A stretch of DNA of 64,000 bases, taken from assembly GCF_000196175.1 (NCBI RefSeq), contig NC_005363.1, positions 2,666,001 to 2,730,000 on the forward strand, read 5' to 3'. Positions 1 through 64,000 of the stretch are shown in pieces; position 1 is the first letter of the stretch; each line of letters begins with the position of its first letter. This DNA is from Bdellovibrio bacteriovorus HD100 (GTDB taxonomy: Bacteria; Bdellovibrionota; Bdellovibrionia; Bdellovibrionales; Bdellovibrionaceae). Under the pieces are notes generated by a model that did not search any database, was not told where the DNA came from, and saw only the letters and a program-made list of their open reading frames with translations. Both the position numbers and the translations under genes were made by a program.

Positions 1-53
1 CCTTACCTGCCAGCAATATACCCCTGCCCCGGTGTAACACTCGAGGGGGTAAA

Positions 54-1361
54 ATGCTTCGTACACTCTTAATGTCTGTAATGTTGATGATGGGAACGAC
101 GGCCAATGCGGCTGTTTGGACGGAAGTCAATGAATGGTCCCCAGCCTATGAAGACCGCTTTGCGGAGTGGGTTCGCACGGAATGGCGCACGGACTTCTTC
201 TCCCGCAAGTCTTTGCGTAACGGCCAAAGCAATCCTTATTATGGCCTTCGTGTGGACTGTGCCGACACAGTTTATTCCATGCGTATTATTTTTGCCTATG
301 AAAACCGCCTGCCGTTCGTGGCTCAAGACCCGACTGCAGCTGGCAAAACCATCTCCAACAAAATGAGCCGTTGGGACGGCCAAAGCGAAAATCAGCGCGT
401 GCGCAACTTCCTTTGGTACATCTATGGTGTGATGTCCACGCGTTCTCTTCCGAACGACACCTATCCGGTGGCGATCAGCCGCAACACCATCCGCCCAGGC
501 AGCCTGCTGGCGACATCGAAAAAGAACCACCACTCCTGGACAATCAAAGAGATCCTGCCGATCGGCGTTCCGTACCTGGTTTACAACTCTGTTGTCGGTG
601 CGAACTCTGGCTTCGGCCTGCAAGAACGCCAGTCCTGGCCAAATCCTGACTGGGTGTTTGAGGGTGATTACTCTGTGAACAGTGGTGCGGGCTTCCGTTA
701 CTGGAGACCAGCATCTGCGTTGAATAAACCCGTGTGGCAGACGCCGGGTTACAGCGATGAACAGTTCAAAATTCCTTTGAACAAATGGGTTCGTCACATG
801 CAAAACCGCCTGGCTCTGCGCCAGGAAACAGACGACCAGTTGGTCGCTCGTCTGATCAAGACCACGTGCTCTGGTTTTGCGGATCGCGTGACTTCCATCA
901 ATGAAGGTGTGGATTACCTTAAGCGCAACAACAAGTGCATGGACTATGCAACTTATGACACTTACTCCACGCCAAACCGTGACCGTCGTATCTTTGACGA
1001 CTTCATGTCTTTGCGTCGCGCGTACAAAGAAATTCTGCAAATCAACGGGGGCAACCAGCTGAGCGCTTCCACAAAAGCTCAATTGGACAAAATCTTCCCG
1101 GCGATCTCTTTGTCTGCAGCCCAGGAAACTTCCCGCATGGCCGCTCAGACCGTGACTGCTGCTTCCGTCTGCGTGGTGGATTACCTGCCAGGCCGCAAGA
1201 TGGATCTGGCAGAGTTCAAACGACGTCTGTTCCAGGGCCTGATTTCCAACAATCCGCATGACAGTGGTGAGTACCGCTGGGGTGAGGCTCGTGGACCTTC
1301 GCAGCGTGCAAGAAGCTGCCAATCATGGGACCATTGGGCTCCAGATTTAACTCAGGAATAA
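54..1361 (+). CDS. Secreted protein of unknown function, 435 aa
   Basis: The product starts with a clear signal peptide (hydrophobic run ending in an AxA-type site near residue 19, TANAA), so it is probably exported. A GAGGGGG ribosome-binding site lies just before the ATG. I do not recognise a family. A cysteine in a DCADT motif near residue 63 and a downstream HHSW motif near residue 157 leave room for a papain/NlpC-like Cys-His enzyme, but this is only a thought. Four more cysteines occur in the C-terminal half. It is followed 9 bases later by a second gene on the same strand, so the two are probably co-transcribed. Confidence 0.8.
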   Translation: MLRTLLMSVMLMMGTTANAAVWTEVNEWSPAYEDRFAEWVRTEWRTDFFSRKSLRNGQSNPYYGLRVDCADTVYSMRIIFAYENRLPFVAQDPTAAGKTISNKMSRWDGQSENQRVRNFLWYIYGVMSTRSLPNDTYPVAISRNTIRPGSLLATSKKNHHSWTIKEILPIGVPYLVYNSVVGANSGFGLQERQSWPNPDWVFEGDYSVNSGAGFRYWRPASALNKPVWQTPGYSDEQFKIPLNKWVRHMQNRLALRQETDDQLVARLIKTTCSGFADRVTSINEGVDYLKRNNKCMDYATYDTYSTPNRDRRIFDDFMSLRRAYKEILQINGGNQLSASTKAQLDKIFPAISLSAAQETSRMAAQTVTAASVCVVDYLPGRKMDLAEFKRRLFQGLISNNPHDSGEYRWGEARGPSQRARSCQSWDHWAPDLTQE

Positions 1362-1370
1362 AAAGGAACT

Positions 1371-2066
1371 ATGAGATCGACTAAACTTAGCACATGGATC
1401 ACTTGGGCCTTGGTGCTTTTCGCACTGGGTGTGGCAACGGACTATTACTTCCTGCATATTCTTTTCCATCAGAAGCAGCAGGAAGCTTTGCAGATAGCGG
1501 AAGGAGAGCAAGCCGCAGCGACGGCAGCAACTCCAGCGACCACTGCGGGCGATGACAGCTTCCTGGGTGAAAAAGGCAATGCGCAAGTTCAGACCGATTC
1601 CGGCAAAGACACCTTCCTGGCGTCTTTGCAGGCCTGTGCCCCGGAAGTGGCGGCTCAAGCCATCGCCACGCCGGAAGCCCTGATGGAATACCTGCAAAAA
1701 AGTGTCGGCATTGCCAAAGAGGAAATCTCTCTTGAAAACTACCACCTGACTTTGCCGGATGGATCTTTGCGCCGCGTGCACTTGATCACGGCGGACAACA
1801 CCAATGCCAAAGACAAAGTGGAAATCCGCTTCTTCAAATTGGATGCTGAAGGATACCCGGAGCGTCTGCCTCTGAAAGGCGATGAAACTCTGGAGTCCCT
1901 GCTGGCTTTGGGTAAAGTCAGCCGCCACGAAGTGAAGTCCGTCTTGGAACTGAAAGACAAAACCACGGTCAACCTGGAAAAGCATGACAATGTCGTGTTC
2001 GAGTTCCAGTACAACAACCACGGTAAAATTCTGTCTTGCCGCTATAAGGAATGCCTTTGCCAATAA
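1371..2066 (+). CDS. Membrane-anchored protein of unknown function, 231 aa
   Basis: A single hydrophobic segment at residues 10-30 follows a basic N-terminus, so the protein is likely anchored in the inner membrane with its bulk in the periplasm. An Ala/Thr/Glu-rich linker (about 45-65) leads into a mixed soluble domain; the last residues hold three cysteines (SCRYKECLC). AAGGA precedes the ATG. It sits 9 bases after the secreted protein at 54-1361 and is probably in the same operon. No family recognised. Confidence 0.75.
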   Translation: MRSTKLSTWITWALVLFALGVATDYYFLHILFHQKQQEALQIAEGEQAAATAATPATTAGDDSFLGEKGNAQVQTDSGKDTFLASLQACAPEVAAQAIATPEALMEYLQKSVGIAKEEISLENYHLTLPDGSLRRVHLITADNTNAKDKVEIRFFKLDAEGYPERLPLKGDETLESLLALGKVSRHEVKSVLELKDKTTVNLEKHDNVVFEFQYNNHGKILSCRYKECLCQ

Positions 2067-2071
2067 GACTT

Positions 2072-2091
2072 AGGACCTGCTCTTAGGTCCT
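2072..2091. terminator. Hairpin after the first two genes
   Basis: AGGACCT and AGGTCCT pair as a perfect 7-bp stem around a 6-base loop, directly after the stop at 2066. There is no T-tract, so it is a weak or factor-dependent terminator candidate. Confidence 0.4.
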
Positions 2092-2167
2092 GACAGGCAT
2101 TAATAATCCGTCACGATATTTCAATCCACAGACCCTCTGTTAAGATTAAACCTAGAGGGTCTATTGC

Positions 2168-2617
2168 ATGACAAAAAGCGGTTCTTTTTTGCACAGCCGG
2201 AGCTTGTGGGTCTATTACACCCTCTTTTTTTCGGGTTCCCTGGTCTTGGTATACCAAGCATTGAGTTGGGAGATCATTGGGGATTCCGTTAACTTCCTGT
2301 GCCTGCTGTTCGTCATGAATGGCCTGCTGGCGCGCAGATTCATCCACATTCTGGAAAACTCGGTGCTGATGACTGTGGGGTACATCCTGCCCCTCTTGAT
2401 TCGGAACTGCCTGAAGCTGTCCTACACCGAAGCACCCTCAATCAAAGAGTTCCTGAATCTGGCTTTTGTTTCCACCACGACGACACTGGTTTTGGGAATT
2501 GGTTTTTCTTTCCTGGGAATGCTGCTGCATCACTTCGGACACAAGCTGCATCAAATGAGCCGAAGCCGGGTGACCACAAACAACAGCGTGACCACCGGCT
2601 CCCCTGCTGACGAATAA
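2168..2617 (+). CDS. Small integral membrane protein, 149 aa
   Basis: About four hydrophobic segments (roughly residues 14-32, 36-52, 60-80 and 98-118) make this an inner-membrane protein. The C-terminal 25 residues are polar and Ser/Thr-rich. A purine-rich AGAGGG lies 10 bases before the ATG. It ends 3 bases before the convergent ABC transporter gene. No family recognised. Confidence 0.65.
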   Translation: MTKSGSFLHSRSLWVYYTLFFSGSLVLVYQALSWEIIGDSVNFLCLLFVMNGLLARRFIHILENSVLMTVGYILPLLIRNCLKLSYTEAPSIKEFLNLAFVSTTTTLVLGIGFSFLGMLLHHFGHKLHQMSRSRVTTNNSVTTGSPADE

Positions 2618-2620
2618 AAA

Positions 2621-3421
2621 TCAGTCTCCGGTAGAGCCCGTCATCTGGGCCATCTCAAAGCGGTTTTGTTCCGCCATCACCATCTGCGAAAGTTCACGCT
2701 TCAGATTGTTGAAATCAACATCTGCGGGATTGCGCGGACGCGGGATTTGCACCATCACGTCCTTTTTTACGGTGCCCGGGCGATAGCTCATCACAATAAT
2801 TCGGTCCGCCAGATAAATGGCTTCTTCAATACTGTGGGTCACAAAGACCACGGTTTTTTTCAGCTCGCTCCAGATCTTCAGAAGTTCATCCTGAAGGCTT
2901 CGGCGGGTCAATGCATCCAAGGCCCCGAACGGCTCATCCATCAGCATGATCGGCGGATCCAGCGCCAGCACGCGGGCAATAGCCACACGCTGTCTCATCC
3001 CCCCGGAAAGATCTTTCGGGAAGCGCTTGCGGAAGTCCGTCAGCTTAAGCGTTTTCAAAAGCTGCTGCAGCTTTTGTTCGATTTGATCTGGCGGGGCGTT
3101 TTTGATCTTCAGACCAAAGGTGATGTTGTCCTCGACCGTCATCCATGGGAACAAAGCGTATTCCTGAAACACCATGCCGCGGTCCGGGCCGGGCTCCACG
3201 ATTTTGTGTCCACCGACGAACACATCGCCGTCTGACGGCGCAGAAAATCCGGCGATGGCATTCAAAAGCGTGCTCTTGCCACAACCTGACGGCCCCAGCA
3301 GACACACGAACTGACCTTCCGCGATATTGAAATCAATATCCTTCAGGGCAATCACATCCTGCTCGGAACCTTTAAAGACTTTGGAAACATGTTTGATTTC
3401 AATTTGTGTTGGATTCGACAT
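2621..3421 (-). CDS. ABC importer ATP-binding protein, SsuB/TauB type
   Basis: ATPase subunit that should power uptake of a small anion such as nitrate, sulfonate or taurine. Visible motifs are Walker A (GPSGCGKST, about 42-50), the ABC signature LSGGMRQR (about 140) and Walker B with D-loop (MLMDEPFGALD, about 160), followed by the switch histidine (VTHSIEEA). Its 266 residues fit the family. The start overlaps the last base of the permease gene, so the three genes form one minus-strand operon: binding protein, permease, ATPase. The substrate cannot be told from the sequence. Confidence 0.92.
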   Translation of the reverse strand: MSNPTQIEIKHVSKVFKGSEQDVIALKDIDFNIAEGQFVCLLGPSGCGKSTLLNAIAGFSAPSDGDVFVGGHKIVEPGPDRGMVFQEYALFPWMTVEDNITFGLKIKNAPPDQIEQKLQQLLKTLKLTDFRKRFPKDLSGGMRQRVAIARVLALDPPIMLMDEPFGALDALTRRSLQDELLKIWSELKKTVVFVTHSIEEAIYLADRIIVMSYRPGTVKKDVMVQIPRPRNPADVDFNNLKRELSQMVMAEQNRFEMAQMTGSTGD

Positions 3422-4248
3422 TATTCAAGACCTCGATGCCAGCGCAGCAGATAGTTATTCAAACGGCTGACGACAGTGTCAATCGCAAGCCCCAACAGAC
3501 CGATAGAGAACATCCCGGCGATAATCTTGTCGGACCAGAAGTACTCGCGTGCTTCCAGAATGCGATATCCCAGACCGTTGTTCACCGCGATCATCTCAGC
3601 CACGATCATACAGATGAAACCTGTCCCGATACCGATGCGCACACCGCTAAGGATGTACGGCATCGCCGCAGGCACGATGATTTTTCTGAACATCAAAAAG
3701 GATCCCGCACCCAGATTTTTGCCGGCCCGGATATAGATACTGTCCACTGCACGCACGCCCACGATGGTATTCATCAGGACCGGGAAGAACGCCCCCAAAG
3801 CAATCAGGAACACCGCCGGAGGATTCCCCAAACCGAACCACAAGATCGCCAAAGGAATGTAGGCAATCGGCGGGATCGGACGCAGAACCTGAATCAGCGG
3901 ATTCATGTAATCATAAATACGCTGGCTGGCCCCCATCAAAAGACCCAGCGGCAAAGCCAGGCCCCCACCGATCACAAAGCCCAGGAATACACGATAGAAG
4001 CTTTCCCAAAGATCGCGAATCAGTTCGCCCGAGAAATACCAGGCCAACTTTGAGCCTTGTGCTGGATCGTAAGCTTCTAGCGGCATCAGGTACTGATACC
4101 ACTTTACAAGGACCGCCGAAGGTGCCGGAAGCACCTGAGGATTCACCCAACCGGCTCGCACCACGACTTCCCACAAAATCACCACAATCGCCGGTACCCA
4201 GACACCTTTGAGTTTAGACAGCAATCCCTGATCCTTCTTCATACTCAC
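3421..4248 (-). CDS. ABC importer permease, SsuC/TauC type
   Basis: Inner-membrane permease of 275 aa with about six hydrophobic segments and the cytoplasmic EAA-type loop (G-x-S near residue 185, then IIVPAAMPYILSGVR) that docks with the ATPase. The BPD_transp_1 fold and length match nitrate/sulfonate/taurine permeases. It abuts the binding-protein gene directly and overlaps the ATPase gene by one base, so translation is probably coupled. Confidence 0.9.
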   Translation of the reverse strand: MSMKKDQGLLSKLKGVWVPAIVVILWEVVVRAGWVNPQVLPAPSAVLVKWYQYLMPLEAYDPAQGSKLAWYFSGELIRDLWESFYRVFLGFVIGGGLALPLGLLMGASQRIYDYMNPLIQVLRPIPPIAYIPLAILWFGLGNPPAVFLIALGAFFPVLMNTIVGVRAVDSIYIRAGKNLGAGSFLMFRKIIVPAAMPYILSGVRIGIGTGFICMIVAEMIAVNNGLGYRILEAREYFWSDKIIAGMFSIGLLGLAIDTVVSRLNNYLLRWHRGLE

Positions 4249-5280
4249 CTACTTCACGCCCAATGCCTTCTTGGCATCCGTCAACAGATCCAGCTTCACC
4301 CAGTCAGCAGCTTTTGGCGGCTTCTGCATGCGGCCCACGCCGTACTTCACCATAAAGTCTGTCGTGATCTGCATATGCTCTACTGTCAGATCGTATGTGT
4401 ACGGAGAGTTTCCGATGGCATCCTTGAAGTCCTGGGATGTGATCTGGTTTTTAAACATTTTTTCGATGACATATTTTTCAGCCAGCTCCGGCTTTTCGAT
4501 GAAGGCTTTGGTTGCCTCCACGAAGCACTTCATGAATCTTTCCGCGACCGGTTTTTTGGTGTTGTACATCTTTTCAGTCATCACCAGGGTACGGACAGGT
4601 TCGCCCATTGGAGTGTCATAAGGCTTCAACAGCTCTACGCCAAAGCCCTTGTTGATGGCCTGGGAAGCCTGCGGCTCACTCTGTGCCATGGCGTCGATGT
4701 TCTTCGCCTGAAGCGCCTGATTCAAATCAGCAAAGGCCATGTACACGATGCGAACATCTTTCCCCGGCTGATCGGACCAGGTCAGGTTGTGCTTGGCCAG
4801 CTCTGCCAGAAGTAAAAGTTCCTGCGCGCCCCCACGAGCTACGCCGACTTTTTTACCCTTGAAGTCTTTTACGGACTTGATGCCCAGATCCGGACGGATC
4901 ACAATGCGCGCACCACCTTGCGCAAACCCGGCAACGGCAAAGATAGGCACCCCGCCTGAACGGCCGGCTATCGCCGCATCCGCAGCACTGGCCGCCACAT
5001 CGATTTCACCCGCGATGATCGCAGGCATGATATCAATGCCCTTGGCAAACACACGCTCGGTCACCTTCAAATTGTACTTGGAGCAATACTCGCTCATGTA
5101 ACTGATGGCGCCATAGTGAGCGAACTTCAGATTTCCAACTCGCACGACATCCGGAGTTTGGGCTTTTGCTTCAAAGTTGAATACAAACAGAAGCAACAAA
5201 ACAAAAAGACTTAGCAGCAGCTTCACTGCTTTCATATTTACAGCGCGAGAGATCGCAACTGCTTTCGCTGTGGATTTCAT
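4249..5280 (-). CDS. ABC importer periplasmic binding protein, NMT1/TauA/SsuA-like
   Basis: Solute-binding protein of 343 aa that should deliver substrate to the adjacent permease. The N-terminus has a hydrophobic signal ending at KAQT near residue 41. Motifs such as GEIDVAAS (about 92) and GKKVGVARGG (about 143) fit the NMT1/THI5-like, SsuA/TauA fold. An AGGAGG sits 7 bases before the ATG at 5280, which supports this start although a second Met at residue 16 would give a more usual signal length. First gene of the operon. Confidence 0.85.
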   Translation of the reverse strand: MKSTAKAVAISRAVNMKAVKLLLSLFVLLLLFVFNFEAKAQTPDVVRVGNLKFAHYGAISYMSEYCSKYNLKVTERVFAKGIDIMPAIIAGEIDVAASAADAAIAGRSGGVPIFAVAGFAQGGARIVIRPDLGIKSVKDFKGKKVGVARGGAQELLLLAELAKHNLTWSDQPGKDVRIVYMAFADLNQALQAKNIDAMAQSEPQASQAINKGFGVELLKPYDTPMGEPVRTLVMTEKMYNTKKPVAERFMKCFVEATKAFIEKPELAEKYVIEKMFKNQITSQDFKDAIGNSPYTYDLTVEHMQITTDFMVKYGVGRMQKPPKAADWVKLDLLTDAKKALGVK

Positions 5281-5457
5281 AGGAGTCCTCCTAACAAATT
5301 AAAGAGCGTCATATAATAATGGTCTGATGATTAGCAGAGGTTGGCAAGACTTTCGGGTCTCATTTGAGTACGATGTGAATATGAGAAGAAAATCAGAGAG
5401 GACTCACAAAATTTATTTTTTGTGAAACTACATAAAGCTTCAGAGTCCGAAATAAAA
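5281..5457. other. Upstream region of the ABC importer, no gene seen
   Basis: AT-rich stretch between the importer start and the hutU terminator. GGACTC near 5400 and GAGTCC near 5443 form a loose inverted repeat. I see no open frame with a ribosome-binding site. Confidence 0.5.
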
Positions 5458-5485
5458 AAAGGCGTTGAAGAATTCCAACGCCTTT
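5458..5485 (-). terminator. Rho-independent terminator after hutU
   Basis: GGCGTTG and CAACGCC pair around an 8-base loop, flanked by A and T runs. Read on the minus strand, the stem is followed by a run of seven T, as expected for the end of the hutH-hutU transcript. Confidence 0.85.
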
Positions 5486-5513
5486 GAGCAATTCATTTAT
5501 GTGATCGCATACA

Positions 5514-5540
5514 GTGCGAAAGCTACTTCAGCTTTCGCAC
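5514..5540. repeat. Perfect 11-bp inverted repeat downstream of hutU
   Basis: GTGCGAAAGCT and AGCTTTCGCAC pair perfectly around a 5-base loop. It lies between the hutU stop and the true terminator and has no T-tract of its own, so it may protect the mRNA 3' end. A short palindrome GTGCTGCAGCAC follows at 5547-5558. Confidence 0.6.
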
Positions 5541-5572
5541 CTGCCGGTGCTGCAGCACTGTGGCCGCAGGCC

Positions 5573-7219
5573 CTACAACCAAAGACTGCGAACACCGCGC
5601 TCTTTGGCAATGTCGTGAGCCAATTCATAACCTGCGTCCAAATGTCTAAATACACCCATTGCAGGATCGGCAGTTAACACTCTTTCCAAGCGACGTGCGG
5701 CTTTCTCCGTACCGTCCGCAACGATCACCTGACCCGCGTGCTGGCTGTAGCCCATGCCCACACCACCACCGTGATGCAAGCTGACCCACGTGGCACCGCA
5801 AGCGGTGTTCACAAGCGCATTCAGCAACGCCCAGTCACTGACAGCGTCAGAGCCGTCTTTCATCGCTTCGGTTTCACGATTTGGTGATGCCACAGATCCG
5901 CAGTCCAAGTGATCACGACCGATAACGATCGGCGCTTTCACTTTACCTTCGGCCACCAGCTGATTGAACATCAAGCCCGCTTTCGCACGCTCTCCGTATT
6001 CCAACCAGCAAATACGTGCTGGCAAGCCCTGGAAGGCAATGCGCTCTTCAGCCATGTCCAACCAGCGCAGCAGGTCTTTCTTGTGCGGGAATAGTTTTCT
6101 CATCGCATCGTCAGTGACTTTGATATCATTTGGATCACCCGACAAAGCCACCCAGCGGAACGGACCTGAACCTTTGCAGAACAAAGGACGGATGAACGCC
6201 GGAACGAAGCCTGGATAGTCGAAGGCATTTTCAACGCCCGCTTCCTGAGCGCGCGCGCGCAGGTTGTTACCATAGTCAAACGTCACAGCACCGCGATCTT
6301 TCATCGCCAGCATGCCGCGAACGTGTTTTGCCATGGAATCATAAGCCGCTTTCAAATAAGCTTTTTGGTCTTGTTCGCGGAAGGTCTTCGCGGTCTCTAC
6401 CGTGTAACCTTCTGGGATGTAACCCACCAACGGATCATGCGCAGATGTCTGATCGGTCAAAAGATCCGGAGTGAAGTTCTTTTCGATCAACTGGTGGATC
6501 ACCGTCGCCATATTGCCTTGCAAAGCGATGGATTTGGCTTCGCCCGCCGCCGTGTACTTCTTGATGCGCGCCAAAGCGTCGTCAAGGTCTGTCGCCACTT
6601 CATCCACGTACTTGGTTTCAAGACGTTTTTGGATACGAGTTGGATCAATTTCAACGGCCAGAACGCAAGCACCGGCAAAGACACCCGCCAACGGTTGTGC
6701 GCCACCCATGCCACCCAGGCCCGCTGTCAAGATCACGCGGCCGGTAAGATTGCCGCCAAAGTGCTGACGACCGGCTTCCACGAAGGACTCATAAGTCCCC
6801 TGGATGATCCCTTGAGTTCCGATATAGATCCAGGAACCCGCCGTCATCTGACCGTACATCATCAGACCTTTTTTATCGAGTTCGTTGAAGTGCTCCCACG
6901 TGGCCCACTTAGGCACAAGGTTGGAGTTCGCCAGAAGCACGCGAGGAGCGTCTTCGTGTGTTTTCAGAATACCGATAGGCTTACCGGACTGAACCAAAAG
7001 AGTTTCATCGTTTTCAAGCTCTTTCAAAGCTTCCAGAATCTTGTCGAAAGATTCCCAGTTACGAGCCGCTTTACCGATACCACCATAGACAACCAAATTT
7101 TCCGGGTGCTCAGCAATCACCGGATCCAGATTGTTCTGAATCATACGGTAAGCCGCTTCTTGCAACCACCCCTTACACACCATCTTGTTGCCCGTAGGGG
7201 CCTTAACTACTCGAGACAT
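5573..7219 (-). CDS. hutU: Urocanate hydratase (urocanase)
   Basis: Converts urocanate to imidazolonepropionate, the second step of histidine breakdown, in the cytosol with tightly bound NAD. The family pattern is clear throughout: [11 protein letters not shown] (about 45), the NAD-binding [10 protein letters not shown] stretch (about 170), and [15 protein letters not shown] with [15 protein letters not shown] towards the C-terminus. An in-frame TTG at 7231 exists, but the ATG at 7219 is preceded by GGGAGGG at good distance, so I start there (548 aa, close to the usual 550-560). It follows hutH by 66 bases on the same strand. Confidence 0.95.
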
Positions 7220-7285
7220 ATTCCCTCCCAAAAGGTACCTGCTTACTTTTGCTTAAGCAGTGCGACAGATATTAACTTAATAAAA

Positions 7286-8821
7286 CTACCATTCCAGTTT
7301 GCCGACCGCGTTTTCCACGACGGCCATCAGTTCTCCAGACACCATCATGGCTTTGATCGCCTCGACGTCTTTAGAGAAAATGCGGTCTTCTTTTGCAAAC
7401 GGCACAGTCTTGCGAATGTGCTCGTGTGCAGCCTTCACCGCAGCAGACGGTTTCAGCGGAGCCAACAAATCCAAAGCCTGAGTTGCCGACAACAATTCCA
7501 TCGCTACGACATTTTCTGCGTTACGCAGAATCTGTGCGAACTTACGGGCAGCAATCGTACCCATGGAAACGTGGTCTTCTTTTTCTGCCGACGTCGGGAT
7601 GGAATCCACGCTCGCCGGGTGCGCCAATACTTTGTTTTCGCTCACCAAAGAAGCGGCTGCCACCTGCACGATCATGTGACCGGAATTCAAGCCCCCGTTG
7701 GGGGTCAGGAACGGAGGAAGCTCACTCATCTGGGTGGAAATCATTTTGGAAATACGGCATTCGCTGATGCTCGCCTGGGAAGACAACGCAATCCCCGCAA
7801 AGTCCATTGCGTGCGCCACTGGCATCCCGTGGAAGTTACCGCAGGAAAGAACTTTGTTCGCATCCGCAAACACCAACGGGTTGTCCGTGGAAGAATTCGC
7901 TTCAGTTTCCAAAACCTTCACCGCATATCTCAAAGCGTCTTTAGCGGCGCCGTGAACAGCAGGCATACAACGCAAAGAATACGCATCCTGAACACGCGGA
8001 TCATTGACGGCGTGGCTTTCAGCGATCGGGCTGGTTTCGCCCATAAGTCTAATCAAATTGCGGCCGGTCTTGCCTTCACCGGCGTGAGGGCGGCTGGCTT
8101 GAATCAATGGATCAAATGGTTTTCTGGAACCACGCAGGCCTTCCAAAGACATCGCACCGGCAAGATCCGCCAACCACAACAGGCGGCGATTTTCCCACAA
8201 AGACAAAAGACCGATGGAAGTCATCACCTGACAACCGTTGATCATGGAAAGACCTTCTTTGGCTTTCAGCTCCAGCGGAGTGATGCCTTTTTGTTTCAAC
8301 AACTCAGTCACATGCACCGGCTTGCCGTCAGCACCCCACGCTTCGCCTTCACCAATGATGGTCAACGCCAGATGAGAAAGCGGAGCCAAGTCCCCAGACG
8401 CACCCACAGAGCCCTGAGAAGGAACCACCGGGATGATGTCGTTGTTCAGGAACTCAAGAATTTTTTCTACAACCAGTGGACGAATGCCGCTGTGGCCTTT
8501 AGCCAAAGCATTCGCACGCAGAACCATCATCGCGCGAGTTTCCGTTTTCGTGAACGGAGCCCCGATACCCATGGAGTGGGAGCGAATCAGATTTCTTTGC
8601 AGCTGTTCAATTTCAGCATCCGAGATGCGCACGGAAGAAAATGCACCAAAGCCGGTATTCACACCGTACATTACTTCACCACTGGCAATACGACCCTCGA
8701 TATAGTCGCGGGACTTTTGCATATTGGCTCTTCCAGAAGCAGAAAGCTCCGCTTTGATGGAAGGGTTGTGAGCGATTTCATATAGGTTTTCGAGCGTGAT
8801 ATTCTCACCAGTAATTTGCAT
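7286..8821 (-). CDS. hutH: Histidine ammonia-lyase
   Basis: Deaminates L-histidine to urocanate and ammonia, the entry step of the hut pathway. The Ala-Ser-Gly triad that cyclises into the MIO cofactor is visible at residues 141-143 within GSVGASGDLAPLSH, and YGVNTGFG near residue 52 carries the catalytic tyrosine. Length 511 aa is normal. GAGAGG lies upstream of the ATG. It is the promoter-proximal gene of a hutH-hutU pair; hutI and hutG are not in this window. Confidence 0.96.
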   Translation of the reverse strand: MQITGENITLENLYEIAHNPSIKAELSASGRANMQKSRDYIEGRIASGEVMYGVNTGFGAFSSVRISDAEIEQLQRNLIRSHSMGIGAPFTKTETRAMMVLRANALAKGHSGIRPLVVEKILEFLNNDIIPVVPSQGSVGASGDLAPLSHLALTIIGEGEAWGADGKPVHVTELLKQKGITPLELKAKEGLSMINGCQVMTSIGLLSLWENRRLLWLADLAGAMSLEGLRGSRKPFDPLIQASRPHAGEGKTGRNLIRLMGETSPIAESHAVNDPRVQDAYSLRCMPAVHGAAKDALRYAVKVLETEANSSTDNPLVFADANKVLSCGNFHGMPVAHAMDFAGIALSSQASISECRISKMISTQMSELPPFLTPNGGLNSGHMIVQVAAASLVSENKVLAHPASVDSIPTSAEKEDHVSMGTIAARKFAQILRNAENVVAMELLSATQALDLLAPLKPSAAVKAAHEHIRKTVPFAKEDRIFSKDVEAIKAMMVSGELMAVVENAVGKLEW

Positions 8822-8885
8822 ATTCAGAGCCTCTCTTAAGAAGCCCGCATCCTAACGCAAACACTCTAAAACTGGCAAAGAATCG

Positions 8886-8977
8886 AAAAGGTGCCTGGTG
8901 ACTTTTTACGTCTACAGCGCAGCATTTTCAGCCCTTTTTGACGCGGCGTAGGTGTAAAAAATCACCAGGCACCTTTT
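8886..8977. repeat. 92-bp inverted-repeat element upstream of hutH
   Basis: Two 24-base arms (8886-8909 and 8954-8977) are reverse complements with a single mismatch; each holds GGTGCCTGGTGA. The 44-base centre also pairs in part. The two arms could form a long hairpin in either strand. It has no coding capacity and sits between hutH and the outer-membrane protein gene, so it resembles a small non-autonomous repeat (REP/MITE-like). Confidence 0.75.
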
Positions 8978-8982
8978 AAACG

Positions 8983-9011
8983 AAAAAAGCCACTCCAACG
9001 GAGTGGCTTTT
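8983..9011 (-). terminator. Terminator of the barrel-protein gene
   Basis: GCCACTCC and GGAGTGGC pair as a perfect 8-bp stem with a 3-base loop, flanked by A6 and T4 runs. On the minus strand the stem is followed by T6, matching the end of the gene at 9033-9554. Confidence 0.85.
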
Positions 9012-9032
9012 GGATTGGAATTTGATTGGTTT

Positions 9033-9554
9033 TTAGAACTCCAGAGGCAGGGATACGGAAACAACAACGGATTCGTTTTTAGCGTCGATGTCGATACCGT
9101 CAACTTCGTCGAATGTTTCTTTCAGGTATTCCACGTTCAAAGACAGGAATGGCAGACCCGTGAAGCCTACGCCCAGCTTTGTGCTTTTACCTTTCATTTT
9201 ACCGCTGTCCTCAAGATCGATGTCGTTCATGAAACCGTAACCCAACCATGCGCGAACCAGGATCGGGAAATCAAGACCGACAACACCGTATACGGTAGTT
9301 CTTTTCGCAGACTCATCAGGTCCGGAATCCAACTCAGATGTTCCACTGATACCCAAAGTCCCATCAAGACCCGCCCAGAACATCACTGGGGATCTGTAAG
9401 CCAGGCGCAAACCCAACTGAGTTCCATTAATTTTCCCATCTGGATCTGTGGTTTTACCCATTTCGTAACCAAGATACGGCTCTAGCAGAATGTCTGCGTG
9501 AGATACGCTCCCGAAACCCATAACAATCGCCAACGTGACCAAGAGCTTTTTCAT
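9033..9554 (-). CDS. Probable outer-membrane beta-barrel protein, 173 aa
   Basis: A signal peptide (MKKLLVTLAIVMG, cut near SHA at about 20) leads into alternating polar/hydrophobic strands with glycine turns. The chain ends in phenylalanine (LPLEF), the usual signature of BAM-inserted barrels. Size suggests about eight strands. AAGGAG precedes the ATG and a strong terminator follows, so it is a single-gene unit. Function unknown; small porin-like or structural barrel are the options. Confidence 0.75.
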   Translation of the reverse strand: MKKLLVTLAIVMGFGSVSHADILLEPYLGYEMGKTTDPDGKINGTQLGLRLAYRSPVMFWAGLDGTLGISGTSELDSGPDESAKRTTVYGVVGLDFPILVRAWLGYGFMNDIDLEDSGKMKGKSTKLGVGFTGLPFLSLNVEYLKETFDEVDGIDIDAKNESVVVSVSLPLEF

Positions 9555-9688
9555 AAAGTCTTCTCCTTTTGTAACCCAAAAAATTTAGGCATCCTTTAGA
9601 ATTTTGAAGAGACTCTTTCGCAGGGTCAACGACTCAAGTCCCACCCTACCGAAAGCCCAGTCCAGATACACACGACCTTGGAGCGCTT

Positions 9689-10228
9689 ATGTTACGAAGT
9701 TACAAAGATGACCGCGAATACTACGCCTCTTTGCCAAAAAAACGCATCGGGGTGGGCGTACTTCTTTTCTATAAAGGTGAGCTTTTGATCGTACAACCCA
9801 CCTATAATCCGGCCTGGATTTTACCTGGTGGCACTGTCGAAGCCGAAGAGTCCCCCAGCGAAGCTCTGCAACGGGAGCTCAAAGAAGAACTGGGATTGAA
9901 TATCCAGGCAGGCTCGCTGCTGGCGGTGGACTATGTCAGCAACCGCGACGTCAAAGGTGAATACATGCAGTTGCTTTTTTCCGCCAAAAATCTGACCGAA
10001 TATCAGGCGCAAAACATCCGCCTGCCCATGTATGAAATAAAAGATTTCAAATTTGTCGCCGTTGAAAAGGCACTGGAAATGCTCACCCCGATTGTCAGTC
10101 GCCGCGTGCACAGCGTGATGCTGGCGCAAGAACAGGGGCTGGGGGCTATTTATCTGGAAGAGGGTCGTCCGTTTTACGACCCTTTAAGACTGGCAATCGC
10201 CGATCCGTACTCTTTGCCAAAGACATAA
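9689..10228 (+). CDS. Nudix hydrolase
   Basis: Hydrolyses a nucleoside diphosphate linked to some other group; substrate unknown. The Nudix box G-x5-E-x7-REL-x-EE-x-GL is intact at about residues 48-70 and binds the catalytic magnesium. Length 179 aa is normal. GGAG lies before the ATG. Its last 55 bases overlap the 3' end of rpe on the opposite strand, so both C-termini are encoded by the same DNA. Confidence 0.88.
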   Translation: MLRSYKDDREYYASLPKKRIGVGVLLFYKGELLIVQPTYNPAWILPGGTVEAEESPSEALQRELKEELGLNIQAGSLLAVDYVSNRDVKGEYMQLLFSAKNLTEYQAQNIRLPMYEIKDFKFVAVEKALEMLTPIVSRRVHSVMLAQEQGLGAIYLEEGRPFYDPLRLAIADPYSLPKT

Positions 10229-10806
10229 CTGCCGGCAACGAACACATCCGCCTCGTGGCAAATCTTCGCGGTTTCCGCATTGATTCCGCCATCGACTTCA
10301 ATCAGGCAGGACAAATTCTCCGAGGAAATTTCCTGACGCAGACGAGTGATTTTCGCCACCTGATCATTCATGAAGGACTGCCCACCGAAGCCCGGCTCCA
10401 CCGTCATCACCAGCACCAAGTCACACAAAGGCAACAGAGGCAGAACCTCTTCCACCGCCGTGCGTGGGCGCAATGTGATTCCGGGTTTGGCGCCCAATTC
10501 ACGAATGCGTTTCAAAGTGCCTGCGGCGTCTTTGGTGGACTCCACGTGAATGGTCAGATAGTCACTGCCCGCTTTCACGAATTCTTCCACATAGCGCTCT
10601 GGTTCTTCGATCATCAGATGCACATCCAACGGAAGCGGCGACACTTTTTTCAGCGCCTTCACCACCGGGATGCCAATAGTGATATTCGGCACAAAGCGCC
10701 CGTCCATCACATCGACGTGAATCCAGTCAGCGCCCGCCTGTGCGACCGCCTTGATCTCTTTTTCAAGATTGGCAAAGTCCGCCGACAAAATGGAAGGAGC
10801 CACCAT
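10174..10806 (-). CDS. rpe: Ribulose-phosphate 3-epimerase
   Basis: Interconverts ribulose 5-phosphate and xylulose 5-phosphate in the pentose phosphate pathway. Family motifs are APSILSADF at the N-terminus, HVDVMDGRFVPN (metal-binding His and Asp), MTVEPGFGGQ and EVDGGI. I start at the ATG three bases after the fmt stop (210 aa), which gives the common N-terminus; an in-frame TTG at 10818 behind GGGGG is a real alternative. It is the last gene of def-fmt-rpe and overlaps the convergent Nudix gene. Confidence 0.93.
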   Translation of the reverse strand: MVAPSILSADFANLEKEIKAVAQAGADWIHVDVMDGRFVPNITIGIPVVKALKKVSPLPLDVHLMIEEPERYVEEFVKAGSDYLTIHVESTKDAAGTLKRIRELGAKPGITLRPRTAVEEVLPLLPLCDLVLVMTVEPGFGGQSFMNDQVAKITRLRQEISSENLSCLIEVDGGINAETAKICHEADVFVAGSYVFGKEYGSAIASLKGS

Positions 10807-10807
10807 C

Positions 10808-11764
10808 TTAGACGCCAAGTTGATCCCCCACTTTCAAAGCATGACCTTTCAGGAAATCAGCAATCGCCATGCGGTTGCGGCTTTCAGGCTGAACTTCAAA
10901 CAGTTGCAAAACACCGTCACCGGTCGCAACAGAAATATGATCTTCATGAACAGCGGTGATCGTGCCGGGCTTGGCACTGCCGATAGAGCCGCCGTCACGA
11001 GTGACCGTGGCTCTGTGCAGTTTCAGCTTTTTCCCCTGCAAGAACGTGTAAGTGCCCGGGCCATAGACAAAGCCGCGGATCTTTCCGTCGATCGCTTTGG
11101 CAGACGTGCTCCAGTCGATCTGGGATTCCATCTTTTCGATTTTTTTCGCCAGCGTCACCTTGGATTCATCCTGAGGTGTCGGCGCCAGATTGCCACGAAC
11201 ATAGTCCATCAGTTCCACTTGCAGAAGTTCTGCACCCAACTGGGCCAGCACATCGTGCAACTGCAATGCGTTCATGTCCGGGGTGATTTTCACACGACGA
11301 ATGCCGATGATGTCACCGGCATCCAATTTTTTGACCATCTTCTGCAGGGTCACGCCGCTTTCGACGTCACCGGCTTCGATGGCTCTTTGGATCGGAGCCG
11401 CCCCACGCCAGCGTGGCAAAACAGATCCGTGCACATTCACGCAACCAAAGCGGAAGGAATCCAAAAATTCCTGGGTCAGAATCTGACCGAAGGCCACAAC
11501 CACCGCCACCTCAGCACCCCAGGTTTTGATTTCCTGAAGCATCAGTGGATTGGCTTTCAAGGACTCCGGCGCCAGAACCTTCAGGTTGTGGGCTTGAGCC
11601 AAAGCTTTTACAGGACTTGGAGTCAGTTGGAGTTTACGACCGGCAGGACGGTCAGGCTGGGTGACAACACCCACGACCTCAAAGTGCTCATCAGACAACA
11701 GAGCTTTCAAAGAGGTCACGGCAAATTCAGGGGTTCCTAGAAAACAGACGCGGACCTTGCTCAC
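10808..11764 (-). CDS. fmt: Methionyl-tRNA formyltransferase
   Basis: Formylates initiator Met-tRNA using 10-formyltetrahydrofolate. The N-terminal domain shows FLGTPEFAV at the start, the conserved NVHGSVLPRWRGAAPIQ segment (about 108-124), and the C-terminal OB-like domain follows from about residue 205. Length 318 aa fits. The GTG start overlaps the def stop codon (GTGA), so translation is coupled to def, its functional partner in N-terminal formylation and deformylation. Confidence 0.95.
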   Translation of the reverse strand: MSKVRVCFLGTPEFAVTSLKALLSDEHFEVVGVVTQPDRPAGRKLQLTPSPVKALAQAHNLKVLAPESLKANPLMLQEIKTWGAEVAVVVAFGQILTQEFLDSFRFGCVNVHGSVLPRWRGAAPIQRAIEAGDVESGVTLQKMVKKLDAGDIIGIRRVKITPDMNALQLHDVLAQLGAELLQVELMDYVRGNLAPTPQDESKVTLAKKIEKMESQIDWSTSAKAIDGKIRGFVYGPGTYTFLQGKKLKLHRATVTRDGGSIGSAKPGTITAVHEDHISVATGDGVLQLFEVQPESRNRMAIADFLKGHALKVGDQLGV

Positions 11765-12366
11765 ACTTCACACTTTTCTTCGTCAGCTGTTGTAGCATCC
11801 CCTTCTTTTTCTTTTTTCACAGGGTAGCCGTACTTCTTGATTTGATTTTTGATTTTGTTGCCCTTGACGAAGCTCAGGTGATCGATGAACAAAGTGCCTT
11901 CAAGGTGATCCATTTCGTGCTGCATGCAGATCGCAAGCAGACCGTCGGTTTTCACGATGTACTCTTTGCCATTCACATCGAATGCTTTCATTTCGATGTA
12001 GTTGTAGCGCTCCACTGTTTCGTAATAGCCCGGGATGGACAGACAGCCTTCATCGAAAGTGGTCTTGCCTTCGCCTTTGACGATTTCCGGGTTGATCAGG
12101 ATCAGCGGCTGTTTTACTGCGGCTTCCAGTTCAGTCATTTCTTCGTATTTATAGCGGCGGCCTTTTTCGTCTTTGGGACGAGTGTCGATCACGACCATGC
12201 GAACCAGCTCGCCTACTTGAGGGGCTGCCAGACCGATCCCGTTGGCGTGGTACATGGTTTCAACCATGTCTTCGGCCAATTTGGCGATTTCAGGTCCAAA
12301 AGTCTTCACCGGCTGCGAAACTTCACGCAACTTCGGGTCTGGGAATGTGAGGATTTTCATGATCAT
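11761..12366 (-). CDS. def: Peptide deformylase
   Basis: Removes the formyl group from new proteins. All three metal-site motifs are present: GIGLAAPQVG (about 43-52), GCLSIPG with the ligand cysteine, and QHEMDHLEG with the two ligand histidines and catalytic glutamate. Length 201 aa includes a charged C-terminal tail rich in Lys and Glu. Two in-frame ATGs (12366 and 12360) are possible. The ribosome-binding GGAGG lies in a perfect hairpin at 12369-12385, see there. Followed by fmt with a 4-base overlap. Confidence 0.95.
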   Translation of the reverse strand: MIMKILTFPDPKLREVSQPVKTFGPEIAKLAEDMVETMYHANGIGLAAPQVGELVRMVVIDTRPKDEKGRRYKYEEMTELEAAVKQPLILINPEIVKGEGKTTFDEGCLSIPGYYETVERYNYIEMKAFDVNGKEYIVKTDGLLAICMQHEMDHLEGTLFIDHLSFVKGNKIKNQIKKYGYPVKKEKEGDATTADEEKCEV

Positions 12367-12368
12367 AA

Positions 12369-12385
12369 GGGCCTCCGGGAGGCCC
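12369..12385 (-). promoter_or_regulatory. Hairpin covering the def ribosome-binding site
   Basis: GGGCCTC and GAGGCCC pair as a perfect 7-bp GC-rich stem around CGG. On the minus strand the 3' arm contains the GGAGG that serves def. The hairpin lies just after the lptG stop, so it could limit def translation or mark the lptG mRNA end. Confidence 0.55.
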
Positions 12386-12393
12386 CCATTATA

Positions 12394-13473
12394 TCAGCGT
12401 TTCAGCTTTTTGAGAAGAACGAAGGCCACACCCAACATAACTATGTTGGGGGCCCACGCCGCCGCCACTGGAGGCAGGGTCCCGTGCTGCCCTAAAGTAA
12501 TCCCTGACGAATAGAACACGTAATAGGCGAAAACCAGGGCCAGACAGATCCCGACATTCAGCATGGTGCCCCCGGACCGGGCCCGGCCCACACTGAAAGG
12601 AATACCCAGTAAACACATGACCAGGCCGGCAAAGGCGAAGCTGATTTTGGAATGATAATCCACCTCATAGGCCACGGTATCCAGGCCCGCCGCCTTGTTC
12701 TTGTCGATGAAGTGTTCCAGCTCTTTTTGTGACATCATATCGGCGGTCTGACCGGCACTTTGCAGGTCCTTGGAATCCTCGGCCATCACGATGCTTTTCG
12801 TTTTAAATGGGCTGGTCAGCGGGAAGCTTGAGTCCTTGTTAAAGATCGTCACTGTCCCCTGCTCCAGCAGCCACTGCGCCCCCTGGATTTTGACCTGAGC
12901 GGCGGTGATCATCTGCACCAGATCCCATTCGTCGCTGAAGAAGTACATCGTCAGCCCCTGGGCCCCGTCCCCTTTGGCATTGAGGGTTTTGATATTGAAG
13001 ATCGAGTTTTTAGAGCGGTACCAGATACGGTCCGTGCGGATCGTGGAAAAACGATGCGGTTCTTTTTTCAGGTCGTAGTACAGGATGTAGTTTTTCTGTT
13101 TGGTCGCCCGAGGCAGAACCCGGTCGGCCGCCATGTACCCCAAAGCTGAAATCACCGCCACCAACAAAAGCATCGGCACCGCGATACGAATCAGGCTCAT
13201 CCCGCTGGCAAATAACGCAACGAGTTCATTGGCTTTATTCAGACTGGTCAGGGTCAGGATCACCCCCAGCAAACAGGCCACCGGCAACAGTTGCGAGATA
13301 ATTCCGGGGAACGAATAGAGGTAATAATTCACCAATGCCGAGGGAGCGACATCCTTGTAGTTGACCATTGTGGACATCGCGTCAACCGCGGTGAAAAGAG
13401 TCAGAAACACCAGAAGGCCACCCACGAAGTAACCTACGAAGAGCCAAGCTGTATAACGATCGATCCTATTCAC
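12394..13473 (-). CDS. lptG: LPS export permease, LptF/LptG (YjgP/YjgQ) family
   Basis: Inner-membrane subunit of the machinery that extracts lipopolysaccharide for transport to the outer membrane. The 359-aa protein has three membrane segments near the N-terminus, a long periplasmic beta-jellyroll region (about 125-265) and three more segments at the C-terminus, the standard layout. The opening DRYTAWLFVGYF is typical. GTG start with AAGGGA upstream. LptF and LptG are hard to separate by eye, so the symbol is tentative. It is first in lptG-def-fmt-rpe. Confidence 0.85.
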   Translation of the reverse strand: MNRIDRYTAWLFVGYFVGGLLVFLTLFTAVDAMSTMVNYKDVAPSALVNYYLYSFPGIISQLLPVACLLGVILTLTSLNKANELVALFASGMSLIRIAVPMLLLVAVISALGYMAADRVLPRATKQKNYILYYDLKKEPHRFSTIRTDRIWYRSKNSIFNIKTLNAKGDGAQGLTMYFFSDEWDLVQMITAAQVKIQGAQWLLEQGTVTIFNKDSSFPLTSPFKTKSIVMAEDSKDLQSAGQTADMMSQKELEHFIDKNKAAGLDTVAYEVDYHSKISFAFAGLVMCLLGIPFSVGRARSGGTMLNVGICLALVFAYYVFYSSGITLGQHGTLPPVAAAWAPNIVMLGVAFVLLKKLKR

Positions 13474-13527
13474 GGCAAATCCCTTAAACTCATTGACTGG
13501 CGGCGGAAATCCAATTTAACTTTGATT

Positions 13528-14628
13528 ATGGCTTTACGCGTCTTGCTTGCAGATGAGAGTTCCACAATCAAAAAAGTAATGCAACTGGCATTGTCTGACT
13601 TCGGGGTTGAAGTTAAATCGGTCCCCGTGGGCCTTGATGTATTGCAAGTAACTAAGACCTTCAAGCCGGATATCGTGTTCGCCGATGTGTTGTTGACCAA
13701 ACGTTCAGGCTACGAAGTTTGTGCGGATCTGAAAAACGACGCTGAAACTGTCAATATTCCGGTTGTGCTGATGTGGAGCGGTTTCATGGAAATCGACGAA
13801 GCCAAGGCCACCGAATGCCGTGCGGACCGTCGCTTGGAAAAACCTTTCGATGCCGACCACCTGCGCTCTCTTGTTTCAGATCTGGTGCAAAAAACGAAAT
13901 CCAATCCAGTTTCCAATTTCCTGACTTTCCCGGAAATGCCAGAGTTTGAAGAAACTCCAACTGAAAACACCCCTGCAGCAGAGCAGGAAGTTTACGCTAT
14001 TCCAGAGGAAAAAAGCGATTTCCTGAACATCCCGGAAATCGACGCTGAAGAGGCCAACCTGCTGGAAGTTTCCGGCGAGGAATTCGCGGCCGTGCCGTTG
14101 ACCAATCCCAAAGCGGAAGACGAACACGACGAAGGCGGCTGGGCTCATCAGGATCTGACCAAATTCAAAATCCAGATCCCTGAGGCGGACGGCAATGACT
14201 TTGCCTCCAAATTTGTGATCCCTCAGGATGACGAGCTTTCCGGCCACATCGAGATGGATGGCGACTTTGAAGAGATTAGCTTTGTGAAATCCGCTCCGGA
14301 AGTGACCAAAACCAAAGCACCTTCGGCTGCTGCGGACTCCTTCATTTCCAACGTGGAAAAATCCGTCAAAGATCAAATGATGGAAACCCTCAAAAAGGGT
14401 GCAACAAAAAGCACCTCTACGGGTGCGGCTCCGCAGCCCGCTTCTAATGCTAAGCCCAATACTCAATCCAAGATGGACTTAGACCCCAATATGATGGAAA
14501 AGATTATCCGTGAGGAAGCTCGCGAAGTGATCGAATCCATCTGCTGGAAGGTCCTTCCGGAGATTGCTGAGCGCATCGTGCGCGAAGAAATCAAAAAGAT
14601 CCTCCGCGAAACTGAAAAGTCCATTTAA
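13528..14628 (+). CDS. Response regulator with acidic linker, RomR-like
   Basis: Residues 1-120 form a receiver domain: acidic pair D9/E10, phosphoacceptor D53 in IVFADVLL, and the conserved lysine in LEKPF near residue 107. A long Glu/Asp-rich, low-complexity linker (about 125-330) follows. The last 45 residues are a compact amphipathic segment (EEAREVIESICWKVLPEIAE, then RIVREEIKKIL). Receiver, disordered acidic middle and conserved helical tail is the layout of RomR, the polarity regulator of myxobacteria that also works in Bdellovibrio invasion. RomR identity is inference. The ATG at 13528 is chosen because upstream sequence is antisense to lptG; no strong ribosome-binding site is visible. 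Confidence 0.75.
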   Translation: MALRVLLADESSTIKKVMQLALSDFGVEVKSVPVGLDVLQVTKTFKPDIVFADVLLTKRSGYEVCADLKNDAETVNIPVVLMWSGFMEIDEAKATECRADRRLEKPFDADHLRSLVSDLVQKTKSNPVSNFLTFPEMPEFEETPTENTPAAEQEVYAIPEEKSDFLNIPEIDAEEANLLEVSGEEFAAVPLTNPKAEDEHDEGGWAHQDLTKFKIQIPEADGNDFASKFVIPQDDELSGHIEMDGDFEEISFVKSAPEVTKTKAPSAAADSFISNVEKSVKDQMMETLKKGATKSTSTGAAPQPASNAKPNTQSKMDLDPNMMEKIIREEAREVIESICWKVLPEIAERIVREEIKKILRETEKSI

Positions 14629-14648
14629 GAGGCCGTCCGTACAGCGTC

Positions 14649-14672
14649 GACCTCTTTTGCAAGTAAGAGGTC
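14649..14672 (+). promoter_or_regulatory. Hairpin covering the nadC ribosome-binding site
   Basis: GACCTCTT and AAGAGGTC pair perfectly around an 8-base loop. The AGAGG in the 3' arm is the only ribosome-binding site for the nadC ATG at 14679. It could act as a translational switch or as a leaky end for the upstream gene. Confidence 0.55.
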
Positions 14673-14678
14673 TTAATT

Positions 14679-15503
14679 ATGACGTTGCTGGAGCTGATCC
14701 GCGCTGCCATCAAAGAAGACATGCCTCATGGCGATGTCACCACTGAATCCCTGGCCCTAAAACCCCGTATGGGACGCGCCCGCCTGAAAGCAAAGGAAGA
14801 CATCGTTCTTTCCGGTGCCATGGCATTTGAACAATCCATGCAGGCTTTGGAACCCACCTGCCGTATCAAGTGGCACTTTGAAGAAGGCGATGAAATTCTT
14901 AAAAATCAAATCATCTGCACGATCGAAGGCGATCTGGTGCAAATCCTGAAAGCCGAGCGCGTGGCCTTGAACTTCCTGGGTCATCTGTCCGGGATTGCCA
15001 CCCATACCCGCCGCTTTGTTAAAAAAATCGCGGGCACCAAAACCAAAATTCTCGACACCCGCAAAACCACTCCGGCCTTCCGCGATCTGGAAAAGCGCGC
15101 CGTGGTTCACGGGGGCGGCGTCAATCACCGCATGAATCTGAGCGATGCAATCCTGATCAAGGACAACCACATTTCTGTCATGGGTGGCATCACCAATGCG
15201 ATCAATCGCGTGCGTGAACACAGCAATCTTCCGATTGAGGTGGAAGCGGGCACCGTGGAGGACGTCAAAGAAGCCGTGGCCATGAAGGCGCACCGAATCC
15301 TTCTGGACAACATGGATAACGACACTTTGAAAAAAGCTCTGGAGATCATCCCTGCTGAAGTGGAAACCGAAGCCAGCGGCAACATGAATCTGGACCGTGT
15401 GGCTTCTGTGGCGGCCTTGGGCGTGAATTATATCTCTGTCGGCGCGCTGACACATTCAGCTCCGTGCGCAGACGTCAGCCTTGTCTTCCAGTGGGAGGAC
15501 TAA
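14679..15503 (+). CDS. nadC: Nicotinate-nucleotide pyrophosphorylase (quinolinate phosphoribosyltransferase)
   Basis: Turns quinolinate and PRPP into nicotinate mononucleotide in de novo NAD synthesis. Clear motifs: ERVALNFLGHLSGIAT (about 88-103), LDTRKTTPAFR (about 125-135), HGGGVNHRMNLSD and ILIKDNH. Length 274 aa is usual. Its TAA overlaps the birA ATG (TAATG), so nadC and birA are translationally coupled. Confidence 0.95.
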   Translation: MTLLELIRAAIKEDMPHGDVTTESLALKPRMGRARLKAKEDIVLSGAMAFEQSMQALEPTCRIKWHFEEGDEILKNQIICTIEGDLVQILKAERVALNFLGHLSGIATHTRRFVKKIAGTKTKILDTRKTTPAFRDLEKRAVVHGGGVNHRMNLSDAILIKDNHISVMGGITNAINRVREHSNLPIEVEAGTVEDVKEAVAMKAHRILLDNMDNDTLKKALEIIPAEVETEASGNMNLDRVASVAALGVNYISVGALTHSAPCADVSLVFQWED

Positions 15504-16258
15504 TGGCGAAGGACAATCCGGTTTCTGACATTCGCATTGGACAAGTCACTTCCCAGTGGGCCGAAGGCAATCACTTGTACGTGGCTTATCAAAAAGAAAT
15601 GACCAGCACCAACGCCATCGCCAAGGAAGAGGCCTTTGCCGAAAACCTGATGGAAGAATCCTTGTGCCTGTATGTGACGGACCACCAGACCGCGGGTCGT
15701 GGCCGTGGCAAGAACACCTGGATTGATGCACGCCCGGGCAGTTCTCTTCTGAGCTCGTGGTCTTATCTTTTGGGTGTAAAACCCCAGCCGACCACATCCT
15801 GTCTTATTGGGCTTGCGGTGTATCGTGCGTGCTCGACAACCTGGCCGTTTTTGGCCTGGAATCTGAAAGCTCCCAATGACATTTACATCGGCGACAAAAA
15901 AATTGCCGGCATCCTGCTTGAAAACGTCGCCCAAGGTGATGAGGTTCGTTTGATCGTGGGATTGGGTCTGAATGTCACGGATTCCCCGGAAGACGTCGAC
16001 ACTGCCACCAGCCTGATTGAGTCCCTGCCCGTTGGCGCCCCGCTGTTGGGTCAGGACTATATGGCGTTCCTGGATCGTTTGATGTTTGAACTGACGGATG
16101 CTGTTTCACACGCTGAAGAATCCTTAAGCCCGACAGACCAGCTTTCTTTGCTGACGGCCCTGAACAAACATCCTTTGCTGAAAGAAAAGTACACAGGGAT
16201 GGAAGCCGACGGCAGTCTGTTGGTTGGTGATAAAAAAATCAACTGGTCCACTTTGTAA
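15503..16258 (+). CDS. birA: Biotin--[acetyl-CoA carboxylase] ligase
   Basis: Activates biotin as biotinyl-AMP and attaches it to the carrier protein of acetyl-CoA carboxylase. The biotin-binding loop appears as AGRGRGKNTW (about 63-72) and the ATP-site motif as KAPNDI with GDKKIAGILLE after it. At 251 aa it lacks the DNA-binding domain of bifunctional BirA, so it should be an enzyme only. GGGAGG lies 4 bases before the ATG, which overlaps the nadC stop. Confidence 0.93.
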   Translation: MAKDNPVSDIRIGQVTSQWAEGNHLYVAYQKEMTSTNAIAKEEAFAENLMEESLCLYVTDHQTAGRGRGKNTWIDARPGSSLLSSWSYLLGVKPQPTTSCLIGLAVYRACSTTWPFLAWNLKAPNDIYIGDKKIAGILLENVAQGDEVRLIVGLGLNVTDSPEDVDTATSLIESLPVGAPLLGQDYMAFLDRLMFELTDAVSHAEESLSPTDQLSLLTALNKHPLLKEKYTGMEADGSLLVGDKKINWSTL

Positions 16259-16269
16259 GGAATCACGCA

Positions 16270-16821
16270 ATGGCACTGACTTTCACACCTTTTCCGGATC
16301 TTGGAAACAAATGCCCCGACTTCACCCTGCCTGCGGTGGATGGCAAAACCTATTCACTGAAAGACTTCAGCAATGGTCAGCCGTTGGTGGTGATGTTCAT
16401 CTGCAATCACTGCCCCTATGTGCAGGCGATTGAAGACCGTTTGATCCAGCTGGGTCATGATCTGAAAAAACAAAACGTGAATGTGATTGCCATCTGTGCC
16501 AACGACGAAGAAAGCCACAACCGCGAAGATTCTTTCGAGAATCTGCAAAAACGCGCGCAAGAAAAAGGCTATCCGTTCGTTTACCTGCATGACAAATCCC
16601 AGGCGGCGGCTCACGCCTTCGGAGCCGTGTGCACGCCGGACTATTTTGTGTACGACAAAGACCTGAAGCTTGCTTACCGCGGACGCCTGGATGATTCGTG
16701 GAAAGAGGCTGCAAAAGTGACCAAACGCGAGCTGTTTGACGCCGTTCAAACACTTTTGAAAAACGAAAAAGTATCTGAAGAACAAACAGCCTCTATGGGC
16801 TGCTCTATCAAGTGGGTTTAA
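16270..16821 (+). CDS. Thioredoxin-fold protein, AhpC/TSA-like
   Basis: A 183-aa cytosolic protein of the thioredoxin/peroxiredoxin fold. CPDFTLPAVDGK near residue 14 is the usual opening. The active-site region reads FICNHCPYV (about 43-51), giving a Cys-x-x-Cys, as in a subgroup of redoxin-like proteins annotated as thioredoxin family. The rest, including GAVCTPDYFVYD, is typical. It probably reduces peroxide or protein disulfides; the exact role is unknown. It follows birA by 11 bases. Confidence 0.85.
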   Translation: MALTFTPFPDLGNKCPDFTLPAVDGKTYSLKDFSNGQPLVVMFICNHCPYVQAIEDRLIQLGHDLKKQNVNVIAICANDEESHNREDSFENLQKRAQEKGYPFVYLHDKSQAAAHAFGAVCTPDYFVYDKDLKLAYRGRLDDSWKEAAKVTKRELFDAVQTLLKNEKVSEEQTASMGCSIKWV

Positions 16822-16825
16822 GACG

Positions 16826-17362
16826 ATGAAGTATATTTTGGTATTTGTTGCAGTAACGATGATCTCTTTCGGCCTTTTCCTGGCGAACTATCTGGGTGCC
16901 TTTAAAGGTGTTGATATTTCTGAATCCGTTCAGGGTCCCTTCAAGATCGTCTATGTTGAACACGTGGGCCCTTACCACAAAGTGAACAAACAGCTTGAGC
17001 GCATTGAAAAGTACATGACTTCCCAGAACATGACCTGCGGCCGCACCTTCGGTGAATACCTGGATGATCCACAAGTCGTGGAAGAAGCCCGTTTGCGCTC
17101 CAAAGTGGGCTGCATCATCACGGGCGAGCCACCACAGCTGGTGGAAGGCCTGCAAGTGGGTGAAATCCCACAACGCAAGTACGTGATGGCGGTGTTCACT
17201 GGGTCCCCTGGTATTGGGCCGTTGAAAGTGTATCCTCGCGTGAATGACTTCATGCTAAAACAAAACTTGAAACAGACCGGCGCCGTTATTGAGATCTACG
17301 AGATCCACTCCATCACCGAGAAAAACGCCATGACCACCACTTACCTGTTCCCGGTTCAATAA
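16826..17362 (+). CDS. GyrI-like small-molecule-binding protein with N-terminal anchor
   Basis: After an N-terminal hydrophobic segment (about 3-23), which should anchor or export it, the protein resembles the GyrI-like/AraC effector-binding fold: YVEHVGPYHKV (about 43-53) matches the typical first helix entry of that fold, which binds small hydrophobic ligands. Length 178 aa. It begins 4 bases after the redoxin gene and ends in TAATG overlap with the next gene, so all three are one operon. Confidence 0.7.
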   Translation: MKYILVFVAVTMISFGLFLANYLGAFKGVDISESVQGPFKIVYVEHVGPYHKVNKQLERIEKYMTSQNMTCGRTFGEYLDDPQVVEEARLRSKVGCIITGEPPQLVEGLQVGEIPQRKYVMAVFTGSPGIGPLKVYPRVNDFMLKQNLKQTGAVIEIYEIHSITEKNAMTTTYLFPVQ

Positions 17363-18066
17363 TGAAGGCCGTGATTTTATCCGCACTGCTGCTGACATCA
17401 GGGCTGGTTTTTGCCGACGCCCCTTGTCCGACCAGCTGCCAGGGGCCGTCTTCGACCCCGGATAAAATCACCCTGTCCAAAATTGATTCCGCTCCGGCCT
17501 GCCTGACGCGCAAGAATGACGAAAGCAACGAAGAGATCGTTCAGCGCGAAAAGCTGACGGACTTTGAAGTGCTGGCGCGCTTGGTGTTTGCGGAGGGCAT
17601 TTCGACCAATCTGGACAAATGTTCCAAATACGAAGATTCGCTGTTTGCAAGCCTTGCGTGGGGTGTACAAAACCGTGTGGCACTAGCGGAAGCCCAGCCC
17701 CGTTACGCCAAACAATTTGGCAAGGGTCTGCACGGGGTGATCTTCAAGAAAGCCCAGTTCAATCCGGCGGTCTCGAAAAAATCATCTTATTCAAAACTTT
17801 TCCTGTGCCCAAGTGAACACCCGCAATGGCAAAAGTTCTGGGAGCTTTCCAAAAAAGCGGCCGATCAGGCCCTGCTGCACCCGCAGAAAAATCCACTGCC
17901 AAAATCTGTAACTCATTTTTATTATCCGCAAAGCACTCAGGCAACGAATCCGCCCGTGGCGTGGGCTGACCTGAACAAGGATGCCGCCAAAAAGGCGTTC
18001 ATGAAGGACGTCAAAATTGAAGGCACCCGCTATAGCAACGAGTGCATTCAATTCTTTTCTTATTAA
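17362..18066 (+). CDS. Secreted SleB-like cell-wall hydrolase, 234 aa
   Basis: A signal peptide (cut near VFADA) precedes a domain like the SleB/Hydrolase_2 wall hydrolases: LARLVFAEG (about 71-79) carries the presumed catalytic glutamate, followed by AWGVQNRV, a KKAQFNPAV segment and THFYYPQS near the C-terminus, where the family has its HFY/H motif. In a predator such enzymes can cut prey or own peptidoglycan. The gene overlaps the GyrI-like gene by one base and the convergent SIMPL gene by four. Confidence 0.72.
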   Translation: MKAVILSALLLTSGLVFADAPCPTSCQGPSSTPDKITLSKIDSAPACLTRKNDESNEEIVQREKLTDFEVLARLVFAEGISTNLDKCSKYEDSLFASLAWGVQNRVALAEAQPRYAKQFGKGLHGVIFKKAQFNPAVSKKSSYSKLFLCPSEHPQWQKFWELSKKAADQALLHPQKNPLPKSVTHFYYPQSTQATNPPVAWADLNKDAAKKAFMKDVKIEGTRYSNECIQFFSY

Positions 18067-18782
18067 TTAATCTCGTATTCTGCTGTGACTTCAACACGAA
18101 CTTTGATCTGACCTGCAGCCACATCAGTGGAAGCGGCTTCCGCCATCATTTTGGCGCCGCCAAAGTTTCTGAACACCGGTTGTGGTGGCAAGCCGCCAGA
18201 CACGCCGTGGCTGATCTTGGAAACACCTTTGATCTTCACACCAGCCGCCTTGGCGATTTCATCAGCCTTGGTGCGGGTCGCACGAACAGCTTCACCCAAC
18301 GTGGCCGTTTCCGTCTGATCACGCTTGTCAGAATCCCAGGACAGTGACGAAACGTTGACACCCGCATCCATGGTCTTTTTGTCGGCAACCAGGGCATCCA
18401 GGAAGTTCCCGGCGTCTTCGACTTTACGCAAAGTCACCGTCAAAGACTGGGACACGCGGAAGCCGACCATTTTATTCTGACGAAGTTTTTGGTCGTATTC
18501 ATATTCCGGATTCAAAGAATAGTTGTCGGTCTGAATATCCTCTTTTTTAACTTTGAAATCTTCCAGAGTTTTTCTGACCTGCTTAAACTGGTTCGCCGCC
18601 AGTCCTTGAGCTTGCTTAGCGGTGGAGGCCTTGCTCCAAACTTCGATATTGAGGTTGACCATATTTGGGTCCAGTCCTCTTTCTGCAAAACCACTCACGA
18701 TAATGTAGCGACTGTCGGCCAAAGCCTGGGCCCCGGATACCATAGAGACAGCCATAAGGCCTGCCAAAACGTACTTCTTCAT
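18063..18782 (-). CDS. Secreted SIMPL-domain (DUF541) protein, YggE/Omp28-like
   Basis: The ATG at 18782 follows GGGGAG and opens a proper signal peptide (MKKYVLAGLMAV, cut near ALA-D). The remaining 215 or so residues match the SIMPL domain: IIVSGFAERGLDPN near the start, then VRATRTKADEIAKAAGVK late in the chain. Members are periplasmic or outer-membrane proteins linked to oxidative stress; the mechanism is unknown. A longer in-frame reading to 18905 has no support. Divergent from the OmpA-lipoprotein gene. Confidence 0.85.
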   Translation of the reverse strand: MKKYVLAGLMAVSMVSGAQALADSRYIIVSGFAERGLDPNMVNLNIEVWSKASTAKQAQGLAANQFKQVRKTLEDFKVKKEDIQTDNYSLNPEYEYDQKLRQNKMVGFRVSQSLTVTLRKVEDAGNFLDALVADKKTMDAGVNVSSLSWDSDKRDQTETATLGEAVRATRTKADEIAKAAGVKIKGVSKISHGVSGGLPPQPVFRNFGGAKMMAEAASTDVAAGQIKVRVEVTAEYEIN

Positions 18783-18823
18783 TCTTCTCCCCTTTCCTTG
18801 GGTCAAAGCACTAGCATAAGGGA

Positions 18824-18845
18824 CAGTTTGTCCATGGACAAGCTG
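18824..18845. promoter_or_regulatory. 22-bp palindrome between divergent envelope genes
   Basis: CAG-TTTGTCCATGGACAAG-CTG is palindromic except for one position per half (TTGTCCATGGACAA is perfect). It lies 42 bases upstream of the SIMPL gene and 118 bases upstream of the OmpA lipoprotein gene, a fitting place for an operator serving either promoter. Confidence 0.45.
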
Positions 18846-18963
18846 CTTCAGCTTCTGCGGCTGGCGCCGCGCCAGCTCTGCCGGCTGGGCCGAATGCATT
18901 AACAATTGCGAACTAACAAAGTTCGGTCATAATTGGAGGCTCAACTTTCAAGGAGTTTCCCAA

Positions 18964-19608
18964 ATGAAAAAGATGCTTTTGATCGGCACAGCAGTAGCAA
19001 TGATGCTTTCTGGCTGCGCAACTACACAAGAAAACCCAAACACAGCTAAAGGTGCTGGTATCGGTGCGGCGATTGGTGCTGTTGCAGGTGCGGTGATTGG
19101 TCACCAAACTGGTAAACGCAACGAAGGCGCTTTGATTGGTGCGGCATTGGGCGCTGGTATCGGCGGGACTGTGGGTCACCGTCTGGACAAACAACAAAAA
19201 GAACTGGCGAAAATCGCTGAAACCAAAAGAACTGAGCAGGGTCTGATCACGAAGCTGAAAAGCGACATCCTGTTTGACACTGGCAAAGCGGATTTGAAAC
19301 CAGCAGCACAAACTAACATCAATCAGTTGGCTGCGATCATGAAGAAATATCCAGAAAACATTCTGACCGTAAAAGGTTACACTGATGACACTGGCTCTCA
19401 GATGGTGAACAACCCATTGTCTGAACAACGTGCAAAAGCCGTCAGCGCTCAATTGGTTGCTGCAGGCGTTCCTGCACAAACAGTGACTTCCATCGGCATG
19501 GGTGCATTGAACCCAGTGGACCCAGCAAAAACGAAAGAAGCGCGTGCGAAAAATCGCCGTGTGGAAATCGAAATCACTGTGGACGAATCCAAAGTTCCTA
19601 AGTCTTAA
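18964..19608 (+). CDS. OmpA-family lipoprotein with glycine zipper
   Basis: A lipobox LSGC puts the lipidated cysteine at residue 18. Residues 30-80 form a glycine-zipper segment with repeated GAAIGA-type motifs, able to insert in a membrane. The C-terminal OmpA domain (about 100-205) contains DILFDTGKADLKP and LSEQRAKAV, and NRRVEIEI near the end, which bind peptidoglycan. The layout equals YiaD-type proteins that tie outer membrane to cell wall. AAGGAG precedes the ATG and a strong terminator follows. Confidence 0.93.
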   Translation: MKKMLLIGTAVAMMLSGCATTQENPNTAKGAGIGAAIGAVAGAVIGHQTGKRNEGALIGAALGAGIGGTVGHRLDKQQKELAKIAETKRTEQGLITKLKSDILFDTGKADLKPAAQTNINQLAAIMKKYPENILTVKGYTDDTGSQMVNNPLSEQRAKAVSAQLVAAGVPAQTVTSIGMGALNPVDPAKTKEARAKNRRVEIEITVDESKVPKS

Positions 19609-19617
19609 TTTCCCAAT

Positions 19618-19646
19618 AAAAAGGCCCGATCTCTTCGGGCCTTTTT
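19618..19646 (+). terminator. Terminator of the OmpA lipoprotein gene
   Basis: GGCCCGA and TCGGGCC pair around TCTCT, with A-run before and T5 after the stem. Confidence 0.9.
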
Positions 19647-19758
19647 GCTGACTCTCAGCACAGACTTCACGTGTATGTTACCACTTCATTTGATCCCATT
19701 ATCTAGATAGCAAAACTGTGCCCTACACTTCTCTTTAAATCTTTCAGAGGAGTTTTCC

Positions 19759-20079
19759 ATGGCATTTGGAATTGTTCATTTTTTCCCGAACGGCACCCAA
19801 CAACAATACGACGCCACACTGGCCGCCGTGCATCCGGACCGCAGCACGTTGCCAAAGGGGCAGCTCTATCACGCCGCAGGTAAGTCCGAAGGCGGATGGA
19901 CCGTGATCGCGATCCACGATTCAGCGGAAAGCTGGGAAGAGTTCCGCAACGACATTTTGATGCCTCGTCTTTCCAAAGGCATCCAGGGTGGCTTCACGAC
20001 GCCTCCCCAAGAGCAGAGCTTTGAAGTCTACTATGAAAAACAAATCCGCAAAGGGCCGGAACGCGAAGCGCATATTTAA
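19759..20079 (+). CDS. Small protein, possible dimeric alpha-beta barrel, 106 aa
   Basis: No signal peptide, so probably cytosolic. The pattern of a beta strand with HFFPNGT, LYHAAG, GWTVIAIHDSAESWEEF and a final strand resembles the ABM/dimeric alpha-beta barrel fold used by small monooxygenases and unknown proteins. AGAGGAG precedes the ATG. Single gene, no functional clue from neighbours. Confidence 0.6.
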   Translation: MAFGIVHFFPNGTQQQYDATLAAVHPDRSTLPKGQLYHAAGKSEGGWTVIAIHDSAESWEEFRNDILMPRLSKGIQGGFTTPPQEQSFEVYYEKQIRKGPEREAHI

Positions 20080-20120
20080 TATCCAAGCGGGGCCCTGTTT
20101 GAGTTTGAAGATTTTTTCAA

Positions 20121-20486
20121 TCAAGTCTTTCTGACAAACCGAGCCTCGTCTTTAATCTGCAAGACCGCGCGAAATCCCGCGCTGCCACACATTGCGGCCA
20201 CCAGGCATCTCATGGATTCAATGGTGCGCCCCTTCGAGCCTACAATTCTGCCAAAGTCGGCGGACACGGTGTCGATTTCATACAGAGTCGTTTTGCTTCC
20301 GACACTGACTCGGACCGTGGTTTGACTTGGTTCTGCGACAAGGCAGGACAGCATCTCTTGAAGCACGAAACGGACCCTTTCTCGCACGTCAACGGGGTCT
20401 TTATCCGAGTCCCCACTTTGCACCTGAGAACCAAGACCGTTTCTTCTGATCACCACGACATCATTACCGTCACCTTTTCCCACCAC
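20121..20486 (-). CDS. KH-domain RNA-binding protein, KhpA (YlqC)-like
   Basis: The C-terminal two-thirds match the KhpA/YlqC single KH domain: VRFVLQEMLSCLV, a strand pair, then the RNA-binding GxxG loop as GRIVGSKGRTIESMR (about 81-95). The N-terminal 35 residues are extra compared with usual 75-90-aa KhpA. The likely start is GTG at 20486 after GGGGGGA. It may bind mRNA or rRNA; partner unknown. Confidence 0.7.
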   Translation of the reverse strand: MVGKGDGNDVVVIRRNGLGSQVQSGDSDKDPVDVRERVRFVLQEMLSCLVAEPSQTTVRVSVGSKTTLYEIDTVSADFGRIVGSKGRTIESMRCLVAAMCGSAGFRAVLQIKDEARFVRKT

Positions 20487-20568
20487 GTCCCCCCTGTCCC
20501 ATTAGATTTGAGAATTGGAACAAAGAAAAGTCCGGCAAAAAAACTATCGTTGCTCAGAAGTACTGGGC

Positions 20569-20597
20569 AACGGTGAGGCCTTCGTAGCCCCACCGTT
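20569..20597. terminator. Hairpin between two minus-strand genes
   Basis: AACGGTGAGGC and GCCCCACCGTT pair with one A-C mismatch around a 7-base loop. The T-run lies on the plus-strand side only, so its use as a terminator for the secreted-protein gene to its right is uncertain. Confidence 0.4.
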
Positions 20598-20611
20598 CCA
20601 GTTTTTAAATT

Positions 20612-21022
20612 TTAGTTGTCGCCACGATCATGGCCTCCGCCATGCCCACCGTGTCCACCGTGACCACCATGGCCGTGACCTCCGCGACCGCCTTTACCAC
20701 CGCGATCCCCACCGCGCCCTTCATGGTCACGATAGGGTTTGCAGACGCTACCACAACGATAGAAGCCACGGCCCCAGCCGCCCCAGCAGTACTTCGCTGT
20801 TTCTTCATAGTGCGCTGGGCATTCAGAGCTGTTCGAAGGTTCACAGGCGCCAAGAACCTGCAGGTCTTCGGCCGTGGGTTGCGGTGGGCAATAACCACTC
20901 AGCGGCTGCAGAACAATCGTTCCATCCGAACCAATCGCCACGGTGCCTTCCTGCGTTTGCGCCTGCGCGAAGGAACCCATCAGCATGAAACTCAGTACCA
21001 GAGATGAAATAACTTTTTTCAC
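20612..21022 (-). CDS. Secreted protein with Gly/His-rich tail, 136 aa
   Basis: A signal peptide (MKKVISSLVLSFMLMG, cut near AQAQ) leads to a domain with six cysteines (residues about 45-92, including GYCPPQP, ECPAHYEETAKYC and RCGSVC). The last 35 residues are almost only Gly, His, Arg and Asp in GGHGGH-type repeats. Such a tail could bind zinc, nickel or copper, or be a flexible sticky region. GGAGAAA precedes the ATG. No family recognised; composition of the tail is unlike neighbours. Confidence 0.7.
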   Translation of the reverse strand: MKKVISSLVLSFMLMGSFAQAQTQEGTVAIGSDGTIVLQPLSGYCPPQPTAEDLQVLGACEPSNSSECPAHYEETAKYCWGGWGRGFYRCGSVCKPYRDHEGRGGDRGGKGGRGGHGHGGHGGHGGHGGGHDRGDN

Positions 21023-21267
21023 GATTTCTCCTTAATGTTTTTTTCAGGGCGACATTGCCCTTGGATCGGCAGCCTATTTTTGCAAATCAGGAATTTCCAG
21101 AAAAGTTCGACGGATCTGCGGTTAAACAGCGAGCATTCAAAATTTTGAGCAACACCCAAGATATTCAAAAAAGTCGTGTTGCTGACGAAAAAAGCGCAAC
21201 GGAATAGAAGGCCCTCGCACTCTCCCCGTTTGACACCAAAACTTCAAAAAAGAGATTGTACCCGTAC
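21023..21267. other. Intergenic region between divergent genes
   Basis: This 245-base stretch should hold the promoters of the Gly/His-rich protein gene (minus) and the first TIGR02147-type regulator (plus). I see no gene and no clear palindrome. Confidence 0.4.
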
Positions 21268-21900
21268 ATGGATCTCTCACTACTTCTGCAAGACGAATTC
21301 GAAAAAAGAAGACGCAAAAATCCACGCTACAGTCTGCGGGCCTTCGCCAACAGTCTGAACATAGATGCGGGAAGCCTGGCCCGGGTCATGAGCGGGCAAC
21401 GTGTCGTCAAGGATGCCACCGCCCGACAACTGATGACGGGTCTGCAGATACCGAATGAACACCAGATCCTGGTGCTCAGCCACCTGGAAGCCAGCCGACG
21501 CAAAAAGAAAGAACAGGATGAAATGAGTTTCCTGGCCACGAGCTCTATTGAAGAGGCCGTCGACAAACTGAATATCTATATCCTGATCAGCCTTGAAAGC
21601 GGGCCGTTCTGCCAAAAAGAAAACTTTCCCCAGCTGGCCCAGCTTCTTAACATCAGTATTGAAGAACTCCAAAAACGCCTCTTGGAGCTGGAGCGATTGG
21701 GGCTCTTGTCAGCAACCGACACTCACATGGTCTGCGCCAGCAGCAGTATCAGCAATATGACTTTGCCACTGAATCCGGAAGACCTGCCCCGCGTGCGTGA
21801 CATTCTCAAGAATGCCCGAAAACGGATCAACGTTCTGACCTCCCGAAGCAAAGGAGACAAAGTCCTCTTCAATATCTGCACGGCCGCCTTCCCCGTCTGA
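21268..21900 (+). CDS. TIGR02147/DUF4423-type regulator, paralogue 1
   Basis: About 210 aa. An N-terminal helix-turn-helix-like region contains NPRYSLRAFANSL (about 19-31) and SLARVMSGQRVVK (about 37-49), the signature of the TIGR02147 family, which I know as expanded in Bdellovibrio and Fibrobacter. A winged-helix-like part with LAQLLNISIEELQKRL follows near 130-145. It should bind DNA and control transcription. A TTG at 21256 is also in frame; the ATG fits the paralogue downstream. The next gene is a clear duplicate. Confidence 0.82.
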   Translation: MDLSLLLQDEFEKRRRKNPRYSLRAFANSLNIDAGSLARVMSGQRVVKDATARQLMTGLQIPNEHQILVLSHLEASRRKKKEQDEMSFLATSSIEEAVDKLNIYILISLESGPFCQKENFPQLAQLLNISIEELQKRLLELERLGLLSATDTHMVCASSSISNMTLPLNPEDLPRVRDILKNARKRINVLTSRSKGDKVLFNICTAAFPV

Positions 21901-22024
21901 GCACACACCTTCTTCTGAAGAATTTACAGGCCGTTGCTCAGTTTTTTTCAAGCAACGGTATTAAAATCCCCTTTCTGCCTCTTACAAATAACGTAATTGA
22001 CAATTAATTTACGCTCCATAGAAG

Positions 22025-22786
22025 ATGCGCCCCATGGAACTAGCGGCACTTTTAAGAACTGAACTCGCAAAAAGGCAGAACAAGAATCCTCGGTACAGCC
22101 TTCGGGCGTTTGCCAAGAGTCTTGATCAGGACGCCGGAACACTGACACGGGTGATGAGCGGCCAAAGAGTCGTAAAACAGCCTACGGCCCTGGCCGTGAT
22201 GCAGGCGCTGAATATTGATTCAGGAATGCAGGACCAGATTCTGGCCAGCCTTTCCAGCAGCCGCAAACAAAGAACACCAAAGACCGCCAAGATGCAGCCC
22301 GTTTCCGTGGCTGACTTTGAGAACATCTTTGAAACAACCAACATTCATCTTCTGGCCAGCCTGCGCCTGAAAAAGTTCAGACCCAAACGCAATTGGGACA
22401 ACCTGGCCCGCCACCTGCGTCTCGCACCGGAAGAACTCGAGTCCCGCCTGATCAGTCTTGAAAAAATCGGTGCCATTGCCATCAAAAACTCGACTGTGGA
22501 AGTCATCAGCAAAAATCTCAGCACCCTGCCCATTCCGTTCACTACAGAAAGACGCAAAGCCGTGCAGAAAGACTTCCTGGATCAGGCCAAACGCGCCATT
22601 GACGAGGTTCCCTTTGAACTTCGGGACAACTGCACCCTGACCATCCCCATCAGCGGGAAGGACCTTGCCAAGATCAAACAGATCCTGCAAAAGGCCCGGA
22701 CTCGTATCAATGATCTGTCTGAAAAAAAATCGACCCATGACCATATCTATAACGTCAGCATGGCTGTTTATCCGGTGATTCTATGA
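22025..22786 (+). CDS. TIGR02147/DUF4423-type regulator, paralogue 2
   Basis: 253 aa, closely similar to the preceding regulator: NPRYSLRAFAKSL, then TLTRVMSGQRVVK, then LARHLRLAPEELESRL and a similar C-terminal part ending in the same MAVYPV-like motif. It carries about 40 extra residues in the second half. The two arose by tandem duplication. The stop overlaps the start of the secreted-protein gene (ATGA), so regulator and secreted protein are co-expressed, which hints that the regulator serves that locus. Confidence 0.82.
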   Translation: MRPMELAALLRTELAKRQNKNPRYSLRAFAKSLDQDAGTLTRVMSGQRVVKQPTALAVMQALNIDSGMQDQILASLSSSRKQRTPKTAKMQPVSVADFENIFETTNIHLLASLRLKKFRPKRNWDNLARHLRLAPEELESRLISLEKIGAIAIKNSTVEVISKNLSTLPIPFTTERRKAVQKDFLDQAKRAIDEVPFELRDNCTLTIPISGKDLAKIKQILQKARTRINDLSEKKSTHDHIYNVSMAVYPVIL

Positions 22787-23547
22787 CAAAAAAATTCCTG
22801 TGCCTTGTGCTTGCTCTGACTTTCGTGTCGACCGTGGCTTCAGCCCAAGTTCAGCGCCCCGGCGGCATTGAAACCAATGGCGGTAACGCTTATGCCGCAG
22901 AGTTTTTCAGCATCCTGGACGATCTGCTGTCTCAGTTTGGCCAGAAAATTCTGTCAGAGGGCGATTCAACTGTTGTCGCCAAAGTGCGAGCCACCAGATA
23001 CAGGATCTCGGTAAAGTCCGAGACACGTGTGCTGCTTGGCGATGTCGAGGTGAGCGCCATCAACCAGCCTGGCTTGAACCTGATCATCTTGTCTGAGGAC
23101 GTCTGGAGCCGTCTTAACGCTGATCAAAAGCGCCTTTTGGTGTTGCATGAAATCCTGCCTGTGGCGGGATTTGATGATAAGAACTACCACCTGTCGTCGT
23201 CTCTTTTGGCGGTGCTCACCACGACTGACGCCACTGCCGAACAGATAAAAGACCTGATCGGCATGTGCCAGAAGTACCGCATCGCCACTTTTGATCTGGA
23301 GCTTCTGAAAAGCCGAAAAGATCTTAGCTATATGATTCACGTCGCCGCTTTGCGCGGATGTCATCCGTTTATTGAAAAAGCGGCTCAGGCAGAGTGGGAT
23401 GTGGATTCCTGCTGGAACGAAAAAACCGCCTACCAAAGACTTGTAAAGTCGGTCGACGTTCTGCTGCCCGCAGAGATGCAAGATCGCCTGGACACCGCAG
23501 AGCTGCTGTTAAGACTGGGCGCAAACGAAGAATTCAACTGTAAGTAA
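22783..23547 (+). CDS. Secreted protein with an HE motif, 254 aa
   Basis: A signal peptide (cut near ASAQV at about 22) and a GIETNGGNAYAAEF segment begin the chain. Around residue 120 the sequence LLVLHEILPVAGFDD sits after helix-forming NADQKR. This recalls the HExxx zinc-site helix of metallopeptidases, but the second histidine of HExxH is absent. The C-terminal part has two cysteine pairs and ankyrin-like helices. Unknown family. Translationally coupled to the upstream regulator. Confidence 0.68.
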   Translation: MTKKFLCLVLALTFVSTVASAQVQRPGGIETNGGNAYAAEFFSILDDLLSQFGQKILSEGDSTVVAKVRATRYRISVKSETRVLLGDVEVSAINQPGLNLIILSEDVWSRLNADQKRLLVLHEILPVAGFDDKNYHLSSSLLAVLTTTDATAEQIKDLIGMCQKYRIATFDLELLKSRKDLSYMIHVAALRGCHPFIEKAAQAEWDVDSCWNEKTAYQRLVKSVDVLLPAEMQDRLDTAELLLRLGANEEFNCK

Positions 23548-23556
23548 GGGGCGCTA

Positions 23557-23580
23557 CGGAAGCCCAGAACAGGGCTTCCG
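23557..23580. terminator. Hairpin between convergent genes
   Basis: CGGAAGCCC and GGGCTTCCG form a perfect 9-bp stem with a 6-base loop between the secreted-protein gene and the HD-hydrolase gene. No long T-tract, so it may serve both strands weakly. Confidence 0.55.
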
Positions 23581-23593
23581 AATGGATGCGAGC

Positions 23594-24172
23594 TTATTTT
23601 TTCAAAAGGCTTTTTGCCAGATCCAGGAAGCGGGCCTCGGTGACTTCCGACGGCCAAGGGATGATCGGGAAATCAAACGGCTCATCTTCTGAAATATTCC
23701 AGGACTTCAGATCTTTGGTGATCAGGTCACGGACTTCCGTCGCCAGCAGGCGGCGGTCGATCTGCTTCACCACTTTTGGCAGTGGGTATTCCAGGTTGAA
23801 GCGTTTGGAAATCGCCCAGTGAATGCGGGATTCGATGATTTCAAAATCCGGCAGCAAAGCCTTCACCGGAGACACCAGATCACCCACATAGGCTTCGGTC
23901 GCATCATGGAAAAGCATGTGCAAGGCGATCTCTTTGGTTGGGGAAACTTCCGCCCCCAGGCAAGAGTGCTGACCCACGCTGTAGAAGAAGCGTGTGTGCC
24001 CATTAAATCTTGCCTGACGAGCCAGCGCGCAGGCGATGTCTTCAATCATAATCGCATCCGGATCCGGCTTCAGAATGCTGAAGCGGCTTCCCGACAGGGT
24101 CACAACCCAGGATTTTTCCACGATTTCAGGACGATTCAAATTTTCCGGCAGAATGGGCATTTCGATGTTCAT
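23594..24172 (-). CDS. HD-domain phosphohydrolase, YfbR-like
   Basis: The protein (192 aa) has the HD-domain metal site in order: an early histidine in YSVGQHS, the paired HD in MLFHDATEAYVGD (about 88-100), and a later aspartate in KQIDRRLLATE. The arrangement resembles YfbR-type 5'-deoxynucleotidases that act on dNMPs. No signal peptide, so cytosolic. It is a single gene with convergent and divergent neighbours. Substrate is inferred from the family only. Confidence 0.82.
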   Translation of the reverse strand: MNIEMPILPENLNRPEIVEKSWVVTLSGSRFSILKPDPDAIMIEDIACALARQARFNGHTRFFYSVGQHSCLGAEVSPTKEIALHMLFHDATEAYVGDLVSPVKALLPDFEIIESRIHWAISKRFNLEYPLPKVVKQIDRRLLATEVRDLITKDLKSWNISEDEPFDFPIIPWPSEVTEARFLDLAKSLLKK

Positions 24173-24388
24173 GGGTTGGTTGCTTACCTTATGGTTTCAG
24201 CAGTTGCATGAAGAATCCGCGCGAGGCGCCGCGTCAGGGTAGGAATTTCTCGGAACAGTCAAAAGACAAAACACCCCCCATTTACCGGACGGTAACTTGA
24301 GAAAACTGTGTGCCCTGCCAGAAGCTGCCTCCATCTCTTTGCGCAAAGAGGACAAATAAAATCGAACACAAAATGGAGACCCTTGAAT

Positions 24389-24868
24389 ATGAAACGCATT
24401 ATGACCCTTTTGATCACTTTGATGTCCGCTGTGCCTGCTTTTGCCGCTGTGAACGCCAACTCTTCCTGGGAAGAGATCATGCGTGACCGCTATGCGATCG
24501 TGAAGGCCCCAACGATTTACATGGGCCGCGCGATTGACTACACCTTCGCCTGCCAGGACGGTGACCGTCTGCGCACACAAAAGCCCGTGGACACCACGGT
24601 CAGCCGCACTCGTGGTGACCGCGAAGAGATCATCGTGATCGACCGCGATTATCTTTCCACACCGATCAACTACACTCACGAAGTGGAAAACTGCTTCTGG
24701 AACAACAACCAGCGCCGCTGCAAAATGGAAACGGTCACGGGCTCTTACCCACTGACAGTGAACATCCCGGTTTACAAGCGCATCTCCAACCGCAACGTGG
24801 AAAGATATGAGCTTATGTTTAGAAAATCTTACACGGTTCCTCAGTGTGACACTCCGACTGTGGACTAA
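24389..24868 (+). CDS. Secreted protein of unknown function, 159 aa
   Basis: TGGAGA lies 9 bases before the ATG at 24389, which opens a signal peptide (cut near AFAAV). A longer in-frame reading from 24308 lacks support. The mature part has four cysteines and is rich in Arg, Thr and Asp; I see no known domain. A perfect 12-bp hairpin follows. Confidence 0.68.
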   Translation: MKRIMTLLITLMSAVPAFAAVNANSSWEEIMRDRYAIVKAPTIYMGRAIDYTFACQDGDRLRTQKPVDTTVSRTRGDREEIIVIDRDYLSTPINYTHEVENCFWNNNQRRCKMETVTGSYPLTVNIPVYKRISNRNVERYELMFRKSYTVPQCDTPTVD

Positions 24869-24890
24869 GAAAATTTCAATACCCTTTCAA

Positions 24891-24917
24891 CAAGAGGAGT
24901 TCTAGGAACTCCTCTTG
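24891..24917. terminator. Perfect 12-bp hairpin after the secreted-protein gene
   Basis: CAAGAGGAGTTC and GAACTCCTCTTG pair around a TAG loop. The stem is long and perfect but is followed by TCTGTTGAG instead of a T-run. Its 5' arm and loop hold AGGAG sequences but lie too far from the next ATG (24950) to act as its ribosome-binding site. Confidence 0.5.
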
Positions 24918-24949
24918 TCTGTTGAGGGCCCCGGAATTAATCAATCGCC

Positions 24950-26572
24950 ATGCAAAGACGTGATTTTCTAAAAACCAGCTTGTCCGTGGCAGCTCTTTCT
25001 TCTCTTCCTGCATCCTCTCTGGCCAAAGGCTCGGAGTGGGTCAATGACCAGCTGACGGACGACTGGCCGATTGCGCGCCTGAAGGAATCTGAAAACAACA
25101 GCATTGATTTCAATGGTGATGACATCAACCGCCCGCACGATGCCTTCTGGAACATCGACGGCTATATCGAGAAAAAAGGCGGCGAACCCAAGTCCTTCTC
25201 TGAGGACCTGGATGTCGTGATCGTGGGGGGCGGTATTGCCGGCCTTTCCACAGCTTACTATTTGCGCGACAAAAAAATCGCCTTGCTTGAAATGGATTTC
25301 CGTCTGGGCGGAAACTCCAAAGGGGAACAGTACAAAAATTCTGTCTATTCCACAGGCGCGGCTTATTTGGTTGAACCAGATCAGACAGCCCCACTGGGAA
25401 GTCTTTTGACGGAACTGGGCATCTGGGACAAAGCCCGTCGTGAAAGCTCTGATCACACCACGGTTCTTTACAACAACAAGTTCACGTCCCCGTTCTGGAA
25501 AGGGGCCACAGACAAAGCGGCCGCTGACAACTTCAACAAGGTCTTTAAGCGCCTGGCTGAAATCGGTGCGGAAGCGGACTTCGACTATAACGGAGAGTTG
25601 GCTCGTTCGGTGGATCACCTGAACTTCGAACAATGGCTGGCAAAAGAATTCGGCGACGTGCACAAGCACTTGCTTGAATACTTCCAGCTGTACGGATGGA
25701 GCTCGTTCTGCGGATCTACCGACGAACTGTCGGCGTACCAGTACCTGGGCTTTATCTGTGCAGAGACCGGCACGTTGATGGCCTACCCGGGTGGTAACGC
25801 TTATGTTGCACACAAGATGGCGCAAAAGATCCGCAAAGATGCCGGTGACAAATCCCTGCGTGCAGGAAGCATCGTTTTGCGTGTGACCACTGAAGGTGAT
25901 TCCGCTGTGATCCTTTATGAAGACGCCATGGGTGTTCTGAAAAAGATCCGCGCCAAACAAGTGGTCATGGCCTGCCAAAAGTTTGTCGCCAAACGTCTGT
26001 TGCCACAGATGCCAAAAGACCAAGCTGACGCAATCACCATGCTTCCGTACCGCGCGTACCTGGTTGGCAACATCCTGACGAAAAAGAACTTCCAAAGTCC
26101 AAGTTATGAACTGTACTGCCTGAAAGGCCAAGTGCCCCCGTCACCAACACCGATGAGACGTGGTGACCGCAGCTTCACGGATGTTTGTTTCGGCACTTGG
26201 GCCCAGGAAGACAAAGTCGATCACAGCGTGCTGACTCTTTATCACGGCATCCCTTACGATGGGGCCCGTCAGTTCCTGTTCAATCCGGCTTCCCACGACA
26301 AATACAAAGCCAAGTATCTGCAGGATGTGGAACCGATTCTGCAAACCATGAACCTCGGCATGAATGACGTGCACGGCATCCGCCTGACTCGCTGGGGCCA
26401 CGCTTTGCCGCTGTCTCGCGCGGGTCTGATTCAAGACGGTTTGCCACAAAAAGCATCTGAGTCCATCAACGGCATCATCCACTTTGCCAATCAGGACAAC
26501 TGGATGAACCCCTGCTTTGAAACGGCTCACCACTGCGCGATCGAAGTGGCGACAAAAATCAAAGGCCAGTAA
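24950..26572 (+). CDS. Tat-exported FAD-dependent oxidoreductase, 540 aa
   Basis: The N-terminus has a twin-arginine signal (RRDFLKTS, then a hydrophobic run and a Ser/Ala-rich site), so a folded protein with bound cofactor is sent to the periplasm. The FAD-binding motif GGGIAGLSTAYYL (about 86-98) ends in an acidic LLEMD, followed by the GG motif region RLGGNS. The rest has the flavin amine oxidase/protoporphyrinogen-oxidase-like fold. Substrate unknown. It is followed 14 bases later by a DUF3703 gene. Confidence 0.82.
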   Translation: MQRRDFLKTSLSVAALSSLPASSLAKGSEWVNDQLTDDWPIARLKESENNSIDFNGDDINRPHDAFWNIDGYIEKKGGEPKSFSEDLDVVIVGGGIAGLSTAYYLRDKKIALLEMDFRLGGNSKGEQYKNSVYSTGAAYLVEPDQTAPLGSLLTELGIWDKARRESSDHTTVLYNNKFTSPFWKGATDKAAADNFNKVFKRLAEIGAEADFDYNGELARSVDHLNFEQWLAKEFGDVHKHLLEYFQLYGWSSFCGSTDELSAYQYLGFICAETGTLMAYPGGNAYVAHKMAQKIRKDAGDKSLRAGSIVLRVTTEGDSAVILYEDAMGVLKKIRAKQVVMACQKFVAKRLLPQMPKDQADAITMLPYRAYLVGNILTKKNFQSPSYELYCLKGQVPPSPTPMRRGDRSFTDVCFGTWAQEDKVDHSVLTLYHGIPYDGARQFLFNPASHDKYKAKYLQDVEPILQTMNLGMNDVHGIRLTRWGHALPLSRAGLIQDGLPQKASESINGIIHFANQDNWMNPCFETAHHCAIEVATKIKGQ

Positions 26573-26586
26573 GGCTAAACCCACCC

Positions 26587-26994
26587 ATGTTCAAGCTTGG
26601 CAACTGCCGTTGCCAGGCTGATACTGTCTTTAATGAAGGCGGTGTCGTGTCTCCGGAAGTCAAAGGTCATTTTCAGAACGAATTAAACAAAGCATTCGAG
26701 TTTATTAAGTCCAAGGATTTTCATTCCGCATGGACGGCATTGGCCAGAGCCCACATCCTGGGGCAATTCGATGCCATTCCCCATTTAAAAGTTCACTGGC
26801 ACATGTTCCGCCTGGGGCTTGCCTCAATGAACACGCAAGAGATCCTGGGACAAATTCCTCGAATGATTCTGGCGATTCCTGGCTCTCTGACAGGCAAAGC
26901 CCCGAAGGGAAACACCGGGCTTTCCAACGTCGGAATATTTAAGCCCATGGACATCCCAGAGGACCTTCAAAAAATCCTGAATCCGAGACTGTAA
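26587..26994 (+). CDS. DUF3703 family protein
   Basis: 135 aa without signal peptide. The family pattern is clear: helix with WTALARAHILGQ (about 48-59), H-x3-H (HLKVHWHMF), EILGQIPRM, then GNTGLSNV and a KPMDIPEDL end. Several histidines could bind a metal. DUF3703 genes are often found near metal-resistance genes, which are not seen here. It may be co-transcribed with the Tat oxidoreductase gene. Confidence 0.85.
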   Translation: MFKLGNCRCQADTVFNEGGVVSPEVKGHFQNELNKAFEFIKSKDFHSAWTALARAHILGQFDAIPHLKVHWHMFRLGLASMNTQEILGQIPRMILAIPGSLTGKAPKGNTGLSNVGIFKPMDIPEDLQKILNPRL

Positions 26995-27086
26995 AATCCG
27001 TCATATTCCTGACCTACAGCCTGTATTAATTTGAGAATGCAGGCGCTTTTTTCTAAAGATCACGGGCGATAGAACGATATAGATTT

Positions 27087-28295
27087 ATGCGTTTTATTGC
27101 CCTTTTGCTTTTTATGACGACATCGGTGAATGCCTGGGCTGATGGCAAAGCCTATCTTGACCTGGAAGAAGACCAGATCCTTTCTGTCTTCAACAAACCC
27201 GGAATGAACTGGAAGAACTGTTCGGGCGATCCCAACTGCCGCCCCGTCGGCTGGCCGGATCGTGATGCGGCCGTTGAAGTGATTTCCAAGCCCCGCAAAT
27301 TGAAAGTCGAAGACCCCTACACGGGACAGATGCAGGACGAAGAATACGTTCAGATCAAGTATTCCTACACCCGCGAACGTGACGGCATCACCTACACCCA
27401 ACAAGGCACCGGCTGGGTCGATGCCGCCTATGTCAGCCGCAGTAAAACCAAAGCCGTCTATGGTGCCGCCGACGACAAATCAGAGTACTGCCCGCCCGTT
27501 CAGAAATCCACCACCGGTGGCGGAGCCAAGGAAGTTCAAAAGAGCATATCCGGCATCCAATCCGCCATTGCCAACAAAGGTGTGAAAGAAACCGCCGCGG
27601 CATTGAAAGGCTTTGTCGGGGCTTGTGTGATCAATCCGAAAAATCCCCCGGCCGCCTACAAGGGGGAAAACCCGTTTGATTCCTACGTGCTGCCCCACCT
27701 GAAAAAACAAGCCGTTCCCAAAGTGGCTCGTGAAGATGGCAAGATGATGACCCAGCAGGATCTGATCACCATCGATGCTCTTTCCCGCACCATGTATGCC
27801 GAGATGGCCCGTTGTTATAAACACGGTCTGCACTATCCTATGGCCGTGGCAAAGATTGCAGTGAATCGCGCCAACACCGAAAGCCGTCACAAGGAGTTCA
27901 TCAAAGGATCACACAACAGCGGCAAGAGTGATCTGGCAAAAGTGGTAACAACACCTTCCCAATTCAATCTTTGGATGAAAACCCACAACGGCAAAAAGAA
28001 CGGCCCGCTGGCCCACGCCCTGTGCCCGCCCGCCGACAAAAACAAACTCTTCTGGAGTGGCGCAAAGCCCAGCAAGGAAGAACAGGACATCTGGAACAAC
28101 ACCCTTCGTATTGCCACAGAGGCCGTGCTGTTTCCCAAAAAGTTCAAGGCCCGAACGTCACAGCTAAAACAATTCCACTATACGTCTGGCATGGACAGCT
28201 TTTTTGGAATGAAACAGGTCTTTCCGTGGATCGCGGATCGTAAAGTTTCCAAAAATGCCTGTGTACAGGTCTGGGATGCCGGCGTAAAGTTGTAA
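27087..28295 (+). CDS. Secreted SleB-like hydrolase with SH3-like front domain, 402 aa
   Basis: A signal peptide (cut near VNAWA) is followed by an SH3-like region (about 20-120, with YVQIKYSY and GTGWVDAAYV) of the sort that binds peptidoglycan. The C-terminal part (about 230-400) matches SleB/Hydrolase_2: LSRTMYAEMARC with the presumed catalytic glutamate, AKIAVNRAN, TTPSQFNLW and LKQFHYTSG. It is the second such enzyme in the window. Wall remodelling or prey peptidoglycan attack is likely; linkage type unknown. Confidence 0.72.
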   Translation: MRFIALLLFMTTSVNAWADGKAYLDLEEDQILSVFNKPGMNWKNCSGDPNCRPVGWPDRDAAVEVISKPRKLKVEDPYTGQMQDEEYVQIKYSYTRERDGITYTQQGTGWVDAAYVSRSKTKAVYGAADDKSEYCPPVQKSTTGGGAKEVQKSISGIQSAIANKGVKETAAALKGFVGACVINPKNPPAAYKGENPFDSYVLPHLKKQAVPKVAREDGKMMTQQDLITIDALSRTMYAEMARCYKHGLHYPMAVAKIAVNRANTESRHKEFIKGSHNSGKSDLAKVVTTPSQFNLWMKTHNGKKNGPLAHALCPPADKNKLFWSGAKPSKEEQDIWNNTLRIATEAVLFPKKFKARTSQLKQFHYTSGMDSFFGMKQVFPWIADRKVSKNACVQVWDAGVKL

Positions 28296-28296
28296 T

Positions 28297-28788
28297 ATGA
28301 GCCAACAAAATTCCAACTATGTGTTCCTGATGGATTGTGCTGACTTTGCTGAAGCCCAGGTGGTGAAGTCTTATCTGACCTCCCAGGGCTTCCATCCCCG
28401 TGTGCGCGACGAACAAACCCGCGGTGTGGCGCCTCACTTTGGCCAGTTGTTGGGTAAACTCACATTGGAAATCCCCGAGCACGAATACATTGATGCTTCT
28501 TTGCTGATGGAAAGCCAGGAAAAGCCCCGCGTGCAGATCGTGACTGAAAGCGCCTACGACACGCAAGGCATGGCCAAAAAGGCTTTGTGGAACGCGATCC
28601 TCGGTTGCACTCTGGTGCCACTCATCTGTAACTTTTATTCCATGATGTTGGGCTATCGTGTGCTTCGCCATGAGGTTCCGCTAAGCAAAACCAGTCGCAA
28701 CCGACTGCTCTTGGCCATCGTTTTTAACTCGATCGGTTTCTTCCTTTGGCTGACCTTTGGTCCGCAAATACTGAATCTAAAAATCTGA
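28297..28788 (+). CDS. DUF2007-like protein with two membrane segments
   Basis: The N-terminal 70 residues resemble DUF2007 (putative signal-transducing) domains: a first strand, then FAEAQVVKSYLTSQGF (about 16-31) and IPEHEYIDA. The C-terminal half has two hydrophobic segments (about 95-115 and 135-155). 163 aa. It begins 1 base after the SleB-like gene and is likely in its operon. Confidence 0.7.
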   Translation: MSQQNSNYVFLMDCADFAEAQVVKSYLTSQGFHPRVRDEQTRGVAPHFGQLLGKLTLEIPEHEYIDASLLMESQEKPRVQIVTESAYDTQGMAKKALWNAILGCTLVPLICNFYSMMLGYRVLRHEVPLSKTSRNRLLLAIVFNSIGFFLWLTFGPQILNLKI

Positions 28789-28864
28789 GTTCACAAAATC
28801 TGCTTTACTGGCTCTGGACCTCGCCGCTGTCAAATTCCGATTAAGAATACGTTACACTGATGGC

Positions 28865-29647
28865 ATGAAGCGATGGACCGCCCTGACTGCCTTGATTTTT
28901 ATTGCCTTATCATCTGTAAATGCCCGCGCCCTGGTGGTGGTGGGCCAAAACTATGAGCCTTACTATTTTCACGACGGCACTTCCGGCATCAACGGTGCCT
29001 GTTATGAAATCGTGCAAAGACTCTGCAGTTTTGAAAAAGCTCACTGCAAATTCAAATTTGCACCTGTGCGCCGATTCATGGCCATGTTGAAAACGGGCGA
29101 AGCGGATGTTGGTTGTCCACTGGGTCGTTCAGCTCCGCGTGAAACCGCATTTCATATGCACACGCTGTTTCGCGCTCGCTATGCTTTTTTTGGACTGCCT
29201 GAAGCCACACACAAAATCAAAAGCTATACTGACTTAAATGGACTTAAAGTTGGCGTGCTTTCCCCGGCGATGACAGAGATCAGCCTGCAGCGGATTCATG
29301 AATTCACAGACAAGGCGTTCACGATTGAACCTGAAAAAACCATTTTCAACTCCCTGTTGAAGGCCGAAAAGAAAGCCTATGCCCTAGCCTATGGCAATCG
29401 CGACGTGGCTTTGCGCTGGATTGAAAAAACCCGCAGCAAACTGCGTGAGGTCCCGGAACTGGGAGAACCGGTGGCATACTCCATCGCCTTTTCAAAAAAG
29501 AACATTGATGAAAAACGCTTTCAAAAGATCCAGCAGTACCTGTCTGTTTTACACAAAGACGGAACCCTAGAGCAAATCGCCCGCAAGTACCGCCTGACTC
29601 CGGCAGAACATTTCAGCTATCCGCAGGTCACAGACCCCAACCCCTGA
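28865..29647 (+). CDS. Periplasmic binding protein-like, SBP_bac_3 family
   Basis: Secreted (signal cut near VNARA) 260-aa protein of the amino-acid-binding fold: GQNYEPYYFHD at the start of the mature chain, GACYEIVQRL, MLKTGEADVGC (about 77-87), LNGLKVGVL and IARKYRL near the end. No permease or ATPase gene is adjacent, so it may be a lone receptor or act with a distant transporter. Ends at a strong bidirectional terminator. Confidence 0.8.
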   Translation: MKRWTALTALIFIALSSVNARALVVVGQNYEPYYFHDGTSGINGACYEIVQRLCSFEKAHCKFKFAPVRRFMAMLKTGEADVGCPLGRSAPRETAFHMHTLFRARYAFFGLPEATHKIKSYTDLNGLKVGVLSPAMTEISLQRIHEFTDKAFTIEPEKTIFNSLLKAEKKAYALAYGNRDVALRWIEKTRSKLREVPELGEPVAYSIAFSKKNIDEKRFQKIQQYLSVLHKDGTLEQIARKYRLTPAEHFSYPQVTDPNP

Positions 29648-29655
29648 CCAGAAAT

Positions 29656-29697
29656 AAAAAAACCCTGATGTCAGACACCAGGGGTTTTGTTTTTTTG
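29656..29697. terminator. Bidirectional terminator, binding protein and aconitase
   Basis: CCCTGATG and CACCAGGG pair with one mismatch around a short loop; an A-run before and T-runs after serve both convergent genes. Confidence 0.85.
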
Positions 29698-29714
29698 AAA
29701 TTGTCAGCGACTGA

Positions 29715-31973
29715 TTACAGACCGCGGATCAGATTCAACGCACTTCCCGCGCGGAACCATTTCAACTGTTCAGCGTTGTAAGTGTGTTTCAGCTCGATAG
29801 TCTCGGAAGAGCCATCAGCGTGTTTGATGTTCATTTTCACGTTTTTACCTGGAGCCAGATCTTTCAGATCAACCAGGGAAACACGGTCTGCTTCCTGAAC
29901 TTTGTCGTAATCTTTTGGATTAACGAAAGTCAAAGCCAGCACACCTTGTTTTTTCAGGTTCGTCTCGTGGATACGAGCGAAGGATTTCGTGATAACCGCA
30001 GAAGCACCCAAGTGTCTTGGGCACATTGCCGCGTGTTCACGGGAAGAACCTTCACCGTAGTTTTCATCACCGATGATAACCCAGCCTTTACCCGCTTTTT
30101 GGTAAGCACGTGCCACCTGAGCGAATTCTGCTGTTTCACCAGTCAGTTGGTTTTTACCTTTACCGATTTCACCTGTGAACGCGTTATCCGCACCCAACAA
30201 CATGTTGTTGGAGATGTTGTCCAAGTGACCACGGTAGTTCAACCATTTACCACCCGGAGAGATATGATCCGTCGTGCACTTGCCTTTTGCTTTCGCAAGA
30301 ACCAATTGATCAACGAAGTCTTTGCCATCCCATTTGGTGAACGGAGAAAGAAGCTGCAAACGATCAGAAGAAGGATTCACTGCCACTTGAGCGGTAGCAC
30401 CTGCTGGTTTCTGATAACCTTCAGTGTCGGCGATGAAGCCTTTAGCCGGCAACTCTGGAGCCACTGGCGCCTGAAGTTTGATTTTGCCTTTTGGACCTTC
30501 CAGCTCGTCAGTCGCCGGGTTGAAGTCCAAACGACCTGCCAGACCCAATGCCATAACGATTTCCGGCGAAGCGATGAACGCCAGAGTCTCTGGATTCGCA
30601 TCGTTACGTGCGCGGAAGTTACGGTTGAAGGAAGTTACGATCGTGTTTTTCTCGCCCGCCTTGATGTCGTCACGTTTCCACTGACCGATGCAAGGACCGC
30701 AAGCGTTCGCCAACACTGTCGCGCCCACTTCGTTGAACGTCGCCATCTGGCCATCACGCTCAATCGTGTTCTGGATCTGAGTGGAACCCGGGGAAACCAG
30801 GAACGGAGACGTCATTTTCACGCCCACTTCCATAGCTTGTTTCGCCACGAACGCCGCGCGACCGATATCTTCGTAAGAAGAATTCGTGCAGGAACCGATC
30901 AAAGCAGAGGAAATCTTAACTGTGTAACCTTTCTCAGCCACTTCTTTTTTAAGTGCAGAGATCGGACGAGCCAAGTCTGGAGTGTGAGGACCCACCAGGT
31001 GTGGTTCCAAAGCAGACAAGTCGATTTCGTAAACTTCGTCGAAGTATTTACCTGGGTTTGCCACAACGTCCGCGTCTGCAGACAGGATGTCTTTGTGACC
31101 GTCAGCGATAGCCGCCAGTTGATCACGACCTGTGGATTTCAGGTAAGCGCCCATGCGCTCGTCGTATGGGAATACAGAGCAGGTTGCACCCAGCTCAGCA
31201 CCCATGTTGGTGATAGTTGCTTTACCAGTACAAGAGATGGAGGACGTGCCTTCACCGAAGTACTCGACAACCTTATCCGTACCACCTTTTACAGTCAGCA
31301 TTCCGCACAGTTTCAGGATCACGTCTTTTGCAGACGCCCAACCGCCCAGTTTGCCTTTCAGGTGAACACCGATCAGCTTAGGATTTTTAACTTCCCAAGG
31401 CAGACCCACCATCACGTCAGAAGCATCAGAACCACCAACGCCCACAGCACACATACCCAAACCACCCGCATTCGGAGTGTGAGAGTCCGTACCGATCATC
31501 AAGCCGCCTGGGAACGCGTAGTTTTCAAGGATGACTTGGTGAATGATACCAGCGCCTGGTTTCCAGAAGCCGATGTTGTAACGGGAAGAAGCTGTCGCCA
31601 GGAAGTCATAAACTTCTTTGTTGGTTGCATTGGCAACCGTCATGTCTGCGCCCGCACCTTTGTAAGCCTGGATCAAGTGATCGCAGTGTACTGTGGAAGG
31701 AACAGCTGCTTCGTCTTTACCAGCCAGCATGAATTGCAACAAAGCCATCTGCGCTGTCGCATCTTGCATCGCCACGCGGTCTGGTCTCAACAACAAGAAA
31801 CTTTCGCCACGAACCAATTCCTGGTTTTGTGGATCGTCCAAGTGACCGAACAAAATTTTCTCCGCCAATGTCAAAGGGCGGTTCAAGCGATTGCGAACAA
31901 CAGCCAGTCTTTCAGCTGTCTTCTTGTAAACGTTCTGCACCATATCCGGTGTAGTTTCGATTTTCGAAGCCAT
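29715..31973 (-). CDS. Aconitate hydratase, mitochondrial type
   Basis: Interconverts citrate and isocitrate in the TCA cycle using a [4Fe-4S] cluster. Cluster-cysteine motifs are visible as [10 protein letters not shown] (about 360) and [11 protein letters not shown] (about 425). [12 protein letters not shown], and in the swivel domain [15 protein letters not shown], carry active-site residues. The 752-aa length and sequence fit the mitochondrial-like class, shorter than AcnA (about 890) and unlike AcnB. Monocistronic. Confidence 0.95.
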
Positions 31974-32058
31974 TGTAATTGCCTTTCGTTTAAGAACGCC
32001 CCATCCTAATGAAAATCAGTTGAAATCTCAACGAATCCAGCGCGTTGCGCGAGGCATA

Positions 32059-32766
32059 ATGGACTTAAGGCTTTTTAAGAACATCGTCATCCTGACGGGC
32101 GCGGGAATCTCGGCCGAGAGCGGGATTCGCACGTTCCGCGACCAGGACGGCCTGTGGGAAGACCACCGCATCGAGGATGTGGCAACCCCTGAAGCTTTTG
32201 CTCGAAACCCGGCTTTGGTTCAGCGCTTTTACAACCTGAGAAGGGCTCAACTGAGGGACCCGAATCTGGCTCCCAACCCGGCCCATCAAGCCCTGGTCGA
32301 CCTGGAAAACCTTTGGGAGGGAAACTTCCTGCTGGTCACCCAAAACGTCGACAACCTTCACCGACGCGCAGGCTCTAAAAACCTGCTGCACATGCATGGG
32401 CGCCTGGACCGCGTCTTTTGCCTGCATTGCGACGAGCATTTCGAGTGGCTGCTGGATCTGGCGGTGGATCAACCCTGCCCCCATTGTGGGCGCAAAGGCG
32501 GTGTTCGCCCTGATATCGTCTGGTTTGGTGAAATGCCCCACCACATGGAGGAAATCTATGAGGCCCTGGACAAGGCTGATTATTTTATCTCGATTGGAAC
32601 CAGCGGCAATGTCTATCCGGCGGCGGGCTTTGTGCGTCTGGCCTGGAAAGCGAAGAAAATAGAAATCAATCTCAAAGACACCGAGATCTCCCCCGCGTTT
32701 GACGAGCACTTTGTCGGCCCGGCCTCCACGGAGGTTCCTCGGTTTATCACCCAATTTCTGGAGTGA
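32059..32766 (+). CDS. cobB: NAD-dependent protein deacylase (sirtuin, CobB-like)
   Basis: Removes acyl groups from lysine using NAD. Motifs: GAGISAESGIRTFRD (NAD site), TQNVDNLH, HMHGRL with the catalytic histidine, and two zinc Cys pairs (CLHC and CPHC). RFYNLRRAQ carries the Tyr-x-x-Arg pair that lets SIRT5/CobB-type sirtuins take succinyl or malonyl lysine. I start at the ATG at 32059 behind GAGG (235 aa); a TTG at 32020 would add 13 residues. Sits head-to-head with aconitase. Confidence 0.92.
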   Translation: MDLRLFKNIVILTGAGISAESGIRTFRDQDGLWEDHRIEDVATPEAFARNPALVQRFYNLRRAQLRDPNLAPNPAHQALVDLENLWEGNFLLVTQNVDNLHRRAGSKNLLHMHGRLDRVFCLHCDEHFEWLLDLAVDQPCPHCGRKGGVRPDIVWFGEMPHHMEEIYEALDKADYFISIGTSGNVYPAAGFVRLAWKAKKIEINLKDTEISPAFDEHFVGPASTEVPRFITQFLE

Positions 32767-32857
32767 TCCGTGCTTCGGCTCCCTTAAATTCCCAATGAGA
32801 TACCAGACAGCTCAATTGCAGGCTCTGACCATGCAATAACTACCTTGCAACTTGTAC

Positions 32858-32878
32858 TTTACGTCAAATTGACGTAAA
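32858..32878. promoter_or_regulatory. Operator palindrome of the toxin-antitoxin operon
   Basis: TTTACGTCAA-A-TTGACGTAAA is a perfect 10+1+10 palindrome ending 12 bases before the toxin GTG and just upstream of its AGGAG. Its place is right for autoregulation by the Xre antitoxin. Confidence 0.7.
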
Positions 32879-32890
32879 AAGGAGTCAAGG

Positions 32891-33163
32891 GTGACCAGAA
32901 TTACATTCACCAGTAAGTTTGAAAAACAACTCGAAAGAGTGCCCGAAAATATCCGCATTAAAGCACATGCGTGGATTTGGTCTGTAAAGGAAGCTGGTTT
33001 AAGAGTCACGCAAAAGAGCCCCGGCCTGCATGACGAACCCCTTAAAGGCAGCCGAACTGGTCAACGATCCGTTAGATTAAACCGCTCTTACAGACTGATT
33101 TATCGGATGATAGAAAAACAGATCCATATTGAACTTTTGGAGGTTCACAAACATGAGTACTAA
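32891..33163 (+). CDS. RelE/HigB-like toxin
   Basis: 90-aa basic protein of the RelE/ParE superfamily, which usually cuts mRNA at the ribosome. The opening ITFTSKFEKQLERVP and the final strands with RSVRLNRSYRLIYRM and IELLEVHKHEY fit the fold; several Arg, Lys and the late His could be catalytic. The GTG start has AGGAGT before it. The gene lies before and overlaps the antitoxin by 11 bases, the toxin-first order typical of higBA. Confidence 0.85.
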   Translation: MTRITFTSKFEKQLERVPENIRIKAHAWIWSVKEAGLRVTQKSPGLHDEPLKGSRTGQRSVRLNRSYRLIYRMIEKQIHIELLEVHKHEY

Positions 33164-33464
33164 AAAAGGATCCGATGCACTTGAAATGATGGAGGCTAAA
33201 TATGGGCGCCTGTCTGTGGCAGGCCTGCTGATCTCATGCAGAACTTCTGACGAACTTTCCCAAACCCAATTCGCAAAGAAACTGGGGATGTCAGTACAAA
33301 GCCTCTGTGACCTGGAAAAAGGCCGCAGAATCCCCTCTCCAGGAAGAGCCGCAAAGATCGCAAAAAAAATCGGCTATCCCGAAATCGCGCTTGTAACGCT
33401 GGCTGTTCGGGATGCCCTTTATGCGGAAGGCTTCAAGTACAACGTTAAGCTTGAAAGCGCCTAG
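33153..33464 (+). CDS. Xre-type antitoxin, HigA-like
   Basis: 103 aa with a helix-turn-helix of the Cro/C1 class: LSQTQFAKKLGMSVQSLCDLEKGRR (positions about 37-61) in the middle. It should bind and silence the upstream toxin and repress the shared promoter. I choose the ATG at 33153, which has TGGAGGT 8 bases before it, over an in-frame upstream ATG inside the toxin gene. Toxin and antitoxin overlap. Confidence 0.85.
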   Translation: MSTKKGSDALEMMEAKYGRLSVAGLLISCRTSDELSQTQFAKKLGMSVQSLCDLEKGRRIPSPGRAAKIAKKIGYPEIALVTLAVRDALYAEGFKYNVKLESA

Positions 33465-33482
33465 ATAGGCCTGCAAAAAAGA

Positions 33483-33534
33483 GGCTGGTCAAAAAGGTCC
33501 GACAACGCAGTCAGATGGGCCTTTTTCACCAGCC
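33483..33534. terminator. Long hairpin between convergent genes
   Basis: Two 18-base arms (33483-33500 and 33517-33534), built around GGCTGGT and AAAAAGG, pair with two mismatches. Placed between the antitoxin gene and a convergent secreted-protein gene, it probably stops transcription from both sides. Confidence 0.65.
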
Positions 33535-33543
33535 GGCTAGAAC

Positions 33544-33867
33544 TTACCAGCCAGAGTAGCAGCGCTGGGAAGTGATCACTTTGTCAGAGTCACGAACCAT
33601 GTACAGGCAGCTTTCATAAGCCATGTGAAGCTGGATGCGCACGTGAGGGATCACGTCGCCTTTTGGTGTGATCACGCGAGACGGTTGAGCTTCAATGTCC
33701 AGGACTCTCGCGAAAGTGCAAAGCTCGTCGTAAGAGAAGTCCTCTTGAGCCGCCACAACCTTGATCGCCGCTGTATAACGGTCGCTGTGCTCCCATTTCG
33801 TGCAAAGGTTACTGGCAAAAGCCGCAGAAGACGCCAACAAAGTCAAAGTCGCCAATAGAATACGCAT
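33544..33867 (-). CDS. Small secreted protein, 107 aa
   Basis: Signal peptide MRILLATLTLLASS with a cut near AFAS, then a short mature part with four cysteines that could form two disulfides. AGGAGG precedes the ATG. No family recognised. Confidence 0.7.
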   Translation of the reverse strand: MRILLATLTLLASSAAFASNLCTKWEHSDRYTAAIKVVAAQEDFSYDELCTFARVLDIEAQPSRVITPKGDVIPHVRIQLHMAYESCLYMVRDSDKVITSQRCYSGW

Positions 33868-34040
33868 TTTGATTCCTCCTTAGGAAAACGGCCCCATGCT
33901 TAAAGGACATCATCCTAAAGTGCAAGAACACCCCAAGCCCCACCTCTGAATGAAAGCTCAATGAGACGCCCGCTCACCTTATGCACTGTCTCCTCGAAGC
34001 GACGTCGCAATCAGTCAGAAGTTCCAGCAAATCCACCGTG

Positions 34041-34313
34041 TCAGTAGCCCGGAGCCCCAGCTTCTTTGGCGCCACCAGCCTCGCGCTCGGCTTCTTCTTC
34101 GTCGGTTTCAAAAAGCTCGACGTAATCCTGATAGCCATTTTGGGAAAGATCGCGAACCGGGATGAATTTCAGGGCGAAGGGATTCACCCAATAGTCGTTA
34201 TCTGCCCGAAGCAAGATCGGCTCGCCGGTTTTGGCGTCGACAAAGATGCCTTCGGGCTCCAGCCCCTCGATATCATTCATGTGGCGAAATGGCGAAAAAT
34301 CGGGAGTTGCCAT
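34041..34313 (-). CDS. Small acidic protein, 90 aa
   Basis: No signal peptide; strongly acidic, with a run of glutamates near the C-terminus (ETDEEEAERE). AAGGAGG sits 6 bases before the ATG, which supports real translation. No domain recognised. Confidence 0.6.
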   Translation of the reverse strand: MATPDFSPFRHMNDIEGLEPEGIFVDAKTGEPILLRADNDYWVNPFALKFIPVRDLSQNGYQDYVELFETDEEEAEREAGGAKEAGAPGY

Positions 34314-34442
34314 AACAACCTCCTTCTTTGCCTCTGATTATCCCCCCGCCTGCAAGGGAGCCCAAGGTCTTTTGCTCTGCCATTCTGCACCAGTCGCCCT
34401 TATTTTTGTTGGCAACGAATCTCTGTTCGATAGTCTAGGGTC

Positions 34443-34973
34443 ATGATGCATCTATTTTTACTGCTGACACAATTGGTATGGGCCGCTCCGCAAACGGCTC
34501 TTTATGAACGTCCTTGTTACATTGACGAAGGCGACGCGCTGACGACCCATCTGCAAGTTGCAGACAGCCAGTGGATCATGACTCATGTGGCTTATGAAGA
34601 AGATGCGTGCAAACAGCCGTATCTGACGTTTGAGATCCAGTACAACACCGTCACGGTCGGCACTGCCGTTGACATGACTGTAACAGAGTCCTCTTACACT
34701 CCGCTGACGGAGGAAGTGGCTGAGGCTTTGAATATGGTGAGATACTGCGACTACACCGACTGGAAACGCGGTGAAAAGAAAGTGGTTTCCGGTTACTTGT
34801 GTGACGAGTACAAGGCACCGAACGTGGGAGACAAAACTTATTCAATCTTCAAGGCGGAACAAAAAGACGGAGCCGAATTACTTTATATCGGAACCGCCTC
34901 GGCGGACGGAAGTGGCAAGACACCCTCCCAACGTCATAAAAAGTACGAACCGCTTCCGTTCTTTAAGAGATAA
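34443..34973 (+). CDS. Secreted protein of unknown function, 176 aa
   Basis: A short signal (MHLFLLLTQLVWAAP) begins the chain. The mature part has five cysteines and mixed beta character. A Rho-independent terminator follows at once. No family recognised. Confidence 0.62.
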   Translation: MMHLFLLLTQLVWAAPQTALYERPCYIDEGDALTTHLQVADSQWIMTHVAYEEDACKQPYLTFEIQYNTVTVGTAVDMTVTESSYTPLTEEVAEALNMVRYCDYTDWKRGEKKVVSGYLCDEYKAPNVGDKTYSIFKAEQKDGAELLYIGTASADGSGKTPSQRHKKYEPLPFFKR

Positions 34974-34980
34974 AAAACAA

Positions 34981-35007
34981 AAAACCGGATGAAAATCCGG
35001 TTTTTTA
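34981..35007 (+). terminator. Terminator after the 176-aa protein gene
   Basis: AACCGGAT and ATCCGGTT pair around GAAA, followed by T6. Confidence 0.88.
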
Positions 35008-35011
35008 TTAA

Positions 35012-35044
35012 CGCAATCCGCCTCCGTAGCGATGGCGGTTTGCG
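35012..35044. repeat. Hairpin downstream of the Bat operon
   Basis: CGCAATCCGCC and GGCGGTTTGCG pair with one mismatch around an 11-base loop. On the minus strand it lies 30 bases after the last gene of the Bat operon; no T-run. Confidence 0.4.
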
Positions 35045-35073
35045 CCAAGCCGATCTGACTTCCCCATCAAGGG

Positions 35074-35559
35074 TTACTTCTTTTTGGTTTTCTGAACTTC
35101 AAAGATGTACGGATAGAAAAGACTCACGACTTTCCCCGCTCTTTGACTTTGCAGTTTTTCGAACTTCGCCTGACGAATGGAATTTTCAATACAAGAGTTC
35201 AAAGCTTCAGAGGCTGGACGAATACGGTTTTCCTTGAACTGGAAGTTCGTCACTGTGCCTTCAGAATCAAAACTGAAATCCACAACCACTTTACCCACCG
35301 GAATCGGCTGATTTGCAGCTTTGGCTTCAGCCATGGTCTGATCGTGACACTTTTTTAGCTCGCCGATCACAACATCTTTATTCGTGTGATGAGCGGATTT
35401 CAGATCCACCGTTGCTTCCCCCTGAGGGGCCGTCAAAGTGATGTTTTCAGAAGGCATCTGCTCTTGGATTTCAGAACCTGGAACGGGTTCAACCGCTGGA
35501 GCCTGAGCCCCCGCCTGCAAGGCCATCAAAGTCACTGAAGTCACAATCAAAGATTTCAT
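35074..35559 (-). CDS. TonB/AgmX C-terminal-domain-like secreted protein, 161 aa
   Basis: After a signal peptide the C-terminal 100 residues resemble the AgmX/PglI or TonB-like C-terminal fold: VIGELKKCHDQ, then GKVVVDFSFDSEGTV and LNSCIENSIRQAKFE, with two cysteines in the helices. Such domains pass force or contact through the periplasm. AGGAG precedes the ATG. It lies 2 bases after batD and is the last gene of the Bat operon. Confidence 0.7.
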   Translation of the reverse strand: MKSLIVTSVTLMALQAGAQAPAVEPVPGSEIQEQMPSENITLTAPQGEATVDLKSAHHTNKDVVIGELKKCHDQTMAEAKAANQPIPVGKVVVDFSFDSEGTVTNFQFKENRIRPASEALNSCIENSIRQAKFEKLQSQRAGKVVSLFYPYIFEVQKTKKK

Positions 35560-35561
35560 TT

Positions 35562-37544
35562 CTATTTCTCCTCGACCGCGGACACCACCGCGGTCAGAAC
35601 TTTTTTAGCATGATCCACTTGGGATTTCATGGTTTCTTTTTCTTTCATTTTGCCCAGCATCTCTTCCGGCGCAAAACTCAGGGTCTGGAAGAATTCAAAA
35701 CTTTTTGCAATGGCGTCACCGTGATCACGGCGAATGCTTGGCGGAATGATCTCAAGCAATCGTTCAATCTCCATGGCCGCACCACCTGTGCCGGACACTT
35801 CACCCAGAACTGTGTAGAAGGTGTTGGTCATTTCCACACCCACTTTGCGGTAATCCGTTTTTCCCAGAGCGGAGTCGACAACTTTAAAGCGTTTTTGCAC
35901 GAGCTCTTTCAAAGTACGGCGACGTCGGCCCCAGCCGAACTCACGCTGAGCTTTCACCAACAACACCAACGACGCTACAGAATACAATACTGCCCACAAC
36001 CACGGACGATACAGGACGCTGGCCTCTGCGGCCGGCTGCCACTGCATCAAAGGATCCGGCAGACGGTTTTCAACCACTTTCGGAGCGTCGGCTTTTTTCC
36101 CGGCGTCGGCCATGCGTGAAGAAGAACCCACGGGCGCATTCGGATTGTTGGACACTGTCAGATTGATAGCTTGAGTGGTGCGGGTGTAGTACTTCTTCGT
36201 CTGAGGATCAAACATGCTGACACTCAATCCCGGCAAAACCATCTGGCCTTCCTGACGAGGAATCACCAGCACTTCAAATTCCTTATAGCTGCGCCCGTTT
36301 TTAAAGAACTTGGATTCCGACTTGCTGTCGTACTGCTCAAGGCCCGTTGGCAGGTTCAAAGCCGGAAGATCAATCATCTTCGCATTGCCAGCACCCTCAA
36401 AGCGGATTTTCAGACTGAACGGCTGATTCACCAACACCTGCGGATTTTCGACAGACGCATGCAGTTCAAACTGCCCCACAGCTCCGGTAAAGTCCGCAGG
36501 ACGCCCTTCCACTGGCAAAGGTTTTACTTTCACCGGCACCGCGGCCGAGCTTTTGGTGTATTCGTAGGGCTTGCCATAGAAGCCAAACCCTTGAGTCGGC
36601 AGACGCACGCGGGATTTGATCTTGTATTCATCAATTGTCGCCGTCCCCGGTTTGATCGGGAACAGGGCGTGGGACGCCAGCAGGGCCTTTTTCCAAGGCG
36701 TGCCGTTGACGATTTCTTCTGTGAACTGGATGGAGGGAACTTCCTCGATGATCTCTTTCCAGTAGCCTTTCAGGCTTGGGAACTTCAGGCGATCCAGGGT
36801 CTCCATCTGACCACGGGTGTAGATGTACCAATTCACCGTAACCTGCTCACCTTCAAAGACTTCCGTTTTATCGACTTCAACAGAAATGAAAAAGGCCTCG
36901 TTCGGGTTGGTCGGCAGGCTGCGGAAAGCGGCCTCTGGCAAACCTGTGGAATTCGGATAACCACCATAGTCTTCCTGCTGCTGGCCTTGCATTTGCTGCT
37001 GCAAAAGTCTTTGGCGCTGACGCAACAACTGATCAAAGATCTCTTGTTCGGCCTGATCCATGGATTCAAACGGATCATCAAAGCCCGGAGGCGCCATTGA
37101 CGGACGCTTCGGCGGTTTGCCGGCCCCCATGCTTTCCTGACCGACTTTGATCACGATGGGTTGGGTGCGGTGAACTTTGCCACCGATCACCACTTCAAAG
37201 GACCCCACACTCAGAGTGCCGGTCTTTTTAGGGCTGAGCTGATAGTGAAATTCTTTGCGACGCTGGGTCTGAAACTGCATCCCGGACGGCGTGTTCACCA
37301 GCTTCTGAGCTACGGCATTGCTTTGCCAGTTGTTCAAAAGATCAAACCCGTCCAGATCCGGCAAACGCGGGTCCTGGATGTCGACATCTTCACTGGAAGT
37401 CACCGCCACACTCAACGTGAACGTGTCGCCCAGGCCCATCTCGGTGCGATCCACAGTGGATTGCACGGTGGTGCCCGCGGCTTGGGCAAAAAGCCCGAAG
37501 AAAATAAAACTTAGAAAGAACAGGAAATTACCAGTCTTTGTCAC
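35562..37544 (-). CDS. batD: BatD, oxygen-tolerance protein
   Basis: 660-aa exported protein with a signal peptide (cut near FAQAA), an N-terminal Ig-like region containing VDRTEMGLGDTFTLSV, several more beta-rich domains and one membrane helix (about 516-538) before a cytoplasmic tail. This is the BatD layout. Bat proteins help cells with oxygen or envelope stress; their chemistry is unknown. GTG start; overlaps batC by 17 bases. Confidence 0.88.
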   Translation of the reverse strand: MTKTGNFLFFLSFIFFGLFAQAAGTTVQSTVDRTEMGLGDTFTLSVAVTSSEDVDIQDPRLPDLDGFDLLNNWQSNAVAQKLVNTPSGMQFQTQRRKEFHYQLSPKKTGTLSVGSFEVVIGGKVHRTQPIVIKVGQESMGAGKPPKRPSMAPPGFDDPFESMDQAEQEIFDQLLRQRQRLLQQQMQGQQQEDYGGYPNSTGLPEAAFRSLPTNPNEAFFISVEVDKTEVFEGEQVTVNWYIYTRGQMETLDRLKFPSLKGYWKEIIEEVPSIQFTEEIVNGTPWKKALLASHALFPIKPGTATIDEYKIKSRVRLPTQGFGFYGKPYEYTKSSAAVPVKVKPLPVEGRPADFTGAVGQFELHASVENPQVLVNQPFSLKIRFEGAGNAKMIDLPALNLPTGLEQYDSKSESKFFKNGRSYKEFEVLVIPRQEGQMVLPGLSVSMFDPQTKKYYTRTTQAINLTVSNNPNAPVGSSSRMADAGKKADAPKVVENRLPDPLMQWQPAAEASVLYRPWLWAVLYSVASLVLLVKAQREFGWGRRRRTLKELVQKRFKVVDSALGKTDYRKVGVEMTNTFYTVLGEVSGTGGAAMEIERLLEIIPPSIRRDHGDAIAKSFEFFQTLSFAPEEMLGKMKEKETMKSQVDHAKKVLTAVVSAVEEK

Positions 37545-38265
37545 GAGGCTGCTCCTTCACATCTTTGCGATTGTATTCAGCACGGATTTTTTCTTCCTGC
37601 TGTTTCAATTCGCCCAGGATCTTTTTCACGTCCCCTTCAGTCAGCTCTTTCCCGTTGAACGGACGAGGCTTGTACTTTTGGGACTGCTGAGGGGTTTTCC
37701 CCTCTTTTTGTTCCTGATCCTTGTCGCCTTCTTTAGGATCTTTACCATCCTGATTTTGATTCTGCTGATTCTTATCACCGTCTTGCGGCTGATCTTGTTT
37801 GCCTTCACCGCCGCCCTGACCCTGCTGTTGCTGGGTCAAAAGCTCGATGTTGGTTTTCACTTCCTTGGAAGAAGGAATGATCTCCAGGGCCTTTTGATAG
37901 ACGGCCAAGGCTTCGTCCACTTGTTTAGCTTTGCCTAAAAGCTGCGCCTGATTAAAGCGCGCCATAAACACCAGCTCAAAATTCTTGTCGACCAAGGCCA
38001 GCTTCTCAGCTTCACGATAAGACTGCAGTGCCTTTTCCGCCTGCTGCATACCTTCAAAGCTCAAACCCAAATTCAAATGCAGCTGACTGACAAAGGGATC
38101 ATAACGAAGCCCCTCAAGATACTTTTCCATAGCTCCCGGATAAGTCTGCGCCGTCAGGGCTTTATTCCCCTCACGATTCAACTCCAGAGTTTTAAGATGA
38201 GGCCTGCCCGGCCCACACCCTGTCAAAGCAACTGCGATTATGGATGCACCAACCAAGTGTTTCAT
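37528..38265 (-). CDS. batC: TPR lipoprotein, BatC-like
   Basis: Lipobox LTGC (cysteine at residue 17) followed by two or three TPR units (about 30-150, with LRYDPFVSQLHLNLGLSF). A low-complexity Gln/Gly/Lys/Asp-rich stretch (about 155-205) and the ending EQPRDKDW close the chain. BatC proteins are TPR proteins acting with BatA and BatB. It overlaps batB by 4 and batD by 17 bases. Confidence 0.8.
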   Translation of the reverse strand: MKHLVGASIIAVALTGCGPGRPHLKTLELNREGNKALTAQTYPGAMEKYLEGLRYDPFVSQLHLNLGLSFEGMQQAEKALQSYREAEKLALVDKNFELVFMARFNQAQLLGKAKQVDEALAVYQKALEIIPSSKEVKTNIELLTQQQQGQGGGEGKQDQPQDGDKNQQNQNQDGKDPKEGDKDQEQKEGKTPQQSQKYKPRPFNGKELTEGDVKKILGELKQQEEKIRAEYNRKDVKEQPRDKDW

Positions 38266-39326
38266 GCGGGGGGCACCTCGTAACGACCTTTCCAGAACAG
38301 GAAAGAGTTTCTGCGTTCACCCAGGAACAGTTCTAGAAGCGCGATGATAATTCCCAACATCAACACTGTCTGGAAGCGTTCTTCGTACTGGGTGGCCATA
38401 GTCGTGTCGAACTGGGCTTTTTCAAGTTTGCTGATGTCTTCGACAAGCAACTTAGTCTGCTCGCCCCCAAATGTGGCGAAATAGAAGCTGCCCTGACCGG
38501 CTTCAGCCAGCGCGCGCAAGGCATCGCCTTTGACGGTCGTCAGGATGGTCTGACCTTGACGGTCTTTTTTATAACCTTTTAAAAAGCCCATGCCGTCACG
38601 AACGGGAATCGCCCCGCCTTTTTCCGTGCCGTAAGCCAGCGAGAAGATTCTGACACCTTCACCAGCCATTTTCTTGGCTTCATCCAATGCACCCTGCTCG
38701 TGATCTTCCCCGTCGGAGGCAATCAGGATCACGCGCGTGACTTTCACGGTTTCATCGGTGGAAACCCCACCGCGCTCGAAGGCTTCTTTGGAGATCTTCA
38801 AAGCTTCTGTGAAGTTTGTCCCTTGCGAGGACACAGAGCTGGGCTCCAGGGATTCCAGATACATTTTGATTGCGCCCGGATCGTTTGTCAGGGGCGACAA
38901 CAACGCCGCCGATCCGGCAAAGGCCACGATGCCCACTTTATTTCCCGGCATCAGATCCACCAGACGGCTCAGTTCGGCTTTGGCTTGTGCCAAGCGGGAC
39001 GGTTTCACGTCTTCGGCCATCATACTTTCAGAAACGTCGACGGCGAAGATGATCTCAACCCCTTCACTTTTGACTTCCTGTTGGGATTCACCCATTTGTG
39101 GGCGTGCCAAAGCCAGCACAAAACACAGCACGGCCAAAACCTGCAAAGTGGTTTTGATCGAACGCTTCTTGCGCGATACAGAACTTGAAAGGAACGGATA
39201 CAGTCTTGAACCGATGGCGGCTTCCATCTTTTTTCGCGACATGCGATCAAAGATAAAGCCCACAATGATAATCACCGGGATCAGCCACAAATAATTAAAT
39301 GCCGCAAGGTTTTCAAAGCGGAACAT
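38262..39326 (-). CDS. batB: von Willebrand factor A protein BatB
   Basis: 354 aa. N-terminal membrane helix pair (about 10-28 and 50-68), a VWA domain with the MIDAS motif DVSESMMAED (about 95-104), and a C-terminal helix (about 325-342). Start chosen at the ATG at 39326, which has AGGAGG before it and overlaps the batA stop (TAATG); the longer reading into batA is unsupported. Confidence 0.88.
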   Translation of the reverse strand: MFRFENLAAFNYLWLIPVIIIVGFIFDRMSRKKMEAAIGSRLYPFLSSSVSRKKRSIKTTLQVLAVLCFVLALARPQMGESQQEVKSEGVEIIFAVDVSESMMAEDVKPSRLAQAKAELSRLVDLMPGNKVGIVAFAGSAALLSPLTNDPGAIKMYLESLEPSSVSSQGTNFTEALKISKEAFERGGVSTDETVKVTRVILIASDGEDHEQGALDEAKKMAGEGVRIFSLAYGTEKGGAIPVRDGMGFLKGYKKDRQGQTILTTVKGDALRALAEAGQGSFYFATFGGEQTKLLVEDISKLEKAQFDTTMATQYEERFQTVLMLGIIIALLELFLGERRNSFLFWKGRYEVPPA

Positions 39327-40336
39327 TATGGCACCCTCCTTAACCAGGAACGGCCCAAAAGCAGTCCGGCCAAATAAAGAACCAAAGCCCAAATCAAGAA
39401 GGGCGGGAATTTTTCAGTGTAGTTGGTGAACTTGTTCACATCGATCTTGGTTTTTTCCAAAGTGTCGATGTCACTAAAGACCTTTTGCAAAGCCCCTTCC
39501 GTGGTGGCGCGATAGTATTTACCGCCCGTATCAGAAGCCATACGACCCAGCAGGTCCTCGTTCACCGTGCTTTCAAATGGCTGATAGGTTTTTACCTTCT
39601 GACCAAAGATATCACGGGAATAAACCGGGATGCGCGTCGGACCGTCTTTACCGATACCGATGGAATAAACCTTGATGCCGTAACCCTTGGCGATCTCAAG
39701 ACCCGTTTCAGGATCGATGGTGCCCGAGTTGTTCTCCCCGTCCGTCATAAAGATCATGACCCGGCTGCGGGCCTGGGAGTCTTTCAAGCGGCCGGCGGCA
39801 TTGGCCATCGCCACACCCAAAGCGGTTCCGTCTTTGATTTTTGCACTCGACGCACTGGAGATTTCATTCACCCGCTGCAAGATCATCTGATAATCCAGCG
39901 TGGGTGGAACCATGGTGAAGGATTCACCGGCAAAGACCACCAGACCGATACGATCTGAAGTCCGCGCGCTGATGAATTTCGCGATGGTTTCTTTTGCGGC
40001 TTCCAGACGGTTTAAAGGTTTCATGTCTTCAATCAGCATTGAATCAGAAACATCCAGACAGATGACGATGTCGATCCCTTCCACATTCTTGCGGATCTTG
40101 GTGTTCATTTCCTGCGGACGCGCCAATGCGACAATCGCAAATACCAAAGCCAGGGATTTTAAGATCACCGGCAGGTGCATTAAACGCGTGCGCACAGTCG
40201 GCGTCACAGACTTTAACAGCTCAACCGAGCCGAACTGCAATGTCGGCGTCTTCTTTTTTCTTTTCCAGAAGTTCCAGATCAGAATCAAAACCAGCGGAAG
40301 CAGGAACCACAGGGCCCACAAGGAATGATAGATCAT
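39326..40336 (-). CDS. batA: von Willebrand factor A protein BatA
   Basis: 336 aa. Helices at about 5-25 and 58-75, VWA domain with MIDAS DVSDSMLIED (about 94-103) and MTDGENN further on (about 195), then a C-terminal helix (about 315-330). It should sit in the inner membrane with BatB. Overlaps the upstream gene by 4 bases (ATGA). Confidence 0.9.
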   Translation of the reverse strand: MIYHSLWALWFLLPLVLILIWNFWKRKKKTPTLQFGSVELLKSVTPTVRTRLMHLPVILKSLALVFAIVALARPQEMNTKIRKNVEGIDIVICLDVSDSMLIEDMKPLNRLEAAKETIAKFISARTSDRIGLVVFAGESFTMVPPTLDYQMILQRVNEISSASSAKIKDGTALGVAMANAAGRLKDSQARSRVMIFMTDGENNSGTIDPETGLEIAKGYGIKVYSIGIGKDGPTRIPVYSRDIFGQKVKTYQPFESTVNEDLLGRMASDTGGKYYRATTEGALQKVFSDIDTLEKTKIDVNKFTNYTEKFPPFLIWALVLYLAGLLLGRSWLRRVP

Positions 40337-41232
40337 GAGGACACCCTTTCCATTTTCTCTACCAGAGTGCGGCAGTGGGTGGCCAGATTCAAAACGTCGC
40401 TGCTGGAAAGGTTCTGCTTATCCGCGAACGCGTGCTGATATTCATGGAACAGCTTCAGCAGGCCCTCGCCCGCTTCCACATAGACGTTGCGATGATATTT
40501 TTTAATATCCTTGATGACCAGACGTTCGCTCCACTCCAAAGCCGGCACGCGGAACTGGCGGGTCAGGAAAAGCTTAAACATCTTGTTGGTTTCAACCAGC
40601 ACCTGTTCGATTTCTTCTTTTTTGGCGTCTTTGCCAAAGAAGACCGGATTGGTGCGCTGAAGACGGCGATAGTTTTGATGGAATTCAGACAGCGGTGTTA
40701 AGGCCGAGTCATGTTCACGCAGGCGTTCCAGCATATTGCGTCTTTGAATCACGCGATAAATCTTGGTGATGGCAATCAAAGCAATCACACCCAGGAATGC
40801 CGCTAAAATTCCCCAATAAAGCATCGGCACCCCAATGCTGGCAGGCCCGATCGGACCATAAGGTTCTTGTTTCACGGGCTGTTCACCCGGATTTTGCGGT
40901 GGCGGCGGAAGCACCGAGGTCACCGCGTATTGTATCGGCCCCAGATCCAGAGTCTGCACGCCGTCACTCAGTTGCAGGTTTTCAAAGGGAATGTTGCCAG
41001 CCGTGTAAGCGGTGGCCTTGATGTCGGCCACGGTCGGCGAGCGAAACTCAAAACCCAGAAGTTTAATCTGGTATTTTTGTTCCGGCTTCAGGACAAAATG
41101 AAGTTTTTCCTGTTGAAGATCGCGCGGGAATTCCCCGTCACACACCAAAAGAAACTCGCGCCCGACGGTGAGCTCGTTGTCTTTCAGTCCCTCGACTGCG
41201 GGAATTTCTGCCTTACACTGAATTAAAGCCAT
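40333..41232 (-). CDS. Bat-operon membrane protein, DUF4381-like
   Basis: 299 aa: an N-terminal beta-rich part, a single membrane helix (about 140-160), then a helical cytoplasmic domain. In MoxR/Bat operons this position usually holds a DUF4381-type protein, and the layout agrees, although here the N-terminal part is longer than the usual family member. Joined by one-base and four-base overlaps to its neighbours. Confidence 0.7.
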   Translation of the reverse strand: MALIQCKAEIPAVEGLKDNELTVGREFLLVCDGEFPRDLQQEKLHFVLKPEQKYQIKLLGFEFRSPTVADIKATAYTAGNIPFENLQLSDGVQTLDLGPIQYAVTSVLPPPPQNPGEQPVKQEPYGPIGPASIGVPMLYWGILAAFLGVIALIAITKIYRVIQRRNMLERLREHDSALTPLSEFHQNYRRLQRTNPVFFGKDAKKEEIEQVLVETNKMFKLFLTRQFRVPALEWSERLVIKDIKKYHRNVYVEAGEGLLKLFHEYQHAFADKQNLSSSDVLNLATHCRTLVEKMERVSS

Positions 41233-42101
41233 TATCTTCTCTTCTTAAAGAAGGCCACCAAAGGATTCACATAATCCTCACTGGACTTCACATCCACACG
41301 CTCCACCTGAGCCAGGCGAAGCAGACGATCCCGAGCCTCTTTGCGTTTGGCCACGGCCTCTTCATACTGGGCACGGAACGATTGCGAAGACGTGTCCACG
41401 GTGACGATCTCCCCGGTCTCGGCATCTTGCACTTCGATCACACCCATGGAAGGCAAAGAATACTCGGCCGCATCGTTCACCACACAGGCCACGACGTCAT
41501 GCTTTCTTCCCAGCAAACGCAAGGACTGTTCAAAGCCTTGATCCATAAAGTCACTGAATACAAACACCGTCGCGCGTTTCTTCAAAATCCCCTGCAAATA
41601 AGAGAATCCGGAAGAAAGCTTCGTGCGATGGCTTTTGGGTTTATAATAGAACAAATCACGCAGCAGACGGTGCACGTGGCCCCGCCCCTTTTTCGGTGGA
41701 ACGAAGTGTTCCACCTGATCACTGAAAAGCAACAAACCAATCTGGTCGTTGTTCTTCACCGCAGAAAACGCCAGGAGCGCTGCCATGTGGGTCATGACTT
41801 CGCCCTTAAAGTAAGGCCCGGTTCCAAAATCACTGGAACCACTGACGTCCACGGCCAGAATCAGGGTCAGCTCACGCTCTTCCTCGAAGGTTTTGATGTA
41901 CGGCTTTCCCGTGCGCGCGGTCAGCGGCCAGGAGATCGAACGAACATCATCGCCCGGAACGTACTCCCTGAAATCTGCAAAAGTCATCCCCTGCCCTTTG
42001 AAGGCCGTGTGGTATTCACCGGCAAAGAGATTGTTCACAAGCTTTCTTGTGTTGATCTCGAGCAGTTTGACTTTCTTTAAGACCTCAGGAGGCAAGCTCA
42101 C
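41232..42101 (-). CDS. DUF58 protein (VWA-like)
   Basis: 289 aa with the DUF58 signature EYVPGDDVRSISWPLTART (about 47-65) and LILAVDVSGSSDFG (about 80-93), a VWA-type metal site. DUF58 proteins partner with MoxR ATPases. GTG start overlapping the moxR stop (TAGTG). Confidence 0.92.
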   Translation of the reverse strand: MSLPPEVLKKVKLLEINTRKLVNNLFAGEYHTAFKGQGMTFADFREYVPGDDVRSISWPLTARTGKPYIKTFEEERELTLILAVDVSGSSDFGTGPYFKGEVMTHMAALLAFSAVKNNDQIGLLLFSDQVEHFVPPKKGRGHVHRLLRDLFYYKPKSHRTKLSSGFSYLQGILKKRATVFVFSDFMDQGFEQSLRLLGRKHDVVACVVNDAAEYSLPSMGVIEVQDAETGEIVTVDTSSQSFRAQYEEAVAKRKEARDRLLRLAQVERVDVKSSEDYVNPLVAFFKKRR

Positions 42102-43093
42102 TATGGCACCTCGACCTGACTTAGGATTTCTTTGATGATGTCATCGGTTCTGATGTTTTCAGCCTCGGCTTCGTACGTCAGAATCAGACGGTGGCGCAGA
42201 ACGTGGTACGCAATGGCTTTCACGTCTTCGGCGGTCACATAACCGCGACCCCGCAAGAACGCGTGAGCTTTCGCCGCACGATACAAGCTGATCGTCGCAC
42301 GCGGAGAACCACCCACGTTGATCAGGTTCGCAATACGGCTCAAACCGTATTCACCCGGCTTACGGGAGGCCATGATCAATTCCACGATATAGTTTTTGAT
42401 TTTGTTATCAACATAGATCTGATCCGCACGGTGAGCCGCACGTAAAAGGTCTTCTTTTGAAATCACCGGCTGCACTTCCGGTTTTTCGTTGGTGCCCATG
42501 CGGTTGAGGATTTCAAGCTCTTCGCCTTTACCTGGGTAAACGACGTTGATCTTGAACATGAAACGGTCCATCTGGGCTTCCGGCAGCGGATAAGTACCTT
42601 CTTGTTCCAACGGATTCTGAGTCGCCAGAACTAAGAACGGGCTTGAAAGTTTGTAGGACTCATCCCCGATGGTGACTTGTTTTTCAGCCATGGCTTCAAG
42701 CAGGGCGGATTGCACTTTCGCCGGCGCACGGTTGATCTCATCCGCCAGAACGATGTTCGTGAAGATCGGTCCTTTGCGCGGAGCAAATTCACCGGATTTG
42801 GGATTGAAGATCATGGTACCAATCAAGTCCGTTGGCAGAAGATCCGGCGTAAACTGGATGCGTTGGAAATCCAATGAAATGGATTTTGAAACGGTCGCGA
42901 TGGTCAGCGTCTTCGCCAAGCCAGGCACACCTTCCAGCAGGATGTGGCCGCCGGTCAGAAGGCCCATCATGATGCCCTCCACCATTTCCTTTTGCCCAAC
43001 GACAACCTTGTTGATTTCAGCCATCATTTTATCAATGAATTGGCTCTCTTGCTTGATTGCGGCATTCAGGGCCATGATATCGACTTCACTCAC
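42101..43093 (-). CDS. MoxR-family AAA+ ATPase
   Basis: 330 aa; a chaperone-like ATPase thought to mature or activate partner VWA proteins. Walker A GVPGLAKT (about 57-64) and Walker B LADEINRAP (about 118-126) are intact, as is the sensor region ATQNPLEQEGTYPLPEAQ. An AGGAGG-like GGAGG lies 7 bases before the GTG at 43093, so I start there instead of 43153. First gene of the minus-strand Bat operon. Confidence 0.95.
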   Translation of the reverse strand: MSEVDIMALNAAIKQESQFIDKMMAEINKVVVGQKEMVEGIMMGLLTGGHILLEGVPGLAKTLTIATVSKSISLDFQRIQFTPDLLPTDLIGTMIFNPKSGEFAPRKGPIFTNIVLADEINRAPAKVQSALLEAMAEKQVTIGDESYKLSSPFLVLATQNPLEQEGTYPLPEAQMDRFMFKINVVYPGKGEELEILNRMGTNEKPEVQPVISKEDLLRAAHRADQIYVDNKIKNYIVELIMASRKPGEYGLSRIANLINVGGSPRATISLYRAAKAHAFLRGRGYVTAEDVKAIAYHVLRHRLILTYEAEAENIRTDDIIKEILSQVEVP

Positions 43094-43233
43094 GTTCTTG
43101 CCTCCAGAGTAGATGAACCTCTCTATTTCACAATTTGCTCTGAATCTTCGCAAGCTTAGAGTGAAATCCCGACGAAAAACTATGCGCCGTTCCTGTGCTT
43201 GCCAAGGGTCGGGTTTAGTGGGACTAATTTTAT

Positions 43234-44046
43234 ATGATCAACAACAATACAAAAGTCTGGATATTCATTCTATCAAGCTCTCTGGCCCTGCTGGTTCTTG
43301 GCTACCAGTTCGGGGAACGTCTGGGGTTGTTGATTGGTTTCTTCTTTGCGGTTCTTTTGAACTTCTTTGTGTTCTTTTATGGCGAAAGCCGCGTGCTGGC
43401 AAAACTGAACGCACAACGAATCAAGGGCCAGGATTCTTGGGGCCTGATCGACAAGGTTCAAAAGATGTCAGCCCAACTGTCCATGCCGCCACCCGCGGTC
43501 TACATCACCCCACATGCGTCCGTGAATGCCTTCTGCGTGGGGCATTCCTGGAAGCGCGGATCTTTGGGTTTCACTGCGGGCCTTTTGCAAAAGCTGAGCG
43601 ATGAAGAGCTTGAAGCCGTCGTCGCCCATCAAATCTGCCACATCCGCCGTCTGGATACGTTCGCATTCAGTGTCAGCAGCACAATGGCCAATTCCGTGGT
43701 AGGTCTGGGACAGTTCCTGGACAATCTGATACCTTATAAGCTTCAGTTCTTTATGCCCCTGCTGTCCCCGATTGGCTGGCTGATCATCAAGCTTGTGGTG
43801 GTGGAAAAGTCCTTCTTTGAAAATGATTTGATGGCTTCCGAACTTTTGGAAAGCCGCAACCGTCTGGGTGAAGTTTTGTGGCGCATGGAGGGTCTGGCTC
43901 AGACCCAGCCGCTGGACATCCCGGCCTGCACCAGCCACCTGTTTATGGTGAACCCGGAAGGTTTTAGACAAAAGAATCTGTTCCTGAAATCCCACCCGGC
44001 CATTGAGGTCCGTTTGCAAAAGCTGATGGGTTATTACCCCATCTAA
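43234..44046 (+). CDS. HtpX-like M48 peptidase homologue with a broken zinc site
   Basis: 270-aa membrane protein with two N-terminal helices (about 8-25 and 30-48), the M48/HtpX pattern NAFCVG (about 98) and LQKLSDEELEAVVAH, and another membrane segment (about 172-190). The zinc helix reads HQICH (132-136) where active enzymes have HExxH, so the catalytic glutamate is glutamine. The usual third ligand glutamate also aligns with phenylalanine (SFFEND, 193-198). It is probably a non-catalytic relative. Divergent from moxR. Confidence 0.82.
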   Translation: MINNNTKVWIFILSSSLALLVLGYQFGERLGLLIGFFFAVLLNFFVFFYGESRVLAKLNAQRIKGQDSWGLIDKVQKMSAQLSMPPPAVYITPHASVNAFCVGHSWKRGSLGFTAGLLQKLSDEELEAVVAHQICHIRRLDTFAFSVSSTMANSVVGLGQFLDNLIPYKLQFFMPLLSPIGWLIIKLVVVEKSFFENDLMASELLESRNRLGEVLWRMEGLAQTQPLDIPACTSHLFMVNPEGFRQKNLFLKSHPAIEVRLQKLMGYYPI

Positions 44047-44091
44047 CTTGACAGGATTATCAGGGAACTCACATTCACAAAGAGGGTATTT

Positions 44092-44340
44092 ATGAACGAA
44101 AAAATTGAAGCCTCCTTTTCAGTCCTAATTATGTCCGTCGCCTCTTCGGCGATTATGGCTATGGGTCTGGCTCCAAATCCTCAAAACGGCGAAGTGAGCA
44201 AAGATAAAAATATGGCTCGCTTTAACATCGACCTTTTGGTGGTCCTGCAACAAAAGACCAAAGGAAATCTGACTGGCGATGAAGCCAAATTTTTGGAAAA
44301 CTTAATCAGTGATCTGCAAATGAAATTTGTGTCTATGTAA
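44092..44340 (+). CDS. DUF1844 protein
   Basis: 82 aa. The DUF1844 pattern is seen: FSVLIMSVASSAIMAMG, then PNPQNGE, IDLLVVLQQKTKGNLT and EAKFLENLISDLQMKFV. Function unknown; the family is small, alpha-helical and widespread in Proteobacteria-like bacteria. GAGGG precedes the ATG by 11 bases. It lies 14 bases before htrA and is likely co-transcribed. Confidence 0.85.
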   Translation: MNEKIEASFSVLIMSVASSAIMAMGLAPNPQNGEVSKDKNMARFNIDLLVVLQQKTKGNLTGDEAKFLENLISDLQMKFVSM

Positions 44341-44354
44341 GGAGAAAACTGTCT

Positions 44355-45779
44355 ATGAAGACGCTGTTGGTTCTTATTCTGTCTGTCGCAATGACCGCTC
44401 AAGCCCAAACGGGCGCGAAGGAACTCCCGAAAGATCCACCGAAGATGAATCTGAGCGCCGCCCTGCCGGGGAATCTGTTTGTTGAACTGGCCAAGGCCAT
44501 CAACCCGGCGGTCGTAAATATCTCCACCACGGCAATTCCCAAGAACTCTCCGCGCATGCGCGACCCGATGCTGGATATGCTGGAACAACTTTATGGCTTC
44601 CGCATGCAGCAGCCTCAACAGCAGCAACAGCGCCCGCAGCAAATGGGCCTGGGCACCGGTTTCATCATCCGTGAAGACGGCCTGATCGTCACAAACAACC
44701 ACGTGATCGCCGGAGCCGACATCATCAACGTTCAATTGAGCGAAAAATCCACAGACGTGTTTGAGGCAACCCTTGTCGGCAGCGACGAGCGCACGGACAT
44801 TGCTTTGATCAAGATCAACCCTAAATCCAAACTGCCGGTGGCGGTTCTGGGTTCTTCCAAGGACGTGGAAGTTGGTGAATGGGTGGCGGCCTTCGGGAAT
44901 CCATTCGGTCACGGTCACTCGATGACCAAGGGGATTATTTCCTCCAAAGGCCGCGACATCACAGAGATCAATAAAATCCCTCTGCTTCAGACTGATGCCA
45001 GCATCAATCCGGGGAACTCGGGCGGTCCGCTGGTGAACACCAAAGGTCAGGTGATCGGTGTGAACTCGGCGATCGATGCGCGCGCGCAAGGGATCGGTTT
45101 TGCGATTCCGATTGATGAAGTCAAAGCCATCTTGCCTATCCTGGAATCCAAGGGCCGCATTGCCCGTGGTTTCCTGGGCACAGCATTGGGTGACTTGGAT
45201 CCGGAAGCGGCCGAGTACCTGGGACTGGGCGAACTGCGTGGAGCGGTGATCACAGCGGTGTCCCCTGGCAGCCCGGCTTTGAAGGCGGGTTTGAAGATGT
45301 ATGACATCGTGACGGAGTTTAACGGCAAGAAAATCAGAACCTCTTTGGATCTGATGGATGCGGTGGCCGACGCCCCTATCGGTCAGCCGATTAAAACCAA
45401 GATCATCCGCAACAACAAGGAAATGACCCTGAACGTGGTGACGGCGGAACGTATCGAAGAAAAGCGTGCAGTTCGTGCAGCGACAAAAACCTATGCAGGT
45501 CAGAAAGCTCCGTTTGATCTGGGCTTCACGGTGATTGATCCAACCACAGAGCTTCGCAAGGAATGGGGCCTGCCGGATGATATGAAGCAGCCGGTGGTGA
45601 TCGAGACGGAAAGAAACTCCAACGCTTCAAAGGGCGGTTTGCGCGTGGGTGATGTGATCTTGGATGTTAATAAACAGCCCGTCGACACCGCCAAGGACGT
45701 TTTAAAGGCTCTTAAAAAGGGCAAGAACACCCTTAGAATTGCCCGCAACACCCGTATTCAGATCATCAACATCGAGTAA
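44355..45779 (+). CDS. Periplasmic serine protease, HtrA/DegP type
   Basis: 474 aa with a signal peptide (cut near AQAQT). The trypsin-like domain holds the triad H116 (TNNHV), D148 (RTDIAL) and S222 (GNSGGP). Two PDZ domains follow (about 265-365 and 375-470). A Gln-rich loop (about 85-96) stands in the LA-loop position. It degrades or refolds damaged envelope proteins. Terminator follows. Confidence 0.95.
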   Translation: MKTLLVLILSVAMTAQAQTGAKELPKDPPKMNLSAALPGNLFVELAKAINPAVVNISTTAIPKNSPRMRDPMLDMLEQLYGFRMQQPQQQQQRPQQMGLGTGFIIREDGLIVTNNHVIAGADIINVQLSEKSTDVFEATLVGSDERTDIALIKINPKSKLPVAVLGSSKDVEVGEWVAAFGNPFGHGHSMTKGIISSKGRDITEINKIPLLQTDASINPGNSGGPLVNTKGQVIGVNSAIDARAQGIGFAIPIDEVKAILPILESKGRIARGFLGTALGDLDPEAAEYLGLGELRGAVITAVSPGSPALKAGLKMYDIVTEFNGKKIRTSLDLMDAVADAPIGQPIKTKIIRNNKEMTLNVVTAERIEEKRAVRAATKTYAGQKAPFDLGFTVIDPTTELRKEWGLPDDMKQPVVIETERNSNASKGGLRVGDVILDVNKQPVDTAKDVLKALKKGKNTLRIARNTRIQIINIE

Positions 45780-45816
45780 TTCTAAGCTCAGAAACTTTAA
45801 TAAAGAGCAGCGCTTC

Positions 45817-45844
45817 AAAGCCCATCTTCGGATGGGCTTTTTTA
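45817..45844 (+). terminator. Terminator after htrA
   Basis: GCCCATC and GATGGGC pair around TTCG, with A3 before and T6 after. Confidence 0.92.
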
Positions 45845-45868
45845 TTTTGCCGCTATATAAGTAAACAC

Positions 45869-45887
45869 CTGCCTCAAATTGAGGCAG
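45869..45887. promoter_or_regulatory. Palindrome upstream of spoVG
   Basis: CTGCCTCAA-A-TTGAGGCAG is a perfect 9+1+9 palindrome about 185 bases before spoVG. Its core TCAAATTGA is shared with the toxin-antitoxin operator at 32858-32878. No T-run, so an operator is more likely than a terminator. A shorter palindrome GACCTAGGTC follows at 45924. Confidence 0.4.
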
Positions 45888-46070
45888 ATCGCGGAACTTC
45901 CGTAAAAATATAAATAAATCCTCGACCTAGGTCTTTAGTTTTTCGCGGGTCCACCGAGAAGAAATACGGACCATAGTTTGGCTCCAAGATTGCGACAAAA
46001 AGGCCGGTCAAGCGGCTTTTAGAATGAGCAACTGTTATGGCAACAAGAACGGCAACAAGAAAGGGACTGT

Positions 46071-46397
46071 ATGAAAGTCACCGAGGTGAAAGTTTTCCCC
46101 GTCAATGAGGACCGGCTGAAGGCCTACGTCTCGATCACTCTGGACAATTGCTTTGTCGTGAGGGATCTGAAGGTCATCCAAGGAACCAGCGGTTTGTTCG
46201 TGGCTATGCCCAGCAAAAAACGCAAAGACGGTCAGTTCCGCGATATCGCCCACCCCCTGAATCAGGAGACCCGGGCGATGATTGAAGACCTCATATTTGA
46301 GGCCTACGAAAAAGAACTAAAATCCATGGGCGAAACCCTGGTCAGTCTAAAACGCCAAAAAGCTCCTGGGAGCGACTACGGCAACGACGACTACTAG
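46071..46397 (+). CDS. spoVG: SpoVG family nucleic-acid-binding regulator
   Basis: 108 aa. The family is recognised from the opening MKVTEVKVFPV, VRDLKVIQG, and AMPSKKRKDGQFRDIAHP, which is the conserved core. SpoVG proteins bind DNA and RNA and regulate many processes. AAGGG sits before the ATG. Next downstream is a structured stretch ending in a terminator. Confidence 0.93.
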   Translation: MKVTEVKVFPVNEDRLKAYVSITLDNCFVVRDLKVIQGTSGLFVAMPSKKRKDGQFRDIAHPLNQETRAMIEDLIFEAYEKELKSMGETLVSLKRQKAPGSDYGNDDY

Positions 46398-46409
46398 GTT
46401 TGACTTGAT

Positions 46410-46548
46410 TCACCCTAGGGCCATGGGGCCGGGGTCGAGTTCCCTGCTCACGCACACCTGGCTGCCTAATGTGGAGGCAACCAGCAACGGCGGCTTCAAG
46501 TAAACCCCCTGGAATTCTTAGCCCGTCAGATCCCTGACGGGCTTTTTT
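46410..46548 (+). ncRNA. Candidate structured RNA or long 3' UTR after spoVG
   Basis: GC-rich non-coding stretch with a hairpin at 46458-46484 (CTGG and TGCCT pairing with AGGCA and CCAG across one mismatch) and a strong terminator (46521-46548) at its end. It may be the 3' UTR of spoVG or a separate small RNA. No match to tmRNA, 4.5S, 6S or RNase P motifs by eye. Confidence 0.4.
46521..46548 (+). terminator. Terminator before tRNA-Gln
   Basis: GCCCGTCAG and CTGACGGGC form a perfect 9-bp stem around ATCC, followed by T6. Confidence 0.92.
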
Positions 46549-46614
46549 ATTAAAAGGTTCCCGGTTCTTTTCTAGGCCCATGGCGCGTTATCTTTCAACG
46601 CATAAAGTCTTTTC

Positions 46615-46643
46615 TTGATTTTGGGCCGCAATATCCGTAATTT
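46615..46643 (+). promoter_or_regulatory. Possible promoter of tRNA-Gln
   Basis: TTGATT and TAATTT are spaced by 17 bases and end 24 bases before the mature tRNA. The -10 match is moderate. Confidence 0.35.
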
Positions 46644-46667
46644 GGGCCTTCGAACGCATCATCTTGC

Positions 46668-46743
46668 TGGGGTATCGTCAAGTTGGTAAGACAACAGATT
46701 TTGATTCTGTCATTCGCAGGTTCGAGTCCTGCTACCCCATCCA
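46668..46743 (+). tRNA. tRNA-Gln (UUG anticodon)
   Basis: The acceptor arms TGGGGTA and TACCCCA pair over 7 bp; the anticodon arm CAGA-TTTTGAT-TCTG gives anticodon TTG, reading CAA glutamine codons; the T arm GCAGG-TTCGAGT-CCTGC is intact. The discriminator is T and CCA is encoded. The 3' part of this gene is copied twice downstream. Confidence 0.95.
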
Positions 46744-46774
46744 TTTTTCCTTTAAAAAATAAGACAACATAGAC
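46723..46774. repeat. Direct repeat, copy 1 (tRNA-Gln 3' end and flank)
   Basis: From the T loop (CGAGTCC) through CCA and 31 bases beyond, this 52-base stretch recurs at 46956-47006. Differences are one C/T change in the acceptor, a few substitutions and one indel. The crossover-like start in the T loop is typical of attachment sites used by tyrosine recombinases. Confidence 0.75.
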
Positions 46775-46810
46775 ACCAGGAAACTCGCTTCGGGCATTGC
46801 TACGTCTTCA

Positions 46811-46970
46811 GGGTAGCAGGACTCGAAGAGAGCAATCGTACCCGTTTGCGATCCGACCAACGGGAGGATTGTAAATGGGGCGGCAGGCCCGGATGGCCTG
46901 ACGAGATTGCGGCCCCGGCTCTGGAAGGTTGGGCAGGAGCCCAACCTGGGAAGACCGAGTCCTGCTACCT
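46811..46970 (+). ncRNA. Candidate cloverleaf-like RNA closed by tRNA-Gln-derived arms
   Basis: The left arm (46812-46825) is the inverse of the tRNA-Gln 3' end and pairs over 14 bp with 46956-46969. Inside are three hairpins: 46833-46871 (CAATC/GATTG and CCCGTT/AACGGG), 46877-46916 (GGGGC/GCCCC enclosing CAGGCC/GGCCTG) and 46927-46946 (GGTTGGGC/GCCCAACC with tetraloop AGGA). After the right arm come CATCCA and a T5 run. No open frame explains it. Function unknown. Confidence 0.5.
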
Positions 46971-47006
46971 CATCCATTTTTCCTTGAAAAATCAGACAAC
47001 ATAAAC
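46956..47006. repeat. Direct repeat, copy 2 (displaced tRNA-Gln 3' end)
   Basis: Repeats the tRNA-Gln 3' end from CGAGTCC to CCA and the flank with CCATTTTTCCTT and AGACAACATA. The 5' half of a tRNA is absent, so this is not a second gene. It could be the far attachment site of a small integrated element. Confidence 0.75.
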
Positions 47007-47128
47007 CTCAAGAATTCCACTTCGACAAAACTACAAGTTCGGAGTGCAACGATTCAAAGACAGCAGTCAGCTTTTAAGTCGCTCCTTAGTGTAACTCGCG
47101 TAAAGATTTCCCAACAAAGTCCTTAAAA

Positions 47129-47157
47129 TTGCCAAGCCTAGCGGTCCTATATATATA
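47129..47157 (+). promoter_or_regulatory. Promoter candidate of the HEPN gene
   Basis: TTGCCA (47129-47134) and TATATA (47152-47157) are 17 bases apart, and the start codon lies 28 bases further on. Confidence 0.5.
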
Positions 47158-47185
47158 CTAATGTTTACAGGAAGCTGAAAAAGTA

Positions 47186-48391
47186 ATGGACGTAACGTAC
47201 GACGAGCTTATCCAAAACATTGAACACTGGCATGCAGCGACTCCACATGAAGCACTTGCTGAGGCCGAAGAGCGCAAACAGAACAAGAAGTTTGTGGGAA
47301 CAACAGGATCTCATTTTGATGTCTCCGCCGAGCTAACACCAGTTGACATCTATTGCATTCTCAAAAGTAAATTTGGGGAGCCTAATGGCATTCAAATGCT
47401 CTTTAAGAAGAAAAATGATGTAGACAATCTTATTCATTGGGCTTGGGAGCTTAAATACAAAAATACCTACATACACATCACTGGTTTCTTCTTCCATTTT
47501 AGTGTGTTGATAAAAGGATCTAAAGATCCAAAAAATGATGATCAACAAAAGTTCCTAAAAGCTTTTTTAACTCTAAAAAAGAAGGTGAAACCTGAGATTG
47601 AGACAGTAAAATCCACCCTAGAAAAGTGGCTCATTTTCTCCAATCCTTACGTTCAATTCTCAGACATGGTAGAGGAAATTATTGACGAACTTGAAGCGGA
47701 GCCAAAACTCAAAAGAATCGAAAACAGACCCGCAAGATTCACGTCTTCTTTTCAAGAAGACGTGACGGCAAATTCAAAGCACTTTGCTGACACATTTAGA
47801 AGAAGAATTACATTAAAACTAATAATTCCAATTTGGATTGAGTCTTTTATTAATCTAATAATATTCCTCTGCGCAAAACCAAGTATCCGCGAAACTGAAG
47901 AGCTCACCAATTTCAAAATTTCCCCATGGAGAAATCGACTTAAAAATATCCATTCAATGTGCATGCACGTGTCTAAAGTCGATATGAGTTCAGAGAAAAT
48001 TAAGCAAATTGAGCCTCTGTTCAAAAATAGGAACAGACTCTTACATGGAGGTATTGCACCTACTATAACTGGTAAACAAATGTATTTTGCTCAGGGGCAC
48101 ATCCCTCTGCTTGATGAAAATCTTTATATGACAGACTTTTTCCATGATATTTCGCTTCACGGCTTAGATGTAGATGAACTTTATAATGAAGTCGAATTGG
48201 CGCGGAACTTCATCGCTTTCATGCTGGAATTGATTGAACCAAAATTTGTTCGCATGATGTTACCAATTCTAAATGACTCGACACCTGGTTGGGATGAAAA
48301 AAGAAAGATCGCCGGCCAAGTTATTCCGAAGCATATAGTTGATATGTTTCCAGTGTTTGACCCCATCTCCACCGAAAAAGAAAAAAGCTAA
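47186..48391 (+). CDS. Orphan HEPN-motif protein, 401 aa, AT-rich
   Basis: I recognise no full-length family. The motif KNRNRLLHGG has arginine 282 and histidine 287 in Rx4H spacing with a polar residue after Arg, the catalytic signature of HEPN ribonucleases, set in a helical C-terminal part (about 200-370). The N-terminal 110 residues are mixed alpha/beta. No signal peptide. AGGAAG precedes the ATG. Base and codon use is much more AT-rich than neighbours, pointing to transfer. It stands alone beside the tRNA-Gln repeats. A defence or abortive-infection role is inference. Confidence 0.75.
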   Translation: MDVTYDELIQNIEHWHAATPHEALAEAEERKQNKKFVGTTGSHFDVSAELTPVDIYCILKSKFGEPNGIQMLFKKKNDVDNLIHWAWELKYKNTYIHITGFFFHFSVLIKGSKDPKNDDQQKFLKAFLTLKKKVKPEIETVKSTLEKWLIFSNPYVQFSDMVEEIIDELEAEPKLKRIENRPARFTSSFQEDVTANSKHFADTFRRRITLKLIIPIWIESFINLIIFLCAKPSIRETEELTNFKISPWRNRLKNIHSMCMHVSKVDMSSEKIKQIEPLFKNRNRLLHGGIAPTITGKQMYFAQGHIPLLDENLYMTDFFHDISLHGLDVDELYNEVELARNFIAFMLELIEPKFVRMMLPILNDSTPGWDEKRKIAGQVIPKHIVDMFPVFDPISTEKEKS

Positions 48392-48648
48392 TGTCGAAAA
48401 CCTTTAAGCTAACAAAATGAGAAATCAAGATAAAGGCTACTCAACCTCTCTTTAAAGCAACTCGAGCCCTATAAAAACCTAACTGCATTAGTTAGCAAAA
48501 CACCCTTTGAGTGAAACCTTTCGATCACAACTTGCCCCCTCCCAAATTTACAAAACCCACCCCCTTCACCCCCACTTTCAAACACTTAATTTGCGTTTTT
48601 CCGGGATAAACAATAAATCATCTAGCAACCAAAACCCTGGAGAAACCT
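48392..48648. other. AT-rich intergenic region after the HEPN gene
   Basis: Non-coding. A 6-bp hairpin (CTAACT/AGTTAG, 48479-48495) may end the HEPN transcript. I looked for a third copy of the tRNA-Gln repeat as the right end of an island and did not see one. AT content falls back to normal at about 48640. Confidence 0.5.
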
Positions 48649-49011
48649 TTGAAAACCTTCAAACGTGCCCTGACTGCGATCGTTCTGTCCCTGGCTCCGT
48701 TCGTAAACGCTCACGCTGCTGTTTGCACTATCACCACGAGCGAAACCCCGTTTAAAGCCTCTAAAGAACAGCCGGACCGCGAATACGCGACCCTTGAAAA
48801 AGGCTCTGCCAATGGAGTTGATTTTTACCTGCGTGCCGCCCATGGCGTGGTTCGCCTGGAAGCTTGGAAGTCCGGGAAACTCGTAGTCAGCACCTTTGCT
48901 CAGGAAGGCGCTCAGTCCCCTTATGGCGATGCCCTGAACCTGGCGATCCAAACCCCTGCGGGCCCGGTTGAGGCTCAATGTGAAGGCTTCAACGCCCTGC
49001 TTGGCTATTAG
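48649..49011 (+). CDS. Secreted protein of unknown function, 120 aa
   Basis: TTG start with TGGAGA upstream and no ATG option. A signal peptide (cut near AHAAV) leads to a beta-rich mature part with two cysteines. No family recognised. Confidence 0.65.
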   Translation: MKTFKRALTAIVLSLAPFVNAHAAVCTITTSETPFKASKEQPDREYATLEKGSANGVDFYLRAAHGVVRLEAWKSGKLVVSTFAQEGAQSPYGDALNLAIQTPAGPVEAQCEGFNALLGY

Positions 49012-49107
49012 AACCAGTTAAAACTACAAAAGGACCAAAAGCCCTTGCCCATCCCCCCGTTTTTATGGGAGTTTCGCCCGTCATCCCCTAAAAACAGGAA
49101 ATACGTT

Positions 49108-49374
49108 ATGCAAGACTTCATCCCCCCACAGCCCCCAAAATCCTTCCGCATCGTTCTGGAGCTGTTTAAGTCTGCTAAACGCCTTGATGGCGTCCTGCTT
49201 ACGGCGATTAAAAACCAAAACGAAGACCTGAACCTGCGCGAGATTTCCCGCACAGAATTCAAAGAGCTTTTCAATACCGGTAAAATTCAGATCAAAGGCC
49301 AAAGAGCGACGCCATCTTCTTCAGTAGCTAAAGGCATCACTTACGTAGACATCCTGGGATTCAAAAACAAATAG
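49108..49374 (+). CDS. Small protein of unknown function, 88 aa
   Basis: ATG at 49108 follows AGGAA by 7 bases; a longer reading from a TTG at 49045 has weaker support. Mostly basic and helical in the middle (FRIVLELFKSAKRLDGVLL). No signal or family seen. Confidence 0.55.
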   Translation: MQDFIPPQPPKSFRIVLELFKSAKRLDGVLLTAIKNQNEDLNLREISRTEFKELFNTGKIQIKGQRATPSSSVAKGITYVDILGFKNK

Positions 49375-49401
49375 CCCGCCTGAAGCCCGATTGCGGCGGT
49401 T

Positions 49402-50313
49402 TTAGGGTCTGCACCCATGAAGTCGCCCGACGGCATTTTTAAATTCATTTTCAGACTTATAAATCGCCAAGGCATTTTCAACCATCTCGTTGGCGGACAT
49501 CGCCTGCTGATTGATATCTATCAAGCTGCGCAGCTTCTGCGCTTCCCGGGACGCTCGCTGCTCCCCTGCCGTCATCGCAATCCCGGCATAAACCTGCTTC
49601 ACATCGGCCATTTCAACGGCGCTAAATTCTGGAAGCCGAGGATCCGTCCCGATATACACAAACGCAGTCTGCAAGGATTCCTCTCCACAAACCACATCCA
49701 GGTCCGAACGCCATACATATTCGGCCATCATGATGTTTTCACTTTTCAGGGCTTTTTGCAGAAGCAAGCGGAAGCGTGCGTTTTCGGGCTGAAGAATCAT
49801 CGCCAAAGTCATCTCTGAAATCCGCATCGTGTCTGGAATGCCGTTGTCCGGGTCCGCCACCAGATGACCTTCCTGATAAATAGCCTTCACCGTGTCTGCG
49901 CTAAGATAAAGACCACGAGCCAAGCTGATATAATAAGAATCAGGCTTTACCGTGAATTCGATCATCATCTTGCCATAGCTTTCAGAAATATGGGGATCGA
50001 TGGCCAGATAAAGGCCCTCCCCGGCAAACAGCCCTTTGCTGCCAGAGGTTTTGGACCAAAACTTGGAGGTCGCATAAGAAATGCGAGTCTGCAAAACCTG
50101 CTTTCGTCCTTGAGGCGTCGCCATCAAAGCCTGCGTGGCCGGGGCGTCTTCCTGATAGATGTCGAAGTAATGATATAGCCGCTGTTCGTGGCCAAAGGTG
50201 ATCTTGGCATTTCGCAGGTCACGAGCCAATAAAGACTCGGCAGAGGACAAAGCCCCAGCCTGGGCTGACCAAGAAATAGACAACAGACAAATTGCGACGA
50301 AAAACGTCTTCAC
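49402..50313 (-). CDS. Secreted protein with ADP-ribosyltransferase-like signature, 303 aa
   Basis: Signal peptide (cut near AQAGA at about 18). In the mature chain LYHYFDIY (about 46-53) is followed by GLFAGEGLYLAIDPHISESYG (in pieces GEGLYLA, about 99-105, and SESYG). This recalls the H...Y core of PARP-like ADP-ribosyltransferases, where a His strand precedes G-x-GIYFA-x-x-x-SKS-x-Y. The last catalytic position is unclear. A secreted effector toward prey is possible; this is inference. No coupled gene. Confidence 0.65.
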   Translation of the reverse strand: MKTFFVAICLLSISWSAQAGALSSAESLLARDLRNAKITFGHEQRLYHYFDIYQEDAPATQALMATPQGRKQVLQTRISYATSKFWSKTSGSKGLFAGEGLYLAIDPHISESYGKMMIEFTVKPDSYYISLARGLYLSADTVKAIYQEGHLVADPDNGIPDTMRISEMTLAMILQPENARFRLLLQKALKSENIMMAEYVWRSDLDVVCGEESLQTAFVYIGTDPRLPEFSAVEMADVKQVYAGIAMTAGEQRASREAQKLRSLIDINQQAMSANEMVENALAIYKSENEFKNAVGRLHGCRP

Positions 50314-50531
50314 AGAATCTTCCTATTGAAAGAGTTGGCTTTTACAGCAAAGCACTCCGCACGCCTTCGAAGGAATGCAAAGCCCAGTCCAGCGACAAGT
50401 GAACATTACTAGCATCCAACCCTGCCTAACGCCGTGAAAACCGCATCTAGGGCCAGTCTTAGGCTCGATCTTCAACAAATTTATTATAAATCAGCAAAGT
50501 TCTTTACACTGTACTCTGACAAGGAGAACTG

Positions 50532-52298
50532 ATGCGTCTATCCTTCAAAACGACCACGAGTGCCGCCCTGCTACTGACTCTGACAGCCTGCTCAAGCATG
50601 CCTGCGAAAAAAAACACCGAACCAAAAATGCAAAGCCTAGTGACGCCGTCATCCGCATTGGATCCCGTCAACGTCCGTGCAGAGGCTGACTATAACTTCA
50701 TCATGGGCGATGTGCTAAGCCGCGAAGGAAAGTCCGAACAAGCCGTGGCCCTTTTTGAAAAGGTCGCAGCGCTGGATCCAAATTCGGCAGCCGTACAAAT
50801 GCGCCTGTCAGCCGAATATCTCAAAGTGGGCAAGGTGAAAGAAGCCATCCTGAAGGCCGAACAAGCCGTTGCCAAAGATTCCAAAAATATCGAGTCCCTT
50901 TTGGTCTTGGGTGGGCTGTATTCCGCCGACAAATCCTATGACAAGGCGATTGCCCAATATAAAGCCGTCTTGCACCTGGAGCCCAAAAACAGCGAGGCGC
51001 CGATTTACATCGGGTCTTTGTATGCGGATAAAAAAGAATTCAAAAAAGCAGAGCAGTACTTCCACTCGCTGCTGAAAGACCCCGGCTATGAGACGCCGCA
51101 CGAGGTTTACTATTACATTGGCCTGACCCATCTGGATCAGGAAGGTGTGAATCATCAACAGTCCGCAGAAAAAGCCCTGAAGAAGGCCCTGGAGATCAAA
51201 CCCGGCTTTGAAGACGCGTTGATCTCGCTTGCGAATCTGTACCTGCTGCAAAACAACCGCGGAAAAGCGCTGGCTTTGTGTCTGGAATACCAAAAACAAG
51301 AAAACTTCAGCCCCAAGGTCGCTGACCTTATTGCGCAAATTTACATCGAAGACGGCGATTCGGAAAAAGCCTATTCCCAACTGGAGATGATCTCCGGAAA
51401 TTCCGAGTCCTCGTTGGATGTGCAAATGAAGATGGCCCTGCTGTTGATTGAACAAAAACGTTTTAATCAGGCCGGAGCCAAACTGAAAGACATCGTCGCT
51501 CAATACCCGACGGCGGATTCGGCGCGCTATTACCTTGCGGCCGTTCAGGAAGAAACCGGTGACATGGAAAATGCCATCCGCAATTACATGCAGGTGCCGC
51601 ATTCAAGCAAACACTTCAGTGAAGCGATCGTGCATGCAGCCCACCTTCTGAAGGGACAGGGCAAATTGAACCAGGCCCTGGTCATCACCCAGAAAGGCCT
51701 GCAAACCAAGGCGGACAAACCGCAGGTTTATACCATGTATGCCTCTTTGCTGGATGCAAAAGCAGACTATCTGGGGGCGGCCCAGGTGCTGGAACAGGGA
51801 CTTTCAAAATACTCCAAGAATGTCGAGCTGCTGTTTCAGCATGCGCTGATTTTGGACCGACTGGGCAGAAAAGACACCATGATCGCACAGATGAAAAAGG
51901 TTCTGGAGATCGAACCCAATCACGTGCAGAGCTTAAGCTATCTGGCCTTTTCATTGGCCGAACTGAATCAGCATCTGCCAGAAGCTGAACGACTGGCAAG
52001 ACGAGCTTTGGAACTGGATCCTAAAGACGGCTATGTGCTGGATACGCTGGGCTGGGTGTTGTTCAAACAAAAACGCTTCTCTGAATCCATTCAAGTCTTG
52101 GAGAAGGCCCACGAATACCAGGCTTCGGCCAGCATCATTGCCGAGCATTTGGCAGACGCTTATTCCATGCATTCCCAGGCAGACAAAGCCCGACAGATGT
52201 ATGAAAAGGCGGCAAGCCTGACCACGGACCAAAAACGAGTCAGCAAGATTCGCAGCAAACTGCGCGAACTGTCGCTGTCGGTTTCTTACTTAAAATAA
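50532..52298 (+). CDS. TPR-rich lipoprotein, 588 aa
   Basis: Lipobox LTAC (cysteine at residue 20). The rest is a solenoid of about 13-15 tetratricopeptide repeats (first near 50-85, with SREGKSEQAVALFEKV; last near 540-570). It probably sits on the inner face of the outer membrane as an assembly scaffold. AAGGAG precedes the ATG. The last 13 bases overlap the convergent beta-lactamase-fold gene. Confidence 0.88.
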   Translation: MRLSFKTTTSAALLLTLTACSSMPAKKNTEPKMQSLVTPSSALDPVNVRAEADYNFIMGDVLSREGKSEQAVALFEKVAALDPNSAAVQMRLSAEYLKVGKVKEAILKAEQAVAKDSKNIESLLVLGGLYSADKSYDKAIAQYKAVLHLEPKNSEAPIYIGSLYADKKEFKKAEQYFHSLLKDPGYETPHEVYYYIGLTHLDQEGVNHQQSAEKALKKALEIKPGFEDALISLANLYLLQNNRGKALALCLEYQKQENFSPKVADLIAQIYIEDGDSEKAYSQLEMISGNSESSLDVQMKMALLLIEQKRFNQAGAKLKDIVAQYPTADSARYYLAAVQEETGDMENAIRNYMQVPHSSKHFSEAIVHAAHLLKGQGKLNQALVITQKGLQTKADKPQVYTMYASLLDAKADYLGAAQVLEQGLSKYSKNVELLFQHALILDRLGRKDTMIAQMKKVLEIEPNHVQSLSYLAFSLAELNQHLPEAERLARRALELDPKDGYVLDTLGWVLFKQKRFSESIQVLEKAHEYQASASIIAEHLADAYSMHSQADKARQMYEKAASLTTDQKRVSKIRSKLRELSLSVSYLK

Positions 52299-53194
52299 GC
52301 CTTACGAATCGCGCGTCCACACAGGACCGAGTCCCAGTACGCCAGTTCCCCTCGGCCCTCGCGGGCCACGATTCCGTAGGTTTTTTTATCGGCACTGATC
52401 CAAGGGTAAAAACCAAAGGCCCCGGGGCTGCTGTAAGCCTCGACCGGGCCGCCGTTGGTTTCAACCCAGTGATGGTAAGAATACTTCCAGTCTTCTTTGG
52501 CCGGAGAAAATGCGGCCTGCTTGCAGGTCGCCGGATGGGTGCAAACCGCATCAGCCCCCAACAGATCCTTGATCAGATAGGTGCCTTTAAGTATTTCCTG
52601 CAGGAAACGAGCGTAGTTTTCGACGTTCATTTCCGCACCACCGGCCAAAGCCAGATTCGAGTAACTGAGGCTGAATTTGTTCTTCAGTGTGCCTTCGATT
52701 TCTTTGCTCAGTTTTTTGCGGTTCAATTTTCCCAAGCCCGCACCGACCGCCAAAGCCTGCGCACTGCCCCCGCCGTAATAAAATTTACCCACATTGCCGG
52801 GGTTCACCGTGCTGTTGCTGCGGGCCTGGAAGCACGCCTCTACGGTCAGGCGCAAAGCACAGGGCATGACGTTGAACTGATCATACCCTCCGCGCATCAA
52901 GAGCAAATTCTTGTCTGGCTCTGCCAACACAGCTTTTTTTAGTTCGATGTAGTAGGCTGCAAAAATCCATTTTGAAGCCGAGGCGATTTTCATTTCATCT
53001 TGGCGTTCGTACTTTTTGCCTGGTGACCCCGCAACCAGAAGCCCTTGAGAGTTTCCAATTTCCCAGTAAAAGGGCTGAATGGATTTGCACTCTGGCGCCT
53101 GCAGGGCCACGCGCTGAGCTTCGGGCGCACCGGCCATAGAAAAGGAACCCGTTAAAACCAACTGCAAACCGATCCATAGTCTGGCGTATTTCAT
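52286..53194 (-). CDS. Secreted serine hydrolase, class C beta-lactamase/DD-peptidase fold
   Basis: 302 aa with a signal peptide. The nucleophile motif SxxK is seen as SASK (about 73-76) and the YxN motif as YSN (about 180-182). The third KTG-type motif is not obvious. Fits the beta-lactamase/penicillin-binding fold; may act on peptidoglycan or an ester. ATG at 53194 has GGGGAG at good distance. Confidence 0.75.
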   Translation of the reverse strand: MKYARLWIGLQLVLTGSFSMAGAPEAQRVALQAPECKSIQPFYWEIGNSQGLLVAGSPGKKYERQDEMKIASASKWIFAAYYIELKKAVLAEPDKNLLLMRGGYDQFNVMPCALRLTVEACFQARSNSTVNPGNVGKFYYGGGSAQALAVGAGLGKLNRKKLSKEIEGTLKNKFSLSYSNLALAGGAEMNVENYARFLQEILKGTYLIKDLLGADAVCTHPATCKQAAFSPAKEDWKYSYHHWVETNGGPVEAYSSPGAFGFYPWISADKKTYGIVAREGRGELAYWDSVLCGRAIRKAYFK

Positions 53195-53269
53195 GATCAC
53201 TCCCCATTTAAGGATAGTACTATTAAACTTGAACTGTTAGATTTAATTTCTGATTCGGAGAACCCATCC

Positions 53270-53875
53270 ATGCTTCATCATTTCTTTCCTGAGCACTCTT
53301 TTAAAGCTCTGCTGTTTGACTTCGACGGCACGGTCGCCGACACCATGCCTGCCCACCTTGCAGCCTGGAACAAAGCCCTGGACAAGTATGATCTGTCGCT
53401 CAGTCGCGAGCAACACCTGTCCTGGGCCGGCCGACCCACGGCCCGCATTGTTGAGATGATGAATGAACTGCACCAGACCCGGATTGATCCAGAGCAGTTT
53501 GTGAAAGAAAAAGAATCCCACTATCTGGCCTCTTTGAACGATGTCACCCCCATCACTTCCGTGATGGAGATCATCGAGCACTATCACGGCAAACTGCCGA
53601 TGGCGATTGTCACCGGCAGCCGCCGCAAGATCGTGGAACTGACGATGAATCAACTGGGCATTCAGAAGTATTTCGACACCCTGGTGTGCGCCGAGGATTA
53701 CACGCAGGGAAAACCCGCACCGGACTGCTTTTTACTTGCCGCTGCGAAAGTCAACGCGGCTCCGACGGATTGTCTGGCTTTTGAAGATGCTGTGCTGGGA
53801 ATTGAAGCGGCCCACACCGCAGGGATGAACTGCCTGAAGGTCACCGACAGTTACAGTCTTGTTCACACCCGCTAA
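53270..53875 (+). CDS. HAD-superfamily phosphatase, beta-phosphoglucomutase-like
   Basis: 201 aa. HAD motifs: DFDGTVADT (motif I), TGSRR (motif II), the lysine in GKPAPD and acidic FEDAVLGIEAA (motifs III and IV). The cap region and sequence place it near YqaB/beta-phosphoglucomutase types. It should remove phosphate from a sugar phosphate; substrate unknown. Convergent with the lipase-like gene (4-base overlap). Confidence 0.9.
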   Translation: MLHHFFPEHSFKALLFDFDGTVADTMPAHLAAWNKALDKYDLSLSREQHLSWAGRPTARIVEMMNELHQTRIDPEQFVKEKESHYLASLNDVTPITSVMEIIEHYHGKLPMAIVTGSRRKIVELTMNQLGIQKYFDTLVCAEDYTQGKPAPDCFLLAAAKVNAAPTDCLAFEDAVLGIEAAHTAGMNCLKVTDSYSLVHTR

Positions 53876-54858
53876 AGACGATTCAAGAACGGCAGCAGCA
53901 GACGCAGCAAGGCCGTGGTCGTACGAACTTTGTCATATTGTTGATAGGGAATATTTACGACGGTCTCGCCGTGGTCGGCGCCATCCAGACGGACAAAGTC
54001 CACATCAGGAAGCTTGGAACTTTCAAATGGCACCATGCCGTCACTGAGGTCATAAGGTCCTGAGTAAAGTCGCACCACACAGTGGCCGAAGACTTGCTCC
54101 AGACATCCCATCGCCATAATATTGACGGCCGGAGTGAACAAACTCTTCTGCCCGTTTACAACTCCGCCCACGGTGATCATCGGAATGCGTGTGAGGGACA
54201 AGATCGCTTCGCTGTTATCTTTCATGAACTGCGAACGACTGGCAGTTCCCAGATAACGAATGGTGTCTGGCGAGGTGTTGAAAAAAGGAATCACCGTGCC
54301 CAGGAGCTTATCCAGATAAAGCGGATTATCAAAATACGCATCCGCAATCGGCGAACCATAGAACGGGCTTTGCAGAAACACGATCCCCGCCACAGAGTCC
54401 CTGTGATGGGGGAAATCCACCAGTGACTCTAGCAGTGCCAGGCCACCCAAAGAGTGTGTCAGTAACACGGCTTTTCTGCCAGCACGGGCGGACTGATCTA
54501 GTGCCTTGCGGATGTTTTCTTTGATTTCAGAAACCGATTTGGAAGAACTGGAAAGTCTGACCGAATTAAATTTATACACTTTCTGCAACAGATCCTGCTG
54601 GGTTCCCAGATAGTCCCCGGTCAGGCGGGCAAAACTGACTGAGGATCGGTCGTCCTCTTTCAAGAAGGCTTCAGACAAAATGCCCGGAACCAGATAGAAA
54701 TCAAATGGGCGAAGTTGAGCTTGCTCGGTCAGACTTAGCTGCGAATTATCGGCGTAGGCCTTATGAAAGACCGAGGTCAGGTCGGCAGCCCGGCCCCACA
54801 GGCTGACCACAAGACCGAACATTAAAATAAAAACGGCTTTCAAACGACTTGGAACCAT
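53872..54858 (-). CDS. Secreted alpha/beta hydrolase, lipase-like
   Basis: 328 aa with an N-terminal signal/anchor (about 5-25). The nucleophile elbow THSLGG puts the serine near residue 138, with later DGMVPF and LDGADHGETV supplying the acid and histidine candidates. Probably a lipase or esterase that is exported. An upstream TTG (54876) is also in frame; ATG is taken. Confidence 0.82.
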   Translation of the reverse strand: MVPSRLKAVFILMFGLVVSLWGRAADLTSVFHKAYADNSQLSLTEQAQLRPFDFYLVPGILSEAFLKEDDRSSVSFARLTGDYLGTQQDLLQKVYKFNSVRLSSSSKSVSEIKENIRKALDQSARAGRKAVLLTHSLGGLALLESLVDFPHHRDSVAGIVFLQSPFYGSPIADAYFDNPLYLDKLLGTVIPFFNTSPDTIRYLGTASRSQFMKDNSEAILSLTRIPMITVGGVVNGQKSLFTPAVNIMAMGCLEQVFGHCVVRLYSGPYDLSDGMVPFESSKLPDVDFVRLDGADHGETVVNIPYQQYDKVRTTTALLRLLLPFLNRL

Positions 54859-54931
54859 TCCCTGCTTATAGCGCAAAATGTGCCAGGCTTGCAGAGTTAT
54901 TTATTCCATTTAAACTTAATAAAACGCCGTT

Positions 54932-55354
54932 CTACGTCACTCGACGACGCCATTGCGCCTTCAGATAGTCCCAGCCTCCGGTGCACCAAAGCGCCCAGAC
55001 CACCAGAACCGGCTGAAAGAACAACCGAATCAGCCTGGCGGTGTCCGTGTTCAGACCGAAGGCATCGATCTGATAAACGTACTGATTGATGTTTCCTGGG
55101 AAGATCGCAATAAAGAACAAAGCCCCGGCCACGCCGACCTGTGCTTTGTAGCGTGTCAGCAAAAGAAAACCAAGTCCCAGCAAAATCTCGACAACACCGG
55201 ATGCCACAACCACGAAGTCAGGATCAAAAGGCTGCCACTTTGGAACTTGTGCCAAAAACTCGGTGCGCAGCCAGGTCAGATGCCCCAGTCCCGCGTAGAC
55301 CAAAAATAACCCCATCAGAATTCGCAATGCTAACTTCATCTTGCCACTGTTCAT
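54932..55354 (-). CDS. DoxX-like membrane protein, 140 aa
   Basis: Four membrane segments (about 8-28, 43-63, 68-88 and 105-122) and a DoxX-type pattern (LVYAGLGHLTW, EILLGLGFLLL). Role unknown; relatives function with redox enzymes. GAGG lies 7 bases before the ATG at 55354, which I prefer over a TTG at 55369. Confidence 0.78.
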   Translation of the reverse strand: MNSGKMKLALRILMGLFLVYAGLGHLTWLRTEFLAQVPKWQPFDPDFVVVASGVVEILLGLGFLLLTRYKAQVGVAGALFFIAIFPGNINQYVYQIDAFGLNTDTARLIRLFFQPVLVVWALWCTGGWDYLKAQWRRRVT

Positions 55355-55548
55355 GTACAAACCTCGCAAGACAAAGCGTAACTGAGAAGAGCATCAAGAG
55401 GCACTTATAAAATCTGCATTTTGTCATACTTAGGAAGGCACCCTAAACTTTTTCCTATTTTCTGCGCAGTGACTTCCTTCGATGCCTATTTACCTGAACC
55501 GTCGATCAATGAGACCATGGCGTGGTAACCATCATCAGAGGAGCTATT

Positions 55549-56547
55549 ATGTTTGCCGCAAGATATGTCCCTGGAAAAAAAGAACTTTCATTGGTCGAAG
55601 TTCCCAAACCCACACCCGGCCCACTGGATGTGATTCTGAAAATTCGCGCTGCCGGCATTTGTCATTCGGACCTGCACGTCTTGCACGGTGAGGTGCCTTA
55701 CAAAGAAAGCTTCACCATGGGCCATGAAGCCTGCGGCGAGGTGGTGGAAAAAGGCTCGGAAGTCTTCGGCACTTTTAATCCCGGCGACCTTTACGCTGTT
55801 CACGGACCGAATCCATGCGGGCATTGCAACTATTGCCGCACTGGTCATGACAATCTTTGCAACGACCCCAGCAGAACCTTTATCGGTCTGGGACAAGACG
55901 GAGCTTATGCCGAATACCTGAAGGTCCCCGCCCGCAACATCGTCAAAGTCCCCAAAGGTATCAGCCCTGAAGTCGCGGCCGTCGCCACGGATGCGGTGCT
56001 AACTCCTTATCATGCCATCAAAACAAAGGGCGGCGTGGGCCTGGGATCCAAAGTGCTGGCGATCGGCTTGGGTGGCCTGGGAATGAACGGCGTTCAAATC
56101 GCCCTGGCTCTGGGGGCGGAAGTCACCGCCGTGGATTTAAAAGACGCCAATCTGGAAACCGCAAAATCTTTTGGTGTGCAAAAGGTTTTAAACTCCAAAC
56201 AGATCTCGTCTTTGACGCCGCTGTCTTTTGATGTGGTGGTGGACTTTGTCGGTCTTGAATCGACCTTCAAGGATGCCCAGAATTTCGTAAAACCCGGCGG
56301 CACCATTTTGCTGATAGGCCTGGGATCCGCCCAAGTGCCACTGACGACGGCCACGGCCATCACCTTTGAAACAAAAGTGCAAGCGTCCTTCTGGGGCACT
56401 CACGTCGAAATGCAGGAGCTTTACGAACTGATCGCGGAAGGTAAAATCAAACCGCAGGTTGAAACAGCACCGATGAAAGAAGTGAATCACTGGCTGCACG
56501 AGCTGGAAGCCGGGCGAGTCAAATCGCGCATGGCATTGATTCCGTAA
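55549..56547 (+). CDS. Zinc-dependent alcohol dehydrogenase (MDR family)
   Basis: 332 aa. The catalytic zinc site includes CHSD (about 35-38) and GHEACGE, the structural zinc has CGHCNYCRTGHDNLC, and GLGGLGMNGVQ (about 165-175) binds NAD(P). AGGAG precedes the ATG at 55549; an upstream in-frame GTG lies before that ribosome-binding site. Substrate unknown. Confidence 0.93.
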   Translation: MFAARYVPGKKELSLVEVPKPTPGPLDVILKIRAAGICHSDLHVLHGEVPYKESFTMGHEACGEVVEKGSEVFGTFNPGDLYAVHGPNPCGHCNYCRTGHDNLCNDPSRTFIGLGQDGAYAEYLKVPARNIVKVPKGISPEVAAVATDAVLTPYHAIKTKGGVGLGSKVLAIGLGGLGMNGVQIALALGAEVTAVDLKDANLETAKSFGVQKVLNSKQISSLTPLSFDVVVDFVGLESTFKDAQNFVKPGGTILLIGLGSAQVPLTTATAITFETKVQASFWGTHVEMQELYELIAEGKIKPQVETAPMKEVNHWLHELEAGRVKSRMALIP

Positions 56548-56553
56548 CTTTTT

Positions 56554-57042
56554 TTACTTTCCGGATTTTTTGGCGATGGAAAGAAAAAAGGCGTTTTCTT
56601 TCTTTTTGTCTGTTTTGGCTTTCCGCGGGGTTTTCTTCGCGGAAGTGCCTTCGACCTTTTCAGACAGGGTTGATTTCACAGGCAGCCCCAGCAAAGGATT
56701 GCCTTTGCTGATTTCGCGCATCAACTGCTTCACCTCGTCTTCGAAATCCTCGGACTGGGCCGGAATGTACAACCAGTCCTTGTTGGCCGGATGATTTTCC
56801 AAAAAAAGATACTTTAAAAAGAAGGCACTTTGTTTTTTCTTTTCCACCGGAATGATGCAGCCATTCCACAACTCAAAGGGATAACTGACACCTTTATGTT
56901 CGTAAAGACCTTTGCGCTCTACCAAAATCAGCACCAGCTTCATATCCAGATAATACGCAAGCCCGCCGTGCTTCGGCAGACACTCGTAGCCGGGTGGCAA
57001 AAGGTCCTCGATCCAATAAAGATCATTCAGGGGCTGTTTCAT
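56554..57042 (-). CDS. Uncharacterised protein, possibly TfoX-N-like, 162 aa
   Basis: The first 100 residues hold a beta-rich domain (KHGGLAYYLD and LVLILVERKGLYEH) that recalls the TfoX N-terminal/MmcQ-like fold. The last 35 residues are strongly basic (KKTPRKAKTDKKK). No signal. Function not assigned. Confidence 0.6.
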   Translation of the reverse strand: MKQPLNDLYWIEDLLPPGYECLPKHGGLAYYLDMKLVLILVERKGLYEHKGVSYPFELWNGCIIPVEKKKQSAFFLKYLFLENHPANKDWLYIPAQSEDFEDEVKQLMREISKGNPLLGLPVKSTLSEKVEGTSAKKTPRKAKTDKKKENAFFLSIAKKSGK

Positions 57043-57110
57043 TTCACCTCAATAAAGTGCCTTAAGGATAGATCCTTGCCTCAAATTTACCAAAAGGATA
57101 CCGTTGAGTC

Positions 57111-57812
57111 ATGAACAAACCCACCACAGACTTTTTCAACAAAGAAGCGGCCCAACGTTATGACGAGCGCAACAGCAAACTAAGCCGCATTTCTGACTGC
57201 ATGCACTTTCTTTCCACGCTGATTTTAAAAGACCTGCCTGAAGAATCAGAAATCCTCTGCGTCGGTGTCGGCACCGGGGCTGAGATCATGACGTTGGCGG
57301 AAGCCTTTCCACAGTGGCGGTTTGTGGGGGTGGATCCCTCTGCCAACATGCTGGATGTATGCCGCGAAAGAATGACAAAAGCGGGTTACGCAAATCGCTG
57401 CGAATTCATCCACGGTTATGTGCAAGATGCACCGACAGACAGAAAGTTTGAGGCCGTCGTCAGCCTTTTGGTAAGCCACTTTGTCCCCCGCAATGAGCGA
57501 TTGAACTATTTCCAGCACATGACGGACCGCCTGAAAGAAGGCGGCTTCCTGGTGAATGCGGAAATCAGCTTTGATCTGAATTCCCCCCAGTTCCCCGCCA
57601 TGCTGAAAGGCTGGGAGGCGGTGCAAACGCTGATGGGAGCCACGCCTGAGTCGCTGGCCAATTTGCCAAAACAATTAAAAGAAGTTCTGACCGTCCTGCC
57701 CCCGGAAGAAACCGAGAGCCTGATTCGTCAAAGCGGCATCAAAGAGCCTGTTCAGTTTTTCCGCGCCATGATGATTTGTGGATGGTTCGGCAGAAATATT
57801 CGCGGTTCTTAG
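57111..57812 (+). CDS. Class I SAM-dependent methyltransferase
   Basis: 233 aa. SAM-binding motif I is VGVGTGAEI (about 45-53), motif II VGVDPSANML (about 68-77); YVQDAP follows. Resembles UbiE/Trm-like small-molecule methyltransferases. Substrate unknown. Confidence 0.88.
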   Translation: MNKPTTDFFNKEAAQRYDERNSKLSRISDCMHFLSTLILKDLPEESEILCVGVGTGAEIMTLAEAFPQWRFVGVDPSANMLDVCRERMTKAGYANRCEFIHGYVQDAPTDRKFEAVVSLLVSHFVPRNERLNYFQHMTDRLKEGGFLVNAEISFDLNSPQFPAMLKGWEAVQTLMGATPESLANLPKQLKEVLTVLPPEETESLIRQSGIKEPVQFFRAMMICGWFGRNIRGS

Positions 57813-57817
57813 TTTGT

Positions 57818-58729
57818 TTATTGATCCAGCTCCCGGCCGCGTCTTTCGTGCTGTGAGAACTGCTCCGCTTTCACCAGCGACACGTCGATCCTTGGGTAAG
57901 GCACCAAGATCTTGTTTTCGCGAAAGCGGGCTTCAATCGTGGTGCGGATGTCGCTGGTGATCGTTTCGATCCTCCAGATATTGCGACACCAAAAACGCAG
58001 GTCAAACACCAATGCCGATTCACCAAAATCCTTTAATAAAGCATTCGGTAAGGGATCCTGCACCACTTCGGGGTGCTGCAAAGCCGCTTCAATCAGCACT
58101 TGTTTTACCAGGGCCACATCCGAACCATAGGCCACCCCCACCCTGATATGCTGACGGATTCTGCCCGAGGCCAGACTTTCATTTGTCACCTCTTCGGCTA
58201 TGAACTTGGAGTTGGGAACAATGATTGTGACTTCATCCCGGGTTCGGATGATCGAAGAGCGAACGCGGATATCAATGACTTTTCCGGAAGTGTCCCCAAC
58301 CTGAATGATATCCCCCAATTTAATGGGACGTTCAATCAGCAGAATGATGCCGGCGATAAAGTTCTGGGTGACATTCTGCAAGCCAAAACCAATACCCACC
58401 ATCAAAACGGCCCCCACCGCCGCCAAAGAACTGATGGAAATACCCATATTATCAAGGGCAAACAACACCCCCATCACAACCAGCGCATAGCGCACAAATT
58501 TCGCGATAGAGTCCCGCACCCCACTGTCCACACTCCGTCGCGATAGCTGGTTCACCACGATCCTGCTGATCAGACGCGATCCAAAGACGGCCCCCACCAA
58601 CAACAGAATGGAGATCAACACACTGGCCACTGATATTTCAGCCTCTTTAATCCGAAAAAGAGGCTCGTTGAGCATTTGCCAGATCTGTCTTAGCTGCTGG
58701 TACAATTCGGAATTTTCCATAGCCATCAT
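57818..58729 (-). CDS. Mechanosensitive channel, MscS family
   Basis: 303 aa with three membrane helices (about 30-50, 65-85 and 90-120, the pore helix rich in Gly and Ala), then the conserved beta domain GDIIQVGDTSGKVIDIRVR and IIVPNS, and the cytoplasmic vestibule. It protects against osmotic downshock. Three in-frame ATGs exist near the start; the outermost is taken. Confidence 0.9.
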   Translation of the reverse strand: MMAMENSELYQQLRQIWQMLNEPLFRIKEAEISVASVLISILLLVGAVFGSRLISRIVVNQLSRRSVDSGVRDSIAKFVRYALVVMGVLFALDNMGISISSLAAVGAVLMVGIGFGLQNVTQNFIAGIILLIERPIKLGDIIQVGDTSGKVIDIRVRSSIIRTRDEVTIIVPNSKFIAEEVTNESLASGRIRQHIRVGVAYGSDVALVKQVLIEAALQHPEVVQDPLPNALLKDFGESALVFDLRFWCRNIWRIETITSDIRTTIEARFRENKILVPYPRIDVSLVKAEQFSQHERRGRELDQ

Positions 58730-58866
58730 TTTATGAAAGATCGCTGGTGAGGGCACCCTTCGCGCCACAGTTGTGCTGCCATCTTGTCACAAATCACTGT
58801 CACAAAATGAGACTTTACACAAAGTCCGGTTGATTCAGGTCCAGTTTCGACCGATATCTTTATTCT

Positions 58867-59805
58867 ATGAGACGTATTTTTTCACCCGGCATAACCCTGC
58901 TTCTGATCTCTGCCTTCAGCCTGCCGATCTTTGCGCAAATTGCCGGTCCCATTCAGCGCCGCCCCTTTAGCGGCGACACCTTGGGGAAAAACGCCGTGAT
59001 GTGCCTGATTGCCAAAAACATGGAAGTCCATGGCCACCGGGGTATTGATGGTTATCCCAACAACACCGTTGCTTCTTTCAAAGCCGCCTATGACGCCGGG
59101 GCTGACACCGCCGAGCTGGATCTGATGATCACCGGCGACGATCAAATCGTGACCGCCCATGATCCAATTCCAAATATCAAGGCCGAACGCTGCTCCCTGC
59201 ACGGAAAGTCCCTTGAAAAAGCCGCGCTTCGAAACATGAGTTCCACCGAGGTGGCACAGATTCGCTGTGGAGAGCGCCACTTTTCTGAAGCCCGCACAGA
59301 GCCAATACCGCTGTTGCGCGATGTCTTTGATGCCTTCAAGGACTCGAAGGTCGCCGGAAAGCCCACCCGTCTGAATATTGAAATCAAATACTTCAAGGAT
59401 CAGGTGCAATACTTCCCACCAGAGGATCAATATCTGGATCTCATTATCAAGGAAATCCGCCAGAGTGGCTGGAGCCAGGACCGCTTCTTTGTGCAATCCT
59501 TCAATCATCAAACGCTGAAGAATCTGAAAGCCAAAGCCCCGGACATCGAAGTGGTGCCTTTGATATGGGATGCCCGCGGAGCCCTGGATGCCGCCACCAA
59601 CCTGGGCAGCCGCCTGGTCACGACCGGCTGGCCTCAACTGACACCTGAAGTGGTCTTTGGCCTGCATCAAAAAGGCATTCGTGTGGTGGCGTGGACGCCG
59701 AATACGGTGGAAGAATTAAAATGGGTTATCGCCTCTGGGGCCGATGGTGTGATCACGGATCGCGCGGACCTGTTCATGAAAATCCGCGACGAACTGTGCG
59801 AATAA
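58867..59805 (+). CDS. Secreted glycerophosphodiester phosphodiesterase
   Basis: 312 aa with a signal peptide (cut near FAQIA). GDPD motifs: HGHRGIDGYPNNTVASF (catalytic His-Arg) near 59, AELDLMITGDD, and AHDPIPN with the second catalytic histidine. It splits glycerophosphodiesters to glycerol 3-phosphate, perhaps from prey lipids. Confidence 0.93.
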   Translation: MRRIFSPGITLLLISAFSLPIFAQIAGPIQRRPFSGDTLGKNAVMCLIAKNMEVHGHRGIDGYPNNTVASFKAAYDAGADTAELDLMITGDDQIVTAHDPIPNIKAERCSLHGKSLEKAALRNMSSTEVAQIRCGERHFSEARTEPIPLLRDVFDAFKDSKVAGKPTRLNIEIKYFKDQVQYFPPEDQYLDLIIKEIRQSGWSQDRFFVQSFNHQTLKNLKAKAPDIEVVPLIWDARGALDAATNLGSRLVTTGWPQLTPEVVFGLHQKGIRVVAWTPNTVEELKWVIASGADGVITDRADLFMKIRDELCE

Positions 59806-59821
59806 CGACGGCAGAATAGAA

Positions 59822-60037
59822 TCAATAGTGATTAATACGGTTGCGATGACCTTCGCTGTCGATGACTTCGGACCTGTCACCGTCTTTTTTGTCCCAGCGT
59901 CTTTCCAGATACTCTTTGCTTTGATGATCCTCGATGTCCCCTTGGTTGAATTGCACGCCGTTCTCAATAAGGGGATTTTTTTCCTTGCTGAAATTACCCG
60001 CAATTGGAGACACTTCGGTGTTTTTCTTTTCATCCAT
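59822..60037 (-). CDS. Small hydrophilic protein, 71 aa
   Basis: Highly charged and probably disordered (KNTEVSP, QGDIEDHQSKEYLERR). GAGGTG precedes the ATG at 60037. No family recognised. Confidence 0.55.
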   Translation of the reverse strand: MDEKKNTEVSPIAGNFSKEKNPLIENGVQFNQGDIEDHQSKEYLERRWDKKDGDRSEVIDSEGHRNRINHY

Positions 60038-60123
60038 AGACACCTCGCACCCTTCATCATATCAAATAAGTTCAGGTGCTGGCTCGGGACTAGTGGCAAA
60101 AAGCATTGCTGACGGGCGCGGCT

Positions 60124-60156
60124 CAAACATAGGTAATTACCTATGTTTGGTATAAT
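60124..60156 (+). promoter_or_regulatory. 26-bp perfect palindrome abutting a TATAAT box
   Basis: CAAACATAGGTAA and TTACCTATGTTTG (60124-60149) form a perfect palindrome. TATAAT follows at 60151-60156, so the palindrome covers the -35 region of a promoter that would serve the gene at 60222. A dimeric repressor or activator site is expected. Confidence 0.7.
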
Positions 60157-60221
60157 GAACATCGTATTTTACATATAAAAACCTCCGTAATAGCTTGCAT
60201 TTAACAAATTGGAGGTATCCT

Positions 60222-60794
60222 ATGAAATCAATTTTCTTTGCAGCCGCTCTTCTTCTTGGTAACTCAGCAATGGCCTTAAATCTGGAGTGCACGGACAGCC
60301 CCTCTTTCACACAACGTAACTTCTTCATCAACCGTGACGGCGCCATCGGCTTTGACGGCACCTACATCACTCTGAACGCAGACTTCGGCTACTGGGGAAG
60401 TCATGGCAACTACGACCTTTCTCAAGTCACAGGGCGTGCAACGGATGCCAATAAAACACTGACTGGCATGACCTTGGCCATCAGTCCGAAGGCCGCGTGC
60501 ACGAATCCTCACGGTGATCTTATGACGACGTCGTTCACATGCGGCCCGGTACAAGCCACGATCATTGCCAAGGGGGAAAGCACCTCCAATGAAAATGGAA
60601 TCTTTGACCGTACCACCATCTCCAGTCAGCTGAAAGGTCAGGTGACGGCGTCATTGTCCGTCAATCCCAATGGATCTATGCTGCTAAAAGCCACCGTGAC
60701 TTCTTTGGGTAACACCCCGATTGAACTGGAAGTTCCGGTTCGCGCCCCCAAATACTGCAATATCACCGGTGACAAAGTCAGCCAGGACAATTAA
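60222..60794 (+). CDS. Secreted protein behind a palindromic promoter, 190 aa
   Basis: ATG at 60222 follows GGAGGT by 5 bases. Signal peptide MKSIFFAAALLLG (cut near AMALN), then a beta-rich mature part with four cysteines (ECTDS, KAACTN, FTCGP and KYCN). Function unknown. Its promoter has a perfect palindrome, so it is likely tightly regulated. Confidence 0.7.
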   Translation: MKSIFFAAALLLGNSAMALNLECTDSPSFTQRNFFINRDGAIGFDGTYITLNADFGYWGSHGNYDLSQVTGRATDANKTLTGMTLAISPKAACTNPHGDLMTTSFTCGPVQATIIAKGESTSNENGIFDRTTISSQLKGQVTASLSVNPNGSMLLKATVTSLGNTPIELEVPVRAPKYCNITGDKVSQDN

Positions 60795-60820
60795 TACATT
60801 TTCCAGAAAATCCACTAGGC

Positions 60821-60868
60821 ACCTGCTGTCGGAATAGGCTAAAAGCAAGCCCTCAACAGACAGCAGGT
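60821..60868 (+). promoter_or_regulatory. Hairpin covering the rluA-like ribosome-binding site
   Basis: ACCTGCTGTC and GACAGCAGGT pair perfectly (10 bp) around a 28-base loop. The AGCAGG in the 3' arm lies 5 bases before the ATG at 60873 and is the only ribosome-binding site. Confidence 0.55.
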
Positions 60869-60872
60869 TCCT

Positions 60873-61565
60873 ATGAAAAAGATCCCCAAAAAACACCAGC
60901 CCCGCGGCTTTGAAATTCTTCACGAAGACCTGGATGTCATCGTCGGCAACAAAGCGGCCGGGGTTCTGACGGTGGCCGCGAAATGGGATCGTGACAACAC
61001 CGTTCACAATCTGCTGAATCTGTATGTCCGTAAGGGCAACCCCCGCTCCAACAAGTGTGTCTATGTTGTGCATCGTTTGGATCAAGCCACCACCGGTGTT
61101 TTGATCTTTGCAAAAACCGAACAGGTTCAGCACTTTCTGAAAGACGACTGGAAATCCACGATCAAAACATACTACGCGATTGTTCACGGCAAGATGCCAA
61201 AGAAAAGCGGCACGATCACCAGTTATCTGGAAGAGGATGAAAACTATGTTGTCCATTCCAGCAAGGATTCCGACAAAGGGAAACTGGCGATCACCGAATA
61301 TGAGGTTCTGAAAGAAACTGAGAAGTTCAGTCTTTTGAAAATCAACCTGCTGACCGGCAAGAAAAACCAGATCCGCGTGCATCTGGCTGGCGAAGGACAT
61401 CCCATCGTCGGCGATCCCAAGTACGGAAAGCCCACGACGAACCTCAAAGAACTGCGTCTGCATTCTGCCAGTCTTGAGTTCACTCACCCGCACAGCAAAA
61501 AGCGCATCACCATCAAGGCTCCTGTCCCGAATTATTTCCGCACGCTCATTGATTACGAATATTAA
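60873..61565 (+). CDS. RluA-family pseudouridine synthase
   Basis: 230 aa. The catalytic motif is HRLDQATTG (about 69-77) with the nucleophilic aspartate; KKNQIRVHLAGEGHPIVGDPKYG is the conserved later motif. No N-terminal S4 domain, so it is a short RluA-type enzyme acting on rRNA or tRNA. Target position cannot be told. Confidence 0.92.
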   Translation: MKKIPKKHQPRGFEILHEDLDVIVGNKAAGVLTVAAKWDRDNTVHNLLNLYVRKGNPRSNKCVYVVHRLDQATTGVLIFAKTEQVQHFLKDDWKSTIKTYYAIVHGKMPKKSGTITSYLEEDENYVVHSSKDSDKGKLAITEYEVLKETEKFSLLKINLLTGKKNQIRVHLAGEGHPIVGDPKYGKPTTNLKELRLHSASLEFTHPHSKKRITIKAPVPNYFRTLIDYEY

Positions 61566-61568
61566 AAG

Positions 61569-61587
61569 GCCAGTCTGATCCTGACTG
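61569..61587. terminator. Weak hairpin after rluA-like gene
   Basis: CCAGTC and GACTGG pair around a 7-base loop, followed by TTTGG. Confidence 0.35.
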
Positions 61588-61657
61588 GTTTGGCAGCGTA
61601 AATTCCCGGTGCTATTTTGAAGCCATCAGCTCCACACATTCGTACAAGGAGGTGGTT

Positions 61658-62590
61658 ATGCGTTTCAAAATAATTTCACTTTTTGCGACGTTGTTATTGT
61701 CTTCATTCTCGGCTCAAGGGTACGTTCCCAACTCGCCCCTCACGACAAATGATCCTTCGTTCGGTATGACCGGAAAGTTCAATCCCGCCGGGTGGTCGGA
61801 CTGGATCACCATTGGTGGTATTGGCACATCTGATCCAGCCAGTTGTTCCCTTTCAGGGTTTCGCAACATCGTGTTTGTAAAAGGCACCGACAATGCGCTG
61901 TGGTCGCGTTACTGGAACGGAGCCGAATGGTCTGAATGGTTTTCTTTAGGGGGCGTGCTGACGTCTTCACCTGCGGCGGCCTGCCAAGGTGAACAGATCT
62001 ATGTCTTTGCCCGGGGCACCGACAACGCCCTGTGGGCGCGTTACTGGTGGGGATCTCAGTGGAGTGAATGGATCAGCATCGGTGGTGTGCTGACATCAGG
62101 GCCGGCGGTGACTTCATGGGAATTTGGCCGCGTGGATGTCTTTGTTCGCGGTACCGACAATGCCCTCTGGCACAAGTGGTTCGCCAGTGGCGCGTGGTCT
62201 GAATGGGAGTCCTTGGGTGGCATTCTGACTTCCGACCCTGCGGCGGCGTCATGGTCCGCCGGAAGAATTGACGTCTTTGTCCGTGGCACTGACAACGCCC
62301 TCTGGCACAAGTGGTTTGCGGGTGGCTGGTCCGGCTGGGAATCTCTGGGCGGCATTCTGACCTCTGATCCCGATGTGGCTTCTTGGGGTGCAGGAAGATT
62401 GGATGTTTTTGTTCGCGGCACTGACAACGCCCTTTGGCACCTGTGGTGGGATAGCAAATGGAGCTCGTGGGAGTCCTTGGGAGGCATTTTAACCTCCGGC
62501 CCCGGAGCTGCCGCATTGGCTCAGGGGTATCTGATCATTTACGTGAAAGGAACTGATCAGGCCCTCTGGTTTAAGACCTTTGCACCTTAA
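61658..62590 (+). CDS. Secreted beta-propeller lectin-like protein, six repeats
   Basis: 310 aa with a signal peptide (cut near AQGYV). Then six repeats of about 46 residues, each with W-x-x-W, LGG-x-LTS-x-P, DVFVRGTDNALW and a trailing aromatic. This is the pattern of PLL/PVL-type propeller lectins (DUF346-like), which bind fucose and O-methylated sugars. AGGAGGT precedes the ATG. It might bind prey surface glycans; that is inference. Repeats 3-6 are nearly identical. Confidence 0.85.
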   Translation: MRFKIISLFATLLLSSFSAQGYVPNSPLTTNDPSFGMTGKFNPAGWSDWITIGGIGTSDPASCSLSGFRNIVFVKGTDNALWSRYWNGAEWSEWFSLGGVLTSSPAAACQGEQIYVFARGTDNALWARYWWGSQWSEWISIGGVLTSGPAVTSWEFGRVDVFVRGTDNALWHKWFASGAWSEWESLGGILTSDPAAASWSAGRIDVFVRGTDNALWHKWFAGGWSGWESLGGILTSDPDVASWGAGRLDVFVRGTDNALWHLWWDSKWSSWESLGGILTSGPGAAALAQGYLIIYVKGTDQALWFKTFAP

Positions 62591-62621
62591 CAACCTATTC
62601 ATCACAAAAAACTGACACCAA

Positions 62622-62648
62622 GTGCTCCGTCGGAATCTGACGGAGCAC
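62622..62648. terminator. Perfect 10-bp hairpin after the lectin gene
   Basis: GTGCTCCGTC and GACGGAGCAC pair around a 7-base loop. No T-run. Confidence 0.5.
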
Positions 62649-62753
62649 ACAATTGAAGAATCCCGTGAATAATTTTTATCCGGCCCTCTGCCCCCATAGT
62701 GATTCGTATTTGTCTGTGCTAAAGAGGGCTCTTAAAAAACCACGGAGTTTCCC

Positions 62754-63062
62754 ATGAAATCATTGATTCTTGTTCTGATGACCCTCGTTTCCACTTCCGC
62801 GATGGCTGCTAAACTTGAAAAACTTCCCTGCGCTCAGTTTGCACAAGGTGCCGCGGAAGCTGATTATCTGCGTGACGCCACGGGCATCCAAGGCCACGAA
62901 TTTGAATCTTCCATCATCGGCTACACAAAAATTGACAACCGTCAGTCTGCCGTGACAGTGGAAATTACTGGCGCCAACGACGAAGGTGACACTTGGACAA
63001 CTCAATATGAAGTTGTCGTGCAGGCTCCGGCTTGTGCCCTTGTTGAAATCAGCGCGAAGTAA
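62754..63062 (+). CDS. Small secreted protein, 102 aa
   Basis: Signal peptide (cut near AMAAK), then a small beta-rich domain with two cysteines. No family. Strong terminator after it. Confidence 0.68.
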   Translation: MKSLILVLMTLVSTSAMAAKLEKLPCAQFAQGAAEADYLRDATGIQGHEFESSIIGYTKIDNRQSAVTVEITGANDEGDTWTTQYEVVVQAPACALVEISAK

Positions 63063-63093
63063 ATAACCGCCGTCATAGTTCTGTTAAAAATCT

Positions 63094-63126
63094 GCCGACT
63101 CCACCTGTGGGGTCGGCTTTTTTTTT
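63094..63126 (+). terminator. Terminator before nrfH
   Basis: GCCGACTCCAC and GTGGGGTCGGC pair with one G-U around a 2-base loop, followed by T9. Confidence 0.92.
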
Positions 63127-63207
63127 GCTTTCAACCCGGGTTGGATTGAAGAGCCCAGTGTCGGAATAAACCTACCCAACTATTGAAAAGTAATTGATAA
63201 TCCGTTT

Positions 63208-63663
63208 ATGTCCAACTTTAGCAAACTCAACCTGCTCATATTGGTTCTTTTCGGTGTTGTCATCGGCTTGGGCTGCTACTCCTTCATTTATGCCAAGGGT
63301 TATTCGTACATGTCTGACGATCCCAAGGCCTGTGTGAACTGTCATATCATGCGTGAAAACATGGATTCCTGGCAGAAGTCCGCCCATCACCACGTCGCCA
63401 AGTGCAATGACTGTCACCTGCCCCACAACATTGTTGGCAAATACGCTGTGAAAGCCCTGAATGGCTGGAACCATTCCGTCGCCTTCACCCTGCAGAACTT
63501 TCATGAGCCCATTCTGATCAAAGAACACAGCCTGAAGGTGGTGAAAAGTTCCTGCCTGAACTGCCATCAGCCCATGGTTCAGGCCATGGATCGCACCGAT
63601 AAAAATCACAACGAGGAAGCCAACTGTCTGCACTGCCACCGCGGTGTGGGACACGTTCGATAG
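63208..63663 (+). CDS. nrfH: Cytochrome c nitrite reductase small subunit NrfH
   Basis: 151 aa with one N-terminal membrane helix (about 8-28) and four CxxCH haem sites (CVNCH, CNDCH, CLNCH, CLHCH). NrfH takes electrons from menaquinol and passes them to NrfA in the periplasm. nrfA starts 9 bases later, so the two are one operon. Confidence 0.95.
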   Translation: MSNFSKLNLLILVLFGVVIGLGCYSFIYAKGYSYMSDDPKACVNCHIMRENMDSWQKSAHHHVAKCNDCHLPHNIVGKYAVKALNGWNHSVAFTLQNFHEPILIKEHSLKVVKSSCLNCHQPMVQAMDRTDKNHNEEANCLHCHRGVGHVR

Positions 63664-63672
63664 GAGTCTGGT

Positions 63673-64000
63673 ATGAACAAGAACAAATGGATGTTTCTGG
63701 CCGTCGGCGGCGCCGCCATCGTCACGGTGCTGGTCACAGCCCTGCTGGTGAACATCTTTGAAAGAAAATCTGAAGAGAAAAATCCCTTCTATCGCGTTGT
63801 GGAAATCACAGATGATATCGATGATCCGGCAGTCTGGGGTAAGAATTTCCCGCACCAGTATGATTCCTATCTGAAAACCGCTGACATGACCCGCACCAAG
63901 TACGGCGGATCTGAGGCCTTCCCCCATATCCCCACGGACAAAGACCCCCGCGACGTGGTTTCAGCCCAGAAGCTGGATGAGGATCCCCGCCTGAAAATCA
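63673..64000 (+). CDS. nrfA: Cytochrome c nitrite reductase NrfA (partial, runs off the window)
   Basis: Only the first 109 codons are present; the gene continues past 64000. GGAG lies before the ATG. The N-terminal signal/anchor is followed by a segment with [12 protein letters not shown] and [12 protein letters not shown], which matches the NrfA N-terminus. The haem motifs lie beyond the window. NrfA reduces nitrite to ammonium. Confidence 0.88.

Follow-up and report, generated by a model that had tools for sequence, protein, structure and literature searches.

HEPN effectors recur in bacterial and eukaryotic immunity, and the usual question about them is what switches them on. ApeA is a single-gene HEPN abortive-infection protein. 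The RNase LS proteins RnlA and LsoA (PDB 4i8o, 6y2p and 5hy3) are anti-T4 HEPN mRNases, and in RnlA two N-terminal domains precede the HEPN domain. RNase LS proteins with a TBP-like N-terminal domain have been described (PMC3710099), and RnlA is among the proteins with such a domain (PMC7221094). AbiA (PDB 8oz7) is an RT-like polymerase fused to an apparently inactive HEPN domain; the motif of this domain is intact (RNx6H-type), and RNase activity was undetected (PMC11077055). AbiA shows that an intact HEPN motif does not guarantee detectable RNase activity, and the same caution applies to the family described below. DS-11 (DefensePredictor) is a one-protein CBS-HEPN defence that needs a ligand-contacting Tyr as well as HEPN residues (PMC13092281). 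In the published description (PMC3710099), helix 3 of a HEPN domain ends in Rx4-6H, and the R is typically followed at once by a polar residue (N, D or H); many families, not all, also have an acidic residue in helix 2, typically as Ex3[KR].

The gene considered here lies in a 64,000-nucleotide stretch of Bdellovibrio bacteriovorus HD100 DNA (contig NC_005363.1, positions 2,666,001 to 2,730,000; this whole stretch is called the window, and Table 1 uses its numbering). It begins with ATG and stays open over its full length, with no internal stops. The initial annotation had called it a lone gene that is much more AT-rich than everything around it, and both statements are correct: its GC content is 38.1%, compared with 51.2 ± 1.5% in other segments of 1206 bp (minimum 46.4%; z = −8.6), and the ORF list of the window has no partner ORF beside it. 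The gene is solitary within the window, and its surroundings there are not a defence island. It is probable that this gene belongs, as a divergent member, to an undescribed one-gene HEPN family that defends against phages (or mobile elements), and we view its product as the predicted RNA cutter encoded by an AT-rich foreign gene. The computed basis of this reading is a protein of two domains, an invariant signature, a sparse distribution, a defence-island, plasmid and prophage context, the lack of a conserved partner, and the gene's place as cargo in a tRNA slot.

Table 1. Coordinates of the 401-aa protein gene, its parts and the neighbouring tRNA-Gln features in the window
Feature	Position	Strand	Basis or remark
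tRNA-Gln(TTG), anchor of variable slot	46668..46743	+	ends 442 bp upstream of gene
tRNA-Gln 3'-end inverted copy, 17 nt	46811..46827	-	repeat pair
tRNA-Gln 3'-end copy, att-like	46956..46991	+	36-nt direct repeat of 46723-46758, 94%; directly left of cargo
Cargo segment, 38% GC, only in this genome	46980..48536	+	flank breakpoints 46967/46979 and 48537/49015
Promoter-like TTGCCA-17-TATATA	47129..47157	+	upstream of gene; imperfect 9/12 match, absent from promoter-scan list
401-aa protein gene (N-terminal alpha/beta domain + predicted C-terminal HEPN domain)	47186..48391	+	stop codon included; ORF and 50-member family
N-terminal alpha/beta domain, residues 1-146	47186..47623	+	AlphaFold models (pLDDT 87 full, 84.8 domain alone); weak TBP-like matches
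N-domain family signature, residues 64-85, GxPNG...D-S/V-DNxxHW	47375..47440	+	G64 P66 G68 N81 H84 W85 50/50
Predicted HEPN domain, ~residues 150-355	47633..48250	+	VIA rows AbiA, Csm6, LsoA and RnlA cover ~150-361; helix order of model
E219, invariant acidic residue	47840..47842	+	long second bundle helix, 187-229; 50/50
HEPN Rx4H motif R282-N-R-L-L-H287	48029..48046	+	C-terminal end of helix 270-287; R282, N283, H287, G288 50/50

The Rx4H motif that had been claimed for this protein (R282 to H287, in KNRNRLLHGG) is in place. A lone Rx4H is weak evidence because 44% of composition-preserving shuffles contain at least one (the stricter R[NDH]x3H occurs in 7%), and the window protein has a second Rx4H, at 251, that is outside the invariant residues. 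The motif at 282 is more than chance because R282, N283, H287 and G288 are identical in 50/50 full-length members of the family (~364-417 aa; the window protein and 49 relatives, the gene in each relative being called as the longest ORF). Seventeen columns of this alignment are invariant, namely G64, P66, G68, N81, H84, W85, E146, N153, P215, E219, C259, R282, N283, H287, G288, P307 and G368. The protein thus has the R-x4-6-H of HEPN domains (R282/H287), a polar residue after the R (N283) and an acidic residue in helix 2 (E219), the last in the form Ex3N and not the usual Ex3[KR] (position 223 is N in 45/50 members and G in 5/50). The invariance of the R, N, H and helix 2 E in so divergent a family suggests catalysis.

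The AlphaFold model of the full protein (pLDDT 87.4, pTM 0.82) is helical in the C-terminal half, as had been expected from the sequence, and the motif stands at the end of the third main helix of a bundle, with helix 329-348 next. Foldseek found no match to the full model at E below 0.001. In the VIA comparison the top seven rows are all HEPN proteins: AbiA is the best structural match (Z 7.8, rmsd 3.9, 119 residues) and is followed by Csm6 (5.9), LsoA (5.7), RnlA (4.8, 4.7 and 4.7) and a second Csm6 (4.7); the next rows, at Z 4.5, are another RnlA and AbiV. For a helical domain these Z values, all below 8, are under the advised level, and helical bundles can reach them by chance; since they may reflect a common helical arrangement, the fold claim rests on the agreement among the matches, the position of the motif and its invariance. 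Alignment by hhalign to a two-sequence ApeA-type HEPN template places motif on motif with a probability of 1.3%, which is not significant. The lack of a HEPN four-helix bundle at 200-370 had been named in advance as a reason to abandon the HEPN assignment; the model has a HEPN-type bundle at ~150-355, with VIA Z below 8. The C-terminal half is modelled as a HEPN-like bundle with an intact and invariant RNxxxHG signature.

The similarity to AbiA includes the RN...H motif and, on our reading, a role in phage defence; AbiA differs in having six residues between R and H, and the present family lacks an RT domain. Since the AbiA HEPN domain keeps its motif and showed no detectable RNase activity (PMC11077055), the HEPN domain here might likewise be structural or bind nucleic acid only, with the activity residing in the N domain, for example in a centre built on N81, H84 and W85. 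G64, P66, G68, N81, H84 and W85 are indeed as invariant as the HEPN motif. Neither Foldseek nor VIA, however, recognised a known catalytic fold in the N domain, and the complete invariance of the R, N, H and helix 2 E points instead to catalysis by the HEPN domain, so we consider this alternative very unlikely.

For the N domain alone Foldseek again gave no match at E below 0.001. Its VIA matches (Z ≤4.9), platform domains among them, are for the most part to the N-terminal domain of OGG1 and to domains of adaptin and the BBSome, and comparison with the middle part of RnlA (99-181) gives Z 3.3. On these matches and general knowledge of folds, we infer that the domain may be weakly TBP-like, and we propose that the N-terminal half is a sensor or RNA-recognition half. 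The whole is best read as an architecture like that of RNase LS (RnlA) without the antitoxin, RnlA/LsoA sharing with it the C-terminal HEPN domain, a preceding alpha/beta domain, similar size and an anti-phage context. The family nevertheless has one N-terminal domain where RnlA has two, carries its own GxPNG...DSDNxxHW signature, has no RnlB-type partner gene, and shows no Pfam match to RnlA in any of the 50 members (E up to 0.1).

These same likenesses could mean that the protein is the toxin of an RnlA-type toxin-antitoxin system, with its antitoxin encoded at another locus or provided by a host protein, in which case its main role would be to stabilise mobile elements and phage defence would be secondary. 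The HEPN domain and possible TBP-like N domain follow the RnlA order (the VIA row for 6y2p pairs 1..349 with 63..357, in addition to the above match to RnlA 99-181), TBP-like N domains occur in described RNase LS members (PMC3710099, PMC7221094), and the gene is found on conjugative plasmids. This explanation is unlikely in our estimation, given that no member has an RnlA-type Pfam match and that no small neighbour recurs beside the gene.

Three other systems resemble the protein in layout or motif. Of the tested systems DS-11 comes closest in layout, joining a regulatory domain to a HEPN effector in a single protein. It belongs to a different family, and none of the 50 members has a CBS Pfam match (E up to 0.1). 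Csm6/Csx1 (CARF-HEPN) proteins share the sensor-HEPN layout and the structural match at Z 5.9, whereas no CARF or Rossmann domain was recognised in the family and no link to CRISPR was seen. ApeA and the Apea-like HEPN family (PF18739) have the RNxxxH motif and weak Pfam matches to 3/50 members (best E 0.096); no member matches at E below 0.09, however, and the window protein itself has no PF18739 or PADLOC match.

The N-terminal half had been said to match no known family, and this extends to the whole protein, for which Pfam, NCBIfam, PADLOC, PHROGs and PDB sequences gave no usable match, only chance-level ones. Single-sequence scans of genome collections with the window protein found no relatives, and a tblastn search of plasmids found 5 full-length relatives (23-28% identity, E 1e-24 to 1e-34). 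A profile built from these 5 gave 49 loci when run on GTDB species genomes, and viral contigs added 6. The 49 full-length relatives in the alignment are 19-27% identical to the window protein, and the hosts include Alpha-, Beta- and Gammaproteobacteria and at least seven other phyla besides the window's own (Balneolota, Cyanobacteriota, Nitrospirota, Chlorobiota, Myxococcota, Thermodesulfobacteriota and Parcubacteria). The gene is present in one copy in 29/29 tested genomes. Phage records searched by tblastn yielded no homologues, and neither did 5,426 E. coli genomes when two relatives served as blastn queries. Against Pfam the 50 members give stray matches only, with single members weakly matching three HEPN families (MAE_28990, RiboL-PSP and Apea), and NCBIfam has a name for none of them. 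The family is probably uncharacterised: none of PADLOC 2023, Pfam 2025, NCBIfam 2026 or the open-access literature names it, although more recent catalogues may already include it.

If relatives everywhere had carried the gene as a core gene of normal GC content, the initial annotation would have given up the idea of a defence gene. Neither single-sequence nor profile searches find it in any of 290 other genomes of the phylum (20 belong to the same genus), and family members are AT-richer than their own flanks in 47/49 loci. Together with the bundle model and the defence-enriched neighbours of the relatives (below), this non-core distribution supports in kind the earlier suggestion of a HEPN defence-gene candidate.

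The window copy is the most divergent member of the family, with a branch of 3.37 changes per site, and it has lost the near-invariant S79 and N289, so its function could be altered or lost. Several relatives (loci L037, L041, L046 and L051-L055) seem to be frameshifted, stopped or truncated, although some of these may be at contig ends; broken copies are often seen among costly defence genes. One could thus regard the window copy as a decaying foreign gene that is non-functional or unexpressed, the real defence family being elsewhere, and the very long branch, the two lost residues and the several broken relatives all favour this. We consider it distinctly unlikely, because the reading frame is open at full length and all 17/17 family-invariant residues are retained.

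Whether homologues lie in defence islands was examined with the neighbours of each homologue locus (at most the three nearest, of at least 120 aa and within 9 kb), 146 proteins in all. At E up to 1e-5 these hit 222 PADLOC models, including LmuA/LmuB (Lamassu), QatA, MADS, SoFic, PifA, Drt4, BovA and type I-III restriction-modification. The control set, 134 genes taken from 20 regions on those contigs, matches 8 models. Because many PADLOC models are redundant, 222 to 8 should not be read as a number of systems; the difference is large all the same, and the homologues' neighbours are strongly enriched in known defence genes. Plasmid copies in Rhizobium and Agrobacterium adjoin Qat genes and an ABC three-component or helicase cluster, and a caspase is found beside plasmid copies. 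Contigs of prophage type also carry the gene: in viral contig L056 it is near a terminase large subunit (the same gene block is present in L058 and L060), and in L061 it is near a Mu-like transposase. Since no neighbouring gene is shared by more than four loci, a one-gene system is most likely.

Two local arrangements were also seen. On a Caulobacter plasmid the homologue is followed by a HEPN-annotated gene and a HipA-type toxin-antitoxin pair (L006:11383-12309 and 12521-14208). At three Mesorhizobium loci only (L024, L032 and L035, ~8783-9948) the gene immediately upstream, in the same orientation, encodes 371 aa and is a possible local partner.

If the gene is a one-gene HEPN defence system as we favour, its trigger, RNase activity and protection against phage might be arranged as follows. 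The protein would rest as an inactive dimer. During infection the N domain would bind a cue that the phage brings or induces (if the domain is indeed TBP-like, a nucleic acid is the simplest choice), or would alternatively lose a phage-sensitive restraint. The two HEPN domains would next come together in a composite, metal-independent RNase site, in which N283 and E219 assist R282/H287. This site would cleave mRNA or tRNA, and the dormancy or death of the infected cell would stop phage production. A more specific version, which we put forward only tentatively, is that the TBP-like N domain itself recognises the cue, which might be phage nucleic acid or an RNA-DNA hybrid, and turns on the HEPN RNase attached to it; an antitoxin, a second messenger or a partner gene would play no part. 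A compact one-gene family with a conserved N domain makes the question of the switch testable with one protein, and a predatory bacterium gains a candidate immune gene.

The initial annotation had also noted repeats of a tRNA 3' end beside the gene and assigned it a promoter of its own. The repeats are real, one direct and one inverted. The promoter sequence is present as written but unremarkable: it is missing from the output of a promoter scan, and promoter-like sites in the region are close to chance level (5 found, 3.5 expected). The flanks of the gene are common to the two closest genomes, G048 and G069 (~91-94% identical), and the cargo between them is different. Similarity to G048 ends at 46967 and restarts at 48537, with 1.8 kb of other genes between; similarity to G069 ends at 46979 and restarts at 49015, with 15.7 kb between, including genes for a patatin and for a protein with weak similarity to the specificity domain of a restriction enzyme. 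In both genomes the left breakpoint coincides with the tRNA-Gln 3'-end copy. This coincidence and the differing cargo between shared flanks indicate that a variable slot anchored by the tRNA recently took up ~1.56 kb of cargo with the gene in it. We rejected the idea of a simple intact integrated element: the left tRNA 3'-end copy is present, but the right end has no matching copy and no integrase is next to the gene, so our claim is limited to cargo in a tRNA slot.

The slot after tRNA-Gln (46668-46991 in the window; loci L082, L083 and L084) varies in cargo among sister Bdellovibrio genomes. It looks like a genus-level integration hotspot, a place of cargo exchange among these genomes. In genome G263 it holds an integrase remnant and, at L084:5172-7671, an AAA_15/AAA_21 ATPase gene (493 aa) that overlaps the gene of a 341-aa partner of no known family; the pair is a candidate two-gene defence system. 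In the G069 slot (L083:10263-12219) the patatin-like phospholipase (372 aa) adjoins a 274-aa protein that has no Pfam match and by eye resembles a metallo-beta-lactamase, and these two are possibly a membrane-attacking defence pair.
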